Positions 1 to 64,000 of a stretch of DNA of 64,000 nt are shown piece after piece. The DNA lies in assembly GCF_011009555.1 (NCBI RefSeq), contig NZ_QXHD01000004.1, forward strand, positions 1,036,314 through 1,100,313, in the 5' to 3' direction. The notes under the pieces are model-generated. The model was not told the DNA's origin and searched no databases. It was given only the letters and a program-made list of their open reading frames with translations. The translations under genes and the position numbers were made by a program. Every line of letters begins with the position of its first letter. The stretch's first letter is position 1. The DNA is from Adonisia turfae CCMR0081. Its GTDB lineage: Bacteria; Cyanobacteriota; Cyanobacteriia; Phormidesmidales; Phormidesmidaceae.

Positions 1-2
1 TT

Positions 3-1193
3 CCAGCCCCCTACGGCAACGAGTTTACAGTTAGCCTTCCCGAAGCTAGCGACCGCTTTAGTGGGCCAGAAGCCAAATTTATGCCCTTTAAGGCTAGTTT
101 TAAGTCTCGCAAGCGAGCCTTCGCCTACATTGGTGTAGAAGGCGAAGATCAAGGCCGCCTGATGCTCTATAACCTCAGCACTCAGTCCCAAACAGCTTTG
201 ACCCCCAAAAATCTAACGGTTATGGACTACAAGCCCTACACCCAGGGCGATCGCATTTTGTTTGCAGCCATAGAACGGGGGCAAAACACTCAACAAGACC
301 AGGCACTATACACCGTAACCACTGGTTTAGGGGACGACACAAACAATTCAAGTGGTCAAATTGAGACGTTACTTGATAGCAGCGAATATCAGAATTTAAA
401 ATTTGATCTCTCTCCTGACGGCAGTACCATTGTTGTACAGCGAGTGAGTCGCAACAATCCAGGTAATTTTGGCCCTTGGGTCGTTACCCAAGATCAGCCT
501 CCCCGCCGTCTAGAGACTGAGCCTGGCGGAGATTTTATAATTGCACCTGACAGTCAGTCACTCCTCCTGCAACAGGGAGAAGGCACCGCTATCATTGCTT
601 TGAACAATGCTCCAGACGAGCAAAGTGGCGAAACGTTAGACTTTTTACCCCAATATGGGCTGGTCATGGATGTGGCCAGCAATGGCTCTGCAGCAGCCAT
701 GGTGAGCTTTAACCAGGATGACCCGGACAAACGCTTCACTCAAACATTATTTTGGGTATCCAATCAGGGCGATGAAAAGCCCCTAATAAATGTGACAGGG
801 TCGATCTTAGATGCGCAGTTCGACCCCACTAATGAACTTTTATTCTGTTTAACCAGTCAATTACTTGAGGGTGAAACCTACCAAGTACAGCCATCTATTG
901 CGGCCATTAACTTGAGCACTGGCGATGTAGAAACACTCCAGACATTATCGCCTCAGCCATCGGTGCACATGAGCCTAGCCCCTGACGGTTTGGCTCTACT
1001 TTTCGACGAAACAACACCAAGTGCCACAGCTGACAACTCGGTGGTTCTAGATGACGGCATTGCGATCGCAACCTCAAAGATATGGTTGCTACCGCTTTAT
1101 CAGACAAGCGACGACCGATTAAACAAGAGGCCTCAGCCAGTTGAACCACAGGCACTACCTTTTGCCGGCATCAATCCTGTCTGGATTCCCTAG
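3..1193 (+). CDS. WD40/PD40-like beta-propeller protein, 5' end outside window
   Basis: The reading frame is already open at base 3 with no stop before the first ATG at 81, so the gene starts upstream of the window and only its C-terminal part is seen (about 396 residues). The sequence is a series of short beta-rich units with repeated patterns of the type 'SPDGSTIVVQ', 'APDSQSLLL', 'DPTNELLFCL' and 'APDGLALLF', as in TolB/PD40-like propeller blades. Such proteins are usually periplasmic or extracellular. The N-terminal half cannot be judged. No enzymatic motif is visible. It ends 24 bp before the convergent HTH gene. The function is unknown; the fold assignment is moderately sure. Confidence 0.7.
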   Translation, partial: PAPYGNEFTVSLPEASDRFSGPEAKFMPFKASFKSRKRAFAYIGVEGEDQGRLMLYNLSTQSQTALTPKNLTVMDYKPYTQGDRILFAAIERGQNTQQDQALYTVTTGLGDDTNNSSGQIETLLDSSEYQNLKFDLSPDGSTIVVQRVSRNNPGNFGPWVVTQDQPPRRLETEPGGDFIIAPDSQSLLLQQGEGTAIIALNNAPDEQSGETLDFLPQYGLVMDVASNGSAAAMVSFNQDDPDKRFTQTLFWVSNQGDEKPLINVTGSILDAQFDPTNELLFCLTSQLLEGETYQVQPSIAAINLSTGDVETLQTLSPQPSVHMSLAPDGLALLFDETTPSATADNSVVLDDGIAIATSKIWLLPLYQTSDDRLNKRPQPVEPQALPFAGINPVWIP

Positions 1194-1217
1194 CGCACTT
1201 AACGCGCCTACGGTTAA

Positions 1218-1484
1218 CTAGCGATGATCAGCAGTCGCCTCAGCACCTCGTTCCAGATACATGCTGAGAAAAATGCTAGCAGCTGACGGCTCTAATGTTT
1301 CAAGAGCGACAATGATCTCTGGCACAGAGTCTGCCAGTGGATCGCTGACTTCATTCACCCATTGGTTGACCGTCGAACGGGCTACACCCATTGTCACGGC
1401 CAGACGATTTTGACTAATTCCGTACTGAGTAAGTACATGCTTTAATGCTTTTCCTGCCCTTCCCATAGCGGTTATAAATCTCAC
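1218..1484 (-). CDS. Small XRE/Cro-C1 type HTH transcriptional regulator
   Basis: An 88-residue protein consisting of little more than a helix-turn-helix. Residues of about 12-45 read 'YGISQNRLAVTMGVARSTV' followed by NQW, a standard Cro/C1 HTH with the recognition helix at RSTVNQWV. The C-terminal 40 residues are a short helical tail. The GTG at 1484 gives the longest form; an ATG at 1466 (protein beginning MGRAGKALKH) is an equally plausible start. It probably binds DNA as a dimer and may regulate itself or a neighbour; its target cannot be told from sequence. The gene stands alone, convergent with the propeller gene. Confidence 0.75.
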   Translation of the reverse strand: MRFITAMGRAGKALKHVLTQYGISQNRLAVTMGVARSTVNQWVNEVSDPLADSVPEIIVALETLEPSAASIFLSMYLERGAEATADHR

Positions 1485-1489
1485 AAAGA

Positions 1490-1974
1490 TTACAACATGA
1501 TTGGCTGGCTCAATTTATATTGACCTGCCTATGTTCTTTCTTCCGAGCCCCTGCACAACATCAGTATAAAACGGCTCACGAATGTGCCTTTTGTCTCAAA
1601 AATCTGCGCGCTTACCCGTATTTCTAAGCTTTCTACAAGGATTAGGGTGAGAAAGTAAAAGTATACCCGAATCTTTTACGAAGTGGTAAACCCCTTGTAT
1701 CAAAACCGAAGAAATACTGAGTTCACATGTACTATGTACATTTCTGAAACAGATCTTAAAACCCTTTTGGAGGAAGAGTTTCAAGAGTTTGCCCACGTTT
1801 TCTTTTACTAAGAGCAAATGCCTGTCTCGTTCTAACAAATGAGCACAGTGATGTATCGAACCATTATGTTTTGTATATCGTTAACATACAAAACATCAAT
1901 AATTCTTCGTCAATGTAGCTCTAGCAACCAGAGAGTGCCTATAAGTATATTCAAACGTTACTGTTATCTAAAAA
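1490..1974. other. Gene-poor interval with two palindromes
   Basis: About 485 bp between capA-like (ends 1975, minus) and the HTH gene. The one open frame here (1596-1838, minus, 80 codons) has no recognisable protein features and looks like chance. The interval contains a symmetrical element at 1866-1896 (listed separately) and a smaller ATGTAC-TAT-GTACAT palindrome near 1729-1743. Upstream elements of the HTH gene must lie in the part next to 1484. Confidence 0.5.
1866..1896. repeat. Inverted repeat, 11-bp perfect arms with 9-bp spacer
   Basis: The arms ATGTTTTGTAT (1866-1876) and ATACAAAACAT (1886-1896) are perfect reverse complements around a spacer containing GTTAAC. It lies about 80 bp past the capA-like stop codon on the minus strand. 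It has no T-run, so it resembles an operator or mRNA-end structure more than an intrinsic terminator. Confidence 0.5.
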
Positions 1975-4683
1975 TTACCCAAGAGGTCCTACCAAGGGCT
2001 CATCATGGGGAGAGATAGCACCCGATGTATCCCTTATGTCTTCAGTTTCATCATCAGGCTCTACAGACACCTCTGGAGCCCCTATAGGAAAGACATCATC
2101 AGGAGATGCAGTAGGAACGTCAACCTCAGATGGGTCAAAGTTATTTAAACGTTCCTGGATAGGATTAAATTCTTTGTGGGGAGATGATTTTTCACCCCAA
2201 TTTTCCAACATGTCATAGCCCGGCAAAGGCCCATCATTGGGAGCCAGAATATCATCCCCTTCCTGCTGGGGTATTAACTCCATACCGGTGCCATTATCAA
2301 TGACGTTAGGGTTAGTGCCTCGCTTCGGCGCAGCATTAGGATTAATGGGTGCAGGTGATTCCCATATCTCATAAGGCACGGCATTATCAAAAGCGGGCTC
2401 ACTATCGGGCTGAGTGTTAAAGCTATCTAAAGGGCTATTGCCCTCTAAAAGACCTGATTCTTCTAGAGGGCCGTTCTCGTTCATAGTTTGGGCAGGTGCC
2501 AGACCATCACTCCAGCTCTCTGACTCTAGATTACGAGGTTCAAATGGATTGGGCTCAGCTACATTACGCTCAGATACCTCTGGTTCAACGGTAAATCCAT
2601 CAGAGGTATTTGAAAAGGTCTCTGAATCCAAGATCTCTGACTCAAAACTTTCAAACCCAGGGGCAAAACCGTCAAAGGTATCAGGGGGAAAACTCTCTGG
2701 CTGTATGAACTCCCCTTCCAAAGGGTTTTGACTATCCGACAACGGCCCAGGCTCTAGCTCACCTAATGTTTTCAGGGGAGCCACAGGCTTTTCAGGTTTT
2801 AGCAAAGGCTCCGTTGGAGGAGTGGCCTCTAAAATGGCGGGAAACTGCAACGGCGATGGCAACGTATTAGATGCTTGACGAATCTGCTTGAGAATAGCTC
2901 TAGCCGTTTCCCCAGAGGCAGTCTTTGGTCGAGCCTCCCTAACACTGACAGGGAGGAACTCTACTTTCATTTGGTTTTCCCGCAGAGAAACCCGCAAAGC
3001 AGCCGTGTCATGATCGCTCAGGGGTTCCTCTTCAAAAATAAAATCCCCCAAAGCGTAGACAATAGGTCGAGATTTATAGAGTTCAGCCCCCTGCAACTGT
3101 TGAGCATGATAGCCAACTACTAAGTCAGCACCGGCATCAATTGCGGATCTAGACAAATTAACCTGCTGTGCATTGGGCTCTGCTGCTAAGTCTCCGTACC
3201 AGCGATAATTCACAACTATCCAATCCACAGCCTCACGCAGAGCAGCAATATCTGCCACAATGTTGTCTCGCTCCTGAATATTCAGGCCAGCTCGATTTAG
3301 GGTCGCCGCATCATCACTATCCGGAGCGTAATTTAAGTAGGCAATGCGCTGACCTTTGACATCTAAAACTTCTGGACGACGGGCCTCCTGCTGATTACGA
3401 CCGGCCCCCACTCGATAGATGCCAACACCGTCCAAAGTTTTTATGGTCTCTGTCAAACCATGGCTACCAAAATCCATTGTTTGGTCGCTAGTCAGCCCCA
3501 CAATATCAATTCCCCCTTTGAGGAGGGCATCCGCCGCATCGGGACGAGAACGTTCAAAGTAATTTTCTTGCAGCGAGGTATCGGCACTGGCCAGGGAATT
3601 CCCGAGACCTACCATAGCCACATCAGCTTCTCGAAAAGCCTCTAGTTCACCCAAGACTTCTTCCACAGCATCGGGAGTTTGTAATGGGACATCACCCACG
3701 GGCACTTCTCCACCAAAAACCAGTGTAACCGTAGGATTTTCAGGGCTACTGCTGGGCTCATGGGACATCACAGCAACGGGTTCTAGAGCAGCGGAGACTG
3801 CCGGTCCTCGCATCGCGGAACGATAGGCAATCTCCTGAGTTTCTACGTCACTAAGGGGACGCCATCCACCTTCCTTGAAGGTAGGTAGAGACGGCGACTG
3901 CTTCTGAGCCACTTGGCCACGTTGGGAGAAAACAGCCTCAGTCACACAGCCCAGGATAAAGGCAGCAGCAGCGGAGCCAGTAACGACAATCGCCCTCATG
4001 TATTTGAACTGATGCTCAATAACGTCTTTAGGTGTAAGACGGCGGCGATTCATGCGGCGCTGAGTTGAGGTTTGAGTACTGTCAATATCGGTGGAACGAA
4101 TTTGTACTAACGGAAAGGGAGCCACACTACGGTTAGGTCGCCGTCGTCGTTCTTGTAAATTCGTTTCACGAGGAATGAGGTAAGACGGAACTGTCTTCAG
4201 TGTCTCGCCACCGTAAGTGGTAGCGGTTATGGTTTCTGCTTGAGCATCGGAGACCTCGGGCGTCACGACCTGCTCAGTCACCGCAGGTTCAGGTGCCAAG
4301 GAAGGTGTTGTGACAGGGGCTGCTGCCGTGTCTTGGCTGGGCTGTTGAACAGTTGCACGTTGTTTACGCTGACTTAATTTCACCCGCTGCTGCCACAGAG
4401 GCTGATCGGTACCCACCAAACAACCGATCAAAGCAACACCCCGAATAACCTTCGACTCTAGCTGGCAAAGCCGATTACAGACAAATCGAATCAGTACATC
4501 CTTTTTGGGAGGACGCTCAAACTCTAGTAAAACTTGCAAATATCCTGAATACTGGTCGGTTTGAACCCGCGCATAAATAGACTGGGGCACCAACGGGTAG
4601 TTGAGCCACAAAGCTATGGACCGAAAATGCCCAGTAGCAGCTGATTGTCTTACCTGATTAATATCGACAGGGGTATTGACCAT
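1975..4683 (-). CDS. CapA-like metallophosphatase-fold protein with degenerate active-site motifs and long acidic tail
   Basis: 902 residues in four parts. Residues 1-110 form an N-terminal domain with 'FVCNRLCQLES', seen in cyanobacterial CapA-type proteins. A basic/linker region follows, with a single membrane segment at about 231-253 (AIVVTGSAAAAFILGCV). A CapA/PGA_cap domain spans about 316-590. A low-complexity E/P/S/D-rich tail runs from about 600 to 902. The CapA domain aligns with the family, but the metal-ligand motifs are altered: the first 'GD' motif reads FGGEVPVG, the usual 'NNH' position reads LTSDQTMDFG, and the usual 'GHHPH' reads GYHAQQ. CapA proteins are linked to poly-gamma-glutamate/capsule metabolism. 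Here catalysis is doubtful and a structural or envelope role is possible. The domain family is quite sure, the function is not. Confidence 0.75.
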   Translation of the reverse strand: MVNTPVDINQVRQSAATGHFRSIALWLNYPLVPQSIYARVQTDQYSGYLQVLLEFERPPKKDVLIRFVCNRLCQLESKVIRGVALIGCLVGTDQPLWQQRVKLSQRKQRATVQQPSQDTAAAPVTTPSLAPEPAVTEQVVTPEVSDAQAETITATTYGGETLKTVPSYLIPRETNLQERRRRPNRSVAPFPLVQIRSTDIDSTQTSTQRRMNRRRLTPKDVIEHQFKYMRAIVVTGSAAAAFILGCVTEAVFSQRGQVAQKQSPSLPTFKEGGWRPLSDVETQEIAYRSAMRGPAVSAALEPVAVMSHEPSSSPENPTVTLVFGGEVPVGDVPLQTPDAVEEVLGELEAFREADVAMVGLGNSLASADTSLQENYFERSRPDAADALLKGGIDIVGLTSDQTMDFGSHGLTETIKTLDGVGIYRVGAGRNQQEARRPEVLDVKGQRIAYLNYAPDSDDAATLNRAGLNIQERDNIVADIAALREAVDWIVVNYRWYGDLAAEPNAQQVNLSRSAIDAGADLVVGYHAQQLQGAELYKSRPIVYALGDFIFEEEPLSDHDTAALRVSLRENQMKVEFLPVSVREARPKTASGETARAILKQIRQASNTLPSPLQFPAILEATPPTEPLLKPEKPVAPLKTLGELEPGPLSDSQNPLEGEFIQPESFPPDTFDGFAPGFESFESEILDSETFSNTSDGFTVEPEVSERNVAEPNPFEPRNLESESWSDGLAPAQTMNENGPLEESGLLEGNSPLDSFNTQPDSEPAFDNAVPYEIWESPAPINPNAAPKRGTNPNVIDNGTGMELIPQQEGDDILAPNDGPLPGYDMLENWGEKSSPHKEFNPIQERLNNFDPSEVDVPTASPDDVFPIGAPEVSVEPDDETEDIRDTSGAISPHDEPLVGPLG

Positions 4684-4775
4684 ATTCCTCTAGCGCTCAC
4701 AGGTATCAGAGTGTAGATGGACTACTAAATCCCCGAACTTGTGTGACAAAGTGTATCAAAGATGTCTACCTTGTC

Positions 4776-4793
4776 AACTGTATTCATACAGTT
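4776..4793. promoter_or_regulatory. Palindrome upstream of capA-like gene (possible operator)
   Basis: AACTGTAT-TC-ATACAGTT is a perfect 8+8 bp palindrome about 93-110 bp before the capA-like start codon, in the interval between capA-like and the serine-hydrolase gene. The size and symmetry fit a dimeric repressor site. The regulator is unknown. Confidence 0.35.
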
Positions 4794-4844
4794 TTTGGCA
4801 AATACACGAAATTAATGAGATTTTGAACAAATTTTAAGTAGAGC

Positions 4845-6161
4845 TTAAATTTGTTCTTGGGGGTTAGGGACGTTTGAACCAGGGACCTCACCATTGGGTT
4901 GCAGATCTGGCTCAGTTTCGGTAGATGTACCTACAGGCAGTGGCACAGGCGCAGATTGGTTCATCGTCTGATACACTGCCTGCGAAATACGTCGGATCAA
5001 TTCTTGAGCTCGACCATCATTTTCAGGGCGACGGACTAGGGCCGCGATCGCATACCGCTTGCCATTGGCAAGATCCATCAGAGCCACATCCCCGAGCACT
5101 TCACCAATATTGCCAGTTTTGTTATAGCTGATAGTGGTTTCACTCACGCCCGCAGGCAGTAGCTTCTTATTGTAGGTCCGCTGCAAAATATTCATCACCC
5201 GGTCGCGGGAGCGCAGGCTTAAAATATCCCCTTTATGAAGATGGGCAATCATTCGTACTAGATCTTGAGCACTGGTCGTGTTCGTGCCCTCTATATCTGG
5301 CAAGGGATTGCGCAGAATCGTCATCGTCAATCCCCAATCGGCAAACTGCTGATTGAGAACCTGGGGACCACCCAATAGATCGATCATCATATTGGTAGCG
5401 GTATTATCGCTATTGATGATCATTTGGGTGGCCACTTCCAATGCGGTATATCGGGTGCCTGGAGGCTGTCCTTGCATATCACCAGACCCACCAGCAATTT
5501 GGTTAGACTGCATAGCTAATGCTTGATCAACGGTGATGCGTCCCTCATCCACCGCCTTAAAAAAGGCAATCAGAATCGGTAGCTTTATAGTACTAGCTGC
5601 TGGCGTTTCGGCATTACCGGCCACCTCTACATAGTTGCCTGTATCTAGATCAAAGACATAGATTGTCGGCGTTAATTCAGGAATCAGTTCCTGTAACTCC
5701 TCCAACTTGGTTTTTAGAGCTGTCAGTTCCCGGGTAACTACCAGCACGTCATTGTCAGGAGCCGCTGTTACGGTAACTGCCGACTGAGTTTCAGCAGCGG
5801 TGCTCGTGGTTGACTGGTCATCAGCAGGTGTAAGTACTGACAGCACCGTACCCGCGATCGCAGCCACACCCAAACCAATAATCAGCAGTCTAATGCCGTA
5901 GACCAATGGTTTCGGCAACCTAGGTAATAAAGAAGCTTTAGGCTGAGGGGGCCAGGTAGACCGAGCGTTCCGACGAGTGCGGCGGACATGCCGTGACGGA
6001 TCAACCATGTCACCGAACATGCCACCCGAGGCATTGGACCTGGCTCGTCTGGACGACCCTCGTGATCGGTCCGCTGGTCGCCCCAAGGAAGCCGACCGAC
6101 GCTGCCGTCGCGGTCGACCAGTTCGACGTGATTTAGGATAAGGCTGCTGTGGATCCGTCAT
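4845..6161 (-). CDS. Class A beta-lactamase-fold serine hydrolase, membrane anchored
   Basis: 438 residues from the chosen ATG at 6161 (MTDPQQPYP). The frame stays open to an ATG at 6233, inside the end of the upstream methyltransferase gene, but the extra 24 residues look non-coding. Residues 1-85 are Arg/Ser-rich and cytoplasmic-looking, 86-108 form one membrane span, and the rest is a class A beta-lactamase/PBP-like domain. All three active-site boxes are present: S190-T-I-K193, S251-D-N and K347-T-G. The domain would lie in the periplasm and may hydrolyse beta-lactams or act on peptidoglycan peptides. The Glu of the beta-lactamase omega loop cannot be assigned with confidence, so resistance is not claimed. 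Probably co-transcribed with the methyltransferase upstream. Confidence 0.82.
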   Translation of the reverse strand: MTDPQQPYPKSRRTGRPRRQRRSASLGRPADRSRGSSRRARSNASGGMFGDMVDPSRHVRRTRRNARSTWPPQPKASLLPRLPKPLVYGIRLLIIGLGVAAIAGTVLSVLTPADDQSTTSTAAETQSAVTVTAAPDNDVLVVTRELTALKTKLEELQELIPELTPTIYVFDLDTGNYVEVAGNAETPAASTIKLPILIAFFKAVDEGRITVDQALAMQSNQIAGGSGDMQGQPPGTRYTALEVATQMIINSDNTATNMMIDLLGGPQVLNQQFADWGLTMTILRNPLPDIEGTNTTSAQDLVRMIAHLHKGDILSLRSRDRVMNILQRTYNKKLLPAGVSETTISYNKTGNIGEVLGDVALMDLANGKRYAIAALVRRPENDGRAQELIRRISQAVYQTMNQSAPVPLPVGTSTETEPDLQPNGEVPGSNVPNPQEQI

Positions 6162-6213
6162 AGGTGAGAACACATGGCTAATCGTTACCCCAGCGTGAAA
6201 ACTGATTGCATGG

Positions 6214-6984
6214 CTAGGGGGCGTTTGAATCAATTCCCTGATGTGTGGTAGCCCAGTCTATCTGCCGTAAGATACCGCGTAGCATAGCAACATCTTGAGT
6301 AGACAAGGCGGCACGATGGCCCAGTTGTCGAAACTTTCGCATACGACTAGGAGCTGTATGGGGATAAAGATAGCCGATTTTCAACAAAATCGACTCTAAA
6401 TGGTGATAGTACCCATCAAGCTCGTCTAGGGTGGCAGCCACCACATTAGCTTGTTCACTCACGATTGGCTCAGGTGGTGTTTGCTGAGGTCGCTGCCCTA
6501 CCCGAGATAACTCATAACAACAAATAGCAACCGCTTGAGCTAAGTTTAAAGACTCGTAGGTCGGATGGGTATCAATTTTAATAAACCGTTGAGCCTGCAG
6601 CATTTCATCATTGTTCAGGCCTCGATCTTCAGGCCCAAAGATCAGTGCGGTGGCTCCCGTTTCCAGCAGCCAAGGCAGGGCAACTTCGGGGGATTCAAGG
6701 GGTGTTTGCAAATCTCGACGGCGGGCTGTGGTTGCGATCGCACGCTGACACCCCACCAGAGCATCCGGCAATGTAGCCACTGTCTTCGATGACTCAATCA
6801 AGTCATAGGCATGGACCGCCATTTGCCTGGCATCGTCACTAAAAGGATCGCATTGGGGGTTGACCAAAACGAGTTGGGATAATCCAAAATTTTTCATCAC
6901 CCGCGCTATTGACCCAATATTAAGTGGGCCAGCCGGTTCGACTAAGACAATGCTGAGATTGGGGAAAGGGGTGTCAGGGGACAT
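6214..6984 (-). CDS. trmJ: SPOUT-family RNA 2'-O-methyltransferase, TrmJ-like
   Basis: 256 residues, the usual length of TrmJ, which 2'-O-methylates nucleotide 32 of tRNA using S-adenosylmethionine. The three SPOUT/TrmH motifs are visible: motif 1 'NIGSIARVMKNFG' at 22-34, motif 2 'IFGPEDRGL' near 136-144, and motif 3 'SLNLAQAVAICCYE' near 163-176. Together these form the knotted cofactor site. The C-terminal part has the helical TrmJ extension. The gene is 53 bp upstream of the serine hydrolase on the same strand and is divergent from the DUF2256 gene 92 bp away. Family assignment is strong. TrmJ versus another TrmH subgroup is inferred from motif 3 and the C-terminal extension. Confidence 0.85.
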   Translation of the reverse strand: MSPDTPFPNLSIVLVEPAGPLNIGSIARVMKNFGLSQLVLVNPQCDPFSDDARQMAVHAYDLIESSKTVATLPDALVGCQRAIATTARRRDLQTPLESPEVALPWLLETGATALIFGPEDRGLNNDEMLQAQRFIKIDTHPTYESLNLAQAVAICCYELSRVGQRPQQTPPEPIVSEQANVVAATLDELDGYYHHLESILLKIGYLYPHTAPSRMRKFRQLGHRAALSTQDVAMLRGILRQIDWATTHQGIDSNAP

Positions 6985-7076
6985 GCGATCGCAAAAGCGC
7001 TAAATAGGCAGGCACCATAAGAAATGCCCTTTAGACTAGGTTCTGAGCATACCGTGCACCTTAGAAAACTACCAAA

Positions 7077-7244
7077 ATGCCTCGTCAGCGTCGCAAGTCT
7101 GATTTACCTGAAAAAATATGTGCCGTTTGCCAGCGTTCTTTCACCTGGCGCAAAAAATGGGCCGATTGCTGGGATGAAGTGAAATATTGCTCGGATCGAT
7201 GCCGTAAACGGCGTAATCAAATTTCCCACCCCGAAAACCATTAA
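7077..7244 (+). CDS. DUF2256 domain small protein
   Basis: A 55-residue protein beginning [13 protein letters not shown]. It contains two cysteine pairs, CAVC at 15-18 and C38-x4-C42 in 'YCSDRC', plus the conserved tryptophans '[11 protein letters not shown]' (22-32). This is the DUF2256 signature, a probable small zinc finger widespread in cyanobacteria and proteobacteria. It is too short for most ORF cut-offs but clearly coding: cysteine spacing, basic ends and the stop at 7242-7244 all fit. The function is not established. It is divergent from trmJ and convergent with chorismate lyase, whose stop lies 16 bp beyond. Confidence 0.85.
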
Positions 7245-7260
7245 CCTCAGCGTTTTATCC

Positions 7261-7884
7261 TTACCGATGGCTCGTTTCGGAACGCATGGGACCCAAATAA
7301 CGCATAAGGTATGGCGAAAACACCTCGTAAATCAGGGTCAGCGGTTTACCATGGTGCCAAAACAAATAATGACGGCCCCAAAACGGACCTTTTTGACCAA
7401 AGGCAGCTTCTAACGGTGGGCTCCAACCATAATAAATTCCTTGAATATCTCGATAAAGTTCGGTGCGCAAATTAGCCAGACTGGCCCAAATTGGTAGCGA
7501 ACGGTTCTTCAGGTATTCATCCACATGGCTAGCTTCCCACCAGGATGTGGCATAGGCTAGCCGCTGCCCCGATGCTGTTCGTAACCACACCTGTCGCCTG
7601 AGACGAGGACCCGGTACATAGCTAATGATATCGGGGGCTCCATCATTGGCCATGCCCACTAAAGACATTTCAATGACATCAACCTCTGTGGGCTCTCGGG
7701 TCAACAGTTGTAGATGCCGCGTAGGAGAACCATCACCCAGCATCAGAATCTGCCACGCTGGTGATAGCTGATCGTGGGGCAATCCTTTCTTAACAACCGC
7801 CTCATCCCCTTGCCAGAGCATATCCAGAGAATACCAGCCAGTCGTTTTCTGAGCCTTGGGTGACGGTCCGAGCGTTGAAGTCAA
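7261..7884 (-). CDS. Chorismate lyase, Ycf21/DUF98 type
   Basis: 207 residues matching the cyanobacterial/algal-plastid Ycf21 family of chorismate pyruvate-lyases. Blocks recognised are 'AWQILMLGDGSPTRHLQLL', 'PRLRRQVWLRTASGQRLAYA', 'GPFWGRHYLFWHHGKPLTL' and 'YEVFSPYL'. The enzyme converts chorismate to 4-hydroxybenzoate and pyruvate, the first committed step of plastoquinone headgroup synthesis in cyanobacteria, in the cytoplasm. Length is normal and both ends are intact. The gene stands alone, convergent with the DUF2256 gene. The interval upstream (7885-8077) carries its promoter and a hairpin. Identification is strong from long conserved blocks. Confidence 0.88.
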   Translation of the reverse strand: MTSTLGPSPKAQKTTGWYSLDMLWQGDEAVVKKGLPHDQLSPAWQILMLGDGSPTRHLQLLTREPTEVDVIEMSLVGMANDGAPDIISYVPGPRLRRQVWLRTASGQRLAYATSWWEASHVDEYLKNRSLPIWASLANLRTELYRDIQGIYYGWSPPLEAAFGQKGPFWGRHYLFWHHGKPLTLIYEVFSPYLMRYLGPMRSETSHR

Positions 7885-7992
7885 AACTGTTTACAAAAAT
7901 TCATGACTGTTTTCATGATATACGCTTGGCCTGAGCTGTGCAGCGGGTGATGATGGCTGACTTAGACAGGGGCATCAAACGTATTCAAACGC

Positions 7993-8022
7993 TTAGGGGT
8001 GCAGCTAAAACCACACCCCTAA
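7993..8022. terminator. Hairpin downstream of tRNA-Leu (possible terminator)
   Basis: TTAGGGGTG and CACCCCTAA form a 9-bp perfect stem with a 12-nt loop, 56 bp past the 3' end of the tRNA gene on the minus strand and 109 bp upstream of the chorismate-lyase start. No good T-run follows on either strand, so it may be an RNA-end or processing structure instead. Confidence 0.35.
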
Positions 8023-8049
8023 TACAAAAGAACTATACAGATCTAAAAA

Positions 8050-8071
8050 CTAGACCAAATCTAGACCAAAT
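8050..8071. repeat. Tandem duplication 2 x 11 bp next to tRNA 3' end
   Basis: CTAGACCAAAT occurs twice in immediate succession (8050-8060 and 8061-8071), ending 6 bp from the tRNA-Leu 3' end. It does not match the tRNA sequence, so it is not an obvious attachment site. Probably a local slip duplication. Confidence 0.5.
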
Positions 8072-8077
8072 AATTAA

Positions 8078-8160
8078 TGCGGATGGCGAGAATCGAACTC
8101 GCATGGCATAAGCCACACGCCCCTCAAGCGTGCGTGTCTACCAATTCCACCACATCCGCA
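8078..8160 (-). tRNA. tRNA-Leu (anticodon GAG)
   Basis: An 83-nt class II tRNA. The acceptor stem pairs TGCGGAT with ATCCGCA. The anticodon stem CACGC/GCGTG encloses the loop TTGAGGG, giving anticodon GAG (reads CUC/CUU). A long variable arm is present, and the T-loop reads GTTCGATTC. CCA is not encoded. It lies between chorismate lyase and accC, transcribed away from accC. Confidence 0.95.
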
Positions 8161-8360
8161 GAATACTGCTGAAGCAGCTTGCTGTTAAAAAAATGCATAA
8201 CAGCATATAACAGTAAACCACAAACAGCCCCTTCAGTAACGAGATTTTCTCGACTCAATTTGCCCCATCTCTTCTGGGGAGAAATAGCCCACGTGGTACG
8301 ATCAGCTTCCGTCATATGATGCACATAGATAAAAAGTTTCCTTAGGGTAGTGGCTGGCTG

Positions 8361-9704
8361 ATGCGCTTTTCGAAAATCTTGATTGCGAACCGAGGTGAAA
8401 TCGCGCTGCGAATTTTACGCACCTGTGAGGAAATGGGAATAGCTACAGTAGCTGTCCATTCCACTATTGATCGCCACGCTCTCCATGTACAGCTAGCCGA
8501 TGAAGCTATCTGTATTGGCGAAGCACCCAGCAGTCGCAGCTATCTAAACGTTCCTAATATTATTGCTGCCGCCATGACAACGGGTGCCAGTGCTATCCAC
8601 CCTGGCTATGGTTTCTTAGCAGAGAACGATCGCTTCGTTGATATTTGCGCTGACCATAAAATTGTATTTATTGGTCCCTCGGCAGCAGCAATGCGGGCGA
8701 TGGGGGACAAATCCACCGCTAAGTCAACCATGCAACGGGTTAAGGTACCCACAGTTCCTGGCAGCAAAGGTCTATTAAACACCCCCGAAGACGCGATGAC
8801 GTTAGCCGCAGACATCGGCTATCCCGTGATGGTCAAGGCCACGGCTGGTGGTGGCGGTCGCGGCATGCGCCTCGTGCGTCAAGCCGATGAGATGACGAAG
8901 TTATTTCTCTCTGCTCAAGGTGAAGCAGAGGCAGCCTTTGGTAACGGCGGCATCTATCTAGAAAAGTTTGTAGAAAATCCCCGCCACATCGAGTTTCAAA
9001 TTTTGGCAGACAGCTACGGCAATGTGGTGCATCTGGGGGAGCGGGATTGCTCGATTCAGCGTCGCCACCAGAAATTACTCGAAGAAGCTCCTAGCCCTGC
9101 CCTCAGCCCAGATTTGCGGCAAAAAATGGGGAAAGCAGCGGTGAGGGCGGCTAAAGCCATCAATTATGTTGGGGCAGGCACCGTCGAGTTCTTGGTGGAT
9201 AGCCAGGGAAATTTCTACTTTATGGAAATGAATACTCGTATTCAGGTAGAGCATCCTGTTACCGAAATGGTGACTGGCATCGACTTAATTGCTGAGCAAA
9301 TCCGTGTTGCCCAGGGAGAACGCCTGTCATTTAAGCAAAATGACATCACCTTAAAGGGACATTCCATTGAATGTCGGATCAATGCGGAGGACCCTGATCA
9401 TAATTTTCGCCCCAATCCCGGTCGCATTAGTGGCTACTTAGCCCCAGGTGGCCTCGGGGTACGAATGGATTCCCATGTATATACTGACTACGAGATTCCT
9501 CCTTACTATGATTCTCTCATTGGCAAATTAATTGTTTGGGGTCCCAATCGTACCACTGCCATTCAACGGATGAAACGGGCTTTGAGAGAATGTGCCATCA
9601 CTGGCCTACCCACCACCATTGGTTTTCACCAGCAAGTATTGGAGCGTCCTGAATTTCTCAAAGGTGAGGTATACACCAACTTTGTTAACCAAATGATGGG
9701 CTAA
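8361..9704 (+). CDS. accC: Acetyl-CoA carboxylase, biotin carboxylase subunit
   Basis: 447 residues, full length for AccC. The protein is an ATP-grasp enzyme that carboxylates the biotin on AccB using bicarbonate and ATP, the first half-reaction of acetyl-CoA carboxylase in fatty-acid synthesis. It starts 'MRFSKILIANRGEIALRILR', shows the glycine-rich ATP-binding loop 'KATAGGGGRGMRLV' near residue 160, 'FMEMNTRIQVEHPVTE' near 287-302 (metal and bicarbonate site), and the C-terminal biotin-carboxylase domain. It is followed 32 bp downstream by a small gene on the same strand, probably co-transcribed. The accB, accA and accD genes are not in this window, which is usual for dispersed cyanobacterial acc genes. 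Confidence 0.97.
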   Translation: MRFSKILIANRGEIALRILRTCEEMGIATVAVHSTIDRHALHVQLADEAICIGEAPSSRSYLNVPNIIAAAMTTGASAIHPGYGFLAENDRFVDICADHKIVFIGPSAAAMRAMGDKSTAKSTMQRVKVPTVPGSKGLLNTPEDAMTLAADIGYPVMVKATAGGGGRGMRLVRQADEMTKLFLSAQGEAEAAFGNGGIYLEKFVENPRHIEFQILADSYGNVVHLGERDCSIQRRHQKLLEEAPSPALSPDLRQKMGKAAVRAAKAINYVGAGTVEFLVDSQGNFYFMEMNTRIQVEHPVTEMVTGIDLIAEQIRVAQGERLSFKQNDITLKGHSIECRINAEDPDHNFRPNPGRISGYLAPGGLGVRMDSHVYTDYEIPPYYDSLIGKLIVWGPNRTTAIQRMKRALRECAITGLPTTIGFHQQVLERPEFLKGEVYTNFVNQMMG

Positions 9705-9736
9705 GCTGGCTGTCCTCCGGAAAGAGAGAACCTTTT

Positions 9737-10273
9737 ATGACTGATTATCCGGATCAGGTAAAAATCTTCCATCAAGCACTCTATCGCTTTCGAGGTGTCA
9801 TGGAGGTGAATACGGGGTTAAAGCCCTTAAATAAGATTCCCCTGGAAGACTATGGGTTGCCAGGAAAAATGGGAGATTTACCCCATGCGCTGCTGCTCCG
9901 AACCCAAGGTGGTCTACCCAACGAAGCTTGGGCCAATACAGATGTTATTCTGTCTTATGACCGAGCTGGCTGGCTCACGTTAGAGTTTCTTGCCTGGTGG
10001 GTGAGAGAACAATCACGTAATGGTGAACAGATTCAAATGCGGCCCCAGGCTCTGTCACCATTGGTGGGTGAAGATATTCAGCTAGGGCAAACCCTCAAGT
10101 TTGTTATCGATCATTTTTGTTTGTTATCGAACAAAAATCCTGAAGATATGTTGGCATTGTTGGCTACCCATGGAAAGTCTCTTAATACTGCAATCAGCAA
10201 CCACGTTGATATATTAGGAGATTTATTAGTAGAGGAACCCGTTGACCCAAACATCAGAGATCCAGAGCAATAG
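9737..10273 (+). CDS. Conserved hypothetical protein downstream of accC
   Basis: 178 residues, no family recognised. It is soluble and mixed alpha/beta-looking, with no membrane span, signal peptide or cysteine cluster. The middle 'AWANTDVILSYDRAGWLTLEFLAWWVRE' looks like a helical core with several tryptophans. An AAAGAGAG purine stretch lies about 10 bp before the ATG and suits ribosome binding. Spacing of 32 bp after accC implies co-transcription, but this does not show a role in fatty-acid synthesis. The sequence looks like an ordinary coding region in composition. Confidence 0.65.
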   Translation: MTDYPDQVKIFHQALYRFRGVMEVNTGLKPLNKIPLEDYGLPGKMGDLPHALLLRTQGGLPNEAWANTDVILSYDRAGWLTLEFLAWWVREQSRNGEQIQMRPQALSPLVGEDIQLGQTLKFVIDHFCLLSNKNPEDMLALLATHGKSLNTAISNHVDILGDLLVEEPVDPNIRDPEQ

Positions 10274-10365
10274 GTTCTAACTCTTTGATAGTGTTTCATC
10301 GCAGCTTAGGATAAGCTCAGATTGCGATCGCATTCATCAAAACAGCAGATACAGGGACAATAATC

Positions 10366-11718
10366 ATGGGACAGGGTGAAACTCAGTGGCAGGTAGTGGC
10401 AGGTGGCGTGACTGCCCCAAAAGGATTTACTGCCGCCGGTATTAGTGCCGGCCTGAAGGCATCGGGTGCCCCTGATTTAGCCCTGATTGTTTCAGAGAAT
10501 GATGCGATCGCAGCCGCAGTTTATACTCAATCCCACGTCAGAGCCGCCTGCGTAGATTACTGCCAACAACAATTAGACAGTCAGCCTTCAGCCCGCGCTA
10601 TCTTCTGCAACTCAGGCCAGGCCAATGCCTGCACCGGTCAGCAAGGTTGGGAGGACGCCGTAACCATGGCCGAGGCAGCAGCCGAGGCTCTCAACACCAG
10701 CGCCGAGAAAGTACTGATCGCCTCAACAGGTGTCATTGGTCAACGCATCAAAATGGAGCCCCTGCTAGCCCATGTGCCAAAGTTAGTGGATCAACTTTCC
10801 GATCACGGAAACAATGCCGCTGCCCAAGCCATTGTGACCACAGATTTAGTCACTAAAACCTACGCCTTAGAAACCAAAATCAATGGCCGTCCGGTGAGGG
10901 TCGGCGGCATTGCCAAGGGCTCAGGCATGATCCATCCCAATATGGCAACCATGCTGTCCTTTATAACCTGTGATGCAACAGTTGCTCCTGGTCTCTGGCA
11001 AACCCTGTTAGCACGAGCAGTTGATCGGAGCTTTAACCAAATCACCGTCGATGGTGACACCAGTACCAACGATACCGTCATCGCCCTTGCCAATGGCCAA
11101 TCCAAAACTCCAGCTATCACTCCAGGGCCAGATGCCGATCGGCTAGAAGCAATGCTGACAGAGCTATGCACCCATTTAGCCAAAAGCATTGCTCGCGATG
11201 GTGAGGGGGCCACATGTTTAATCGAAGTTCAAGTATCGGGCACTACTAGTGATCAAGACGCTCGACAAATTGCCCGTACCGTTGCCGGCTCCTCTTTGGT
11301 CAAATCAGCAATCTTTGGTCGTGACCCAAATTGGGGAAGAATAGCAGGGGCCGCTGGTCGAGCTGGTGTAACGTTAGATCAAAATCAATTGAAGATTAAA
11401 CTAGGGGATTTTGTTCTGTTGAAGCAAGGCCAACCACAGGCATTTGATCATCCTGCAGCCCATGCCTACCTCAAACAATGCTCAGACCTCAGTTCGCAAG
11501 CACTGAAACAGCAAGACTTACATAGTCTAGATCAGGGGAATGATATGATCAGCACCGATGGTTTTCAGACCATTAAACGTCAGGAAATTACGGCTGAAGC
11601 CCTCGCCCATCCTGTACGCATTGAAATTAATGTCGGCAACGGAGCAGGCACTGGCAGCGCTTGGGGCTGTGACCTTAGCTACGACTACGTCAAGATCAAT
11701 GCAGAGTACACGACGTAA
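10366..11718 (+). CDS. argJ: Bifunctional ornithine acetyltransferase / N-acetylglutamate synthase
   Basis: 450 residues. ArgJ transfers acetyl between N-acetylornithine and glutamate, the recycling step of arginine biosynthesis, and often also makes N-acetylglutamate from acetyl-CoA. The precursor cuts itself before a threonine to give alpha and beta chains. That site is seen as 'GSGMIHPNMATML', with the nucleophile at about T195. Other conserved blocks are 'NSGQANACTG', 'ITVDGDTSTNDT', 'GRDPNWGRI' and the terminal 'GCDLSYDYVKINAEYTT'. It is longer than the usual 400-415 residues, mainly because of an extra segment around residues 365-405 ahead of the last strand. It stands alone after a 92-bp gap containing a HIP1 site. 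Confidence 0.96.
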   Translation: MGQGETQWQVVAGGVTAPKGFTAAGISAGLKASGAPDLALIVSENDAIAAAVYTQSHVRAACVDYCQQQLDSQPSARAIFCNSGQANACTGQQGWEDAVTMAEAAAEALNTSAEKVLIASTGVIGQRIKMEPLLAHVPKLVDQLSDHGNNAAAQAIVTTDLVTKTYALETKINGRPVRVGGIAKGSGMIHPNMATMLSFITCDATVAPGLWQTLLARAVDRSFNQITVDGDTSTNDTVIALANGQSKTPAITPGPDADRLEAMLTELCTHLAKSIARDGEGATCLIEVQVSGTTSDQDARQIARTVAGSSLVKSAIFGRDPNWGRIAGAAGRAGVTLDQNQLKIKLGDFVLLKQGQPQAFDHPAAHAYLKQCSDLSSQALKQQDLHSLDQGNDMISTDGFQTIKRQEITAEALAHPVRIEINVGNGAGTGSAWGCDLSYDYVKINAEYTT

Positions 11719-11898
11719 CTTTTCCAAAAATTCTCTCGTCAATTCCTTGTAACCTGAGTCATCACTTTAAAGACTTGTTATGGAATTGTGATAGCCCCTG
11801 ATGATGCTTTTCCTATCATACTTCCATAGTCTCCTAAGTATTTAAAGCATGAACTAGCGTCTCAAACAACACCTCTAGTTCATCAGCCTGTAAATCTC

Positions 11899-12459
11899 TT
11901 AAGAGTAGTGCCGCGTCTGTAGCACCATTTCGTCACGGGCACTAATAGCCCAGCTGTTATGAGGATTTAACTTCAGAGAATGATTAAAGTCCTGTAAGGC
12001 CTCATCATAGTGACCCATCAATTTAAATGTAGTACCACGGGAAATCAACCACTGCCAACGTTTAGACTGATCGAATTTGACCAAATAACTAAAATCACTT
12101 ACGGCGTTACCATAGTGACCCAAATCACGAAAAATAATCGCTCGATTAGCATAGGCCCATAAATTTTTAGGATCTAGATCAATCAACCGATCTAAATCAA
12201 CTAAAGCTGCTCGAGTTTGTCCCAAATGCACATACGTTAAAGCACGATGCTTAAGCGCTTGCGGGTGATTAGGACTAAGGGCAAGCGCCCTCTCAAAATA
12301 ACCTAGAGCTTCTTGATGAACCTGCCGTCTAGCTAATGCTAAACCTGCATCCACAAGTTGTTCAGGCGTTTGAATAGTAGACATCGCCACATCAGTTGTT
12401 ACCCTGGAACGGCGATGAGCGCGGCGTCTGTTGGAGTTTTGATTAAAAGGCGGGAACAT
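11899..12459 (-). CDS. Tetratricopeptide repeat protein
   Basis: 186 residues with a basic N-terminus (NRRRAHRRSR) followed by about four TPR units from residue 30 to the end. Typical TPR positions are seen in 'ALGYFERALALSPNHPQALK', 'ALVDLDRLIDLDPKNLWAY', 'AVSDFSYLVKFDQ' and 'ALQDFNHSLKLNPHNSWAI'. TPRs are protein-protein scaffolds, so no specific function can be given. No signal peptide is seen. The gene is convergent with argJ (180 bp) and divergent from the NTF2-like gene (290 bp apart). Confidence 0.8.
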   Translation of the reverse strand: MFPPFNQNSNRRRAHRRSRVTTDVAMSTIQTPEQLVDAGLALARRQVHQEALGYFERALALSPNHPQALKHRALTYVHLGQTRAALVDLDRLIDLDPKNLWAYANRAIIFRDLGHYGNAVSDFSYLVKFDQSKRWQWLISRGTTFKLMGHYDEALQDFNHSLKLNPHNSWAISARDEMVLQTRHYS

Positions 12460-12632
12460 TCGAGGACATGCTCATCATGATCGATTAAACCTATTCTGGC
12501 AAAAACACCTAACTTCTTATATAAAAAAGTAAGAATACCCAGAAGATTTCAGGATAGCTTCAAGAAGATTAAAGTTCTTCCTAAGTAGCTAAACCCTAAA
12601 TACAATAGGGCTTTCAAATACGCACAGCAATT

Positions 12633-12669
12633 TTGACAACAATCACTAATAGTTGTGACAACAGTCACA
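12633..12669. promoter_or_regulatory. Tandem CRP-type operator sites
   Basis: A perfect CRP/SyCRP consensus TGTGA-N6-TCACA lies at 12654-12669. A second, weaker copy (TTTGA-N6-TCACT form) is centred 22 bp upstream, two helical turns away. The perfect site is centred at 12661.5, about 62 bp before the predicted transcription start of the NTF2-like gene, matching the class I CRP activation geometry. Cyanobacterial SyCRP1-type regulators bind this consensus with cAMP. The link is inferred from sequence only. Confidence 0.65.
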
Positions 12670-12691
12670 GTAGTGTATCAGGAAGATTTTT

Positions 12692-12717
12692 TTGAGCGAT
12701 TAAACTTTTCTTATACT
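12692..12717 (+). promoter_or_regulatory. Predicted promoter of NTF2-like gene
   Basis: A -10 box TATACT at 12712-12717, with a poor, closely spaced -35-like TTGAGC at 12692-12697 (14-bp spacer). A weak -35 combined with an upstream activator site is typical of an activator-dependent promoter. Confidence 0.45.
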
Positions 12718-12749
12718 CACAGTTATCCAACTAATGTGAACAGATCAAG

Positions 12750-13190
12750 ATGAATCAAGCCGTCCATAGCATTCAGTCTATCTATGAAGCCATTAACCAT
12801 CGAGATGTTTCTCAAGCAGTAGCCTTGATCGATGACCAATGCTGTTACGAAGACCTGAACTTTTCAGCCACGTTTATGGGCAAAGCAGCAGTCCAAGGGT
12901 TATTTACTGAGTCATGCCAGGCCGTACCAGCGGATTTACAGTTTGTGATCGATGATATGGCCGGAGACGATTTAGCAGTTGGGGTCACCTGGCATGTCGA
13001 ATTGGACGGGATCGCCTTCCCCAATGGGCGCGGTGTCAGCTTCTATCGCTTTTCCCCAAATAGTGGCAAACTCATTTTTGCCCGTGACTGCGTCGAACCA
13101 GCTCTAAAACCTGGCAAAGCTGCGTTTGCTATTATCCGCTTGGTTACGCCTTTAGTGCGCTATTGGTTAGGACGTCAAAACGTTCATTGA
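12750..13190 (+). CDS. SnoaL-like / NTF2-fold protein
   Basis: 146 residues with the NTF2-like pattern: an N-terminal helix 'IQSIYEAINHRDVSQAVALI' followed by 'DDQCCYEDLNFSATFMGKAAV' and an antiparallel sheet ending 'FYRFSPNSGKLIFARDCVEP'. This cone-shaped fold holds small hydrophobic ligands or acts as a ketosteroid-isomerase-like enzyme; no catalytic residues can be assigned. The next gene starts 18 bp downstream on the same strand, so the two form an operon. The upstream region has a perfect CRP-type site, suggesting cAMP control. Confidence 0.75.
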   Translation: MNQAVHSIQSIYEAINHRDVSQAVALIDDQCCYEDLNFSATFMGKAAVQGLFTESCQAVPADLQFVIDDMAGDDLAVGVTWHVELDGIAFPNGRGVSFYRFSPNSGKLIFARDCVEPALKPGKAAFAIIRLVTPLVRYWLGRQNVH

Positions 13191-13208
13191 GCCCTGACAA
13201 ATTCGACT

Positions 13209-13964
13209 ATGCCTTCTTCTTCATCCTCCCCTGAATCCACATTACCCACCTCGAAACAAGAATCAGTCAGTCTATGTAGACTATTGTGGGTAGCCACCAT
13301 TGTGTATGTGGGTCTACTCCTGCTATCACCCCCCAACTGGTTACCCGGGGAACCCATCTGGGCTATTCAGCCAGATACTATCCAAGAAATTACTAACGAA
13401 TCACTTAATTTCTTTTTTATTCTTCCACTTTTAAATCTTGCAGGTGTTAGTTACTTACAAGCGCCGATGGTCAATCCAGCTGCGCAAGTTTTTTTTAACC
13501 TGGCAGAAGCCTGGATCTTTATGTTTCTGCCTCTGATGATGATGGATGAGCGTAGTCAGCACCTACCAAAATTAATGGTCTGGGGACTGGCAATGTTTTT
13601 CACCAATGTGTTTTTAATGCCTTATATGGCTCTACGCCTCCAGCAGCCAGTACCTGAGACTACACTCGAACCAACCAAAGGCATCCTTGTTCGCTTTTTC
13701 GGAGCATTAGGCCTAACAGTGGGTAATCTGGCCATTATCTGGTTTTGCCTTAACCGACCTGAATTAGGTGGCGCATTAAGTCGCTTTAGTTATTTGGGAG
13801 AGCAAATTACCCATAACCGAGTCACTCTGGCCTTTGTCGTAGATATAGCACTGTTTTGGGTATTTCAGAGCTGGCTGATGGGGGCTGTTATGCCTGTGGG
13901 GGGGCGGCTAAGAGGATTACGATTTATTCCATTCTGGGGCTTAGCAATCTGGTTATTGGTGTGA
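13209..13964 (+). CDS. Multi-pass membrane protein of unknown function
   Basis: 251 residues with about six predicted membrane segments: near 25-42 (LLWVATIVYVGLLLLS), 65-80, 90-115, 120-138, 160-180 and 200-220. A Ser/Pro/Glu-rich cytoplasmic N-terminus precedes the first span. No transporter or enzyme motif is recognised. It probably shares a transcript with the NTF2-like gene, 18 bp upstream. Similar two-gene pairs are plausible in other cyanobacteria, but this was not checked. A small hairpin (13973-13992) and a second one (14007-14035) follow the stop codon. Confidence 0.65.
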   Translation: MPSSSSSPESTLPTSKQESVSLCRLLWVATIVYVGLLLLSPPNWLPGEPIWAIQPDTIQEITNESLNFFFILPLLNLAGVSYLQAPMVNPAAQVFFNLAEAWIFMFLPLMMMDERSQHLPKLMVWGLAMFFTNVFLMPYMALRLQQPVPETTLEPTKGILVRFFGALGLTVGNLAIIWFCLNRPELGGALSRFSYLGEQITHNRVTLAFVVDIALFWVFQSWLMGAVMPVGGRLRGLRFIPFWGLAIWLLV

Positions 13965-14584
13965 TTGCCCCCCATGTCCAGAAAGGGACATGCCTCCATG
14001 CCTGGATATTCAGTGATTTCGCTCACCACTGAATAACTATCGATATCACTGGGAGTTATCACCTACGTCACCGGCATAGGCTAGTAATATCACAGGTTTT
14101 GAGCCACGAAATCACATCAAGGATGCCTTATCTGGGAGATTATTAAATCAATCCAATAAACGGATTTAATCCAAAATTGGAGTTCCTGAAAAGCGACACA
14201 CAGTAATTACTGGCAATCTGCTGTACGCACTGTGCTCCTTGCATTGGGATCTTGCCTGGGCTAAGCCCTTGACAAATTCTCCTCACACTGTTTCCTTCAC
14301 ACAGATCAAGAACATTTGCTCTTCTAGTGATCCTAGGGGAGCTTTTTTTTAGACAAACACCTATCGTTTGGCGCACTTTATCGTTGGGTACCCATAGTTC
14401 ACAACATCAGTTATTGCTGAAAGCTATCAATAGCAACCGCTGTGTGCGCAGCAAGTTCTTGAAGGTATTCAGCAGTTTGCTATAGGTCAGGATTCAAGCA
14501 AATCATAAAGATTTGCAATCTCCACTACAAATCGATCTAAGCTAATCAGAATAGGGTTTTGAAGCGAGGGTCAACAGCGTCCTA
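13965..14584. other. Gene-poor interval upstream of aspC
   Basis: About 620 bp. It holds two hairpins just after the membrane-protein gene (CATGTCC/GGACATG stem at 13973-13992; 9-bp stem TATTCAGTG/CACTGAATA at 14007-14035), then a minus-strand open frame (14143-14376, 77 codons) of unknown identity that reads like a cysteine-rich remnant, then copy 1 of a dispersed repeat (14368-14485). The aspC promoter must lie between about 14485 and 14584. Confidence 0.5.
14368..14485 (+). repeat. Dispersed repeat, copy 1 (upstream of aspC)
   Basis: It is related to the element at 16008-16122. The two share a start TTGGCGCA, an identical 23-bp core (14400-14422 here), a following 'AGCAAC' segment, and an end TTTGCTATA. 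In this copy the terminal palindrome is degenerate. The two copies lie in the same orientation on either side of aspC. Confidence 0.7.
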
Positions 14585-15757
14585 ATGAGTATCAAGTTAG
14601 CTGCTAGAGTGCAGCAAGTCACACCTTCGATGACCTTGGCAATTTCTGCTAGGGCAAAAGCAATGAAGGCTGAAGGGCTGGATATTTGTAGCTTCAGCGC
14701 TGGTGAACCTGATTTTGATACTCCAGAGCATATACGTGAGGCAGCCAAACGTGCACTAGATGAGGGAAAGACACGTTATGGTCCCGCAGCTGGTGAGCCT
14801 CGTCTGAGAAGTGCGATCGCAACTAAACTACGCAACAAAAACAAGTTAGCTTACAACGCCGAAAATATCATCGTTACCAACGGCGGCAAACATTCTTTGT
14901 ACGCACTGATGATGATCACCATTGAGGCGGGGGATGAAGTCTTAATCCCAGCGCCCTACTGGGTAAGCTATCCAGAAATAGTCAAACTGGCTGGCGGCAC
15001 ACCTGTGATTATGCCTACCACAGCGGAAAGCGGCTATAAAATCACCCCAAAACAGCTGCAACAGGCCATCACCCCCAAAACCAAATTTCTTATTTTCAAC
15101 TCCCCATCTAACCCAACGGGAATGGTTTATAGCCCTGAAGAGGTTCGAGCCTTAGCCGACGTGGTGGTGGCTAATGATATCTGGGTAGTGGCCGACGAAA
15201 TCTACGAAAAGATTCTCTATGATGGGGCTCAACACCTTAGTATTGGCGCGGTTAGCGAGGCTATGTTTAAACGCACCATTGTCAGTAACGGGTTTGCTAA
15301 AGCCTATGCCATGACAGGTTGGCGGCTCGGGTATTTGGCCGGTCCTGTGGAACTGATCAAGGCGGCCAATACGCTGCAAAGCCAAAGCACATCAAATGTG
15401 TGCACGTTTGCTCAGTATGGTGCGATCTCAGCCCTAGAATCCTCCCAGGATTGTGTCGAAACCATGCGTCAGGCTTTTGCGAAACGACGTACCGCCATTG
15501 TTAATTTAGTCAATTCAATTCCTGGGCTCAACTGCGTTATTCCGAATGGTGCATTTTATCTGTTCATCAATATCAGCAAAACCGGTTTGACGTCCCTAGA
15601 TTTTTGTAACCGACTGCTGGATGAAAAATATGTTGCAGCTGTTCCAGGGGTTGCTTTTGGTGCCGACAGTGGCATTCGAGTCTCCTATGCCACTGACATG
15701 GCCACCATTGAGCAGGGTATGGAAAGACTCAATGTTTTTGTACAACAACTCACCTAA
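14585..15757 (+). CDS. aspC: Pyridoxal-phosphate aspartate aminotransferase (class Ib)
   Basis: 390 residues, fold-type I aminotransferase. It moves the amino group between aspartate and 2-oxoglutarate and probably also acts as prephenate aminotransferase, as many class Ib enzymes do. Visible features are '[13 protein letters not shown]' near 37-49, '[13 protein letters not shown]' near 174-186, '[13 protein letters not shown]' near 203-215, and the Schiff-base lysine K239 in '[16 protein letters not shown]'. Length is standard. It is monocistronic: the stop codon is followed after 4 bp by a 48-bp perfect palindrome, and the whole unit sits between two copies of a repeat. Symbol by family; paralogues are possible. 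Confidence 0.92.
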
Positions 15758-15761
15758 GCGA

Positions 15762-15809
15762 TATAAAGCCCATATCTAGCCCAATATTGGGCTAGATATG
15801 GGCTTTATA
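15762..15809. terminator. 48-bp perfect palindrome after aspC
   Basis: A perfect inverted repeat of 24+24 bp centred between 15785 and 15786 (CCAAT/ATTGG), starting 5 bp after the aspC stop. It can form a long hairpin in RNA of either strand. It is followed by ATAGAG rather than a T-run, so it may protect the 3' end or act as a partial terminator. Confidence 0.6.
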
Positions 15810-16489
15810 GAGTAGAGAATGAACCTGGCCATATCCTCTGATATTGCTGGCACAACAGCAACTGTAAAACTGATGCTATGCCAATATCAATGGGCTGAGC
15901 CATCAAGAGATGATGGTAGTGTATACCTATAACAACGATTGGAGAACTCGCTAAAATAGCCTGCGTGCATCCAATAGGAGTAAATGTGCTTGGCAGATAA
16001 ATATAGCTTGGCGCATATAGTCCACAACATCAGTTATTGCTGAAACCTATAACTAGCAACAGCTAAACTAGCAACAGCTATGTACACAGCAAACGGCTGA
16101 ATGCATTCAGCCGTTTGCTATACCAAGCAGAAACCCTTTAGCCCTTGAGACAACAAATTGTTGTCAATCTCAAGCTTGCTATGAATGTTCTACATGAATG
16201 CCTGGGGCTTTCCCGGAGAATTGTTGTTGTTTTGCGTCAAGGCTTCATACTCGAATCACTAGAATTGTTGAAGTATGGCACGATAGCCTTGAATATAGAA
16301 GATTTTTCAAGCCTCTGAAGATTGTCGAAGGCATATCGGTCAATCTTGGCAGTTTTGCATATCTAAAAGGATTTATTTTGGAAATTCCGGACAAGAAAGA
16401 GTTTGGTGGTAAATCCATTCTTTAAAGTGTTTTTTGGTTGGGATAACTATTTTGGGGTGGTGCCAGGGAGCGGGGAATTGCGCCAATGC
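15810..16489. other. Gene-poor interval between aspC and permease remnant
   Basis: About 680 bp. It contains copy 2 of the dispersed repeat (16008-16122) with its palindrome. The plus-strand frames at 16198-16425 and 16403-16669 show no recognisable protein and no ribosome-binding site, and the second overlaps the permease remnant. No RNA gene was recognised. Confidence 0.5.
16008..16122 (+). repeat. Dispersed repeat, copy 2 (downstream of aspC)
   Basis: This copy carries the same 23-bp core as copy 1 (16023-16045), an internal 15-bp tandem duplication (16051-16065 and 16066-16080, AACTAGCAACAGCTA), and a perfect 32-bp palindrome at 16088-16119 with centre GAATG/CATTC. The terminal hairpin and compact size suggest a MITE- or REP-like element. 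Confidence 0.7.
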
Positions 16490-16800
16490 CTAATTTGCAT
16501 CTCGTTTGTCCCGAAGGCCGTCACCAATAAAATTAAGGCTCAAAACCGTCAGAAAAGTTGCTGCTCCTGGAAAAATTGCCATGTGGGGAGCACTGTGGTG
16601 CCATTCTGGGGTCCCAGGGCAGGCCACAGCATCACCAAACAGATAAATCACCAGCAGGGACAGGGGTAGCTGAGGAAGGGATAGAAATAGATCGGTAAAG
16701 CGCATCAGGATTACACCGATCAGGCCACCGTAGAAACCTGCGATCGCACCAATTAATGGGCCAATACTTACCGCCATCGCCATCAATAAAACGAAACCTA
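16490..16800 (-). pseudogene. Remnant of DppC/OppC-type peptide ABC transporter permease
   Basis: The minus-strand frame reads '[16 protein letters not shown]' and '[16 protein letters not shown]' then '[11 protein letters not shown]', which match the first half of OppC/DppC permeases. It jumps directly to '[20 protein letters not shown]' and 'FIGDGLRD', the C-terminal end of the same family. Roughly 100 residues between these are missing, including the region with the EAA loop that docks the ATPases. The start is also lost: the frame runs into the usp stop codon at 16798. No partner transporter genes are nearby, so this is a deleted leftover. Confidence 0.75.
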
Positions 16801-17664
16801 ACGGAATAAAAGCACCGGCACCTGAACACTTCTCAACAGTTGAACCGTGGTACTACCAATGACAAGATGGCGAATGCGGTTGTGGCCATAGGCACCCATT
16901 AATAACAGGCTAATTTTATTTTGTTCAATATAGCTACCAATTACTTTTTCAGGATCGCCACTGAGGAGTTGGGTCGTTGCCGTCAGCCCAGCCTGTTGCA
17001 ACGTCTGTTGGGCATCCGCTAGCCCTTGTGATTTAGCAGCATCAGAGTCCGCCTTAGCCACCGTCAGCAGATGAATCTCAATATCCTTAAACCCTGCGGC
17101 GCTATCCACCAGGAAATTCAACACACGCTTACCCGTAGGGCTTCCGTCGTAGGCCAGCAGCAGTCGCTCAATTGGAGCAAAGGTTTGGGGTGTGACCAGG
17201 CAGGGCTTAGTGCTGCTGCGCACAATGCGATCAAGATTGGCCCCCAAATGCCCTGACGCAAACTCCGCCGCCTCACCCCGCTTGCCCAGCACCACCATGT
17301 CAGCCTCGGCCTCAAAGTCATGGAAGCAGTCCACCAAAAAACCAGTTGGGTTGATCAGCTCCACCTCTTTAAGACCTTCAGTCTTCAGCACCTCGTCGGC
17401 GTTTTGCAGAATTAACCGCGCTCGCTGGTTATTAAGTTTGGCCCTTTCATGCTCCAGGTTAACCAAATCGTTTAGCAGTTGATCCGATGCCCCCAGACCG
17501 ATACTGCCGGTAAAATTGCCCGTAGAAACGACCTTTTGACTACGAATATCGGTGACAAAGAGCACCTTCGTCTGAGCCTGAAACTTGCGAGCAAACCAGG
17601 CACCATATCGATAGATGCTGTCCGCAAAAGCAGACCCATCGGAGCACAGAAGAATCGTTTTCAT
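16798..17664 (-). CDS. Tandem universal stress protein (two Usp domains)
   Basis: 288 residues from the ATG at 17664 ([15 protein letters not shown]). An in-frame upstream ATG at 17733 would add 23 residues that do not fit the family. There are two Usp domains, about 1-145 and 146-288. The first has 'MVVLGKRGE' and the second has '[20 protein letters not shown]', which carries the ATP-binding G-x2-G-x9-G-S/T motif. The first domain has a weaker form ([17 protein letters not shown]). It is encoded 142 bp downstream of the SulP transporter on the same strand. SulP-Usp pairs recur in bacteria, which suggests that Usp regulates or senses anion transport. A palindromic repeat lies between the two. 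Confidence 0.85.
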
Positions 17665-17750
17665 GCGTTGTATTTTCTTGAAAGGATGAAGTCTGGGAAA
17701 GCGCAGCGATGCTAGTAGTTTATCAGGATGCAATTTTACGGTGGAGGGCC

Positions 17751-17792
17751 ATCCTATAGGGACATTCCCTGGAACGCCCTACAGGATTTTTT
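17751..17792. repeat. Palindromic intergenic repeat, copy A
   Basis: The arms ATCCTATAGGGACATTCC (17751-17768) and GGAACGCCCTACAGGAT (17771-17787) pair with small mismatches and are followed on the plus strand by a run of six T. It shares the core GGGAC-TTCC / GGAACGCCC with the element at 33069-33100, so both belong to one family. It lies between sulP and usp. Confidence 0.6.
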
Positions 17793-17806
17793 GGATTCTC
17801 TAAAAT

Positions 17807-19309
17807 CTACGTCCGCCCGCTGGTGACCAGTTCTTCATCAGTGGCGAGACGGTTGAGCAGCGTGGCACTAGCTTTATTGAGGCCCTCCACAGTCACCTCC
17901 ACACCTTTACGGCGAAACTTTTGCACGGTTTTATCCAGCACTTCCACAGCCCCTTGGTCCCACAGTTGGGCATCGCTAAGGTCAATGGTGACTTGTTCAA
18001 CGGGTTCAGCAAAATTAAAGGATGCCGAAAACTCATCCCGAGACAGGAAGAAAATCTGTCCAGACACCTTGTAAGTACAGTGAGCCCCGTCTTCACTGAG
18101 CACCTTATCGACAAATACCAGCTTGGCAACTTTACGGGAGAAAAACACCGTACTCATGACAATGCCCGTCGCCACACCCAGGGCAAAGTTGCGGGTGACA
18201 ATAATCATAACCATCGTGGTCAGCATGACGGCGACTTCACTGCGGGGAACACGGCGCATATTTGTAAACGAAGACCAGCGAAAGGTGCCGATGGAAACCA
18301 TGATCATGACGGCCACCAGGGCAGCCATGGGCATCTGTCTCACCCAATCTTGTAAAAACAAAATGGCAATTAGCAAAAATACCCCAGCCGACAGGGTGGA
18401 TAGACGGCCCCGGCCCCCGGACTGAACGTTGATCACTGACTGGCCAATCATGCCGCACCCAGCCATGCCACCAAAGAAGGCAGTGACCATATTGGCCACC
18501 CCCTGTCCTTTGGCTTCCTGATTTTTGTCGCTGGGGGTATCGGTGAAATCATCCACCAGCGAGGCGGTGAGAAAGGAGGCCAGCAATCCCACAATCGCCA
18601 GCGTCAGAGAGTAGGGCAGAATTATTTGCAGAGTTTCTAGGGTGAAGGGTACCTGGGGTAAAGCAAACCCAGGCGGTGCAGTGGGCAGTTCACCCATATC
18701 ACCGACGGTGGGGACGTCTAAGCGGAGCGCGATCGCAGCAATGGTCATCACCGCCAGGGCTACTAGGGGTGAGGGCACCACCTTAGTAAAGCGGGGCAAA
18801 ATATAGATGATCCCCAAGGACAGTAGGGTAAGCACATAGACCATGGACGGCACATCAGTCAGCTGGGGCAGCTGGGCTAAAAAGAGCAGCACAGCCAGGG
18901 CATTGATGTAGCCAATCATCACCGCTCTGGGCACAAATTTCATTTGACGACCCAGTTTGAGCACCCCAAATATCACCTGAAAAATGCCGGTCAAAAAGGT
19001 AGCTGCCAGCAGGTATTGCAGCCCATGATCTTTAACCAGGTCCACCATCAACAGAGCCATGGCCCCAGTAGCCGCCGAGATAGAGGCTGGCCGGCCACCC
19101 AGGAAAGCCGTAATCACCGCAATCAGAAACGAGGCATACAGACCCACCTTCGGGTCTACCCCAGCGATGATGGAAAAGGAAATCGCCTCAGGAATCAGCG
19201 CCAGCCCCACCAAGGCACCTGCTAAAAGGTCATCCTTTGGGTTGAGCAACCACTCCCGTTTAAGGGCGCGCAAATTTAGGGACCGAACGTTGAGATTCCG
19301 AGTATTCAA
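17807..19309 (-). CDS. SulP/SLC26 family inorganic anion transporter with STAS domain
   Basis: 500 residues. About 10-14 membrane segments occupy residues 25-400, beginning with the family pattern '[20 protein letters not shown]' and '[19 protein letters not shown]'. The conserved '[26 protein letters not shown]' region lies near 290-315. A C-terminal STAS domain (about 410-500) shows '[21 protein letters not shown]'. SulP proteins move sulfate, bicarbonate or other anions. This sequence does not obviously belong to the BicA bicarbonate subgroup, so the substrate is left open. It is first in a pair with the tandem-Usp gene. The start ATG at 19309 gives a basic, family-like N-terminus. Confidence 0.88.
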
Positions 19310-19706
19310 GGGAGCTCCTTATGCCTGAAAAACCTTGGTGAGTAGGACACCACCCAGTCAATATCACCAGCCCGCAGCAGGCGAGACACGTAAAACGCTC
19401 AAACCCACGCAGCAGGTCAGAGTCTTTTTGAGAATTGCAGCAACCTGTTCAAAGACTAGAGCCAGTTGAAACGATATGGCAGGGGTCAGAAAACTACAAC
19501 CTCATTTTTGGCACTCAGCTAGGACGACCAACGAAGAACACCACAGGTCATGAGTACATTTACTTAACATTTCTTTAGCTACTCCTATCTAAGGGCAATT
19601 TGGCAGCAGTGTCTAGGGGGCAACTAAAAAGAGCCGATGAAGACAGCTGTAAGCAAAATGGTAGGGTGGGCAATGCCTATCATTCTTGAACACCCATCGA
19701 CCGGCA
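19310..19706. other. Divergent promoter region of sulP and tlyA-like gene
   Basis: About 400 bp without a gene. Promoters for both flanking genes must lie here. At 19658-19683 there is a GGTAGGGTGGGCAATGCC-type segment, resembling a short palindromic repeat common in bacterial intergenic DNA. Nothing else was recognised. Confidence 0.4.
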
Positions 19707-20525
19707 ATGGCCAAACAACGCTTGGACGTATACCTAGTTGAGCAAGGACTGTGCGACTCACGCCAGCAGGCTCAGCGCTGTATTCGAGCAGGGGAGGTCA
19801 AGGTGAATGAGGCAGTGATTGATAAGCCGGGGACAACCATCAAGGATAATGCGGTGGTGGTGCTGAAGCAGAAGTCGCCCTATGTATCGCGGGGTGGTGA
19901 GAAGCTGGCGAAAGCGCTTAAGGAGTTTGGGGTGGAGGTGTGCGATCGCATTTGTCTGGACGGCGGCATCTCCACGGGCGGCTTTACTGACTGCCTACTA
20001 CAAAATGGAGCAAGACAGGTCTACGGCATCGACGTGGGTTATGGCCAGGTCGCCTGGAAAATTCGCCAGGATCCACGAGTTGTGCTGCGAGAGCGCACCA
20101 ACCTACGTCATCTCACACCTGAAGAATTATACAAAGACAACACCCAACGTCCCGACCTGGGGGTAATAGACGTGTCCTTCATTTCTCTCACCAAAGTTCT
20201 TCCCGCGTTTTGGGATCTGATGACAGGGGCAAGAGAATCTGTTTTGTTAGTAAAACCTCAATTTGAAGTCGGAAGAGAGAAAATTGGGAAAAAGGGTGTG
20301 GTAAGAGAGCCCAAAGATCACGCAGAAGCTATCTGGCAGGTATACGTGGCTGCGCAACGACTGGGATGGAAAGCGCAAGGTCTCACTTGGTCACCTATTC
20401 GTGGGCCAGCAGGCAATACTGAGTACTTGTTATGGCTGGTGGCGGACGCTGAAGATATGGGATTAAGCGAGGATGCGACCCTAAAGGTGACTCAGACCGC
20501 ATGCAATTCGTTCACCATTGACTAG
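19707..20525 (+). CDS. tlyA: TlyA-family rRNA 2'-O-methyltransferase (hemolysin A-like)
   Basis: 272 residues from the ATG at 19707 (MAKQRLDVYLVEQG). An in-frame TTG at 19686 is less likely. The N-terminal S4 RNA-binding domain (about 1-60, 'RLDVYLVEQGLCDSRQQAQR') is followed by an FtsJ/RrmJ-like methyltransferase domain with 'CLDGGISTGGFTDCLLQNGA' near 85-105. The SAM-binding loop is here DGGISTGG where most relatives have DxGxSTGG, so the motif is intact. TlyA methylates cytidines of 16S/23S rRNA; the name hemolysin is historical. Length agrees with the family. It is monocistronic and followed by a gene remnant. Confidence 0.88.
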   Translation: MAKQRLDVYLVEQGLCDSRQQAQRCIRAGEVKVNEAVIDKPGTTIKDNAVVVLKQKSPYVSRGGEKLAKALKEFGVEVCDRICLDGGISTGGFTDCLLQNGARQVYGIDVGYGQVAWKIRQDPRVVLRERTNLRHLTPEELYKDNTQRPDLGVIDVSFISLTKVLPAFWDLMTGARESVLLVKPQFEVGREKIGKKGVVREPKDHAEAIWQVYVAAQRLGWKAQGLTWSPIRGPAGNTEYLLWLVADAEDMGLSEDATLKVTQTACNSFTID

Positions 20526-20609
20526 AGTTACAATAGGCCCATACAGAAATCTGCCAAAGTTACTATGGTTGCTTGATTTGAGCAGCATCTAAGCATCGAT
20601 GATTATCTG

Positions 20610-20875
20610 CGGCTGTATATTTCTAATATGAATACACGTGTAGAGGCGCGGAATCGCTTTTTTATCCGGATGTGATGGTTACCTGTGATCCACATGACCA
20701 GAAAACGTCCACATACCAATGATTTCCAAAACTGATCGTCGAGGTGTTGTCTAAATCAACAGAAGCATTTGACCGGGAAGACAAGTTTGCAACCTATCAA
20801 ACTTTAGAGAGTTTGCAAGAATATGTATTGTTCAACCGTTACAACAACAGCTACGACACTTGCCATTTAGCATGA
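20610..20875 (+). pseudogene. Decayed Uma2-family (DUF820) nuclease-like gene
   Basis: Three short pieces in two or more frames reconstruct a Uma2 protein: 'RLYISNMNTRVEARNRFF', then after a 1-base shift 'YPDVMVTCDPHDQKTSTYQ' and a stop, then '[20 protein letters not shown]' and '[18 protein letters not shown]', ending at TGA 20873-20875. The order and spacing are those of the intact family, a PD-(D/E)xK-like fold abundant in cyanobacteria. The N-terminus is gone and at least two frame disruptions are present. Confidence 0.8.
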
Positions 20876-21038
20876 ATGTTTTTTGAAACTTAGATGAAAC
20901 TTTTTTCATTTAACACTAAATTACTTACAGTCAAAGGATTCGAGATTTAGGCCACTTCTCTTTTAAGATACGTCAGCTATCATAAGCGCGCCATTTAGAT
21001 TAGGATCGGTGTTAAACAGTCTTAAGTAAGGCATTTTT
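20876..21038 (+). promoter_or_regulatory. Upstream region of histidine kinase with 11-bp-spaced direct repeat
   Basis: TGAAACTT occurs twice, at 20884-20891 and 20895-20902, with an 11-bp period, the arrangement bound by OmpR-type regulators as head-to-tail dimers. It lies about 140 bp before the kinase gene, which is followed by an OmpR-type regulator, so autoregulation is possible. Confidence 0.4.
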
Positions 21039-22475
21039 ATGGCCTGGCGCTGGCATAGACTTCTTTCTAGTGTGCGAACTCAGATTATTTTCTGGCTTGC
21101 AGCATTAATTTCTCTGTCAATTGTGATATCGATAGTCACCATTAGACAAATATTATCAGCACAGATGTTGGAGCGCATTCATCGCTCACTCGATCAAGAA
21201 ATTGAAGAAATTCAACGCCTTGTTGATGGCAGAGATCCATTGACCGGAAAACCCTTCGGAGACGATGTAGCGGCTATTTTTGACGTATTTTTGTCACGTA
21301 ACGTCCCTGAAAATGATGAATACCTGATCGCTTTTCTGAATGGAGAATTGTACAAATCTAGCCCCATTGCATTACCAGAAAATCTACAAGAGAATGATGC
21401 ATTTCTCACCTCTATTGCACAGTTAGAGAGCCCCCATCACAATCGAAACCTCGATACATCAGGCAACATCATTTATTCGGCTCATCCCATTCAACCTCCC
21501 GGCAACAATCGAGGTGTCTTTATTGTTGCTTACTCTCGCAAGAACTTGCAATCAGAAATTGATCAGGCTGTTTTAGTCGCTACTTGGGTGATTGGTATCG
21601 TCTTTTTAATCGCCCTTGTTTTAGCTTGGGGTGTCATTGGACGAGTGGTTTCACCACTAAAACTGTTGACTGAGACAGCCCGTTCTATCCACGATTTAGA
21701 CCATACTCCCAAACATTCTATCCCTGTAAAAGGTCCCGATGAAATTTCTGAGCTGACCATAACCTTCAACAAGATGCTGGATAGGCTCCATGCCTCATTT
21801 GCCAGCCAGCGAGAGTTCATTAATGATGCCAGTCACGAATTTCAGACACCCATCACTGTGATTCGGGGCCATCTTGAAGTACTAGGTCAGTCTCTAGGTC
21901 AACATGACGACACCCTAGATTTGTTAAAGGATGAGCTCAACCGCATGAGTCGTCTGGTCGACGATCTATTATTACTAGCCCGCGCCGAGCGGCCTGACTT
22001 TTTGAACCTGGAGCTCGTTGATGTTCATCGGCTGACTGAAGAATTGTTCGCTAAAGCTCAAGCCTTAGCAGCGCGCAACTGGCAGCTCACATCAAAAGCG
22101 TCGATTCGCATTGTGGGCGATCGCTATCGGATTATCCAGGCAGTCATGAATCTGCTGCAAAACGCAGCGGAGCATACCGATGAAATGGGCATGATTACCC
22201 TCAGCTCTAAACGAGTACCCACAGGGGTGTGTTTTACAGTCTGTGACACAGGCACAGGTATTTCACCTGAGCATCAAGAACGCGTCATGCAACGCTTTTC
22301 TCGTGTTGAAACCACTCGATCCAAGTCCAAAGGAGCTGGATTAGGGCTCTCGATTGTTAAAGCCATTGCCGAAGCCCACGGTGGACATGTAGCTCTCTCT
22401 AGCAAACTGGGGCAGGGCTGCCAATTCAACATCATTTTCCCCTTAGACCCTCCTTACGAAGCTAAAACACCATGA
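21039..22475 (+). CDS. Sensor histidine kinase, HAMP-containing, membrane bound
   Basis: 478 residues. TM1 is about 16-36 (IIFWLAALISLSIVISIV), the extracytoplasmic sensor region about 37-175, TM2 about 178-200, then a HAMP linker, a HisKA domain with phospho-acceptor H266 in 'NDASHEFQTPITVIRGH', and HATPase_c with the N box 'NLLQNAAEHT', G1 'DTGTGI' and G2 'GAGLGLSIVKAI'. The H box has FQTPI in place of the common LRTPL, a conservative variation. The stimulus is unknown. The stop overlaps the regulator start by 4 bp, so translation is coupled. Confidence 0.93.
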   Translation: MAWRWHRLLSSVRTQIIFWLAALISLSIVISIVTIRQILSAQMLERIHRSLDQEIEEIQRLVDGRDPLTGKPFGDDVAAIFDVFLSRNVPENDEYLIAFLNGELYKSSPIALPENLQENDAFLTSIAQLESPHHNRNLDTSGNIIYSAHPIQPPGNNRGVFIVAYSRKNLQSEIDQAVLVATWVIGIVFLIALVLAWGVIGRVVSPLKLLTETARSIHDLDHTPKHSIPVKGPDEISELTITFNKMLDRLHASFASQREFINDASHEFQTPITVIRGHLEVLGQSLGQHDDTLDLLKDELNRMSRLVDDLLLLARAERPDFLNLELVDVHRLTEELFAKAQALAARNWQLTSKASIRIVGDRYRIIQAVMNLLQNAAEHTDEMGMITLSSKRVPTGVCFTVCDTGTGISPEHQERVMQRFSRVETTRSKSKGAGLGLSIVKAIAEAHGGHVALSSKLGQGCQFNIIFPLDPPYEAKTP

Positions 22476-23164
22476 CTCGAATCTTGATTGCTGAAGATGA
22501 GCCCCGTATTGCAGCCTTTCTGGCAAAAGCACTACAGGCCCATGGATTTGTTACTCTGGTTGCCGAAACAGGTCAACAAGCCATTGACCTGGCTTGTGAC
22601 AACCCAACTGAACTATTAATTTTGGATTTGGGTTTACCCGAAAAACGGGGAATTCAAGTAATTGAGGAGCTAAGAGGACGGGGAGCACAGTTTCCCATCA
22701 TTGTGCTTACCGTTATTCAAGATGTGCAGGATAAAGTGACTGCGCTCGAAGCTGGAGCCGATGATTATGTAACCAAACCGTTTTCACCCCAGGAGTTAAT
22801 TGCTCGTATTCGAGTGCAGTTACGCAATCAGCGGTTACCCGCCCCTTCTGAAATGCTAATCTTACGTGTAGGTCACCTGACGTTGGATTTACGTCAGCGC
22901 ACCGCTCGATACCACAACAAAGCTGTTGAGCTATCGACGCGTGAGTTTACTCTTCTGGAAATGTTGGCACAACAACCTGATCGAGTTTGGAGTCGCCAAG
23001 AATTACTCAATCAGGTCTGGGGATATGATTATGATCCCGGCTCTAACATTGTTGATGTTTACGTAGGTCACCTGCGCCGCAAGCTGGGCAAGGGTCTTAT
23101 TAAAACGGTACGGGGGGCGGGCTACCGATTACAATCGGACGCTAGCCATCCAACACCGTTCTAG
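22472..23164 (+). CDS. OmpR/PhoB-family response regulator
   Basis: 230 residues. The receiver domain (1-120) has acidic pocket E9-D10, phosphorylation site D52 in 'LLILDLGLP', the conserved Thr in 'IIVLTV', and Lys in 'DDYVTKPFSP'. The C-terminal winged helix (about 130-225) ends 'NIVDVYVGHLRRKLGKGLI' followed by 'KTVRGAGYRL', the PhoB/OmpR DNA-binding signature. It is the cognate partner of the kinase whose gene overlaps it. Targets are unknown, but the tandem TGAAACTT repeats before the kinase are candidates. Convergent with the ABC exporter gene. Confidence 0.94.
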   Translation: MTRILIAEDEPRIAAFLAKALQAHGFVTLVAETGQQAIDLACDNPTELLILDLGLPEKRGIQVIEELRGRGAQFPIIVLTVIQDVQDKVTALEAGADDYVTKPFSPQELIARIRVQLRNQRLPAPSEMLILRVGHLTLDLRQRTARYHNKAVELSTREFTLLEMLAQQPDRVWSRQELLNQVWGYDYDPGSNIVDVYVGHLRRKLGKGLIKTVRGAGYRLQSDASHPTPF

Positions 23165-23199
23165 GGTCAGCCACTCAAACTATGGCCATTGTGAGACAC

Positions 23200-23234
23200 T
23201 GAACGTACGCCAGCGAACCTGTCGCGCACGTTCA
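23200..23234. terminator. Hairpin between convergent regulator and exporter genes
   Basis: The arms TGAACGT and ACGTTCA (7 bp, extendable by CGC/GCG after a mismatch) lie midway in the 96-bp gap between two convergent genes. There is no T-run. It may function for either strand. Confidence 0.4.
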
Positions 23235-23260
23235 CGGTTAATATCAGTCACTAGCTATTG

Positions 23261-25069
23261 TTATTCCAACAGCTCCCCCGTTTCCTGTAGCTGGTGCAAA
23301 CGCTGATATAGACCGCCTTGGGTCAATAGCTCATCGTGACTGCCAACCTCACTAATGCTGCCCTGGTCTAGCACCACAATCTGGTCGGCCTCACGAACGG
23401 TGCTCAGCCGGTGGGCAATAATGATCAGCGTACGGGTCCCAAATAGCGATCGCATCGCCACCTGAATCGCCCGTTCCGACTCATAATCCAAACTAGACGT
23501 GGCCTCATCAAACACCAGCACATCAGGATCCATAATCAACGCCCGCGCAATCCCAATGCGCTGACGCTGACCACCAGAAAGCCTGACACCGCGTTCACCC
23601 ACAGTGGTCAGATAGCCATGGGGCATCTGCTGGATGAACGCATGGGCCTGGGCAATTTTGCAAGCGGCCTGCACCTGCTCCACAGTGGCGTCTGGATTAC
23701 CATAGAGGAGATTTTCCATCAGGGTACCGTTGAAAACGTCGACCTCCTGGTGAACAATCGCCAGCCGCCGTCGATAGCCGGTAATGTCCAAACGACGCAG
23801 GTCTTGACCATCCATTAAAATGGCCCCATTGTTGGGCTCAAAATAACGGAAGAGTAGCTTTACCAACGTCGATTTACCTGAGCCTGATCGACCAACTAAT
23901 GCCACCGTCTGACGGGGTTGAATCAACAGCTCAATATTGTTGAGCACAGGCTTATCAGGTACATAACCAAAGGTGAGCTGATGAAAATGCACCTTGCCCG
24001 TAAACCGATAGTCAGGCACATCATCGGTCAGCTGACCTGCATCCATCCCCGGTGGCAGCGCAACAAACTCCTGAAACCGAGCCATAGCACCATACCGGCG
24101 GACAAACATTTCCGCCAGGTTACAGATAGGATCCACCTCGGCGTACGCCATACTGGACAGGGTAAGAATAGTCACAAAGTGCCCCAGGGAAATACTCCCC
24201 CGCATAGTGGCCCAAAGCGTTAGGGCGAGAACAGCAAAGGTACAAGTCTGCACAATAGTGCGCTGAAGGGCACTGAGCTTGACGTAACCCAAATGGATGC
24301 GGTAGTCGACCACCTTAAATTCTCGGTCCAAACGTTGCTGCTGACGTTTAAGCTCTCGACGTTCTGCTGCGAATGCCTTGACCGTTTTGATATTGGTGAT
24401 AATCTCCGAGGTACGACTCTCGGTATTTTCTATGTATTTATCAATTTTCTCCTCTTGATAAGACAAGCCCACGAGCCGCGAGAAACTATAGCCAATAATC
24501 AATAAAAAGGAACACAGAACAACCAGAGCAATCGGCCAATCAATACAGGCAATCACCACAAAAATGCCTAACACCCGAAAAATCTTAGGAATAAACTGGC
24601 CAACAATTTCCGGGTAGGTCCATGTGTAATTAGCCAACCCCTTAGCCACTCGCGCAGCAATGCGGCCAGGGTTGTTTTCATCGTAAAATTCCAGTGGCAG
24701 CGTTAGAATTTTCTCTAGAGAGCGCTGTGACTTATCCCGTCGGGCACGCAAAGCCGTATCCCAATTAAACCAGGGGCCAATCCAGGGCTGAATTGGGGCA
24801 CGACCAACGGAAAGTAGCCCCACCAACCCCAACAAAACCAGCAGAGAAAAGGTAGGGCTTATGGGTTGTTGCAACAACCGACCCATAATGGCAATAAAAC
24901 GCTCTAACGGCCTATCAAGAGGCTGCTGAGAGAGAATATTGAGAATTTGGCCAATGGCATAGGGCACAAAGAGATCCAGAATTTCAAAGGCCCCCATAGC
25001 AGCGGCATTAAACGCTGTAATCAGCCAATATTGGCGGTAGTACTGAAGGATAGTGAATAGCTTACCCAC
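23261..25069 (-). CDS. ABC exporter, fused permease and ATPase (half-transporter)
   Basis: 602 residues. An ABC transmembrane type-1 domain with six spans covers about 15-320. The nucleotide-binding domain covers about 360-600, with Walker A 'VGRSGSGKSTLVKLL', Q-loop 'VHQEVDVFNGTL', signature 'VRLSGGQRQRIGIAR', Walker B 'VLVFDEATSSLD' and H-loop 'IIAHRLSTV'. All catalytic residues are intact. Half-transporters of this MsbA/MDR type dimerise and export lipids, peptides or drugs; the substrate is not predictable. The gene stands alone, and its upstream region has an 18-bp palindrome that may be an operator. Confidence 0.93.
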   Translation of the reverse strand: MGKLFTILQYYRQYWLITAFNAAAMGAFEILDLFVPYAIGQILNILSQQPLDRPLERFIAIMGRLLQQPISPTFSLLVLLGLVGLLSVGRAPIQPWIGPWFNWDTALRARRDKSQRSLEKILTLPLEFYDENNPGRIAARVAKGLANYTWTYPEIVGQFIPKIFRVLGIFVVIACIDWPIALVVLCSFLLIIGYSFSRLVGLSYQEEKIDKYIENTESRTSEIITNIKTVKAFAAERRELKRQQQRLDREFKVVDYRIHLGYVKLSALQRTIVQTCTFAVLALTLWATMRGSISLGHFVTILTLSSMAYAEVDPICNLAEMFVRRYGAMARFQEFVALPPGMDAGQLTDDVPDYRFTGKVHFHQLTFGYVPDKPVLNNIELLIQPRQTVALVGRSGSGKSTLVKLLFRYFEPNNGAILMDGQDLRRLDITGYRRRLAIVHQEVDVFNGTLMENLLYGNPDATVEQVQAACKIAQAHAFIQQMPHGYLTTVGERGVRLSGGQRQRIGIARALIMDPDVLVFDEATSSLDYESERAIQVAMRSLFGTRTLIIIAHRLSTVREADQIVVLDQGSISEVGSHDELLTQGGLYQRLHQLQETGELLE

Positions 25070-25154
25070 GGGATGCCTCCTGATGTCATCCGCGAAATGA
25101 CCTTGTATTACAAACAGACTACAATCGTACTTCGCGATTTAAGAATCGACAAGA

Positions 25155-25172
25155 TGATCAAACGGTTGATCA
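25155..25172. promoter_or_regulatory. Palindrome upstream of ABC exporter
   Basis: TGATCAA-ACGG-TTGATCA has perfect 7-bp arms. It lies about 90 bp before the exporter start codon (minus strand) and directly abuts the terminator-like hairpin of the upstream operon. It may be an operator. Confidence 0.35.
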
Positions 25173-25221
25173 AAATAGACCGGGCTAGAGGTCGTCACAG
25201 ACCAGCCTCTAACCACGGTCT
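25172..25221 (-). terminator. Terminator-like hairpin after LRAT gene
   Basis: A compound stem: outer AGACC/GGTCT and inner TAGAGG/CCTCTA with GTC/GAC inside. On the minus strand it is followed by ATTTTGAT. It lies 34 bp past the LRAT-gene stop, in the right place to end the FHA-FHA-LRAT transcript. Confidence 0.5.
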
Positions 25222-25254
25222 CTACTTGTATCTTAGTATTTCTACAGAAAACAG

Positions 25255-25962
25255 TTAGTACGGGGACGTAGCTTCCTCACTTAGGCGTTCTAGCGCCAGC
25301 ATTTGGTCAGTTTGAATGGAAATTTGCAAATCAGAAAGAGATTGTAGCTGTTCTTGAATGGATTCAGCTTTTTTCTGGGCATCACGGCGTTTATAGAGGG
25401 CTGCGCGCGCTAGATCTTCACGCCCTCTGCCCAGGGCTGCCTCAGCCACTCGTTTCCACTGAGCGCTATCGGCTTGGGCTTGTTCGTAGTCGGGAAGGAG
25501 AGTATGAGTTGCGATCGCAATATTCCCCAAGGCCTTTTCAAACAAATCTAAAATCGCCTGCGGGCTTTCTTGCTGAGCGGCTTGTCGAGTTAGCCCACTG
25601 GGTACCTTCAGCTGATCCAATCGCAGACCAAATTCATTGAGCTGAGGGCTCACATTGTCGCCATGTTTACACCAATTGGCAAAATGCTCACAGTTATTAA
25701 AAAACAGATTGTAACGCTGCTCTCCAAGACGACTTTCAGCGCGACTAATCACCACATCTGGAATAAATGATACGGGCGGGTTGAGCGTAAACACCGGGTT
25801 ACCCCGAGTAAACGCATCAATACTGGTACGTGTGACGGTCGCCGTACCCACCTTGCGATAGTGAATAATGGTTCCATCACCACAATGAATACCGTGATGC
25901 TGGTAAGGAATGCCCATCACATCCCGCATCACATAGACCTGATCACCTCTTTCCATAGGCAA
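25255..25962 (-). CDS. LRAT-family (NlpC/P60-like) thiol acyltransferase/hydrolase
   Basis: 235 residues. The N-terminal 110 residues form an LRAT domain. 'HHGIHCGDGTIIHY' aligns with the His-containing motif of lecithin:retinol acyltransferases (H22 and H34), and 'FFNNCEHFANWC' carries the nucleophile C91. All three residues of the predicted triad are present. Residues 140-235 are a helical, charged tail, probably coiled coil. LRAT enzymes transfer or remove acyl chains through a cysteine thioester. Bacterial members are mostly uncharacterised. It is the third gene of a tight operon with two FHA-domain genes, 41 bp after the second. The physiological substrate is unknown. Confidence 0.85.
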   Translation of the reverse strand: MPMERGDQVYVMRDVMGIPYQHHGIHCGDGTIIHYRKVGTATVTRTSIDAFTRGNPVFTLNPPVSFIPDVVISRAESRLGEQRYNLFFNNCEHFANWCKHGDNVSPQLNEFGLRLDQLKVPSGLTRQAAQQESPQAILDLFEKALGNIAIATHTLLPDYEQAQADSAQWKRVAEAALGRGREDLARAALYKRRDAQKKAESIQEQLQSLSDLQISIQTDQMLALERLSEEATSPY

Positions 25963-26003
25963 GTTAGTTAAGAAAGACCGTCATTATCTACAGAATTTGA
26001 AGT

Positions 26004-26462
26004 TCAAGTTTTACCACCGGACGGCGATGTCCTATCACGAATGTCAGTTTTGACAACATCCAGATCAGTCCTCACAGGTTGATCCGATGCACCTTGACCA
26101 AATTGGTGATGTTTGCGGCGAGCCAATAACTCCTTAATAGAAGCAACCGAAGATTTTTCAGGCTGATCAATAGTGATTTGTAGATTGGGCCCAGATCGTG
26201 CCAACCTGACCACTAGACCATTTTCTGCCGTTACATTTTGAATGCGCTTGCCATCCAGATAGGTTCCATTAGTACCTATGCTCTGGATTGCCCAACCAGC
26301 AACCCCTCTATGTATCTCTAGATGATGTCGAGACACAACAGCACTGTAAAGAACAACATCATTATCAGTAGAACGGCCAATGCGAATGACGTCTTGCTCC
26401 TCAAAGGACCAGTTCTGTATGGGGGTTTTATTGAGCGGGTGAAGTAACGATAAGGTAATCAC
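26004..26462 (-). CDS. FHA-domain protein
   Basis: 152 residues when started from the GTG at 26462 (reading VITLSLLHPLNKTPIQNWSF). The frame is open to an ATG at 26513, but that extension is cysteine-rich and unlike FHA proteins. The FHA domain spans about 10-95: 'IRIGRSTDNDVVL' and 'VVSRHHLEIHRG' then 'GTNGTYLDGKRI', including the Arg, Ser-Arg-His and Asn-Gly residues that bind phosphothreonine. The C-terminal 50 residues are polar and disordered-looking. It is the middle gene of the FHA/FHA/LRAT operon. It presumably binds a Thr-phosphorylated partner made by a Ser/Thr kinase located elsewhere. Confidence 0.85.
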   Translation of the reverse strand: MITLSLLHPLNKTPIQNWSFEEQDVIRIGRSTDNDVVLYSAVVSRHHLEIHRGVAGWAIQSIGTNGTYLDGKRIQNVTAENGLVVRLARSGPNLQITIDQPEKSSVASIKELLARRKHHQFGQGASDQPVRTDLDVVKTDIRDRTSPSGGKT

Positions 26463-26545
26463 GTTAATACATCGAAGGGCAATGTAACACAAATGACAGG
26501 GCAAAAGCAGCAACTAAACTAGGAACTCGATACCTTTGCTAATTC

Positions 26546-27301
26546 TCATGCGAGTTGAAAAATAAAGCTCACCTTATCACCTTTTCCAAGGGCAATGCGA
26601 TCGCCAGGGCGCAAACGATGACGATTGCCTACAGCAAGCGGTAGATTATTAATGTACGTACCATTGGAACTGCCAACATCCTCAATATAGTAGACATCGC
26701 CCTCAATACGGATATTGGCATGAACACGAGACACAATTTCCGATTCTGGAAAACCCGATACATCTAAATCTGGTGGGATGCGATCGTTGGGTTTACCCAT
26801 GTGAATCAGATCTAAACCGAGCGGCAGCTCCAAAATCGTATCGGTTTGAATATGTAGCAACCTGGCAGTCTGGATCTGGATCTGTGTTTGGGGAGTTGTC
26901 ACACTCGCCATTGGCTGTGTAGTTGGCGGTTCGCTAACAATGTCAACAGCTGTTGGAATAGTTTCTGGAACTGGATCCGCAGGCAGCGGCGGTGGTGGAG
27001 CCACAGATAAGGGATCTGGTGGTACCAGGGGATCAGGCTCAATCAAATCTGACGATGACCCAACCGGTAAGGGAGTCGGTGGGTCATCTGTGGAAACCGG
27101 TTCAGCCGGTGCTGAAGGCTCCGCCACTGGCACAGCCTGATTAGCTAGGCTATGACCGCATTGACCGCAAAAACTCGCATCTGCCTGAACCGTTGCTCCA
27201 CAATTTGAGCATGTGAGCAATTCTGGGAGTGGCGTGTAACATGCTTCACACTGAGAAGCTCCTTCTGGGTTTTGGTAGTTACAATTTGGGCAAATAATCA
27301 T
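26546..27301 (-). CDS. Double zinc-ribbon plus FHA-domain protein
   Basis: 251 residues. Residues 4-48 hold eight cysteines in four pairs (C4/C7, C18/C21, C31/C34, C45/C48), forming two zinc ribbons. Residues 55-135 are a proline/acidic linker rich in P, V, S and D. Residues 160-250 form an FHA domain with 'IVSRVHANIRI' and 'GSSNGTYINNLPL'. The ribbons may bind nucleic acid or protein, and the FHA domain binds phosphothreonine. It is the first gene of the three-gene operon (32 bp to the next coding frame). The promoter lies between 27302 and 27484. Confidence 0.88.
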   Translation of the reverse strand: MIICPNCNYQNPEGASQCEACYTPLPELLTCSNCGATVQADASFCGQCGHSLANQAVPVAEPSAPAEPVSTDDPPTPLPVGSSSDLIEPDPLVPPDPLSVAPPPPLPADPVPETIPTAVDIVSEPPTTQPMASVTTPQTQIQIQTARLLHIQTDTILELPLGLDLIHMGKPNDRIPPDLDVSGFPESEIVSRVHANIRIEGDVYYIEDVGSSNGTYINNLPLAVGNRHRLRPGDRIALGKGDKVSFIFQLA

Positions 27302-27484
27302 AGCGGTCTGGTTTGCGCTCTAGCCATGTATAAACTACACGGTTTCGACGATTTTCTGATGATGCTTTGGTAGAAATATAGGCAATCTTTGCCTTTGCTC
27401 CGTATTCTTAGTTTAGATAAGCTTTCAGGAGACAGAGGGGCATTCCCCCTGGAGGTAATACACATCCAGGGCAGGACCAGCAGT

Positions 27485-28246
27485 TTAATGCAATGTGCGC
27501 TCTATCGATGCAGGTAATCCTGCGCTCGCATCTTGATCCAATAGCCATCTCAGCTCACCCGTTGGCGAAACCAACCGAGCAGGATAGGTAGCGCTATTGG
27601 CAGTGGGCGCAAACACCTGAGATAAGGCTGTTTGCTTGTTAGCACCAGCCACTAAAAACATCACATGGCGAGCCTGATTAATCACGGGCGCAGTCAATGT
27701 AATTCTGGGTTGATCGGCTTTTTGGCCCACGGTTACCCAGCGTTCAGTTTCATTCAAAGCCTCTGTATGGGGAAACAGCGAGGCTGTGTGACCATCGTCG
27801 CCCATGCCCAATAAGATGATGTCAAAGGCGGGAATTTCAGTAGTATCAAAACTTGTCGCTAACGCCTGCTGGTATTGGTCGGCACTACTGTTAGGGGAAT
27901 CCGTCTCTGTCGGCACTGTAAAAATATTCTCAGCAGGAATCGCCACGTGGTTCAGCCAAGCTTCGTAGGTCATCTTGGCATTGCTATCGGCATGGGTGGC
28001 TGGCACATAACGCTCATCCCCCCAGTAAATATAGAGCTGTTCCCAGGGCAAATCGGTTTGGGCCAGGGCCTGGTACAAGGGCTTGGGTGTACTGCCCCCT
28101 GACAGAGCAATTGAGCAGCGGCCACGGGTTGCGATCGCATCACGAATCAGCTCTATCACCTGGTCAGTCGCTGCCGCCACAAGCGCAGCCTTATCAACGT
28201 ATACATGAACCTGAGGCATGGCCAAAGAGGATGGAGCGACAGTCAT
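27485..28246 (-). CDS. pgl: 6-phosphogluconolactonase
   Basis: 253 residues of the DevB/Pgl type, the second enzyme of the oxidative pentose-phosphate pathway, which hydrolyses 6-phosphogluconolactone. Signature blocks are 'IALSGGSTPKPLYQALA' (about 43-59), 'YWGDERYVPATHADSN' (about 74-89) and 'ILLGMGDDGHTASLFPHT' (about 143-160, with the catalytic His). Length is standard. In cyanobacteria this pathway carries night-time glucose oxidation. The gene is divergent from the GT gene at 28465, with a possible small frame (28281-28445) in between on the same strand. Confidence 0.95.
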   Translation of the reverse strand: MTVAPSSLAMPQVHVYVDKAALVAAATDQVIELIRDAIATRGRCSIALSGGSTPKPLYQALAQTDLPWEQLYIYWGDERYVPATHADSNAKMTYEAWLNHVAIPAENIFTVPTETDSPNSSADQYQQALATSFDTTEIPAFDIILLGMGDDGHTASLFPHTEALNETERWVTVGQKADQPRITLTAPVINQARHVMFLVAGANKQTALSQVFAPTANSATYPARLVSPTGELRWLLDQDASAGLPASIERTLH

Positions 28247-28280
28247 AGGTCGTCAGAATTAAAACTCATTTCCCTGAACG

Positions 28281-28445
28281 CTAACTCAGCTTATGGGGAG
28301 TCTTCGCTACTCTTAATAGACTTTGTATTATTCTGAGCAGTCGTACCACTAACCAAGATGTGCCCCTAAGAGTGACAACGCCCAACTTGGACTTGAGTAG
28401 GTCTAATACATCGCTCACTGAGGTCCTACCATCAGAGTTAACCAT
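28281..28445 (-). CDS. Possible small protein upstream of pgl
   Basis: A 54-codon frame (MVNSDGRTSVSDVLDLLKSK) with a plausible amphipathic helix and basic C-terminus, ending 34 bp before pgl on the same strand. The frame extends to 28499 into the divergent gene. No family is recognised and no clear ribosome-binding site is seen, so it may be chance. It is kept because it fills the interval and its composition is protein-like. Confidence 0.22.
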   Translation of the reverse strand: MVNSDGRTSVSDVLDLLKSKLGVVTLRGTSWLVVRLLRIIQSLLRVAKTPHKLS

Positions 28446-28464
28446 GCCGGGAGAGACATAGGTA

Positions 28465-29199
28465 GTGAGTTTAATTTCTGTTGTTTTGCCTTGCCTCAAT
28501 GAAATCAGACATGGCTATTTGCCACGCATTCTGGATAACCTCGCTCAGCAATCTGGGGAGAAGCAGCTAATCATCGTCATGAGCCCGAGCATAGACGGCA
28601 CCTATGACGTGATTACCCAACATCCAGCAGCAGATCAATTTAAGCTGATTGATTCTGACGCCACCAATCGTGCCCAGCGGCTGACCGTTGGGATTGAAGC
28701 CAGCCAGGGAGACATTGTCCTGCTGCATCATCCGGCCACGTTGCTCCCACCCGATGCCCTCTCTCAAGTCAGAGGGCTCATGGCAAACACCATGCTCACC
28801 TGGGGAGGGTTCCGCCACAGCTTTGACTTCGACCATTGGCTGCTGCGGTTTACCTCCTGGTACTCGACGACCCAACGGCCACGCTTTAGCCGGATTCTCT
28901 ATCTAGATCACTGCATCTTTGCCCGAAGAGAGGCCCTTATGGCCATTGGCGGTGTGCCTGACATGGACATTTTTGAAGATACCGCCCTCAGCCATGCCCT
29001 GGGTAAGTTTGGTCCACCTTGTATCGCTCCAGGCACCATCGTTACCTCGGCCCGCCGGTTTAGAGAACGAGGAATCTATAAGCATGCTGCCTTAAATCAG
29101 CTTCTAAAGCTGATGTATCACGCCAAGCTAGATCCTAAAAAAATGAACTGGCTATACGAAGGGAACAGCCAAATTAACGTAAACTACGACGAAAAGTAA
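28465..29199 (+). CDS. GT2-fold glycosyltransferase-like protein with altered sugar-nucleotide motifs
   Basis: 244 residues, GTG start. The fold is read from 'SLISVVLPCLNEIRHGYLPR' at the N-terminus, the TIGR04283-like segment 'RAQRLTVGIEASQGDIVLLH' near 72-91, and the C-terminal 'GGVPDMDIFEDTALSHALGK'. Two usual features are weakened: the 'DGGSTDGT' loop reads MSPSIDGT, and the DxD metal site ('HAD') reads HHP. It may therefore not be an ordinary GDP/UDP-sugar transferase. It starts a plus-strand run followed 14 bp later by recO. Fold assignment is good, activity uncertain. Confidence 0.72.
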   Translation: MSLISVVLPCLNEIRHGYLPRILDNLAQQSGEKQLIIVMSPSIDGTYDVITQHPAADQFKLIDSDATNRAQRLTVGIEASQGDIVLLHHPATLLPPDALSQVRGLMANTMLTWGGFRHSFDFDHWLLRFTSWYSTTQRPRFSRILYLDHCIFARREALMAIGGVPDMDIFEDTALSHALGKFGPPCIAPGTIVTSARRFRERGIYKHAALNQLLKLMYHAKLDPKKMNWLYEGNSQINVNYDEK

Positions 29200-29213
29200 G
29201 TCGTGAGTGCTTA

Positions 29214-30083
29214 ATGTCCCGCACCTATAAAGCCACTGGTATCAACCTTAAAGCTGCTCCGATGGGTGAGACCGATCGGTTGATCACTATTTTGACTAAA
29301 GAACATGGGCTGCTGCGTGCGATCGCACCTGGAGCCCGCAAGCATAAGTCTCGTCTAGGAGGTCGCAGTGGTCTTTTTGTGGTGAATGAGCTGATGTTGT
29401 CCAAAGGGAAATCTCTGGACAAAATGATTCAAGCTCAAACTCAGCAGTCATTTCCAGGGTTAAGTCAAGATCTGGTACGGCTAACAGCGGGACAGTATCT
29501 TGCAGAATTGGTGCTATGTGAAGCCAGCGAACAACCTCAAGCAGAGCTGTTTGCGCTACTGGTTGCCCATTTAGAACGGTTAGAGACTGCTCCATCAGGA
29601 GCTGTGCTGGCTTGTTTGGCCCACGGGACCTTTCACATTTTGGCCCTTGCCGGAATCGCCCCAGAATTACGCCACTGCTGCCTGAGTCGCACCCCCATCA
29701 AGCCCCAGCTGGGGAGCCAATGGCAGGTGGGGTTTAGCATTTCTGCAGGTGGGGTGATCACCCTAGAGCAACTAGAGCGACTAGAAAATAATGCTGGACC
29801 CATGGATTATGAAGCTGGGCGTCGCAAACGTATCTATGGTTCATTAACAACGACCATTGGAGCCCCAGAATTAGCACTTTTGCAACAATTAGGGCAAGCA
29901 GAACTTGTGTTCACCCAGGATAGTTCTTTACCATCTATAGAAGGAGTTGGTACAGCCCCCCATAGTTTGTGGCGTCGTGTTGAACGTCTGCTGAGAAACT
30001 ATGCTCAGTTTCATTTTGATCGCCCCATTCGATCGGCTGCACTACTCGATAGCTGCTTTGCTTCACCTGTTTATGCTTCGTGA
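29214..30083 (+). CDS. recO: DNA repair protein RecO
   Basis: 289 residues. An N-terminal OB-fold ('YKATGINLKAAPMGETDRLI', with 'EHGLLRAIAPGARK') precedes the helical RecO C-domain with 'CLAHGTFHILALAGIAPEL' and a weakly conserved Zn region (RHCCLSRTPI) in which the usual CxxC pairs are incomplete. RecO binds single-stranded DNA and, with RecR, loads RecA onto SSB-coated gaps. It is 14 bp downstream of the GT-like gene and overlaps the MFS start by 11 bp, so these are probably co-transcribed. The assignment is firm on order of motifs and length, although the finger is degenerate. Confidence 0.88.
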   Translation: MSRTYKATGINLKAAPMGETDRLITILTKEHGLLRAIAPGARKHKSRLGGRSGLFVVNELMLSKGKSLDKMIQAQTQQSFPGLSQDLVRLTAGQYLAELVLCEASEQPQAELFALLVAHLERLETAPSGAVLACLAHGTFHILALAGIAPELRHCCLSRTPIKPQLGSQWQVGFSISAGGVITLEQLERLENNAGPMDYEAGRRKRIYGSLTTTIGAPELALLQQLGQAELVFTQDSSLPSIEGVGTAPHSLWRRVERLLRNYAQFHFDRPIRSAALLDSCFASPVYAS

Positions 30084-31569
30084 GTCAGACCCAAGTGCAT
30101 CTAAGATTTCTGACGGTTCTGGCTACCAGCCAGGCCTGGATGAGGCTGGGTTGACCGAGAGATCACCGGCTTCAGAGCATGGGCATCCAGACACTCTAAC
30201 GGCAGACAATCGATTACCAGCTGTATCAGCAGCAGTGGACAAAGATACTTCAAACACTGGTGCTACTGGACCACAAACTGGCTTTTGGCCAGTGCTACAG
30301 AACCGTAATTTTCTCACGCTTTGGTGTGGTCAAGTTTTTTCGCAACTGGCCGATAAGGTGTACCTGGTTCTAATGATTGCCATCATTGCCAGTCAGTATG
30401 AAGTACCGGGTCAAACCATCAGTGGTTGGGTATCGGCTGTGATGATCGCATTTACGATTCCAGCGGTCCTATTTGGCTCATTGGCCGGGGTCTATGTAGA
30501 TCGCTGGCTGAAGCGGCCAGTCTTAGTGCTGACTAATTTGCTGCGAGGAACCTTAGTCATTTTGTTGCCCTTAGGACTATGGCTAAGCCATGACTGGGGC
30601 ACGATAGCAGGTATCCCCGTAAGCTTTTGCCTGCTGTTAGTGGTCACCTTTTTGGTGTCGACGCTCACCCAGTTTTTTGCCCCAGCAGAACAGTCTGCCA
30701 TTCCGCTAATTGTGGACGAGCGCCATCTGCTATCGGCAAATTCCCTCTATACCACCACCATGATGGCATCGGTGATTATTGGATTTGCGGTGGGGGAGCC
30801 GCTGCTTGCGATCGCAGATAAACTCCTTGCCTCTTTTGATGGCAACAGCGGCATTGGCAAAGACATCTTAGTCGGGCTGAGCTACTGCCTGGCTGGCGTC
30901 ATCCTGATGCTGATGCGTACCGGCGAATCTTCCGAGAATCTCACCAAAGACAGCCATGTCCTGACCGATATCAAAGAGGGTTTGCGCTACATCAAACAGC
31001 GCCCTCCCATTCGTAACGCCATTATTCAGCTGGTGCTACTATTCTCTGTATTTGCAGCACTGGCAGTGCTAGCGGTGCGTCTAGCTGAAGTTATCCCTGC
31101 GCTCAAATCGTCCCAATTTGGCGTGTTACTAGCCTCAGGCGGCGTCGGTATGGGCATAGGCGCAGCCCTGATTGGTCACGCGGGTCATCGCTTTGCGCGA
31201 CGTCAGCTGAGTCTGGTGGGTCTATTGGGCATGGGAGCTGCCCTAGGGGGTCTTTCGATGACAATTCATAGCCTGTGGGGTAGCCTAGCGCTGATCGCCA
31301 TACTGGGCATTTTTGCAGCCACGGTTGGTATCCCCATGCAAACCACAGTGCAAGAGCAAACCCCTGAAGATATGCGCGGTAAAGTTTTTGGACTACAAAA
31401 CAACCTTGTCAACATTGCCTTGAGCTTACCCTTGGCCTTAGCAGGCGTCGCAGAAGCGTTTCTAGGGTTACGTTTAGTACTGTTGAGTCTCGCAGCCATC
31501 GTCATTCTAGGCGGTATCTTCACCCAAACTGTTTTCACTGTCCCAGCAGAAACCTCCTCCCCACCCTAG
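30073..31569 (+). CDS. Major facilitator superfamily transporter (EntS-like exporter family)
   Basis: 498 residues from ATG 30073, inside the last codons of recO. The earlier ATG at 30001 lies deep in recO and is less likely. An 80-residue acidic/polar N-terminus precedes 12 predicted membrane spans, starting 'NRNFLTLWCGQVFSQLADKV', the MFS_3/EntS-type first helix. Members export small molecules such as siderophores or drugs; the substrate is unknown. The extended polar N-terminus (Asp/Ser/Thr-rich) is unusual and probably cytoplasmic and disordered. The overlap with recO implies translational coupling. Confidence 0.85.
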   Translation: MLRESDPSASKISDGSGYQPGLDEAGLTERSPASEHGHPDTLTADNRLPAVSAAVDKDTSNTGATGPQTGFWPVLQNRNFLTLWCGQVFSQLADKVYLVLMIAIIASQYEVPGQTISGWVSAVMIAFTIPAVLFGSLAGVYVDRWLKRPVLVLTNLLRGTLVILLPLGLWLSHDWGTIAGIPVSFCLLLVVTFLVSTLTQFFAPAEQSAIPLIVDERHLLSANSLYTTTMMASVIIGFAVGEPLLAIADKLLASFDGNSGIGKDILVGLSYCLAGVILMLMRTGESSENLTKDSHVLTDIKEGLRYIKQRPPIRNAIIQLVLLFSVFAALAVLAVRLAEVIPALKSSQFGVLLASGGVGMGIGAALIGHAGHRFARRQLSLVGLLGMGAALGGLSMTIHSLWGSLALIAILGIFAATVGIPMQTTVQEQTPEDMRGKVFGLQNNLVNIALSLPLALAGVAEAFLGLRLVLLSLAAIVILGGIFTQTVFTVPAETSSPP

Positions 31570-31896
31570 AACCAGGACAAAACTAGAGTCCTCAAGCTCC
31601 GATCAGGGCTATCAGCATGGTTAACTACTCCCCATCGTCCCTTCTCCAATCCCCATCGATTCCCAAATTCCAATCTCTCTGAGCAGTCATTACCAAGGAA
31701 ATCCTAAAATCCTGATAAAGTCATATAAAGCATTCGTACGGTTGCTTAAGCAGCATTAAGTTACGTTACTTAAACAGTTGCTTGAGTAAACAAGGGTTCC
31801 TAGGGGCGTCTTGCCAAGCGGTTGAATTCGCAAAGCCGTTCATGTCTGCTTTTGAAAACGCCCTTTTATAAATGTCTGATTTATAGACCCGTTTAG
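31570..31896 (+). promoter_or_regulatory. Leader region of GT4 gene with tRNA-like fold
   Basis: About 330 bp without a gene. At 31803-31864 a GGGGCGT/ACGCCCT stem (one G-T pair) encloses an arm like a tRNA D-arm (TTGC, loop with AAGCGGTT, GCAA) and a shorter second arm, and the right stem runs into TTTT. It ends 32 bp before the GT start codon. A complete tRNA is not formed: there is no T-arm. Confidence 0.35.
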
Positions 31897-33057
31897 ATGC
31901 ACATTGCATGGATTGGTAAAAAGTCTCCATTTTGTGGAAATGTCACCTATGGTCGAGAGATTACAAATGCTCTACTAGATCGTGGTTATCGAGTGACATT
32001 TCTCCACTTTGCTACCGATGCAGAGTCAGAAGGTGAGCACGTTGGCTATGAAGAGGTTTCATTACCCTTTATTTTCAAATCGCAGATCCTCATTATTCCC
32101 AGCTTTCGTTCAGCACGCAGGCTGGCTGAGGTACTGGCAGAACTCAAGCCAGATCTAGTGCATGCATCGTTATCTCTATCACCTTTGGATTTTAAGCTAC
32201 CGGAAATTTGCCACGAGCAGGGAATTCCGCTGGTAGCTACATTTCATCCTGCCTTTGATCGCAAACGCCGCAACCTGACGTCAGGAACTCAGCATTTTAC
32301 CTATCAGCTGTATGCTCCTCGGCTGGCCAACTATGACCAGGTGATCGTTTTTTCTCGCATGCAGCAAGAACTCTTAGTCAAACTTGGAGTACCTGCAGAA
32401 CGGGTAGCCGTTATTCCAAACGGTGTGGATATCTATCGGTATGCTCCTGGCCATTCCCGCATCAAACAAGAATTTAGGGCGGACCAAATCTATGTTTATC
32501 AGGGCCGACTGGCTATTGAGAAAAATGTAGAGTCGCTGCTCAAGGGTTGGAAACTGGCCAACATGAGAGGCAAGAACAAACTTATCATTGTCGGCAGTGG
32601 TCCCCTAGAAATGGCCTTAAAGACGGCTTACGGAGCCGATACTTCAGTCATTTGGCTAGGTTTCGTTGCCGATGAGAATCGCCGCATCGAAATTTTGCAA
32701 GGTGCGGATGCATTTATTTTGCCGTCCTTAATTGAAGGACTATCGTTATCGTTATTGGAGGCGATGGCCTGTGGTGCAGCCTGCATTGCTACTGATGCGG
32801 GGGCCGATGGCGAAGTGCTCGAAAACGGAGCAGGTATTGTGATTGATACTCAACGTGTAGCACAGCAGTTACAAACTATTTTGCCCTTACTGCGAAATCA
32901 TCCTGAAATGCTTTCAATTTTGAGCAGCAAGGCTCGTCAGCGTGTTTTGGATCGCTATACCCTCAGCCAAAATATCACCCAGCTAGAAAATCTTTACGCT
33001 CGTATGGTGCCGAGCAAGGCCCGATATTACATCCCTAAACAGGTCAGCCGCATCTAA
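31897..33057 (+). CDS. GT4-family glycosyltransferase
   Basis: 386 residues with the two-Rossmann GT-B fold. The N-terminal acceptor domain starts 'MHIAWIGKKSPFCGNVTYGR'. The C-terminal nucleotide-sugar domain contains 'VYQGRLAIEKNVESLLKGW', 'LIIVGSGPLEMALK' and 'DAFILPSLIEGLSLSLLEAM', the E-x7-E motif of GT4 enzymes. It retains all expected features, so it should be active on a lipid- or polysaccharide-linked acceptor. It resembles the sulfolipid-synthase SqdX only in general fold and should not be named so. It is monocistronic, and a palindromic repeat lies in the 68 bp before the convergent gene. Confidence 0.88.
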   Translation: MHIAWIGKKSPFCGNVTYGREITNALLDRGYRVTFLHFATDAESEGEHVGYEEVSLPFIFKSQILIIPSFRSARRLAEVLAELKPDLVHASLSLSPLDFKLPEICHEQGIPLVATFHPAFDRKRRNLTSGTQHFTYQLYAPRLANYDQVIVFSRMQQELLVKLGVPAERVAVIPNGVDIYRYAPGHSRIKQEFRADQIYVYQGRLAIEKNVESLLKGWKLANMRGKNKLIIVGSGPLEMALKTAYGADTSVIWLGFVADENRRIEILQGADAFILPSLIEGLSLSLLEAMACGAACIATDAGADGEVLENGAGIVIDTQRVAQQLQTILPLLRNHPEMLSILSSKARQRVLDRYTLSQNITQLENLYARMVPSKARYYIPKQVSRI

Positions 33058-33068
33058 TGAAATATCCA

Positions 33069-33100
33069 TCGTAGGGACGTTCCAGGGAACGCCCCTACGA
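33069..33100. repeat. Palindromic intergenic repeat, copy B
   Basis: The arms TCGTAGGGACGTTCC and GGAACGCCCCTACGA (one A-C mismatch) with a 2-nt loop. It shares its core with the element at 17751-17792. Between two convergent genes it can serve as a bidirectional transcription end. Confidence 0.65.
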
Positions 33101-33125
33101 GGATTACCCTCCAATGGCACAACCC

Positions 33126-33758
33126 TTAAATATAAATGGGAATTTGATTGAGCAATTCCAAGTCTTCTGGGCGATCCACATCCCGCAGCTGCTCCAGGGT
33201 AACAACGGATAGGTTTAGATGATTTGCGATCGCAATCGTCCGCTCAAAGACCTCACCAGTGCCCCATGGAATATTCTCAAATAGTTGGAACTGGGGTCGA
33301 TTTAACCCAATCAAGTAGTACCCCCCATCCGCCGCTGGCCCTAACACCACATCATGGGTTTTGAGCTGTTTAAACGCCTGCTCAAAATGGCGGGTACTCA
33401 GCTGAGGGCAGTCAGCCCCAATCGCAACCACAGCATCCCTGCCTGACCGAAAATTCTCTACAAATGCCTGGTGCAAGCGACTGCCTAAACCACCAGAAAA
33501 CTGCGGCAGATAGGTAAACTGCCGCCCTAACCAGGCTTGCATCTGCGACAAACTACCGCCAGAAAAATGGATTTGCCGATCAATATCTGGACGCAGAGCA
33601 GCCATTTCATTGGCCATGGATGCCGTCATCCATCGCTGGAGTTCAGCCGCCTGCGCCGCACCTAAATAGGGAATCAGCCGGGTTTTAGTATTGCCAGCTT
33701 CGGGGTACCGTGTGAACAACATCAGACAAGCACTCGTATGCACGATGTCACCCCTCAT
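33126..33758 (-). CDS. TIGR04282/DUF2064-family glycosyltransferase-like protein
   Basis: 210 residues. 'LFTRYPEAGNTKTRL' near 14-28, 'AIGADCPQLSTRHFEQAF' and 'VVLGPAADGGYYLIGL' are the conserved blocks of the family, which has a nucleotidyltransferase-like GT-A fold. The DxGGYYLIG block carries the likely metal-binding aspartates. Members are often found with TIGR04283 transferases in arsenosugar-like gene clusters; here the related GT2-like gene at 28465 is 4 kb away. It is convergent with the GT4 gene. The biochemical role is not established. Confidence 0.8.
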   Translation of the reverse strand: MRGDIVHTSACLMLFTRYPEAGNTKTRLIPYLGAAQAAELQRWMTASMANEMAALRPDIDRQIHFSGGSLSQMQAWLGRQFTYLPQFSGGLGSRLHQAFVENFRSGRDAVVAIGADCPQLSTRHFEQAFKQLKTHDVVLGPAADGGYYLIGLNRPQFQLFENIPWGTGEVFERTIAIANHLNLSVVTLEQLRDVDRPEDLELLNQIPIYI

Positions 33759-33876
33759 TGTTTTGATGTTTGTTTAATGCCGTTGCTGATCTGCCATGGG
33801 CATCGATCAATAGCAGGCAGAATCTACCCAAACGCTACAGATAAAATCACATTGAGGATCAGCAACACCTGCTTTA

Positions 33877-34722
33877 CTATGGCTGGTTGTTGAGAGTCCA
33901 ATCGTAGTCGAAATAACTAACCTGATAATCACCAGCTTCCAAATAAGCCCGATCCTCATCACTAACGTACTGGCTAATAAAGTTCAGAACAGCTCGCTCT
34001 TCTTTGCTGCCGGTAAAGCCACTGTCTACACCATAGCTAGGGATCCAATCGCCGCCAAACCAACTGAAAATTTTAGACACCTTGACTTCGCCAGCTGCTT
34101 TATCGATTTTGAGGCCGTCAGGTCTTGCTAGCCATTGCTCTACTTGTTCATCCAGCTGAGCGTCAAGGTTTTCGCCGGTAAAGGCTTCGTTACGCAACGG
34201 GGGGCAGCTAATGGCAGCACAGACAATGGCCGCATGGAGTCGAGGTTCATCAAAGTCAACCCTCAGAACATCATGCTCAATGTTGTTTAACGTCTTTTCT
34301 TTTTCATTAATCGGATGCTTACGCAGACGCCACACCCCTGTAATATCTTTAATACTAGGCTTTAGAGGAGTTTGGTCAACAATCGATTTTAGTGTTAGAG
34401 AGTTATAAGCATTTATCCAAAAAGCAATTTGTTCTTCCTCACTCCAGCTGCTCAAAGTGGCATCATCCACAGTGGCTAAACCATTGTTGAATGTATCCAA
34501 CGCCTGTCGAGATTGTTGCAAATCAGCATAGTTGACCCAGCCAGAGTCGTCCACATAGGTACTCAGTACATCATCGTAAAGGGTGTAATCGACCCCCTGG
34601 GCAGACGCAATTTCTACCTGGGCTGAAGATGGGTCAGCGGTTGTAGTCACAGCACTCGTGGAGCAACCAACTAAACCAATGGAGCAAGTCAGAAAAAGGG
34701 CGGATAAATGCTTACGTTTCAT
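33877..34722 (-). CDS. DUF547 lipoprotein
   Basis: 281 residues. The signal peptide (MKRKHLSALFLTCSIGL) and lipobox L-V-G-C at about 17-20 mark a lipoprotein. DUF547 follows, with 'YDDVLSTYVDDSGWVNYADL', 'FWINAYNSLTLKSIVD' and 'LHAAIVCAAISCPPLRNEAF', the last containing the conserved Cys/His-rich block. Members are secreted proteins of unknown function; a protease-like fold has been proposed for related families. It is monocistronic on the minus strand, with a 78-bp gap from the GT2/GT87-like gene upstream. Confidence 0.82.
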   Translation of the reverse strand: MKRKHLSALFLTCSIGLVGCSTSAVTTTADPSSAQVEIASAQGVDYTLYDDVLSTYVDDSGWVNYADLQQSRQALDTFNNGLATVDDATLSSWSEEEQIAFWINAYNSLTLKSIVDQTPLKPSIKDITGVWRLRKHPINEKEKTLNNIEHDVLRVDFDEPRLHAAIVCAAISCPPLRNEAFTGENLDAQLDEQVEQWLARPDGLKIDKAAGEVKVSKIFSWFGGDWIPSYGVDSGFTGSKEERAVLNFISQYVSDEDRAYLEAGDYQVSYFDYDWTLNNQP

Positions 34723-34800
34723 AACTATTCTTGAATGAGGAGTCAGCGAGCAGTCACTTGCAATCTCTCATTGCCAACTGAACAAATCCTGAGAAGTGCA

Positions 34801-36846
34801 TTAAGTTCTGTTCAATTTTGGTGTCAGCGCCAGTTGCGGCCACGTTACCTTAGCACTACTCCAGGCAACTCCTAGAACAAACGGCCACCACAATATATGA
34901 CGCTGAGCTTCTGGCAAAATCCAGCTATGGTCTCCTGCAGCTGACATATATAGCAAGGTGAAATACACGTAGGCAGAAAGACTGATGAGCCGAATGCCCA
35001 GGTTGCGACTCAATACCAAAAAGGGCATCAGCCAGCTGAGATACCAGAAATGTACGATGGGCGAAATCACCATCAGGCCAATCAGGTACCACTCTGTAAA
35101 CTTGTGAAATGTGGTCGCTCTCAGCAGCAGCCACACGATCACTAAGGCCAATGGAAAAGCATAGAGCCAGTTGGCCCAGCGCGAGGGTGCCCACAGTTGT
35201 TCCACAATGTAAGGAATAAGCTCTGCACAACGGCCCGTGACCACAAACGAAGAGCCGAATCTGACGAGGGGACAGGATGTGGGGCTACAGAAAGGAATAG
35301 CCGCCAGAATCACAGGCAGCAGGCCGGTAACACCACTTAGCAAGGCAATACCGATACGGCCTCGACGTAGAGCATGCCACACCAAAAAAGCCAGTACGGG
35401 CAGTGAAATCCACTTAACAGCAATGCTAATGCCCACAAATAAAGCACTGCCCAAATAGGTGAAGAGTGGCAGGGAACTGGATTTTTCAGGTTGATGGCTG
35501 GGGCGGTCAAACCACAGCCAGGCCATCACCAACGGCAGGACAAACCAACTGTCATAGTGCCCACCACCGGCAAAGCTATAGAGCACCAGTGGATTCCAGG
35601 CATAGAGCAGTGTGGCTCGATAACCAAACCGCCGACTCAGCAACCAACACACTGCCAGATCTGCTGCTGCAAACGCCGCTTTAAACAGCGGTACCGATAG
35701 CCAAATACTGGCCAGGGTGCGAAACCCAAACTGGGTTACCGGTGGATAAATGGCTGAGGCATAGGGGTGATTAATTTGGTCCCACCATTGCGTACGTAGA
35801 TGCTCCAGCACATCAGCCGTCGGCGCAAAGTCATAGGGACTAAATCCTTGGAGCTGAACGTAGCCCTCCCACAGATAACGCCAGATATCATTACCGGGAT
35901 ACATAGCCAAGAGCAACAGCCGAGTAACAATGGCCACGCTCCAAAACCACACACCTGAAATACTACGCACCCCCCAGGCCAGAACAAAGCCTGCCGCCAT
36001 AATGGCGCTACCAATCCAAAATTGGATCACCGAGGATGGCTCACTAAAGGCACCATGGGGCAATGTGTAAACGGCGCCAGCAACCAGCAACAGGGCACTC
36101 ATCCACAGTAAACCAGGGGCATTAGCTTGGGCCGATTCTTGATCACTGCCTCGCCACAGATTCTGCCAATATAAACTCGCCAGCGTGGACAAAATAATGG
36201 TTCCGGCTTTGAAGCTACCGGACACAGTGCCTGAAATTTTGGACTGACCGCCCTGACGGGGCAGATAATTGACGGGTAGCTCACGGATACGTAGGTTACA
36301 CTCTACTGCTCGGGCCTGCATCTCTACGGTCCAGCCAAAGTTGCGATCGCACATCCCAATCTGTTCTAGAGATGTCTTCCGCACCAATCGCAGCGGCCCC
36401 AAATCATGAAAACGATAGCCCCACCCCCAAGCAATGAGCGTACCGGATAACCCATTACCAAAGTTTTGTACTGGACTCAGTTGCTGACGCCCAGATTCCG
36501 TGCCCCGACGGTTCCCCAAAATCAGGTCATAGCTCTCTCGCTGAGCAAAGAACTCTGGCAGCTGGCTTACATCATCACTACCGTCAGCGTCACAAAACAA
36601 AATCCACTCGATACCTTCAGGGACTGACTGCAATCCTCGCCAGCAAGCTTGCCCATAACCTTTCAGGTGTTCCTGGACAACATCAGCCCCCACCTGAGCA
36701 GCTACGTCCGCAGTGCCATCTTGACTACCATTATCCACCACACGAATGTGGGATAATCCTTGGTTACGCAAGGATTTAACTACATTGCCAATCGTGGTGG
36801 ATTCATTCAGCGCTGGAATAATGACTAATGTATTCTCTAAATCCAT
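34801..36846 (-). CDS. Fusion of DPM1-like GT2 domain and GT87-like membrane transferase
   Basis: 681 residues. Residues 1-225 are a GT2 transferase with 'LVIIPALNESTTIGNVV', 'VVDNGSQDGTADVA' and the metal site 'FCDADGSDD', similar to dolichol/polyprenyl-phosphate sugar synthases. Residues 240-680 have about 10-12 membrane spans with the GT-C/GT87 pattern, including 'RYLWEGYVQLQGFSPYDFAP' and 'INHPYASAIYPPVTQ'. The natural reading is one protein making a lipid-linked sugar and then transferring it at the membrane. The glycan is unknown. Long intervals lie on both sides. Confidence 0.85.
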   Translation of the reverse strand: MDLENTLVIIPALNESTTIGNVVKSLRNQGLSHIRVVDNGSQDGTADVAAQVGADVVQEHLKGYGQACWRGLQSVPEGIEWILFCDADGSDDVSQLPEFFAQRESYDLILGNRRGTESGRQQLSPVQNFGNGLSGTLIAWGWGYRFHDLGPLRLVRKTSLEQIGMCDRNFGWTVEMQARAVECNLRIRELPVNYLPRQGGQSKISGTVSGSFKAGTIILSTLASLYWQNLWRGSDQESAQANAPGLLWMSALLLVAGAVYTLPHGAFSEPSSVIQFWIGSAIMAAGFVLAWGVRSISGVWFWSVAIVTRLLLLAMYPGNDIWRYLWEGYVQLQGFSPYDFAPTADVLEHLRTQWWDQINHPYASAIYPPVTQFGFRTLASIWLSVPLFKAAFAAADLAVCWLLSRRFGYRATLLYAWNPLVLYSFAGGGHYDSWFVLPLVMAWLWFDRPSHQPEKSSSLPLFTYLGSALFVGISIAVKWISLPVLAFLVWHALRRGRIGIALLSGVTGLLPVILAAIPFCSPTSCPLVRFGSSFVVTGRCAELIPYIVEQLWAPSRWANWLYAFPLALVIVWLLLRATTFHKFTEWYLIGLMVISPIVHFWYLSWLMPFLVLSRNLGIRLISLSAYVYFTLLYMSAAGDHSWILPEAQRHILWWPFVLGVAWSSAKVTWPQLALTPKLNRT

Positions 36847-37188
36847 AGGATGCCATGGGACAATATCAGCTCCAATTAAATAGGTTTTGGCTGAAATTCA
36901 GCTGAGCTAAGCCCAAGGAAATATTCAGATTTAAAGGTGAGCGGATCTTCGTACAGGTTTATAACTATGTTGAACGTGAAATGATGCCAATCCCATAGGG
37001 GCACTCCCTTATAGGCTTTGCCCTTCTAATACCGGGTGCTATCAGTCAAGATTTCGCATCAGAAACATAAGAAATACCCCTGAAAGTAACCCTGTTAGAG
37101 ATACAAAAAGAGCTTAGAGCACAGTAAAGTCATTTACAAACTTCGCCATGCTCTAACTCTTTAAGAATGTCCATTGCCCTAAAGGAAA
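36847..37188. other. Interval between GT fusion and DUF2973 gene
   Basis: About 340 bp. The right part holds a clear terminator for the DUF2605-DUF2973 pair (37104-37161). The left part must carry the promoter of the GT fusion gene. A partial palindromic segment with CCCATAGGGGCACTCCC near 36991-37007 may be a degraded member of the repeat family at 33069. Confidence 0.45.
37104..37161 (-). terminator. Intrinsic terminator of the DUF2605-DUF2973 operon
   Basis: On the minus strand AAGAGTTAGAGCA pairs with TGCTCTAAGCTCTT (13 bp with one bulge), and the stem ends in a run of T. The loop contains a small inner hairpin (GTAAA/TTTAC). It lies 28 bp past the DUF2973 stop codon. Confidence 0.7.
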
Positions 37189-37491
37189 CTAATCGTCCTT
37201 TGTCTCATCCAAAGGATTGCCACCACCAGATGAATCGTAAATCGCATCTAGTTGCTCACGGGCATCTTTGATGGATATGGAGCGCATGACTAGCAGAGGC
37301 TCATCCAACACATTGCCATCGCTGTCCAACAGCTCAGGATGAGGCACGCGACGTTGACTGGACTTTGATTCAGCCGTATTACCACTCACCCGTCGGGTTT
37401 CGATACCCAAGCTAATGAGATTGCGGGCCAAGTTGACAATTGCCAATACGGCCAGGATAGTAAAAGCGAAGATATAGAGTAAATGCAGCAT
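37189..37491 (-). CDS. DUF2973 small membrane protein
   Basis: 100 residues. One N-terminal membrane span (LLYIFAFTILAVLAIVNLA, about 4-22) is followed by 'RNLISLGIE' and a polar tail with 'PHPELLDSDGNV', matching the cyanobacterial DUF2973 family. It is encoded immediately after the DUF2605 gene (17-bp gap), the usual arrangement in cyanobacteria, so the two probably act together. The function is unknown. A terminator follows. Confidence 0.85.
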   Translation of the reverse strand: MLHLLYIFAFTILAVLAIVNLARNLISLGIETRRVSGNTAESKSSQRRVPHPELLDSDGNVLDEPLLVMRSISIKDAREQLDAIYDSSGGGNPLDETKDD

Positions 37492-37508
37492 AGGGAAAAG
37501 CGATTGCG

Positions 37509-37865
37509 CTAATTATCCTCTTTAGGTTTGCTGGGGGCCGCTTGGGCTTGCTGCTGTCGAAAGCGGATACCCACATTCCAACATTCATGAACTAACTGAT
37601 GCCAAGACATCACAACAGCCATATCTACACCTGCCTGGTTGCCTATAGCCTGAGATAGTGACTGGGATGCACTCACCAGTTGTTGAGCTCGACGCACCCG
37701 ATTGAGTAAATCCTGTTGCCCATGCTCGCCTAGGAAATCGATAGTCTCAGATTCCAATAAATTAATGGAACGACTAAACCAATGCTGAAAATCATCCAAC
37801 AGTGGCTGTAAAATCGCCTTCATTAATTCAGGTTCGGGAGCGTTGGAGCTGTACATCAATCGCAC
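37509..37865 (-). CDS. DUF2605 protein
   Basis: 118 residues, helical and soluble: 'LLDDFQHWFSRSINLLES' and 'ELMKAILQPL' near the start, 'AVVMSWHQLVHECW' near the end. These match DUF2605, a cyanobacterial family with no known function that accompanies DUF2973. The ATG at 37865 precedes MYSSNAPEPEL at residue 4, and either could start the protein. It is first in a two-gene operon with DUF2973. Confidence 0.83.
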   Translation of the reverse strand: MRLMYSSNAPEPELMKAILQPLLDDFQHWFSRSINLLESETIDFLGEHGQQDLLNRVRRAQQLVSASQSLSQAIGNQAGVDMAVVMSWHQLVHECWNVGIRFRQQQAQAAPSKPKEDN

Positions 37866-38052
37866 TTAAGCTAAATAATTCCAAAAGGCCCATGTAACTA
37901 TTTCAAGAAACACAAACTGTTACTAGCTTAAACAGAACCTTTAATGAATGCCACTCAACATATGTCCAAACAAGCAATGGACAAATGCAATGCACCTTCT
38001 GTAAAGATTATTACTCAATTAATATACTAGCGTTCTTTCTCCAGAAGAATGG

Positions 38053-38322
38053 TTAAGATATGCCATCGATTTTGTTTTGCCCGCCAGTTATTTGATCCAG
38101 AGTTTGCCATCCTGAGCTCCACAGCTGTCGATTCTTGAGCACGTTGGCATTAATCCAAAATCGAACCGCTGGATCACAAGATGCCACTAGCTCTGCAAAA
38201 ACGAGCTTGCCCTCATTTTTACGATTTGTGACTTGAAAATGCCGCCAACCCATGGTGCGCTGCTGGGCCGTCCATTTTGACCCAAGGAGATGGGGAAATT
38301 TTTGTTTCTTAGGTTTAGCCAT
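38053..38322 (-). CDS. TIGR02450-family Trp-rich protein
   Basis: 89 residues from ATG 38322 (MAKPKKQKFPHLLGSKWTA). The frame extends to 38370, but the added 16 residues do not fit. Tryptophans at regular positions ('KWTAQQRTMGWRHFQV', 'WINANVLKNRQLWSSGWQTL') mark the TIGR02450 family, short conserved proteins of unknown function. It is soluble and basic at the N-terminus, with no catalytic motif known. Its start lies 61 bp past the stop of the next gene upstream on the same strand. Confidence 0.83.
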   Translation of the reverse strand: MAKPKKQKFPHLLGSKWTAQQRTMGWRHFQVTNRKNEGKLVFAELVASCDPAVRFWINANVLKNRQLWSSGWQTLDQITGGQNKIDGIS

Positions 38323-38382
38323 CTTTAGATAATGAGCACAGGTTGAATGTAAAGGAGGAAAGAAACCCAATTACGCACAACT

Positions 38383-38826
38383 TTACAGCTTTTGCTTCAG
38401 GCCACGAATATGGACAGCTCGGCTAGTGATATAAGCTGTTTTGCCATCCAATCGGATATAGATTTTTCCCGATAGTAACCCCCGTATATTGTTACGGGCA
38501 TACATTACAAGGTCAGTCGGCAAGCTATCGTCTTCCACACGACTGTAGCCCAGCTCAGTCAAAGGTTGTTCAATCTGATTAAGAAATACTTTATGTCCCT
38601 TAATTGACTGTTTGAGGGTGATGGAGCGATTAAAGTACAGTCCCAGTCCACCGCCCACCAGCCCCATAACTAAACCCAGCTGATTCGGTACAACACTCAT
38701 TGGGCTGAGGTTAAGTACCAGACTAGCTAAGACAATCGTAATCAGGGTGGTGGTGCCAAAGTAATAGAGAAAAGTCAGAGAATTCTCAGGGCCTAGGTTA
38801 TTACTGGTCATGGTGGACTGCTGCAT
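38383..38826 (-). CDS. Conserved cyanobacterial membrane protein
   Basis: 147 residues from the ATG at 38826 (MQQSTMTSNNLGPE). A later ATG at 38811 is also possible, while the full frame reaches 38970 and would overlap the divergent ABC gene. Two membrane spans at about 19-42 (FLYYFGTTTLITIVLASLVLN) and 48-65 (NQLGLVMGLVGGGLGLYF) are followed by a cytoplasmic alpha/beta domain ending 'KIYIRLDGKTAYITSRAVHI'. The family is not named with confidence; the function is unknown. Confidence 0.65.
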   Translation of the reverse strand: MQQSTMTSNNLGPENSLTFLYYFGTTTLITIVLASLVLNLSPMSVVPNQLGLVMGLVGGGLGLYFNRSITLKQSIKGHKVFLNQIEQPLTELGYSRVEDDSLPTDLVMYARNNIRGLLSGKIYIRLDGKTAYITSRAVHIRGLKQKL

Positions 38827-38944
38827 TCTTTCCGTATAGGGTTGCACAATTTTGCAGCAACCGTTATGAAATTCAGTGGCAGAATGGTCAAGCGAGATCA
38901 ATCGCCTTTGATTTGATATTCGGCTTAGTTCTATTGGGTGAACC

Positions 38945-40054
38945 ATGATTGAGGTAGAGCAGCTTAGCAAAGCCTACGGCTCGACCATTGCGATTAGTGA
39001 TGTGTCCTTCAAAGTAGAGCCTGGAGAAATCTTAGGTTTTTTAGGCCCTAATGGGGCCGGGAAAACCACAACCATGCGCATATTGGCAGGGTATTTACCA
39101 GCCACCAGTGGAACAGCCCGTATTGCTAACCACGAGGTGCACACTGATTCGATGGCGGTCAGGCAAAACATTGGCTATTTGCCTGAGACGCCACCGCTGT
39201 ACCCAGATATGACCGTGGAGGCGTTTCTGTATTTTGTAGCTCGAATTAAAGGCGTGCCCCTTGAAGATCGGGACAAGCAGGTGGCCTCGGCAATGGAGAG
39301 ATGCAATCTCAGCGAGAAGAAGAAGGTCTTAATTCGCAAACTTTCCAAAGGGTTTCGTCAGCGGGTGGGCATTGCCCAAGCCATCGTCCACGATCCACCG
39401 GTCATTATTTTGGATGAGCCCACCGTAGGTCTCGATCCCAAACAGATTATTGATGTCCGCAATCTGATTAAAAGTCTGGCAGGACAACATACCATCATTC
39501 TTTCAACGCACATCTTGCCTGAGGTGAGTATGACGTGCGATCGCATCACTATTATCAACAAAGGCCGCATCGTTGCCACGGACACCCCAGACAATCTCAC
39601 GGCCCGTCTGGCAGGTCAGCTAGGCTATGCCATTGAAGTGGCTGGTGACCCAGAGCAGGCTCAAGCCGTCCTGAACAAACTGCACCAGGTGGACTCTGTA
39701 AAATCGCTGTCGGATGAAGGCTTAGCGGACAACCACCATCGATTTCAGGTGATGGCAGCCACTGACCAAGATCCGGGCAGTGCGATCGCATGGGCTATCG
39801 TCAACGCCAACCTCGGTCTCTATGAACTATCCCGCAATCGCGTCAGCTTAGAAGACGTGTTTATCGGCTTAACAACTGAAGAAGCCACTGAGGCCGTTCC
39901 TGAATCTGCCCCTCAAGCAGACGCACCGCCTACAGATAATGCAGCCGATTCCAGCCCTGACGCGCCACCCCCCTCATCCCTAGAAGACAAAACTGACACA
40001 TTAGCCCCAAATAGCCCAACAGATAGCCCATCGGACCCAGACAGCGATGAATAG
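38945..40054 (+). CDS. ABC transporter ATP-binding protein, GldA-like, with acidic tail
   Basis: 369 residues. The ATPase domain (1-300) is complete: Walker A 'GFLGPNGAGKTTTMRIL', signature 'LSKGFRQRVGIAQAI', Walker B 'PVIILDEPTVGLDPKQ' and the H-loop 'LSTHILPEVS'. Residues 311-369 form a Pro/Asp/Ser/Thr-rich low-complexity tail without counterparts in other ATPases. Overlap with the permease gene is 8 bp, so the two are co-translated. GldA-type systems consist of GldA, GldF and GldG. They support gliding in Bacteroidetes but elsewhere, as here, their role is not known. Confidence 0.9.
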   Translation: MIEVEQLSKAYGSTIAISDVSFKVEPGEILGFLGPNGAGKTTTMRILAGYLPATSGTARIANHEVHTDSMAVRQNIGYLPETPPLYPDMTVEAFLYFVARIKGVPLEDRDKQVASAMERCNLSEKKKVLIRKLSKGFRQRVGIAQAIVHDPPVIILDEPTVGLDPKQIIDVRNLIKSLAGQHTIILSTHILPEVSMTCDRITIINKGRIVATDTPDNLTARLAGQLGYAIEVAGDPEQAQAVLNKLHQVDSVKSLSDEGLADNHHRFQVMAATDQDPGSAIAWAIVNANLGLYELSRNRVSLEDVFIGLTTEEATEAVPESAPQADAPPTDNAADSSPDAPPPSSLEDKTDTLAPNSPTDSPSDPDSDE

Positions 40055-40856
40055 CATTATTACCGTCATTAGCAATATCCTTGCCATCTACCGCCGAGAG
40101 CTACAAAGCTACTTTGCCTCACCGTTGGCCTACGGCGTCGCCACTATTTTTTGGTTACTGGCTGGTTTTTTATTAGTCATCCTGGTATTTGGCCCCCAGG
40201 GCGTTGTGGCCCAGGCAGCTTTTGCCGATCAGGCTGGACTACAGACCACACCTATCGATCTGCCCTATGAATTTATACAGCTTTATTTGGGACTTTTGGG
40301 CTCCCTAGCCTTGTTTATTCTGCCTGCCCTATCCATGGGGTTATACACAGAAGAACGCAAACAAGGCACCCTCGAGTTATTAGCCACTTCTCCAATTACC
40401 AACTGGGCCGTTGCCCTTGGCAAACTGCTAGGTGTGGTGACCTTCTTTTTCACCATGGTGTTACCGCTGCTCGTACTCGAAGCGTTAATCGTTGGAGCCT
40501 CTGATCCCCCCTTTGATATGCGGTTGCTATTTTTGGGCCATGGCGGCCTCATTTTGCTAGCTGCGGGGGTGCTTTCTCTGGGGATGTTTATCTCCTCGCT
40601 GACTGAAAGCACGGTGCTCGCAGCCATTTTAACGTTTGCCTTGATATTGGTCTTATTTTTAATTGAAGGCGTTGCCAGTGGGATACCAGGTCCTCTAGGT
40701 GAGGCGATCAGTCATCTCTCCCTGCTCACACATTACAACGACTTTATCCAAGGGGTTTTTGACATTAGCGGTCTCATACTCTTTCTCTCCTACAGTGTTT
40801 TAGGCTTGTTTTTAACCGCTCAATCCATTGAAGCATTTAGGTTTCAGAGAAACTAA
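40047..40856 (+). CDS. ABC-2 type permease, GldF-like
   Basis: 269 residues with six membrane spans. It starts 'IYRRELQSYFASPLAYGVA' (the GldF/ABC-2 opening), with the conserved 'LYTEERKQGTLELLATSPI' block near 101-119. It forms the membrane channel with the ATPase encoded just upstream (8-bp overlap). It is followed after a 139-bp gap by the GldG-like gene. Family and length are typical of GldF. The substrate is unknown. Confidence 0.88.
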   Translation: MNSIITVISNILAIYRRELQSYFASPLAYGVATIFWLLAGFLLVILVFGPQGVVAQAAFADQAGLQTTPIDLPYEFIQLYLGLLGSLALFILPALSMGLYTEERKQGTLELLATSPITNWAVALGKLLGVVTFFFTMVLPLLVLEALIVGASDPPFDMRLLFLGHGGLILLAAGVLSLGMFISSLTESTVLAAILTFALILVLFLIEGVASGIPGPLGEAISHLSLLTHYNDFIQGVFDISGLILFLSYSVLGLFLTAQSIEAFRFQRN

Positions 40857-40995
40857 AAAAGTTTTGAGGTTTAAGTTATTGGTTTTGAATTAGTTGCCTT
40901 TGGCTCAGTTAAACCTTGTAAAAGGACTGAAATTCAAACCTTAAAGTTCAAAACTCTTTACCTTCATTCTGTTTTTCTCCTTTTGCCCCTCACTT

Positions 40996-42867
40996 ATGAA
41001 AGCGCTATCTACCTCTCGTAAATATCTTCGCTGGCTGCTATGGCCCGGATTAGCCTTAACCACGGCAGGCCTGGTTGCTGGGTTTATAGATACCTGGAGC
41101 ATTCTACCCATCGTTCTTCTGATTGTGGGTTTAGTGCTGACCCTGATCAGTTTGGTTTTGGGAGGTTTTGGCTACCGTAGCTTCTGGCAAAGCCGCTCTA
41201 CCCAGGCTGGAACCAACGCATTGTTGGCCACAGTCTCAGTATTAGTAATCTTGGGCATTATTAACTTCTTAGCGGTGCAGTACGGGCCTCGCATTGACTT
41301 CACCGAAGGCGGACTATTTACTCTCTCGCCGGAATCAACGGCAGTCGTAAAAAATCTAAACCAGCCCGTTAAGGTCGTGATTTTTGACTCGACGTTAAAT
41401 CCTAACGATAAGCAGCTCTTAGACAGTTATCGCCAGTTTAATGATCAGCTCACCTACGAGCACATTAATCCAATCCAAGACCCAGCAGCGGCCCGTGATT
41501 TTAATCTTAGTGGTGAAGGACGTGAGGTACACCTCGCTGTAGGCGATCAGAAAGTTTTTGTTCAACCCCTAGGAACACAAGGTTTAACAGAACAGGACTT
41601 GACCAATAAACTGGCCCAAATTAGTCGCGATCGCAATGCCATCGTGTACTTCCTTCAGGGTCATGAAGAATTTGTCATCGATGGCACAGCTACAGGCTAT
41701 GCCCAGGCAGCCGCAGCCCTGGAGGCAGAAAATTTCACCGTTGAGACCCTGAACCTGGACCAAACAGCAACCGTACCTAGTGATGCAAATGCAGTCATCA
41801 TTGCAGGCCCTCAGCAAGCCTTCTTTGAACCTGAGGTAGAAGCATTAGAAGCATATCTCAACTCAGGGGGGAGCATTCTACTCATGGTAGATCCCCAAAT
41901 GGATCCAGAGCTAGACTCTCTATTAGAAGCTTGGGGGGTGTCCCTAGACGAACAACTCATTGTCGACACCTCCAACACTGGACAAATTGTTGGGCTAGGC
42001 CCAGCAGCCCCATTGGTAACCAACTATGGTGCTCATCCCATTACCGAAGCCTTTAACAATGGCCGCTCATTTTACCCCCTAGCTCGGCCAGTTCTGATCG
42101 AACCAGTAGCAGGGGTAGAAGCTACTCCCCTACTTCTCAGCAACGCCCAAAGCTATGCTGAACCTCTGTCAGAAACAGGAGAACTTAATGTTGACACCCA
42201 GGAAGCACCCGAGGGACCATTTAATATCGGTGTCGTCTTAACCCGAGAAGCCGACAAATCTAGTAATACGGTTTCGGAAGGGGTTTCAGAAGAGGTATCG
42301 GAAGAGGTATCAGAAGACATCTCAGAAGAAGATGCAGAGGAGATCTCCGAAGCGAGCAATGAAGAGATTCCAGAAGAAGACACCGAAGAAATCCCTACCA
42401 GTCAAATAGATGAAGAACAACAAGAGACCTCATCAGAACCGGAGGTAGAGCCAGCAGCAGATATAGAAGAGGCAGCGGCGGGAGAAGTCGACAATACACC
42501 AACAAAAGAAACACAAGAAACAGAAGAAGAAGATACATCTGAACAACAGCCTGAAGATGAGCCAGCAGACAGTAGCGAGCCCTCTGACGATGCAGAGCAA
42601 GAATCCCGCCTTGTTGTTATTGGTAATGCCACCTTCGCCACTGATGGCTTGTTTGACCAGCAACTAAACGGCGATGTCTTTCTCAACAGTGTCACCTGGC
42701 TGAGTGACTTAGATGATGCCATATTGTCAATTCGCCCAAAGGAAATCACCAACCGTCGCATCACAATGACGATATCTCGGCAAATCGTGGTTATTGTTTT
42801 AGCAATGCTGGTATTCCCCCTAGGTGGACTAGTTGGTGCAAGCATTGCTTGGTTCCGTCGTCGCTAA
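40996..42867 (+). CDS. GldG-like ABC auxiliary protein with long acidic insert
   Basis: 623 residues. Two N-terminal membrane spans (about 13-60) and one further at 75-95 precede a large extracytoplasmic region with 'GPRIDFTEGGLFTLSPESTA' (GldG/IFT52-like domain). Residues about 420-537 form an acidic low-complexity insert dominated by Glu, Ser, Asp and Pro with short 'VSEE' repeats. The domain then resumes with 'RLVVIGNATFATDGLFD', and a C-terminal membrane span (about 595-618) ends in basic residues. The family core is intact around the insert. It is 12 bp upstream of the DUF4340 gene. Confidence 0.88.
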   Translation: MKALSTSRKYLRWLLWPGLALTTAGLVAGFIDTWSILPIVLLIVGLVLTLISLVLGGFGYRSFWQSRSTQAGTNALLATVSVLVILGIINFLAVQYGPRIDFTEGGLFTLSPESTAVVKNLNQPVKVVIFDSTLNPNDKQLLDSYRQFNDQLTYEHINPIQDPAAARDFNLSGEGREVHLAVGDQKVFVQPLGTQGLTEQDLTNKLAQISRDRNAIVYFLQGHEEFVIDGTATGYAQAAAALEAENFTVETLNLDQTATVPSDANAVIIAGPQQAFFEPEVEALEAYLNSGGSILLMVDPQMDPELDSLLEAWGVSLDEQLIVDTSNTGQIVGLGPAAPLVTNYGAHPITEAFNNGRSFYPLARPVLIEPVAGVEATPLLLSNAQSYAEPLSETGELNVDTQEAPEGPFNIGVVLTREADKSSNTVSEGVSEEVSEEVSEDISEEDAEEISEASNEEIPEEDTEEIPTSQIDEEQQETSSEPEVEPAADIEEAAAGEVDNTPTKETQETEEEDTSEQQPEDEPADSSEPSDDAEQESRLVVIGNATFATDGLFDQQLNGDVFLNSVTWLSDLDDAILSIRPKEITNRRITMTISRQIVVIVLAMLVFPLGGLVGASIAWFRRR

Positions 42868-42879
42868 GGAGTTATTAAA

Positions 42880-43521
42880 ATGAAGCTACAGCGTAGTACA
42901 GGAATATTAATAGGGGTTGCGATCGCACTTGTCGCCACCGTCACCATCCTTGAAATCCCCAAAGGGCCTCAAGCCAATAATGGTAATACCTTATACAGCT
43001 TCACTGAGACTGACGTCAGTGAATTCACCGTAGAACGAGACGACAACACGCTGTCCTTCATCAAGACTGATGATGCATGGCAAATGACTTCCCCTGAAAA
43101 AGCTTTAGCCGATCCATCATCAGTCGCTTTTTTACTCAATATCATTACGAGCGACACCATTAAAGAAACTATTTCCACCACTCCCGATCAGCTAGCCACC
43201 TACGGCTTAGATACACCTACGGCTAAAATTCAACTCATAGTTGATGAAGAAAGCTATACCTTAACCGTCGGCGATGAAGACTTTAGCAGTACGTCACTAT
43301 ATGTGATGACAGCCAATGACATCGCAGAATCAAATCCAGTTGACGTTCACCTCATTCCTAAAGGCTTAGAAAACGGTATCGAACGCCCAGTCAGCGACTG
43401 GCTTGCCAAAAATGATGATGCAGCCTCAGAGGCAACTACAGATGCTGAAACTACTAACGAGCCTGAAACATCAGATACATCCTCCACTACTGAGAACTCC
43501 GATGACGAGTCGGCACCGTAA
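42880..43521 (+). CDS. DUF4340 protein, partner of Gld-like ABC system
   Basis: 213 residues. An N-terminal membrane anchor (about 7-25) is followed by the DUF4340 domain, 'FTVERDDNTLSFIKTDDAWQ' and 'YTLTVGDEDFSSTSLYVMT'. The last 37 residues (177-213) are an acidic Ser/Thr/Asp/Glu tail. DUF4340 proteins are regularly encoded with GldF/GldG-type transporters and are probably part of the extracytoplasmic complex. It is the last gene of the four-gene cluster; an 850-bp interval follows. Confidence 0.88.
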   Translation: MKLQRSTGILIGVAIALVATVTILEIPKGPQANNGNTLYSFTETDVSEFTVERDDNTLSFIKTDDAWQMTSPEKALADPSSVAFLLNIITSDTIKETISTTPDQLATYGLDTPTAKIQLIVDEESYTLTVGDEDFSSTSLYVMTANDIAESNPVDVHLIPKGLENGIERPVSDWLAKNDDAASEATTDAETTNEPETSDTSSTTENSDDESAP

Positions 43522-44373
43522 CTTTCAGTACTCCAGCTGTAAAAAATCAGCCTAGTGATAAATCACTTGAACTTTAAAGAAGCAGGAAAATCTAGTCAGG
43601 AACTATATCAGCATCTTTTGATTCATAACCTCTAGTCGGGTAGCATTGGTCTACATATACTTACGTATGTCTTAGACACGGGCTATTAGCGTACTGGGTC
43701 ATCAGCCCAGAGTAACTTTGATCTCACCATCAAAATTGCAGTTTAATGTGGCAGTTTTTAAAACGTGTCAACTATCCACTGACATAGTTTAAGAATCGCC
43801 TAGCCTGACTTATATAGGGTGCTTACTAGTAGTGACTTCGCTTGTTGCAATTTGAGGAACATCACAATTTTCATACTCTAGATGCCAGTTAATTGTTGAT
43901 TTCAGTCAGTTTACTGATTATTTAGCAAAAGTTCGTTAAACATTAGTGGAATGTTCTGATCTACAGCGTCCGACCGAGAAATACTGAGTCCTGGCTACGC
44001 TAATTTGCAGTGATCAAAATCGGTTTTGATACTGTGACCTGCTCCTAGGCTTTATCAGTTTTTTAGAAAATTGATGAGTGCCATGAAGTTCTGATGTCCC
44101 CACCGAATTCTCACGGTTAGTCACTGGTTCATTTGAAAAGATGGGCATAATTCTATTGAAGATATCTGGGAATAGTTGCTAGGTGTCTCTGGGGCCAATT
44201 TCGTATGGTTACAGCTAGTCAAGACCTCGATCTAGAACTTAGTCCTATCCTTTTTCTATCAATGGGATTGCTTGTTGAAATCTATATACCTTAAATTTCA
44301 GATTTAATCTCTGATATTGCTCAGTATTATTACCCTCTCCGTCCTACTTAGTTCCTTTCCCCAGTGAGGTTCA
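43522..44373 (+). promoter_or_regulatory. Long upstream region of the exopolysaccharide operon
   Basis: 852 bp with no convincing gene on either strand; the longest plus-strand frame near the operon is 29 codons. It separates the Gld-like cluster from the first EPS gene and must contain the operon promoter. The size suggests a long leader or several regulatory sites. No named motif (JUMPStart, NtcA) was recognised. Confidence 0.5.
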
Positions 44374-46599
44374 ATGGCATCTCAAGATAACTCTGTTAAA
44401 GAGATAGAAATAGATTTACAGAAATATTGGCGAGTTCTAAAGCGTCGCTGGCTAATCGCTCTGACTGTTTTCGGTCTAACGACAACCGCAGCGGTTGGCG
44501 TTGGTATTACTCAAAAACCTGAGTATCAAGCCGAATCAAAACTTTTATTCGAGTTGTCAAACCAAGCGTCTGCTCTAGTTGGACTGGAGGGCGGTAACAG
44601 AGAACTCAGAGCACTTACTAATCTAGATAACCCCCTGGACACCCAAATTGAGGTTTTCCGTTCCATTCCCCTTGTCCAAAAAGTCATCGAAACATTAAAA
44701 CTACAAGATGATGAGGGTGAGCTACTTCAGCCTGAAGACCTGCTAAAGAGCCTTACGGTCACTGGAGTTCCTGGAACAGATGTTCTAAAAGTTACATATA
44801 CGTCTGAAGATCCAGAAATAGCAGCCACTGTTGTCAATACATTGGCAGATATCTACATTGAAAATGATATACAGACCAATCGCGCTGCGGCATTAGCAGC
44901 CCAAGAATTTATCACTGCACAACTGCCTGAATCTGAAGAAGCAGTTGAAGAGGCAGAGGCTTCACTACGACGCTTCAAAGAAGGCAACAATATCGTAGAC
45001 CTTGAAGAAGAGTCCCGTAACCTGGTTGAGTCACTGTTTACACTGGACAACGCCTTAATTCAGCTAAAATCTCAGTTAGCTGATAGCTCAGCTCAGGCAT
45101 CTCAACTACAGCAGAAGCTCAAACTTAGTTCTGATGAAGCATATGCTGTGGGGCTTGTCAGTGAATCACCTGGCATTCAGACCGTATTAGCACAACTACA
45201 AACTGTTCAGTCTGATTTAACGTTAGCCCGTACTCGTTACCGAGACGAACATCCTGAGATTATCACCCTACGCAATCAGGAGGCTGGGTTACAAGCACTA
45301 CTTCAAGAGCGCCTTGATGTCACCCTTGGTGCCAATGAACTGAACTTGCCTTCAGATGATCTCCAATCGGGCCAGTTAGAACAAGATTTAATCGCCGAGT
45401 ATTTACGCCTCGACGGAGCGACATCTGGTTTACAACAGCAAGTTGAAGAATTGACAACTGCTCGATTGGGTCAACAGAGTCGAGCTCGTGTTATTCCGGT
45501 TTTAGAGAAACAAGAGAGAGCATTAGATCGCCAACTTGCTGCAGCTCAGACCACCTATGAAACCTTGTTACAAAACCTCCAGCAAGCTCAGGTCTTAGAG
45601 AATCAAAATATTGGAAATGCTCGCATAGTTTCCCCAGCCTTAATACCTAACGAGCCCCTTGGACCCTCTCTGAAACTCTTTTTAATGACTGGCGGCTTTG
45701 CTGGTCTTCTTTTAGGGTTAATTACTGCCTTTATGGCCGATCTCCTGGACCAATCTGTGAAAACGGTTCAAGAAGGTCAAGAGTTGTACGAATATCCCCT
45801 CTTGGGTATCATCCCCGCCTGGAAGCGAGGCAATGCTAAGGGTTCGGATATTCCTAGCATATTAGTCAAGAATTCCGAATACAGCTCTATTCTGGATGCT
45901 TATCAAGCTCTACAAGCCAACCTTAAATTCTCCTGTGTTGATACCCACGTTAAGACAGTCACAGTTACAAGTGCAGTGGGTGGTGAAGGTAAATCAGAAG
46001 TTGCTGCCAACTTGGCCTTGACACTAGCTCATTTGGGCCACACTGTCTTGCTTGTTGATGCCGATCTACGTAAGCCAACACAACATCATATTTGGGATTT
46101 GCCCAATGTACAAGGTTTAAGTAATTTTGCTTCAGGGCAAGTTCCCCTTAAGGATGTCATTGTCTCTCAGGAGCCAAACTTACACATCTTGACAGCCGGA
46201 GTTATTCCGTTTAATCCTCTGGCAGTTTTGGAATCTCAGCTGATTACGTCCCTACTACAGGCAAGTGAAAAAGCATATGACTACATTATTATTGACAGCC
46301 CACCAATTTTAGGGCTAGTTGACGCGATCACCATCGGTCGGGCAACAGATGGCGTGCTGCTCGTCATGCGCCCTGGCATGGCCAATGCCGAAAACATTCG
46401 TGCAACGAAGACAATGTTGGCACAGTCAAAACAAAATGTGCTTGGTCTAGTTGCTAATGGCATTAACGTGAAAGGCAACACCGATCGTTATTTCTACAAC
46501 AATCAGGACTATACACCTATTGAAAGGCAGGCCAATTTTGTCAATGTGCCGAATAGTCAAAGCGTTAGCGATCCTGCCAACGTAAACGGTCGACTCTAA
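44374..46599 (+). CDS. Wzz/BY-kinase: polysaccharide co-polymerase with tyrosine autokinase
   Basis: 741 residues. A Wzz domain with TM1 about 28-48 and TM2 about 430-455 spans a coiled-coil extracytoplasmic region. The cytoplasmic kinase follows, with Walker A 'GGEGKSEVAANL' (K540), Walker A' 'VLLVDADLRKP' and Walker B 'IIIDSPPILGL'. The C-terminus has the short tyrosine cluster 'RYFYNNQDYTP' used for autophosphorylation. Such proteins set chain length and couple the outer-membrane exporter to polymerisation. It is first in the EPS operon, 73 bp before the export protein gene. Confidence 0.93.
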   Translation: MASQDNSVKEIEIDLQKYWRVLKRRWLIALTVFGLTTTAAVGVGITQKPEYQAESKLLFELSNQASALVGLEGGNRELRALTNLDNPLDTQIEVFRSIPLVQKVIETLKLQDDEGELLQPEDLLKSLTVTGVPGTDVLKVTYTSEDPEIAATVVNTLADIYIENDIQTNRAAALAAQEFITAQLPESEEAVEEAEASLRRFKEGNNIVDLEEESRNLVESLFTLDNALIQLKSQLADSSAQASQLQQKLKLSSDEAYAVGLVSESPGIQTVLAQLQTVQSDLTLARTRYRDEHPEIITLRNQEAGLQALLQERLDVTLGANELNLPSDDLQSGQLEQDLIAEYLRLDGATSGLQQQVEELTTARLGQQSRARVIPVLEKQERALDRQLAAAQTTYETLLQNLQQAQVLENQNIGNARIVSPALIPNEPLGPSLKLFLMTGGFAGLLLGLITAFMADLLDQSVKTVQEGQELYEYPLLGIIPAWKRGNAKGSDIPSILVKNSEYSSILDAYQALQANLKFSCVDTHVKTVTVTSAVGGEGKSEVAANLALTLAHLGHTVLLVDADLRKPTQHHIWDLPNVQGLSNFASGQVPLKDVIVSQEPNLHILTAGVIPFNPLAVLESQLITSLLQASEKAYDYIIIDSPPILGLVDAITIGRATDGVLLVMRPGMANAENIRATKTMLAQSKQNVLGLVANGINVKGNTDRYFYNNQDYTPIERQANFVNVPNSQSVSDPANVNGRL

Positions 46600-46672
46600 T
46601 TATTGGGCTAGGCCAGCCTACTTTCCTTTTATACAAAAGAGACAACACCGTCCTCAAACGCTCTTTAGACTT

Positions 46673-47773
46673 ATGTTTCAACTGACTTATTATCGGCTAA
46701 CTGCAGTAGCTCCCTTAGTCTTGGGGATAATTTGCTACGCCTCCATGCCAACTATCGCACAAACTACACAGTCTCTTGTATCACTTGAGACTACCTCCAA
46801 TGAGTCAACTCGTGCGAACCTCAATGAGCTTGCTGTTAATACTGGCTCATTGAGATCTACAGCAGCATCCTCTTACTTATTAGGTCCTGGCGATCGCATC
46901 GAAGTCAGTGTTTATGGGTTTCCAGAGTATACAGGTCCACTCTCTGTATTACCGGATGGAACTATTGCCCTACCCATCGTAGGTAAGGTTGCTGCAGCTG
47001 GGAAAACCACCGATCAGTTAACTCAAGAGTTGAGAATTATCCTCGACCGAATTCTAGTAGATCCTGCCGTTTCGGTCTCCTTAAATTCACTTCGTCCCGT
47101 TGTGGTTAATGTATCAGGCGAGGTCTACCGTCCTGGCCCTATTCAACTGCAAGATACAACCAACATTAATCAAGATACTCAATTAGCTTACGCGCCACCT
47201 TCAGTGAGTGAAGCGTTAGTAGAAGCAGGTGGGGTGAGACGCACGGCAGACATCCGTAATGTCGTGGTTATACGCGAGCTTCCCAATGGTGAAACAGTCA
47301 ATACAGAGATTAATTTGTGGGATGCCCTCTGGTCCGCCAGCTTACCAGAAGACATGTTGCTTAGAGATGGAGACTTAGTTTTTGTTCCCAGCTTACCAGA
47401 AGGCGAAACCATTGATAATCATTTATTGGCAAGATCCAGTCTAGCACCAGACACCGTAAGGGTTCGAGTTGTTGGAGAGGTCACGAGTCCCGGAGAGGTT
47501 GCAGTACCGCCTAATAGCTCATTGTCTAGTGCTGTTGCGATCGCAGGCGGCCCAACCGATGATGCAAGGCTCAAAGAAGTTGCCTTTATTCGAATGGACG
47601 ACAACACTGGTGAAGTTGTCCAAGAAGTCGTCGATCTGCGTAACCTTATCGACACCTATCAGATTCAAGATGGGGACGTCATTGTTGTACCTAAGACAAC
47701 CAGCGGTTCAGTTTTAGATTTAGCAGCGCGCCTAGTTAATCCTCTCAATTTCTTATTTAGAATATTTGACTAA
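46673..47773 (+). CDS. Polysaccharide export protein, Wza-like
   Basis: 366 residues. The signal peptide ends near residue 29. The Poly_export domain starts 'YLLGPGDRIEVSVYGFPEYT' (about 68-87), followed by two SLBB domains ('VVNVSGEVYRPGPIQL' and 'RVRVVGEVTSPGEVAVPPN'). No lipobox cysteine is apparent, unlike E. coli Wza, and this is common in cyanobacteria. It would form the periplasm/outer-membrane exit channel together with the Wzz/kinase. It is followed by a 155-bp gap before the flippase. Confidence 0.93.
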   Translation: MFQLTYYRLTAVAPLVLGIICYASMPTIAQTTQSLVSLETTSNESTRANLNELAVNTGSLRSTAASSYLLGPGDRIEVSVYGFPEYTGPLSVLPDGTIALPIVGKVAAAGKTTDQLTQELRIILDRILVDPAVSVSLNSLRPVVVNVSGEVYRPGPIQLQDTTNINQDTQLAYAPPSVSEALVEAGGVRRTADIRNVVVIRELPNGETVNTEINLWDALWSASLPEDMLLRDGDLVFVPSLPEGETIDNHLLARSSLAPDTVRVRVVGEVTSPGEVAVPPNSSLSSAVAIAGGPTDDARLKEVAFIRMDDNTGEVVQEVVDLRNLIDTYQIQDGDVIVVPKTTSGSVLDLAARLVNPLNFLFRIFD

Positions 47774-47928
47774 TGCTTGGGCAAGGAGATAGCTAGTCTA
47801 TTTGAGAATATATACTCGTTTATATCTTTTCTGAAATGTCACACAATGCTCTTTTCCCATATATTACCGCTGAGAGCAATATCATCAACTACTATAGTTA
47901 GCCTTATAAATATTCTTGCACCATCATA

Positions 47929-49194
47929 ATGCAACAAAAACTAAAGCGCTTGTTCTCTGACAAGCTCGTCAAAAATATGGGCTGGCTAACAGCGAGCCAA
48001 ATATTCAGACGCGTAATTCGCATCGCCATAGTAGTTGTTTTAGGTCGTGTATTTACCCCTGAAGAATATGGCTTGATGGCGATCATTTTTGCCGTCACTG
48101 AGTTTTCTACCGTCTTCGTACAAAAGGGTGGAGTTGCACCTAAGATCATTCAGGCCACGCAAGAAGAGCTTGACTCAATAGTAGAAACAGCATATTGGAG
48201 CAATTGGATTCTATGTATTGGGATCTTTTTATTCCAATGTCTACTAGCATTTCCTATTGCCACTTTTTATGGAAATGAAAAATTATTATTCCCTATTATC
48301 GTCACCGCTGGCAATTATCTTCTCAATCCCTTTTATGCGATTCAAGATGCCTTGATTCGTCGAGAAAACAGGCTCAAGATCGGTGCGATCGCAACAGCTA
48401 TCAATGCCGTTTTCAGTCAGTCTTTGGTCGTTATTCTTGCACTATTGGGCATGGGTATTTGGAGCATTGTATTTGCCCTAATGCTTTCTCAATTTTCCTA
48501 TTTAATTGTCTATAACAGGAATCACTCCTGGCGACCAAGTGGGAAAATAAGTTTGAAAGGATGGCGAGAAATTTTTAATTTCTCCAAATATACATTGGGC
48601 ATTGAAATGCTCAATTACTTGAGATCAAATATTGACTATCTACTCATTGGTCGATTCTTTAGCGTTGAACAACTTGGCTTATACTTCTTCGCTTTCAATG
48701 CAGGACTAGGGCTTAGTCTGACAGCTATTAACATGCTTTCTAATTCTGTATTCCCTTATCTGTGTGCAGCACGGGATAACCTATCTGCGTTGAAGCAAAG
48801 CTATATCCGAAGTCTCAAAATTTGCGCAGCAATTATATTTCCCCTAGTTCTATTACAAAGCAGCCTGGCTCCGATCTATGTCCCTATTGTTTTCAGCAAG
48901 CAGTGGATTCCAGCAATTCCAATTCTTATTATGATTTGCCTGTCAGCTATCCCTAGACCTTTTGCTCTAGTTTCAGAGCAGTTGCTCTTGTCAGTAGACC
49001 GTGGAAGTGATGGTCTCAAGTGGAACATTTTCTTCACGATTATATTTACCATTTCTGTCATTGTAGGTGCCCAGTTCAATATATTCGTAGTAGCTGGAGT
49101 AGTCTTAGGAGTGCATCTATTACTCTTACCGATATTCACCTTCTTAGTTGCTAAGTCTGTATTCTCTGGCCGAGAAAAACTTTCGCTTTCCTAA
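47929..49194 (+). CDS. Polysaccharide flippase (MOP family, Wzx-like)
   Basis: 421 residues with about 12 membrane spans and no soluble domain. The start 'LVKNMGWLTASQIFRRVIRI' and 'VLGRVFTPEEYGLMAIIFAV' are typical of oligosaccharide-repeat flippases. It would turn lipid-linked repeat units to the periplasmic side. It contains a HIP1 site at about 48385, the last one before a long HIP1-free stretch. Subfamily is assigned by pattern only. Confidence 0.88.
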   Translation: MQQKLKRLFSDKLVKNMGWLTASQIFRRVIRIAIVVVLGRVFTPEEYGLMAIIFAVTEFSTVFVQKGGVAPKIIQATQEELDSIVETAYWSNWILCIGIFLFQCLLAFPIATFYGNEKLLFPIIVTAGNYLLNPFYAIQDALIRRENRLKIGAIATAINAVFSQSLVVILALLGMGIWSIVFALMLSQFSYLIVYNRNHSWRPSGKISLKGWREIFNFSKYTLGIEMLNYLRSNIDYLLIGRFFSVEQLGLYFFAFNAGLGLSLTAINMLSNSVFPYLCAARDNLSALKQSYIRSLKICAAIIFPLVLLQSSLAPIYVPIVFSKQWIPAIPILIMICLSAIPRPFALVSEQLLLSVDRGSDGLKWNIFFTIIFTISVIVGAQFNIFVVAGVVLGVHLLLLPIFTFLVAKSVFSGREKLSLS

Positions 49195-49234
49195 ACAGAC
49201 GCAATGCTAGATTCCAGCATGTTTTTTCTAGTAT

Positions 49235-50176
49235 ATGATTATGGAAATTAAGCCATCTATTTCTGTCGTTATACCAGCTTATAATGCGGCCAGATTTCTA
49301 CCAGAAGTCATCCAATCTGTACTAGATCAGACCTATCAAGATTGGGAATTGCTAGTCATTGATGATGGCTCAACAGATAATACCGCCACATTAGTTAATA
49401 AGTATTGTCAGTTAGATTCACGCATTCGTCTTATTACCACAGAGAATGGTGGTGTTTCCGCAGCCCGTAATTTAGGCGTTGAACTGGCAACTACAGAACT
49501 TATAGCATTCTTGGATTCAGATGACCTCTGGCTACCAGATAAGTTATCAGTTCATGTTGACTACATGAATACTCACCCTGAGATAGGTGTCAGTTTTGCA
49601 AGGGTGGAACTGATAGATCCTGATGGAAAAAGCACCGGTAAATTAACGGCAAATATATCTAAAGATCTCCAGCCATACACTTTTTTCTATACAAACCCAA
49701 CCGTCACAACATCAAATGTTGTTATACGAAAATGTATCTTTCAATCTTTAGGAGGATTTGATAAATCAATAAAGTATTCTGAAGATATTGACTTACTTTT
49801 TAGAATTGCGTTTCAAAGTCATTGGACGATTGAGGGAATTGATAAAGTATTAATTCAATATCGTCTTCATTCGTCTGGTTTGTCTTCAGATATCATGAAA
49901 ATGAAAGAAGGTTGGATACAGTTAATGGACAAAGCACGAAAAGAAGCTCCAAACCTAGTAGATGAGCATTATCGTGCTGCCGAAGCAGCTCATTTTCAAT
50001 ACTGGGCGAAGCAGACACTTCGGCTAGAAATTTCACCGTTTGTAGGGATATCCTTAATTAATCAAGCACTTATTTCTAGCTGGCGAAACATTTACCAAAA
50101 GCCCAAGCTTATTGTACTGACTATACTCATTTATCTCAGACTGATGACATTCAACCTAGTAAGAGTCAAGATTTAA
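49235..50176 (+). CDS. GT2-family glycosyltransferase
   Basis: 313 residues. GT-A fold with 'SVVIPAYNAARFLPEVIQSV' near 8-27, 'LVIDDGSTDNTATLV' near 36-50, and the metal/sugar-phosphate motif 'AFLDSDDLWLPDKL' near 89-102. A C-terminal region with several aromatic residues and a membrane-like last helix follows. It probably adds one sugar to a lipid-linked repeat unit. It is part of the same plus-strand run as the flippase (40-bp gap). Confidence 0.9.
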   Translation: MIMEIKPSISVVIPAYNAARFLPEVIQSVLDQTYQDWELLVIDDGSTDNTATLVNKYCQLDSRIRLITTENGGVSAARNLGVELATTELIAFLDSDDLWLPDKLSVHVDYMNTHPEIGVSFARVELIDPDGKSTGKLTANISKDLQPYTFFYTNPTVTTSNVVIRKCIFQSLGGFDKSIKYSEDIDLLFRIAFQSHWTIEGIDKVLIQYRLHSSGLSSDIMKMKEGWIQLMDKARKEAPNLVDEHYRAAEAAHFQYWAKQTLRLEISPFVGISLINQALISSWRNIYQKPKLIVLTILIYLRLMTFNLVRVKI

Positions 50177-50262
50177 TTTTAAAAAGATTACCTAAAAGAC
50201 GATCAAAATATTTACTTTACATAAAGAACGTGATCACTTAAAAGAATAATGCCTAGGGGAAT

Positions 50263-51624
50263 ATGACGCTAAAAATTCCGAGAACATTAGAACACATATT
50301 CATGTGTTTTACCCTGTGGTTTCTACTGGGTAATCCTATTAACTTGATTACCAATGGAGCCGGAGGGGGGCAACTTGTAGATGTCAGTCAAGCTAACAGC
50401 AATTTCTTACTTCCGGCTATTAGCATGTTGCTATATCTTATAGCCAGCATAGGCGTACTACTGCGCTGGAAGTTGATATTAGCTCGATTACGTTCTAATC
50501 CTCAATTTTTGCTGATCGTTATTCTCCTAATCATCGCTTATATTTCAGCAGGATGGTCATTTTATCCAAATATCACTTCACGTCGCACCATATTATTGCT
50601 AGGCTCAACCGCTGTTGCCATATATTTTTCACTGAGCTTCAGCTTGAAGCAACAACTTAGATTTCTGATCATAGCCTTATGTATTAACACTATTATTTGC
50701 GTTCTTTTTGGCGTGCTGCTTCCAAAATATGGAGTGATGCACTTACCGCCCCATACAGGAGCATGGCGAGGAGTATACAGCCATAAAAATAAGTTTGGTG
50801 CTCGCATGGCATTAACTACAGTTTTTTTACTCGCTACTCGCTACTCAAATTTATTTCAGGGGAGGTCCAAGCTAGCTATTAATTGCATAATGATTTTGTC
50901 GGCTTCTCTGGTCGTAGCCTCTAAATCAACAACTGCTTTATTTGCCACCGTAGTGTTGGCTCTACTCTTCTTCGCTTGTAACGCTCTAAAGCTCAACTAC
51001 AAATCGATGGTGATTGCCCTTAGCTTCATCATATTCGTTGTCGCCTTTGGGTTTATTTATCTTCAAACCAATGCAGACACGTTACTTTCTGCATTTGGCA
51101 AAGGTACTGATTTATCAGGACGAAACGAAATTTGGCCCGCTTTATGGGAGATGATCTCTCGAAAGCCGTTTTTAGGGTATGGATACCAAGGTTTTTGGGG
51201 GCCAGACGGTGGACCAGCTGATCTTGTCAGACAATTAACTGGTTGGCCTGTCCCTAATGCCCATAATGGCTTTCTTGAGGTTTTTCTATCACTAGGCTGG
51301 ATAGGAGCTCTCCTCTTCCTTACAAACTTCGCAATTACCCTGATCAGATCTTTCCAGTTAATCCGACTGACCAAAACAACTGAAGCTATCTTCCCAGTTC
51401 TTTTCCTGGGCTTTTTTATCATCAGTAACATGACAGAGAGCAATCTCTTTAAACAAGATTCCTGGACACTATATATATGGGCATCATTGGTGTCTATACA
51501 AATCATGTCAACTTATGCAGAGAGAAAAGCATCTCAGGTTCGCACCACAGGGATTGACTCTGGCTATGGAAAAGTTGCACCTTATAAAAGCCCCCATACA
51601 GAATCTGCTCTGTCAAAGAGATAG
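50263..51624 (+). CDS. O-antigen ligase/polymerase-type membrane protein (Wzy-like)
   Basis: 453 residues with about 11 membrane spans and a large periplasmic loop. The Wzy_C pattern is 'GTDLSGRNEIWPALWEMI' followed by 'GYGYQGFW' and 'NAHNGFLEVFLSLGWIGALL', with the conserved Arg, Glu and His residues. This family contains polymerases and ligases; in this operon it most likely polymerises the flipped repeat units. No cytoplasmic catalytic domain is expected. Confidence 0.9.
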   Translation: MTLKIPRTLEHIFMCFTLWFLLGNPINLITNGAGGGQLVDVSQANSNFLLPAISMLLYLIASIGVLLRWKLILARLRSNPQFLLIVILLIIAYISAGWSFYPNITSRRTILLLGSTAVAIYFSLSFSLKQQLRFLIIALCINTIICVLFGVLLPKYGVMHLPPHTGAWRGVYSHKNKFGARMALTTVFLLATRYSNLFQGRSKLAINCIMILSASLVVASKSTTALFATVVLALLFFACNALKLNYKSMVIALSFIIFVVAFGFIYLQTNADTLLSAFGKGTDLSGRNEIWPALWEMISRKPFLGYGYQGFWGPDGGPADLVRQLTGWPVPNAHNGFLEVFLSLGWIGALLFLTNFAITLIRSFQLIRLTKTTEAIFPVLFLGFFIISNMTESNLFKQDSWTLYIWASLVSIQIMSTYAERKASQVRTTGIDSGYGKVAPYKSPHTESALSKR

Positions 51625-51967
51625 AAATCTGACATTAATTTGCACAGACTGTTACTAAAAGGAGATGTAGAATAATACCAATGTAAAATACTCATCTTAG
51701 AGAGAAGATCATCTAAAGTTTACCTATTTAAACTTTTAGAAAGCACCTAAATCAGTAAGAATACTTATAGAGAACGCAATGCTTTCTCCTAACAAGAGCT
51801 TAGCATTACTGATTAGCTAAAGCTTTTTAATTTAACTGTAAACATAAAGAATACTTATTTTGCTTTGTAAAGACTCGAATAGTTAAATCCATTACCTACG
51901 GATTTTAGCTTTTACCTGTGCAATTGAAACTAGAGTTCACTATGTTTAGTATGTCTGAGGTCGCCGT
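51625..51967 (+). other. AT-rich interval inside the EPS locus
   Basis: About 340 bp between the polymerase gene and the next GT gene. AT-rich, no open frame of note, no clear hairpin. It could hold an internal promoter. Confidence 0.4.
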
Positions 51968-53053
51968 ATGAAATGGACCGTCATTGCGCCTTACTTTACC
52001 CAAGAATACATTGACAATAATCGATGGCTAGTCGGGCATATTCCTGAAGGGAAATATGACTTTGAGCTTATCCCTAGGCCACAACCCATTACTAAATGGC
52101 ATGAGAGAAAAGTAAAATACACAACGTCTTCCCAGTGGTTTCGCCACTGGGAACATGGTGCCCTCGCCTTAAATAGCGATTCCGACGGAATTATCACTTC
52201 ATACCCGCAGTTGCCAACAGTAATTGGCCTACAAAAGCTCCTAAAATGGTCTAAAAAACCAGTTGTCGCTTGGACCTTCAATGTTGGAAACTACGAAGTT
52301 GGGCCCCTGCGTCAATGGTTATCAGGCATCGGATTAAAACAAATTGACCGCTTCATAGTTCACAGTTATCGGGAAATCGACATTTACAGCAAGTGTTTTA
52401 ACTTACCGAAAAGTCGATTTTCTTTTGTGCCTTACGCAGCTCCAGACATTGAAATTCAGTACGAAGAAAATAACAACTCTCCATTTATTGCTGCACTGGG
52501 GTCTGCGCATCGCGATTTCCCTTGCTTCTTTGAGGTGGTTGAAGAGCTTGACATACCTACTGTTGTTGCATCCAGCAAAGTAGCTTTAGCTAATCTTTCC
52601 ATCCCTAAACAGGTCAAAACACCTTTTGGTATCACCAGAGCGGACTGTTGGAAACTGGCACAAGAAGGTCGGATTAGCGTAATACCTCTAAAAGTCAAAG
52701 ATAACGTTACAGCGGCTGGGCATGTAACAGTGATAGAAGCGATGTTGATGGCCCGTGCAGTAATTGTGTCTGATGCCTATGGCATGAGTGATTATGTTAA
52801 GCATGGAGAAACAGGTTGGTTAATCAAACCCGGTTGTAAACAGAGTATGAAGGAAGCGATTCAAACGCTATGGAACGATCCGGCATTACGAAATCGCTTG
52901 GGCCAAAATGCAAGAGCATACGCTAGAAAGAATTTTTCTCATGAGAATGCGGCGCTCTCTTTAGAGAAAATTTTGGATGAGGTTAGTGGTCGTACTAGCA
53001 AGGTAACTGAAGCTTATGCTAAGCCTCCTGAAGTTCTGGATGCTTGTAAGTAA
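51968..53053 (+). CDS. GT4-type glycosyltransferase
   Basis: 361 residues, GT-B fold. The C-terminal domain has 'GRISVIPLKVKDNVTAAGHV' followed by 'TVIEAMLMARAVIVSDAYGM' and 'GWLIKPGCKQSMKEAI', the GT4 donor-binding region with its E-x7-type glutamate. The N-terminal domain ('MKWTVIAPYFTQEYIDNNRW') is unusual among GT4 enzymes. Sugar and acceptor are unknown. A long AT-rich gap precedes it. Confidence 0.82.
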   Translation: MKWTVIAPYFTQEYIDNNRWLVGHIPEGKYDFELIPRPQPITKWHERKVKYTTSSQWFRHWEHGALALNSDSDGIITSYPQLPTVIGLQKLLKWSKKPVVAWTFNVGNYEVGPLRQWLSGIGLKQIDRFIVHSYREIDIYSKCFNLPKSRFSFVPYAAPDIEIQYEENNNSPFIAALGSAHRDFPCFFEVVEELDIPTVVASSKVALANLSIPKQVKTPFGITRADCWKLAQEGRISVIPLKVKDNVTAAGHVTVIEAMLMARAVIVSDAYGMSDYVKHGETGWLIKPGCKQSMKEAIQTLWNDPALRNRLGQNARAYARKNFSHENAALSLEKILDEVSGRTSKVTEAYAKPPEVLDACK

Positions 53054-53195
53054 ATATAATCGTCTACTGCTATCTACAGCATTGGCAATAGTTTACTGAT
53101 ATGAGCTAAATTTTGGATTGACTTGCAAGCCTAGGATAGCCCCAACGCAACTTGGCAATTTCAATATCCATCCTTGTCATCTAAAGAGTGAAAAC

Positions 53196-54248
53196 ATGAA
53201 AAAGGTTTCTATAGTTATACCTCTGTATAATACTGAGAAGTATGTCCGACTGGCACTCGAATCAGCATTAGCTCAGACGTATCAGAATTTGGAGATCATA
53301 GTTGTTGATGATGGGTCTACCGATGAAGGTGTAACTATATGTCAACAATTTACTGATGACAGAATCAGAATTATTCAGCAGGAAAATAGAGGCCTTTCAG
53401 GTGCTCGTAATACAGGTATTCGCCATGCGGAAGGAGAATATGTAGCTTTTCTTGATGCAGATGATCTTTGGGTTCCAGAAAAGGTCGAACGCCATGTTGA
53501 ACACTTTGAAAAACGACCTGAGATTGGCATAAGTTTTAGCTACTCTACATTTATAGATGAGAATGGCACACCGTTAGGCATTTATCAGATATCCAAGGTT
53601 AGCCAAATTACTCCACTTGATATCTTATGTCGCACACCCATCGGTAATGGATCTGCAGCGGTTTTCCGCAAGGAAGTCTTTGAGAATATCAAGTTCCCAG
53701 TGCAAGTTGATGGCATTATAGAAGAGCACTACTTTGATGAAGCATTTAGAGAATCTCAAGATGTAGAGTGCTGGATGAGAGTCGCCATTAAAACCAAATG
53801 GATTATGGAAGGGCTTGCAGAGCCCTTAACTTTATATCGGGTAAATTCGAAGGGTATTTCAGCCAATTTAACCAAAAAGATGAAGGCCTGGGAGCGTTTA
53901 CTCAATAAAGTTAGAAGCTATGCTCCCGAGGAAATGGAGCAATGGGAAAAACCTGCCATGGCATACCATTGTCGCCATCTGGCTAGAAGGGCTGTAACGC
54001 TGAAAGATGGAGGACAGGCCATGAAACTCTTCAGCCGAGCAATCGCTACATATGCACCAATCTTGATTGAAGAACCATTCCGAACATTTCTCACCGGAGC
54101 TGCAGCTAGTGCGTTGTGGATTCTACCCATTAACGTATATCAGAGGTTATTTGAAGTAGCTGCCAACCTGACTGGTTCAAGTCAAAGACGCCGTATGACC
54201 AGATACTCAACCGTGTATCAGTCATCGTCTCAGAAGGTAGCCTCCTAG
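53196..54248 (+). CDS. GT2-family glycosyltransferase
   Basis: 350 residues from ATG 53196 (MKKVSIVIPLYNTEKYVRLA). A longer frame from a TTG at 53118 adds residues unlike the family. The GT-A domain has 'IIVVDDGSTDEGVTI' and 'AFLDADDLWVPEKVERH', both metal/sugar motifs. The C-terminal 80 residues are helical and basic. It is a second member of the same GT2 subtype as the protein at 49235. Probably a paralogue acting on the same repeat unit. Confidence 0.89.
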   Translation: MKKVSIVIPLYNTEKYVRLALESALAQTYQNLEIIVVDDGSTDEGVTICQQFTDDRIRIIQQENRGLSGARNTGIRHAEGEYVAFLDADDLWVPEKVERHVEHFEKRPEIGISFSYSTFIDENGTPLGIYQISKVSQITPLDILCRTPIGNGSAAVFRKEVFENIKFPVQVDGIIEEHYFDEAFRESQDVECWMRVAIKTKWIMEGLAEPLTLYRVNSKGISANLTKKMKAWERLLNKVRSYAPEEMEQWEKPAMAYHCRHLARRAVTLKDGGQAMKLFSRAIATYAPILIEEPFRTFLTGAAASALWILPINVYQRLFEVAANLTGSSQRRRMTRYSTVYQSSSQKVAS

Positions 54249-54402
54249 CCCTCAAAACAGTTCTCGTGTATTAAGACACATGAATCATAAGAGAAGTACG
54301 CTAGGATGGTTACAATCCCTTACTTTACGGGAAATCGATGCAACAGCAATTCAAGATTCTTGTGTTGCATTGTATGTCTAAATACTTATTTTTATAGTTA
54401 GC

Positions 54403-55389
54403 ATGAATGTTTTAGTAACGGGCGTAGCTGGTTTCATTGGTTATTTTATAGCTAATAAACTTTTAAAGGCTGGGCACAGTGTTTATGGCATCGATAATCT
54501 TAATGACTACTACGATACTTCCTTAAAAAAAGATCGATTGGAGCAACTTCTACCCCATGCTTCATTTACATTTAATCAGCTTGATCTAGCCGATCGTCGT
54601 GGGATGGAAGATCTGTTTCAACAACAGTCTTTTGATCGAGTTATTCACTTGGCAGCACAGGCTGGGGTTAGATATTCTCTAAAAAATCCTCATGCTTACG
54701 CAGATAGCAATCTAATTGGATTTGTCAACATTTTGGAAGGTTGTCGCCATAGCAAAGTGGCACATTTAGTGTATGCATCATCCAGTTCAGTCTATGGTGC
54801 TAACCGAACAACTCCATTTTCTGTGACTGATAATGTGGACCATCCAGTGTCCCTTTATGCAGCAACCAAAAAAGCCAATGAGCTAATGGCTCATTCGTAC
54901 AGTCATTTGTATGATTTACCCACGACAGGGCTCCGTTTCTTTACGGTATATGGGCCTTGGGGTCGACCTGATATGGCCTATTTTAAGTTTGTTGATGCGA
55001 TCGCAAACAATCGCCCTATTCAGGTTTATAACCACGGTAAAATGCAGCGAGACTTCACATATATTGACGATGTAGTAGAAGGTATTGTGCGAGTCATGGA
55101 CCATCTACCTAGCCCTCTCGCTGACGAAGAATTTAACACTGCCGCTCCCTACAAAGTCTATAACATTGGCAACCATAACCCTGTCAGCTTGATGCACTTC
55201 ATTGAAGTCATTGAGAAGGTGCTTGGGCAAGTTGCCGTCAAAGAAATGATGCCCATGCAGCCAGGGGACGTCACTACAACCTATGCCGATGTAGCTGAAC
55301 TTACGGCAGATGTGGGCTTTGCTCCCAACACCCCCTTAGAAGAGGGTATCAAGAACTTCGTCACTTGGTATAAAGACTACTATCAATAG
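54403..55389 (+). CDS. NAD-dependent sugar epimerase, UDP-glucuronate 4-epimerase-like
   Basis: 328 residues, short-chain extended SDR. 'VLVTGVAGFIGYFIANKLL' is the NAD-binding GxxGxxG; 'SSSSVYGANRTTPFSVTDNV' and 'YAATKKANELMAHSY' carry the catalytic Ser and Y-x3-K. The blocks 'GLRFFTVYGPWGRPDMAYFK' and the length resemble capsule UDP-glucuronate 4-epimerases, which supply UDP-galacturonate. It contains a GCGATCGC site at about 54997, the only one in the 48.4-59.5 kb region. Substrate is inferred from similarity only. Confidence 0.88.
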   Translation: MNVLVTGVAGFIGYFIANKLLKAGHSVYGIDNLNDYYDTSLKKDRLEQLLPHASFTFNQLDLADRRGMEDLFQQQSFDRVIHLAAQAGVRYSLKNPHAYADSNLIGFVNILEGCRHSKVAHLVYASSSSVYGANRTTPFSVTDNVDHPVSLYAATKKANELMAHSYSHLYDLPTTGLRFFTVYGPWGRPDMAYFKFVDAIANNRPIQVYNHGKMQRDFTYIDDVVEGIVRVMDHLPSPLADEEFNTAAPYKVYNIGNHNPVSLMHFIEVIEKVLGQVAVKEMMPMQPGDVTTTYADVAELTADVGFAPNTPLEEGIKNFVTWYKDYYQ

Positions 55390-55531
55390 CCATATTCTAG
55401 TACCCGATGGCAGAAATTTGGCAGCTATTGCATCCACCCATCGACTCATCCACATTTGATAGTGGGCAAACTTACGCCACAGAGTATTAGGGCCACACTA
55501 GCCATACTATTTAAGTTGAAATTGCGTAACA

Positions 55532-56281
55532 ATGGCATTTATTTCTAATAGCAAGAAGTTTGTATTTATTCACCTACATAAATGTGGAGGCACGAGTGTT
55601 GAACGTGCTTTAGCTGCTGATATGCAGTGGAATGACATTATTTTAGGCAGTACTGACTATGGTGAACTAATACAGCGATCCTACGAAAAACAGTTTGGCA
55701 TATATAAGCATTCATCTGCAGCTACTATTAAAAATGTGATAGGCGATGAATTATGGGATCAATATTTTACGTTTTCAATCGTAAGACATCCGATTGATCG
55801 CATGGTTTCATATTATGCATATCTTAAAACACACTATTTGGGGAAGTATCGGGGCTCGGCCATTAAATTGATGTACTACGCCGACCAGATCCATACCTTA
55901 CCAAAGCCATTAACCCGTATACCCAAGCTATATGATGCGTTTAGGTGGCCCGGAGTTACAGATTGTATAAAAACTAATAATATATCTGACTTTATTCACT
56001 CAGAAGGGTCTTGGCAATCTTATGGCACCATGCCTCAGTTTGATCAACTTACAGATTCAAGTCGTGAGAATGTAATCGTTGATTATGTCGGTCGCTTAGA
56101 AGACATATCTGAAGATTGGCAATTTATTTGTGATAAAGTCGGACTTTCTACATCATTACCCCATTCGAACAAATCAAAACGTAAGTATAAGGAATGGCGA
56201 AAGTATTTTAGTCTAGATGACATTAATTTCTTGGCAGAAAAATATCAAAAAGATATGGAGATTTTTGAATATTCTATCTAG
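55532..56281 (+). CDS. Sulfotransferase family 2 (HNK-1-like) protein
   Basis: 249 residues. The PAPS-binding 5' loop is 'FVFIHLHKCGGTSVERAL' near 9-26, and the 3'-phosphate motif is 'FSIVRHPIDRMVSYYAYL' near 83-100, with R and S in place. Members transfer sulfate from PAPS to sugar hydroxyls. No signal peptide is seen, so sulfation may occur on the cytoplasmic side before flipping. It is 142 bp downstream of the epimerase. Confidence 0.88.
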   Translation: MAFISNSKKFVFIHLHKCGGTSVERALAADMQWNDIILGSTDYGELIQRSYEKQFGIYKHSSAATIKNVIGDELWDQYFTFSIVRHPIDRMVSYYAYLKTHYLGKYRGSAIKLMYYADQIHTLPKPLTRIPKLYDAFRWPGVTDCIKTNNISDFIHSEGSWQSYGTMPQFDQLTDSSRENVIVDYVGRLEDISEDWQFICDKVGLSTSLPHSNKSKRKYKEWRKYFSLDDINFLAEKYQKDMEIFEYSI

Positions 56282-56361
56282 GTATTAATGTATCTTACAT
56301 CTCAACTCTAAGGTATATTATTAGCGGCATTGCTTATCCTTGAGATAATTTTAGTTGTGAG

Positions 56362-57426
56362 ATGCGGTCAGATAGCAATGGCCCTAGACCAATTCATCCC
56401 CTAAATCAGCAATCGCTTCTTAGCCAATTCATCAGGCCTTATCAGAAATATTTTCTTGTAAAGAAGCTAACCAAGAAACTCTATTCTCTGATTCTCGAAA
56501 ACGCACTGCCAGTTTTAATTCAAAAAGCTTCCCCTGTAGATAAGTTATTTGTAATTATGGTTAGAGCATTTCTGAGGAAAAATGTCCCAGAGCCTATTAA
56601 GGAACCTGTCAAAAAAGTATTAAAGGACTATGGTCAGGCTACGAGTAAATGGAGAGCACTGCCAGATTGGTTAATTATAGGAGCACAAAAGGGAGGAACC
56701 TCATCTCTTTTCTTTTATCTCCAGCAACATCCTGAGATTGGCTTTGCCCCAGAAATCACAAAAGAAGTTCACTATTTCGATTGGCATCACCAACATTACT
56801 TAGATTGGTATCGGGCTCATTTCCCACTAAAAATCTCCTATAAGCTCTCTAATATACGTTCGACAGGCGAAGCTACACCTGAGTATCTTTTTCACCCTTT
56901 AGCCCCCAATAGGATATCGAAGTCCCTGCCAGATGCAAAATTTCTCATTATTTTGAGAAATCCAATTAATCGGGCCTACTCCCATTGGAAAATGAGTATT
57001 CGCCATGGTCATGAAACGCTAAACTTCCTTGATGCTATCGAGGCTGAGGAAGATAGACTGGGGCAAGAGAGAGAACATCTTAAAACCCAAGGAGATGAAT
57101 ACTCTTGGCATAGCCCATTAGCTTGGTTCTCATATTTAAGTCGAGGTAGATATACAGAACAGATAGAGCATTGGTTAAAGTTTTTTTCTAGGGAAAAACT
57201 TCTGATTCTTCGCAGTGAAGATATGTTTTCCAATCCCCATGAGGTGTTATCAAAAACAACCCATTTTCTAGAACTGAAGGAATTTAAAAGGATTGACTTA
57301 GAGCCAATGAATACTGGAGGTTATCAAAAGAAGATGCCACCTGAAACATATAAAAAACTAGCCGCTTATTTTGCCCCTCACAACCAGAATCTTCTTAAAT
57401 ATGTTGATTGGGATCCTAAATGGTAA
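56362..57426 (+). CDS. Sulfotransferase (heparan N/O-sulfotransferase-like)
   Basis: 354 residues. After an N-terminal 100-residue helical, basic region comes the PAPS loop 'WLIIGAQKGGTSSLFFYLQQ' (about 114-133) and the 3' motif 'FLIILRNPINRAYSHWKM' (about 193-210). This is a different sulfotransferase branch from the gene before it. Two unlike sulfotransferases suggest sulfation at two positions or on two sugars. It is the last gene of the EPS locus, with a terminator 65 bp after it. Confidence 0.9.
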   Translation: MRSDSNGPRPIHPLNQQSLLSQFIRPYQKYFLVKKLTKKLYSLILENALPVLIQKASPVDKLFVIMVRAFLRKNVPEPIKEPVKKVLKDYGQATSKWRALPDWLIIGAQKGGTSSLFFYLQQHPEIGFAPEITKEVHYFDWHHQHYLDWYRAHFPLKISYKLSNIRSTGEATPEYLFHPLAPNRISKSLPDAKFLIILRNPINRAYSHWKMSIRHGHETLNFLDAIEAEEDRLGQEREHLKTQGDEYSWHSPLAWFSYLSRGRYTEQIEHWLKFFSREKLLILRSEDMFSNPHEVLSKTTHFLELKEFKRIDLEPMNTGGYQKKMPPETYKKLAAYFAPHNQNLLKYVDWDPKW

Positions 57427-57942
57427 ATAGCATGATCTAACAACAACACAAGTAAAATAATCTGGAAATTTGCACACGCATTTTTTCTTCAACCGCTCGC
57501 GATTTAATGATGGCAAGCGGTTTTTTGCTATCTCAAACCAGAGCTAGCCCTGATCACGACTGCTAATAGCAGAAGCTCATAAACTATTAAGTCGATTTTC
57601 TTATATTTATAATCGAGGCTTGTATTACCAATTGCTACAGAGTTGGCTTGATGGCAACGATGCTAATCAGCAGTGGATACATTTATGCTTCTATAACCCC
57701 AAACAATGGAGCCAGTCTTAGTCATCTTAAGATCAAGAGACAGCAATGGAATACGGTGAATCTGAAAATTCTCTTGAGTATGTAGATATTTTCCAGATGC
57801 ACTACGGTTAAACCCTAATATAGAAATAGAGGAAGATACAAAACTTACTCTGTGAGTTTGCTATTTGTTGTTTGGGTGTGTCTAAGTTTGCTGTATCAAA
57901 TTGTGATTGACATATCCAAATATTTGGTGAGTGTGGGGCGGC
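57427..57942. other. Interval after the EPS locus, with terminator and gene remnant
   Basis: About 515 bp. The terminator is at 57491-57526. At about 57556-57720 a plus-strand frame without start codon reads 'AHKLLSRFSYIYNRGLYYQ' then 'LLQSWLDGNDANQQWIHLCF', looking like a coding remnant of unknown family. The TPR gene starts at the right end. Confidence 0.4.
57491..57526 (+). terminator. Intrinsic terminator at the end of the EPS locus
   Basis: AACCGCT (57491-57497) pairs with AGCGGTT (57516-57522), then a run of T to 57526. A classic plus-strand terminator, 65 bp past the second sulfotransferase stop. Confidence 0.8.
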
Positions 57943-59376
57943 ATGACTGCAAAAGACTTATTGAATCAAGGAGTTGACTTGGCAAGGCGACAAGACTGTT
58001 TGGGCGCGATCACAATTTTTAATACTGTGATTGAGTCTCTGCCCAACTATGCTAAGGCCTATTTCAACCGGGGATGTGCCCATTATGCTATGGGTGACTA
58101 TGCCGTAGCCATCGAAGACTTTAGTTGGGCAATCCATCTGGCACCTGACTACGCGTCAGCTTATCTCAATCGGGGCAATGCCCAGCGCAAACTGGGACAT
58201 ACAGACGCCGCGTTAGAAGACTTTGAGCATGGGATTCAGCTAACACCTCTATCTACACGAGGATATTGCAATCGCGGTTTGCTCAGGCTGGATGTGGGCA
58301 ATTATGCAGGCGCTGTGCGGGATTTTGATTATGCCCTCAGGCTACAGCCTCATTTCCCCCGTGGGTATCTATGGCGGGGAGTGGCCTGGCTACGCTGCGG
58401 TGACTTTAAACGGGCTATTAATGATTTGAATCGAGCTCTAGCCCTAAATCCACACTGTGCGAAAACCTACAACCAACGTGGTTTAGCCTACTTTTACCAG
58501 GTTGATTATAGGCAGGCTCTAGCCGATTTTAATCAAGCCGTTGACCTCGATAAAGACTTGGCTGATGCCTATAACAATCGAGCAACCCTGCGTACAGAAA
58601 TGGGGGATTATGCAGGCGCAATGGCAGACTATTGTGAAGCTCTACACCTCAACCCTGCCTTACCTGAAGCCTATCCTCAAACATTAAAGCAGTTACACAA
58701 TGCGCTCCACGATAGTCCGGCTCCAGGGAAGTTATCGCTATTGAACAATCGTGGCAACACCCGCGCTACCCTGGGTGACAGTGGTGGAGCATTAAATGAC
58801 TATGCCGAGGCACTGCGTCTTGACCCTAACCATGCCTATGTTTATAACAATCGGGGATTAGTCAGGCTTTATCTCCACAATTATGAGATGGCCGCTACCG
58901 ATTTTAGTGAGGCCATTAAACTTAACCCCCAATTTGCAGAGGCGTTTAGTAATCGAGGCGGAATTCGACAACACCTTGGAAACTTGGAAGGTGCACTCCA
59001 GGATATCAATCAGGCGCTTGACCTGAATCCATCTTTAGCCAATGCCTATGTCCATCGAGGCAGGATCCATGTGGACCTCAAAAACTACATGAAAGCCATG
59101 GCAGATTTTAATAAAGCCCTGACTCTCCAGCCTGACGCTGCCCATACGCTGAATGAACGAAGCGTACTGCGGTTTCGTCTTAATGATACGGAAGGTGCAC
59201 TAGCTGATGTCAACCGAGCCTTAGAGCTACAGCCTCAGTTTTCAGATGCCTACATTAACCGGAGCTTGATCCGATTTGATCGAGGGGATCGCTCCGGCGC
59301 ATTTAGTGACCTTGACTCAGTTATGAGTCTTCATCATCAGCGAACGTCCAGACCAGATGACCGCGCCATTGCTTAA
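57943..59376 (+). CDS. Large TPR protein
   Basis: 477 residues from the ATG at 57943 (a GTG at 57931 would add four). About 13 tetratricopeptide repeats cover the protein, with the recurring pattern 'NRG..Y...G....A..D' (e.g. 'AYFNRGCAHYAMGDYAVAIE', 'AYNNRATLRTEMGDYAGAMA'). The repeats are close to consensus, so it is a scaffold for protein partners. No signal or membrane segment. It lies after the EPS terminator and is convergent with the PRC-barrel gene, whose stop is immediately adjacent. Confidence 0.9.
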   Translation: MTAKDLLNQGVDLARRQDCLGAITIFNTVIESLPNYAKAYFNRGCAHYAMGDYAVAIEDFSWAIHLAPDYASAYLNRGNAQRKLGHTDAALEDFEHGIQLTPLSTRGYCNRGLLRLDVGNYAGAVRDFDYALRLQPHFPRGYLWRGVAWLRCGDFKRAINDLNRALALNPHCAKTYNQRGLAYFYQVDYRQALADFNQAVDLDKDLADAYNNRATLRTEMGDYAGAMADYCEALHLNPALPEAYPQTLKQLHNALHDSPAPGKLSLLNNRGNTRATLGDSGGALNDYAEALRLDPNHAYVYNNRGLVRLYLHNYEMAATDFSEAIKLNPQFAEAFSNRGGIRQHLGNLEGALQDINQALDLNPSLANAYVHRGRIHVDLKNYMKAMADFNKALTLQPDAAHTLNERSVLRFRLNDTEGALADVNRALELQPQFSDAYINRSLIRFDRGDRSGAFSDLDSVMSLHHQRTSRPDDRAIA

Positions 59377-60216
59377 TTAATCATCGTCTTCCCACACTTC
59401 AAATGTGTCTAGATCGATAGCAGGACGATCTGCTTGAGTATTCGAATCACTGAGTTTATCGAGGGCGTTCTCAACCGTGTTTTCCAGCGCTCTGTTCAAA
59501 GGGGCAATTCGTTTTTTAGCTTTGGAGACCTGCTGATTAAACTGCGATCGCAACCCCTGAGTTCTATCTTGCAGTTGTTGACCCGTGGAGCGTAATTGTT
59601 CATTTACATCGTCAGATAACCAACGCTCCTGGGCATAGTCTGACCATCCCTGGGCTCGCTGTTGCACTTGGTCTGCCAGGGATTGAGCCGTCGTTTGAGC
59701 CGTTGTTTGCCACCCCTGTTCAGCCATGGGCACAGTTTCATCAGCCAAGTACTCAGCCTGCTCTGCTGCCTGAGCCGACACCATTATTCGCTTACGACCA
59801 GCACTGATAATCGCTTCAGGTGCTAACCCATATAGCCCCGACTGCCCTGGCTGGGCAAATAGATACTGCAATACCTCACCACTACGCTCAAACCGATAGT
59901 CCACAATCTGGCCAATACAGTTACCCATATCCGTCCAAACCTCCAGACCGACCATGGCTTGAGCCGCCGATTGAGCCATGTCAGCCCCACGGCCATGAAT
60001 CACAATACTATCGGCACCGATATTGACAATCTGTTCCCAGCTATAGGTTGGACGCTGGCGCTGCCACACGGGTCCTTGACACACCAGAGCAACCACCTTG
60101 CCCTGGTTCAAATCCACGAGTAAGCTATCCACAATTCCTAGCTCGTCCGTAGTGTCATAATCCAATATTAAGCGGCCAAGCAACGACCCCTGTCTTAGGC
60201 AAGCCCCATCAGCCAT
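59377..60216 (-). CDS. PRC-barrel domain protein
   Basis: 279 residues. Two PRC-barrel domains, about 8-85 ('QGSLLGRLILDYDTTDELGI') and 93-150 ('VGLEVWTDMGNCIGQIVDY'), are followed by a helical, Gln-rich region (about 165-255) that looks coiled-coil, and an acidic C-terminus. PRC barrels adapt to photosynthetic and RNA-processing complexes; the cyanobacterial role of this two-domain form is not established. It is tail-to-tail with the TPR gene and divergent from the GTPase pair. Confidence 0.85.
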   Translation of the reverse strand: MADGACLRQGSLLGRLILDYDTTDELGIVDSLLVDLNQGKVVALVCQGPVWQRQRPTYSWEQIVNIGADSIVIHGRGADMAQSAAQAMVGLEVWTDMGNCIGQIVDYRFERSGEVLQYLFAQPGQSGLYGLAPEAIISAGRKRIMVSAQAAEQAEYLADETVPMAEQGWQTTAQTTAQSLADQVQQRAQGWSDYAQERWLSDDVNEQLRSTGQQLQDRTQGLRSQFNQQVSKAKKRIAPLNRALENTVENALDKLSDSNTQADRPAIDLDTFEVWEDDD

Positions 60217-60422
60217 GGCAGTAACTCTATAAAACGCCTGTACTTGAGTTATAGCACTCTAGCCGAATAGAAAAACAACGCAGGGTCAAGCATGGTGGTA
60301 GAACCCACACCGCTGATTGGCTGTTCTTTAAGGCTTATGTTAATTCTGTGGGGTTTTCCACCTGGTGAACTCCCACTCTCTTTATAAAATGTAGTAGAAG
60401 CAACGGATGGGTATAGGGACTT

Positions 60423-61802
60423 ATGGATATCGCAATCAAGCGTCCTATTCTGATTGGTGGTTTAGGTCTCAGCGCCAGTTTATGGTTATTGGATGTCGTG
60501 CATCACATGCCCATGGACGGGTCATTAGTACTGGGTGCGATCGCACTTGGTTCAGGAGTATGGTGGTTCAGCCAGCAACGTCAGCGTAGTGTGGTTCCAG
60601 CTATTCCCAAACAGGTCACCGTTCAGCGGGATGCTATCGACCAGGCACTAGACCGCACCGATCAACTCATTGAGCTACTGTTAACTGAAAATAGCCAAGC
60701 CGCTGCCCAAGCAGAACTCTATCGCACCGACTATGATCTGCTGCTGGATAGTCTAGAGCGTATTGATTTAAAGGTTGCGATTACTGGCAATAAAGCCACA
60801 GGCAAGACCACTCTACTCACCTGTCTACAGACCGCTGAAACAGCAGCATTAACCTTTACTGAACCGTCCGATGACATCAGCGATGCTGATCTAGTGCTTT
60901 TGGTGATTGCAGGCGATATGACTGCTTCAGAGCTAAATCGCCTAGAAACGCTGGTTTCTGGAGGGTATCAAGTGCTAGTGGTGCTGAATAAGCAAGACCA
61001 GTATACCCCCATGGATCAGGCAGTGGTGCTGGATCGGATTAAGGGGCGGGTGGCAGAACGCAATGTGGAAGCGGTTGCGATCGCAGCTAATCCCAATCCA
61101 ATCAAAGTTCGCCGCCATGCCGAGTCAGGCGAAATTCTTGAATTTTTTGAGCAGTCTGCTGCCGATCTAGAGGCCCTTACCCAAAAACTCGATAGCTTTG
61201 CCGCTGAACCATCCTCTTTAGTGATGGCCACCACCCTGCGTCAGACAAAAGCACTGCAACAGCGTATTACCGCATCCCTAAACGAGTATCGTCGCCAAAA
61301 AGCAATGCCCGTCATTGAGAAAATGCAGTGGATTGCAGCCGGTACGGCCTTTGCCAACCCAATAGTCACCGTGGACCTGCTGGCGACAGCTGCCATCAAT
61401 GGCCAGCTCGTATTAGACATCGGCACTATCTATGGTCAAAAATTCTCCATGGATCAGGCTAAGGCCGCTGCAGGTACCATCGCTGAATTAACCGTCAAGT
61501 TGGGGCTGGTCGAACTAGCCTCTCAAGCCCTTGGAACAGTCCTCAAAAGTCATGTAACTACCTACCTGGCTGGTGGAGCAGTGCAGGGTATCAGTGCCGC
61601 GTATCTCACCCGTCTAGCTGGCCTGACTCTGATTGACTACTTCGAAGAACAAAGCTTGTTAGACACTACCGAGCTTAACTTTGAAGGACTGGGTAGCCGT
61701 CTACAAACATTATTCCAGCAAGCTCGCCAGAGTTTAGCTCTTAAGGATTTTGTGACCCAGGCCCTACCTCACCTACCAAAAGCAAGCACAGTCGCTAGCT
61801 AG
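60423..61802 (+). CDS. DUF697 GTPase with shortened G domain
   Basis: 459 residues. Two N-terminal membrane-like segments (about 9-48), then a G domain with the P-loop 'VAITGNKATGKTTLLTC' (K128) and the G4 motif 'VVLNKQDQY' (about 186-194). The region between is only about 60 residues, and no DxxG (G3) motif can be found; in the neighbouring paralogue it is about 100 residues. The C-terminal part (about 290-420) has the membrane-active DUF697 helices. It may bind nucleotide without normal switch-based hydrolysis. It forms a tandem pair with the next gene (104 bp apart). Confidence 0.82.
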   Translation: MDIAIKRPILIGGLGLSASLWLLDVVHHMPMDGSLVLGAIALGSGVWWFSQQRQRSVVPAIPKQVTVQRDAIDQALDRTDQLIELLLTENSQAAAQAELYRTDYDLLLDSLERIDLKVAITGNKATGKTTLLTCLQTAETAALTFTEPSDDISDADLVLLVIAGDMTASELNRLETLVSGGYQVLVVLNKQDQYTPMDQAVVLDRIKGRVAERNVEAVAIAANPNPIKVRRHAESGEILEFFEQSAADLEALTQKLDSFAAEPSSLVMATTLRQTKALQQRITASLNEYRRQKAMPVIEKMQWIAAGTAFANPIVTVDLLATAAINGQLVLDIGTIYGQKFSMDQAKAAAGTIAELTVKLGLVELASQALGTVLKSHVTTYLAGGAVQGISAAYLTRLAGLTLIDYFEEQSLLDTTELNFEGLGSRLQTLFQQARQSLALKDFVTQALPHLPKASTVAS

Positions 61803-61906
61803 AAAGTTTGAACAAGACGGGTAGTGGGCAATGGGATAAAGCTAAAAATCCTGTTGCCCAAATATCACTTTTCGCCTGAGCATTCAGCTCTAAGCACACC
61901 CAAACC

Positions 61907-63412
61907 ATGACCGATCCCGCCTTGATTCAGGAAACATTTACTAATGTCAGCACTGCGTCCCAGAGGATTGCAGAGACTACAGTCCAGCCCCTTGTCGAGA
62001 GGGCCCGCGACAGTTTGCGACAAACAATTGATCGCTATATTCCACAGCTAGAGCTAACTCGCTCCGATGCCGACGAACTCAAACGTCAGGCTGCCGTTAA
62101 GGCCGGTATTGATCAGCTGACAACCCTATTAAACAAGCTAGATAGCACCCTACTTCGGGTCGCCGTATTTGGTCTAGTCAGTCGCGGTAAGTCAGCTGTA
62201 CTCAATGCTTTGATCGGCGAAAAAATCCTTGAAACAGGGCCTCTAAATGGTGTTACCCAATGGCCTCGGTCTCTCTATTGGACACCGTCCACATCTGAGG
62301 GAGAAACAACTCTCAAAATCGAACTCATTGATACGCCCGGCCTAGATGAAATAGAAGGAGCTGAACGGGGACAAGTCGCGCAAGATGTGGCCCAACAAGC
62401 TGATTTAATCTTATTTGTAGTGGCAGGTGATATTACACGCACTGAGTACACAGCTCTACAAACGCTGCACGAAACCCGTAAACCATTGCTGTTAGTCTTT
62501 AATAAAACGGATCTCTATCCAGACATAGACCGTCAGGCTGTTTACGACAATCTCCAGCACCTTAAATGTCAACTAGCGTCTGATGAAGACACTAGAGACG
62601 AGACCAATGACACAACAACCATTAAATCATCGGACGTTCCCATCGTAGACGACGTTATCCTGGTGGCTGCAGACCCTGCCCCTCTGAAGGTGCGTGTAGA
62701 GTGGCCAGATGGTCATGTCACTGAAGAATGGGAAACCTCTGCACCAGAAATTGAGCCTCTCACAACAGCGCTGATCGATCTTCTTCAAGCGGAAGGTCCG
62801 ACATTAGTCGCCCTCAATACTTTGCATCAAGCAAATCAAGTCAACACCAACTTAGCCAAAGCAACCGCAGAGTTAAACCAGACTGCAGCCGATAACATCA
62901 TCTTGCAATTTGCAAAATACAAGTCTGCTGCGGTGGCTTTGAACCCTGTCGCCGTGCTGGATCTCCTAGGCGGTGTGGCCTCTGACCTGGTTATGATCCG
63001 TAACTTGGCCAAACTTTACGGCTTTCCCATGACTAGTTTTGAAGCTAGCAAACTATGGCAAGCAATTGTCCGCAGTTCTGGCACACTACTTTTAAGTGAA
63101 CTAGGCAGCGGATTGCTCCTAGGTCTTGGCAAAAGTGGAGCTGCCCTATGGAGCATGATCGATGGCTCTGCTGGATTAACCGCCTATGCTGGCGCAATGG
63201 GAGCCCAAGCGGCAGCGGCAGGCTATGGCACTTACGCTGTTGGCCAGGCTGCCCGTGTTTATCTAGAACAAGGTTGTTCTTGGGGACCTCAAGGCATTAA
63301 GACCCTGATGCACACTATTGTAGAAAATGCCAATACAGATTCTGTCCTTGAGCGGCTGCAACAAGAAGTCCGACTATCAATAGAAGAAGACATTAAGCAA
63401 CGGGCTCAATAG
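61907..63412 (+). CDS. Era/dynamin-like GTPase with DUF697 domain
   Basis: 501 residues. A complete G domain: P-loop 'VFGLVSRGKSAVLNALIG', G3 'LIDTPGLDEIEGAERG' and G4 'LLVFNKTDLYPDID'. The DUF697 region (about 320-470) has hydrophobic helices and Ala/Gly-rich 'GAMGAQAAAAGYGTYAVGQA'. Such proteins are thought to remodel or mark membranes. With the preceding gene it forms a pair in which only this member has the full switch region. No signal peptide. Confidence 0.88.
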   Translation: MTDPALIQETFTNVSTASQRIAETTVQPLVERARDSLRQTIDRYIPQLELTRSDADELKRQAAVKAGIDQLTTLLNKLDSTLLRVAVFGLVSRGKSAVLNALIGEKILETGPLNGVTQWPRSLYWTPSTSEGETTLKIELIDTPGLDEIEGAERGQVAQDVAQQADLILFVVAGDITRTEYTALQTLHETRKPLLLVFNKTDLYPDIDRQAVYDNLQHLKCQLASDEDTRDETNDTTTIKSSDVPIVDDVILVAADPAPLKVRVEWPDGHVTEEWETSAPEIEPLTTALIDLLQAEGPTLVALNTLHQANQVNTNLAKATAELNQTAADNIILQFAKYKSAAVALNPVAVLDLLGGVASDLVMIRNLAKLYGFPMTSFEASKLWQAIVRSSGTLLLSELGSGLLLGLGKSGAALWSMIDGSAGLTAYAGAMGAQAAAAGYGTYAVGQAARVYLEQGCSWGPQGIKTLMHTIVENANTDSVLERLQQEVRLSIEEDIKQRAQ

Positions 63413-63558
63413 TCACATTTTAAGTTTAATGTCTAGCTTTCTAACAAAGTCTGTATCAATCACATGACAAGGGATAAGAATGCCTCCTATTAAAGGCTAG
63501 ACCAAAGTAGATAAACGAGCAAAACCATGGCTTCTCAAGGACACAATCACGATAATGA

Positions 63559-63972
63559 TTAAAGTTGAGAGATTTGTCGGGCAAGCTGAAAGTCCAAGTC
63601 TGTTAAACCCTGAGCATCATGGGTCGTTAGCTCCAGTGAAACTCGGTTGTAGCTGATACTAATATCAGGATGGTGATTAAGTTGTTCAGCAGGCTCAACT
63701 AAATTGTTGACAAACGTGATTGCCGCAACAAAATCTTCAAATGTTCGAGTATAGAATAATGTGTTGCCATCTGTTGTCCAGTTTGGTAAATTTCCTATGC
63801 GGAGTTTGACCTCCAATGGACTTAGACGGGTCAGGTTATTTTTAGTGCTCACAACAGAATGCTCACTGCCCTCAACTAGCTTGGGAAAGATCGCAAGTAT
63901 CTCTTGGGCACCAACATTCGCAATTATCAAAGCATTAAGAATACAATTCATTGAACTCAACCGCATTAGCAT
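63559..63972 (-). CDS. Pterin-4a-carbinolamine dehydratase-like protein with N-terminal extension
   Basis: 137 residues. Residues 48-137 are a PCD/DCoH domain: 'LNHHPDISISYNRVSLELTT' with the catalytic His pair, and 'HDAQGLTDLDFQLARQI' at the end. Residues 1-47 are additional and begin with a hydrophobic stretch (NCILNALIIANVGAQEILA) that could be a signal peptide. A stop lies just upstream in frame, so this is the full ORF. PCDs recycle tetrahydrobiopterin; cyanobacteria also use them with pterin glycosides. A shorter start within the frame cannot be excluded. Confidence 0.85.
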   Translation of the reverse strand: MLMRLSSMNCILNALIIANVGAQEILAIFPKLVEGSEHSVVSTKNNLTRLSPLEVKLRIGNLPNWTTDGNTLFYTRTFEDFVAAITFVNNLVEPAEQLNHHPDISISYNRVSLELTTHDAQGLTDLDFQLARQISQL

Positions 63973-64000
63973 TGGTATAGTGATTGACTCAACAGCAGGG

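Follow-up and report, generated by a model that had tools for sequence, protein, structure and literature searches.

A conserved predicted tandem CRP-type operator in the divergent TPR/NTF2-like regulatory region of Adonisia turfae and related cyanobacteria

The window examined here, a 64,000-nucleotide stretch at 1.036–1.100 Mb of contig C11 in the genome of Adonisia turfae CCMR0081, contains a pair of CRP-type sites in the intergenic region between a gene for a TPR-repeat protein, read to the left, and genes for an NTF2-like protein and a hydrophobic protein, read to the right (Table 1). An earlier sequence-only reading of this DNA, in whose account of the region the divergent TPR gene is absent, had described a perfect TGTGA-N6-TCACA about 62 bp before a predicted start and, 22 bp farther from that start, a weaker copy; both are present, and the start of site 1 lies exactly 22 bp from that of site 2, on the upstream side. 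The genes to the right, which the same reading had called two uncharacterised genes, are two frames in the window, but 12750–13964 corresponds to a single open frame of 353–461 aa in seven of the 13 genomes that have the NTF2-like gene. Because of this fusion, the two proteins probably cooperate. The structure prediction for the membrane protein had a mean pLDDT of 44.9 and was not used.

Table 1. Positions of the features discussed (window coordinates, except for the regulator gene)
Feature	Position	Strand	Remarks
Site 1, weaker CRP-type copy, TTTGACAACAATCACT	12632–12647		two mismatches; sequence read and pattern search
Site 2, perfect CRP-type TGTGA-N6-TCACA, TGTGACAACAGTCACA	12654–12669 (centre 12661.5)		sequence read directly
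TATACT, candidate −10 box of the NTF2-like operon	12712–12717	+	read directly; missing from two of the six orthologues
Conserved non-coding block holding both sites, about 200 bp	12496–12691		most conserved part 12496–12580
Divergent TPR-repeat protein gene, 186 aa	11899–12459	−	fixed distance from the sites
NTF2-like/SnoaL_2 protein gene, 146 aa	12750–13190	+	
Hydrophobic, probably membrane protein gene, 251 aa	13209–13964	+	in some relatives one frame with the NTF2-like gene
Putative SyCRP1-like protein gene	C11:6001911–6002627 (G000)		one of the PF13545 hits of the genome

If TATACT is taken as the −10 box, the +1 that it implies at about 12724 would place site 2 at about −62.5 and site 1 at −84. 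The −35 had been called poor, and this is confirmed, because a search of the + strand of 12380–12800 found no sigma-70-like promoter. CRP-type matches with up to two mismatches occur in the 64-kb window at chance level (29 observed, 29.55 expected), and the 8.66 Mb genome has nine perfect sites, where uniform random sequence would give about eight. Since these counts are close to chance, a site alone proves nothing, and the evidence lies in its conservation, together with the spacing, in relatives.

Conservation in relatives was one of the checks that the sequence-only reading had named, and six of the eight genomes of the genus (Leptothoe-like) retain both sites at the 22-bp spacing. The carriers include Leptothoe kymatousa, and the nearest named relative found is Leptolyngbya sp. 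PCC 7375; the two genomes lacking the pair are drafts with completeness ratings of 70 and 93%. At E 1e-3, a 231-bp region was matched in eight of 63 genomes of the order. Six of these matches were strong (3e-43 or better), all of them among the eight genus genomes, and the other two were short and weak. The tandem pattern (up to two mismatches, 22 bp) occurred in six of 388 genomes of the class, one copy each, and these were the same six genomes of the genus; the reversed control of the pattern gave none in the 388. All six orthologues keep the spacing of 22 bp and a perfect TGTGAN6TCACA at site 2, while site 1 has one to three mismatches. Among five divergent genomes, 13 of the 16 columns of site 1 and 14 of the 16 of site 2 are invariant (27/32 together), compared with one of the six columns of the linker (12648–12653) and 11 of 150 four-fold synonymous sites in the three flanking genes, which are thus nearly saturated. 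Because the site columns are so much more invariant than the linker and the four-fold sites, we conclude that the pair has been kept by selection. No homologue outside the genus had the tandem sites; at six loci of NTF2-like homologues outside the genus, the 320 bp upstream contained no site with up to two mismatches.

The sequence-only reading had placed the pair in class I position before the NTF2-like operon. A simple activator-dependent promoter that serves only the NTF2-like/membrane operon, with sites at −62 and −84, is in our judgement possible but doubtful, and the assignment to this promoter is partly supported. In agreement with it are the poor −35 and a −10-like hexamer 41–44 nt past site 2 in four of the six orthologues, two of which are near-identical strains (TATACT or TATATT in the window, L023 and L028; AATATT in L027). 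However, L024 and L026 have no such hexamer at the expected place, and the −10 of most known CRP-activated promoters of two cyanobacteria lies about 22 bp past the site, not 42 bp, according to Xu and Su (PMC2633013). The distance from the perfect site to the NTF2-like start is also not constant across orthologues (87–89, 129 or 167 bp), whereas that to the TPR start is steady at 201–203 bp in the five of six carrier genomes measured. Since the NTF2-like start codon may shift without a move of the transcription start, the varying distance makes the class I claim less likely rather than untenable. A TPR orthologue (E 5.6e-88 or better) is present in six of the eight genus genomes, the same six that carry the element. 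With the search of the genus genomes as positive control, none was found at 1e-25 in 15 genomes lacking the element, six of which have the NTF2-like gene. Across the genomes compared, the element goes together with the TPR gene. Given this co-occurrence and the fixed distance, the TPR gene is no less likely than the NTF2-like unit to be a target; the operator may serve both sides, so that a divergent pair, and no longer a single operon, is the likely target.

The conserved block that holds the sites ends at a T run on the + strand, beyond which the sequences diverge. In the five divergent genomes, 69 of 85 columns are invariant in 12496–12580 and 23 of 51 in 12581–12631; as the former part is as conserved as the sites, constraint is not confined to them. 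In 12496–12580, TTCTTA-N10-TAAGAA forms an inverted repeat and the word GAAGATT recurs. Of the intergenic stretches in the window, 27 reach 100 bp or more, and 17 of these were matched in G007; ranked by E-value, the operator intergenic region comes second in that genome (247 bp, 88%) and fourth in G005. By sequence comparison, its conservation is at the top end of the window but not unique, as others are also well conserved. Five other intergenic regions (1485–1788, 14474–14584, 27302–27455, 31648–31896 and 44029–44373) are 78–88% identical to G007 and have no Rfam match. A search of phage records gave no match.

Long and deep conservation with a + strand T run at the end could also mark a structured RNA, either a small RNA or a − strand 5′ leader of the TPR gene, in which the inverted repeats would form hairpins with CAACAA as a conserved loop. 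The fold z-scores in five genomes (− strand, −1.1 to −2.7; + strand, +0.05 to −3.7) go some way in this direction. We nevertheless consider an RNA improbable: among six sequences from five distinct lineages, a compensatory change on both sides was seen in only one of 45 predicted pairs, with an unfavourable covariation term, no Rfam family scored above its gathering threshold, no terminator or terminator-like hairpin was found on the + strand, and the stem at site 1 would have only three pairs.

Slightly less probable again is that the operator belongs to another Crp-family regulator, NtcA above all, or that an unrelated protein reads the whole word TGACAACAATCAC. The genome has 12 PF13545 hits, nine of them over the cut-off, site 2 fits a loose TGT-N10-ACA, and the spacer CAACAA is conserved along with the arms in both copies; CRP is not known to require a conserved spacer. 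Against NtcA, none of the six orthologues contains GTAN8TAC, and TGT is missing from site 1; against a reader of the whole word, its 13 letters, allowing up to one mismatch, occur 25 times in the genome and those of the reversed control 23 times, without excess. Words of the FNR, CooA, HLR1, LexA and Fur-like types were looked for by their consensus sequences and none was found, only the loose TGT-N10-ACA fitting. A small + strand gene inside the block is hardly credible, since the one + frame that is stop-free across 12496–12580 in five genomes has no start or stop common to all, and differences there fall 22/40/18 by codon position, with 63 non-synonymous against 7 synonymous in pairwise comparison.

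The sequence-only reading had further suggested that the genes would belong to a cyanobacterial cAMP/SyCRP regulon, for which the genome has a matching regulator, a putative SyCRP1-like protein with an RETVTR helix, and 17 PF00211 hits for class III nucleotide cyclase domains. Crp-family regulators of solved structure, and also E. coli CAP, are among the matches of this protein. Its match to the NCBIfam CRP model, whose cut-off is set for enterobacterial-type CRP, is 2.5e-21 with 76 of 266 bits; being far below this cut-off, the protein counts by that test as CRP-like but not as an equivalog. Copies with 91–100% identity are present in seven of the eight genus genomes, the eighth being 70% complete; that of G006 has one stop reported in the matched stretch, yet a 234-aa frame is open. 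The recognition helix, GLARETVTRVL, is identical in all seven genomes, and RETVxR was not found among the other aligned Crp-family paralogues. In E. coli CRP, an RETVxR helix reads TGTGA. A second CRP-like protein, L102 with its relatives (L099–L104), has a degenerate recognition helix, which we take to recall that of SyCRP2.

The regulon claim also gains from the spacing of sites across the genus. We counted 105 TGTGA-N4..8-TCACA sites in G000, G002, G004, G005 and G007, leaving out G001, G003 and G006, which have 5, 10 and 18 sites. The N6 spacing accounts for 40 of the 105, compared with 21 expected at equal shares (p 1.4e-5), and 31 of these 40 are intergenic, compared with 23 of the 65 sites with N4, N5, N7 or N8 (Fisher p 2.4e-5). 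For the intergenic calls, genes were open frames chosen by length and not by annotation, and one N6 site inside a frame of 80–99 aa was counted as coding. The sites of related genomes are not independent, and G000 and G004 are near duplicates; without G004, N6 has 30 of the 84 sites (p 6e-4), and 24 of these 30 are intergenic, compared with 19 of the 54 with other spacings (p 7.6e-5). In the window's genome alone, the N6 excess is not significant (9/34, p 0.23); the signal in the counts is thus one of the genus, contributed mainly by G002 and G005, and by G004 when included.

Some perfect CRP-type sites recur before the same genes, which are named here from our reading of their translations and not from tool results. 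Such sites lie before an alpha-amylase-like gene in G000, G004 and G007 (L003, L167, L142); between a peptidase-like and a divergent debranching-type gene in G000 and G004, with the peptidase side in G007 (L007, L175, L154); and before a purL-like gene in G002, G005 and G007 (L137, L182, L186), there with a weaker copy 31 bp off. Perfect sites also recur at a divergent pair of 158–174 and about 470–500 aa in G000, G002, G004 and G007, and before a repeat protein gene in G000, G004 and G007. Among the 32 sites examined, a partner at exactly 22 bp was found only at the window locus and its orthologues.

A wider interpretation, which we offer tentatively and think unlikely to hold in full, is a cAMP-CRP regulon that would be confined to this marine genus and comprise the alpha-amylase-like, debranching-type/peptidase, purL-like and TPR/NTF2-like loci, with a second conserved signal in 12496–12580. 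If true, cAMP would tie the breakdown of carbon stores to an uncharacterised membrane system, in a genus-specific regulon, through the roughly 200-bp element described here.

The interpretation that we favour, and consider probable, is a predicted tandem CRP-type operator of a SyCRP1-like protein in the divergent TPR/NTF2-like regulatory region. The reading as a CRP-type operator is well supported, and the pair, judged by its conservation in close relatives, is very probably a real switch of known type. In the mechanism that we envisage, two CRP dimers would occupy neighbouring positions on the same face of the DNA, the 22 bp corresponding to two helical turns, and bound CRP would set the transcription of the TPR gene on the left and of the NTF2-like/membrane unit on the right. 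Binding by the SyCRP1-like protein, the role of cAMP, the sign of the regulation and the responding promoter are what we infer in this mechanism. A conserved operator of fixed geometry and a short list of conserved sites in the genus offer concrete candidate CRP targets.

Our literature search found no paper naming this operator, although one may exist. In E. coli, class I CRP promoters have a site near −61.5, and tandem sites stand in helical phase. The present locus resembles them if the candidate TATACT is the −10 box; unlike them, it does not keep this geometry in all orthologues. NtcA promoters of cyanobacteria also have a palindromic site, bound by a protein of the same superfamily as CRP; superfamily and palindrome are alike, but the GTAN8TAC of NtcA is absent here. 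With the SyCRP1 (sll1371) regulon of Synechocystis PCC 6803, the locus shares the consensus, a Crp-family protein with a CRP-like helix and the lineage-specific nature of the targets. Few functions of CRP are known in cyanobacteria, as stated in a review (PMC10117731). An RNA-binding assay gave a negative result for SyCRP1 (PMC12475003). SyCRP1 also represses carbon-concentration genes, according to a 2026 review (PMC13249358), so activation at the operator should not be presumed. In 2009, Xu and Su predicted cyanobacterial CRP sites with the consensus TGTGAN6TCACA and lineage-specific targets, and their predictions include a TPR protein of strain ATCC 29413 (PMC2633013). The genus studied here lies outside the 12 genomes that they list, and tandem sites at 22 bp in a divergent TPR/NTF2-like region set the locus apart from their set. 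The operator would be a lineage-specific candidate CRP target, new but of a known kind.
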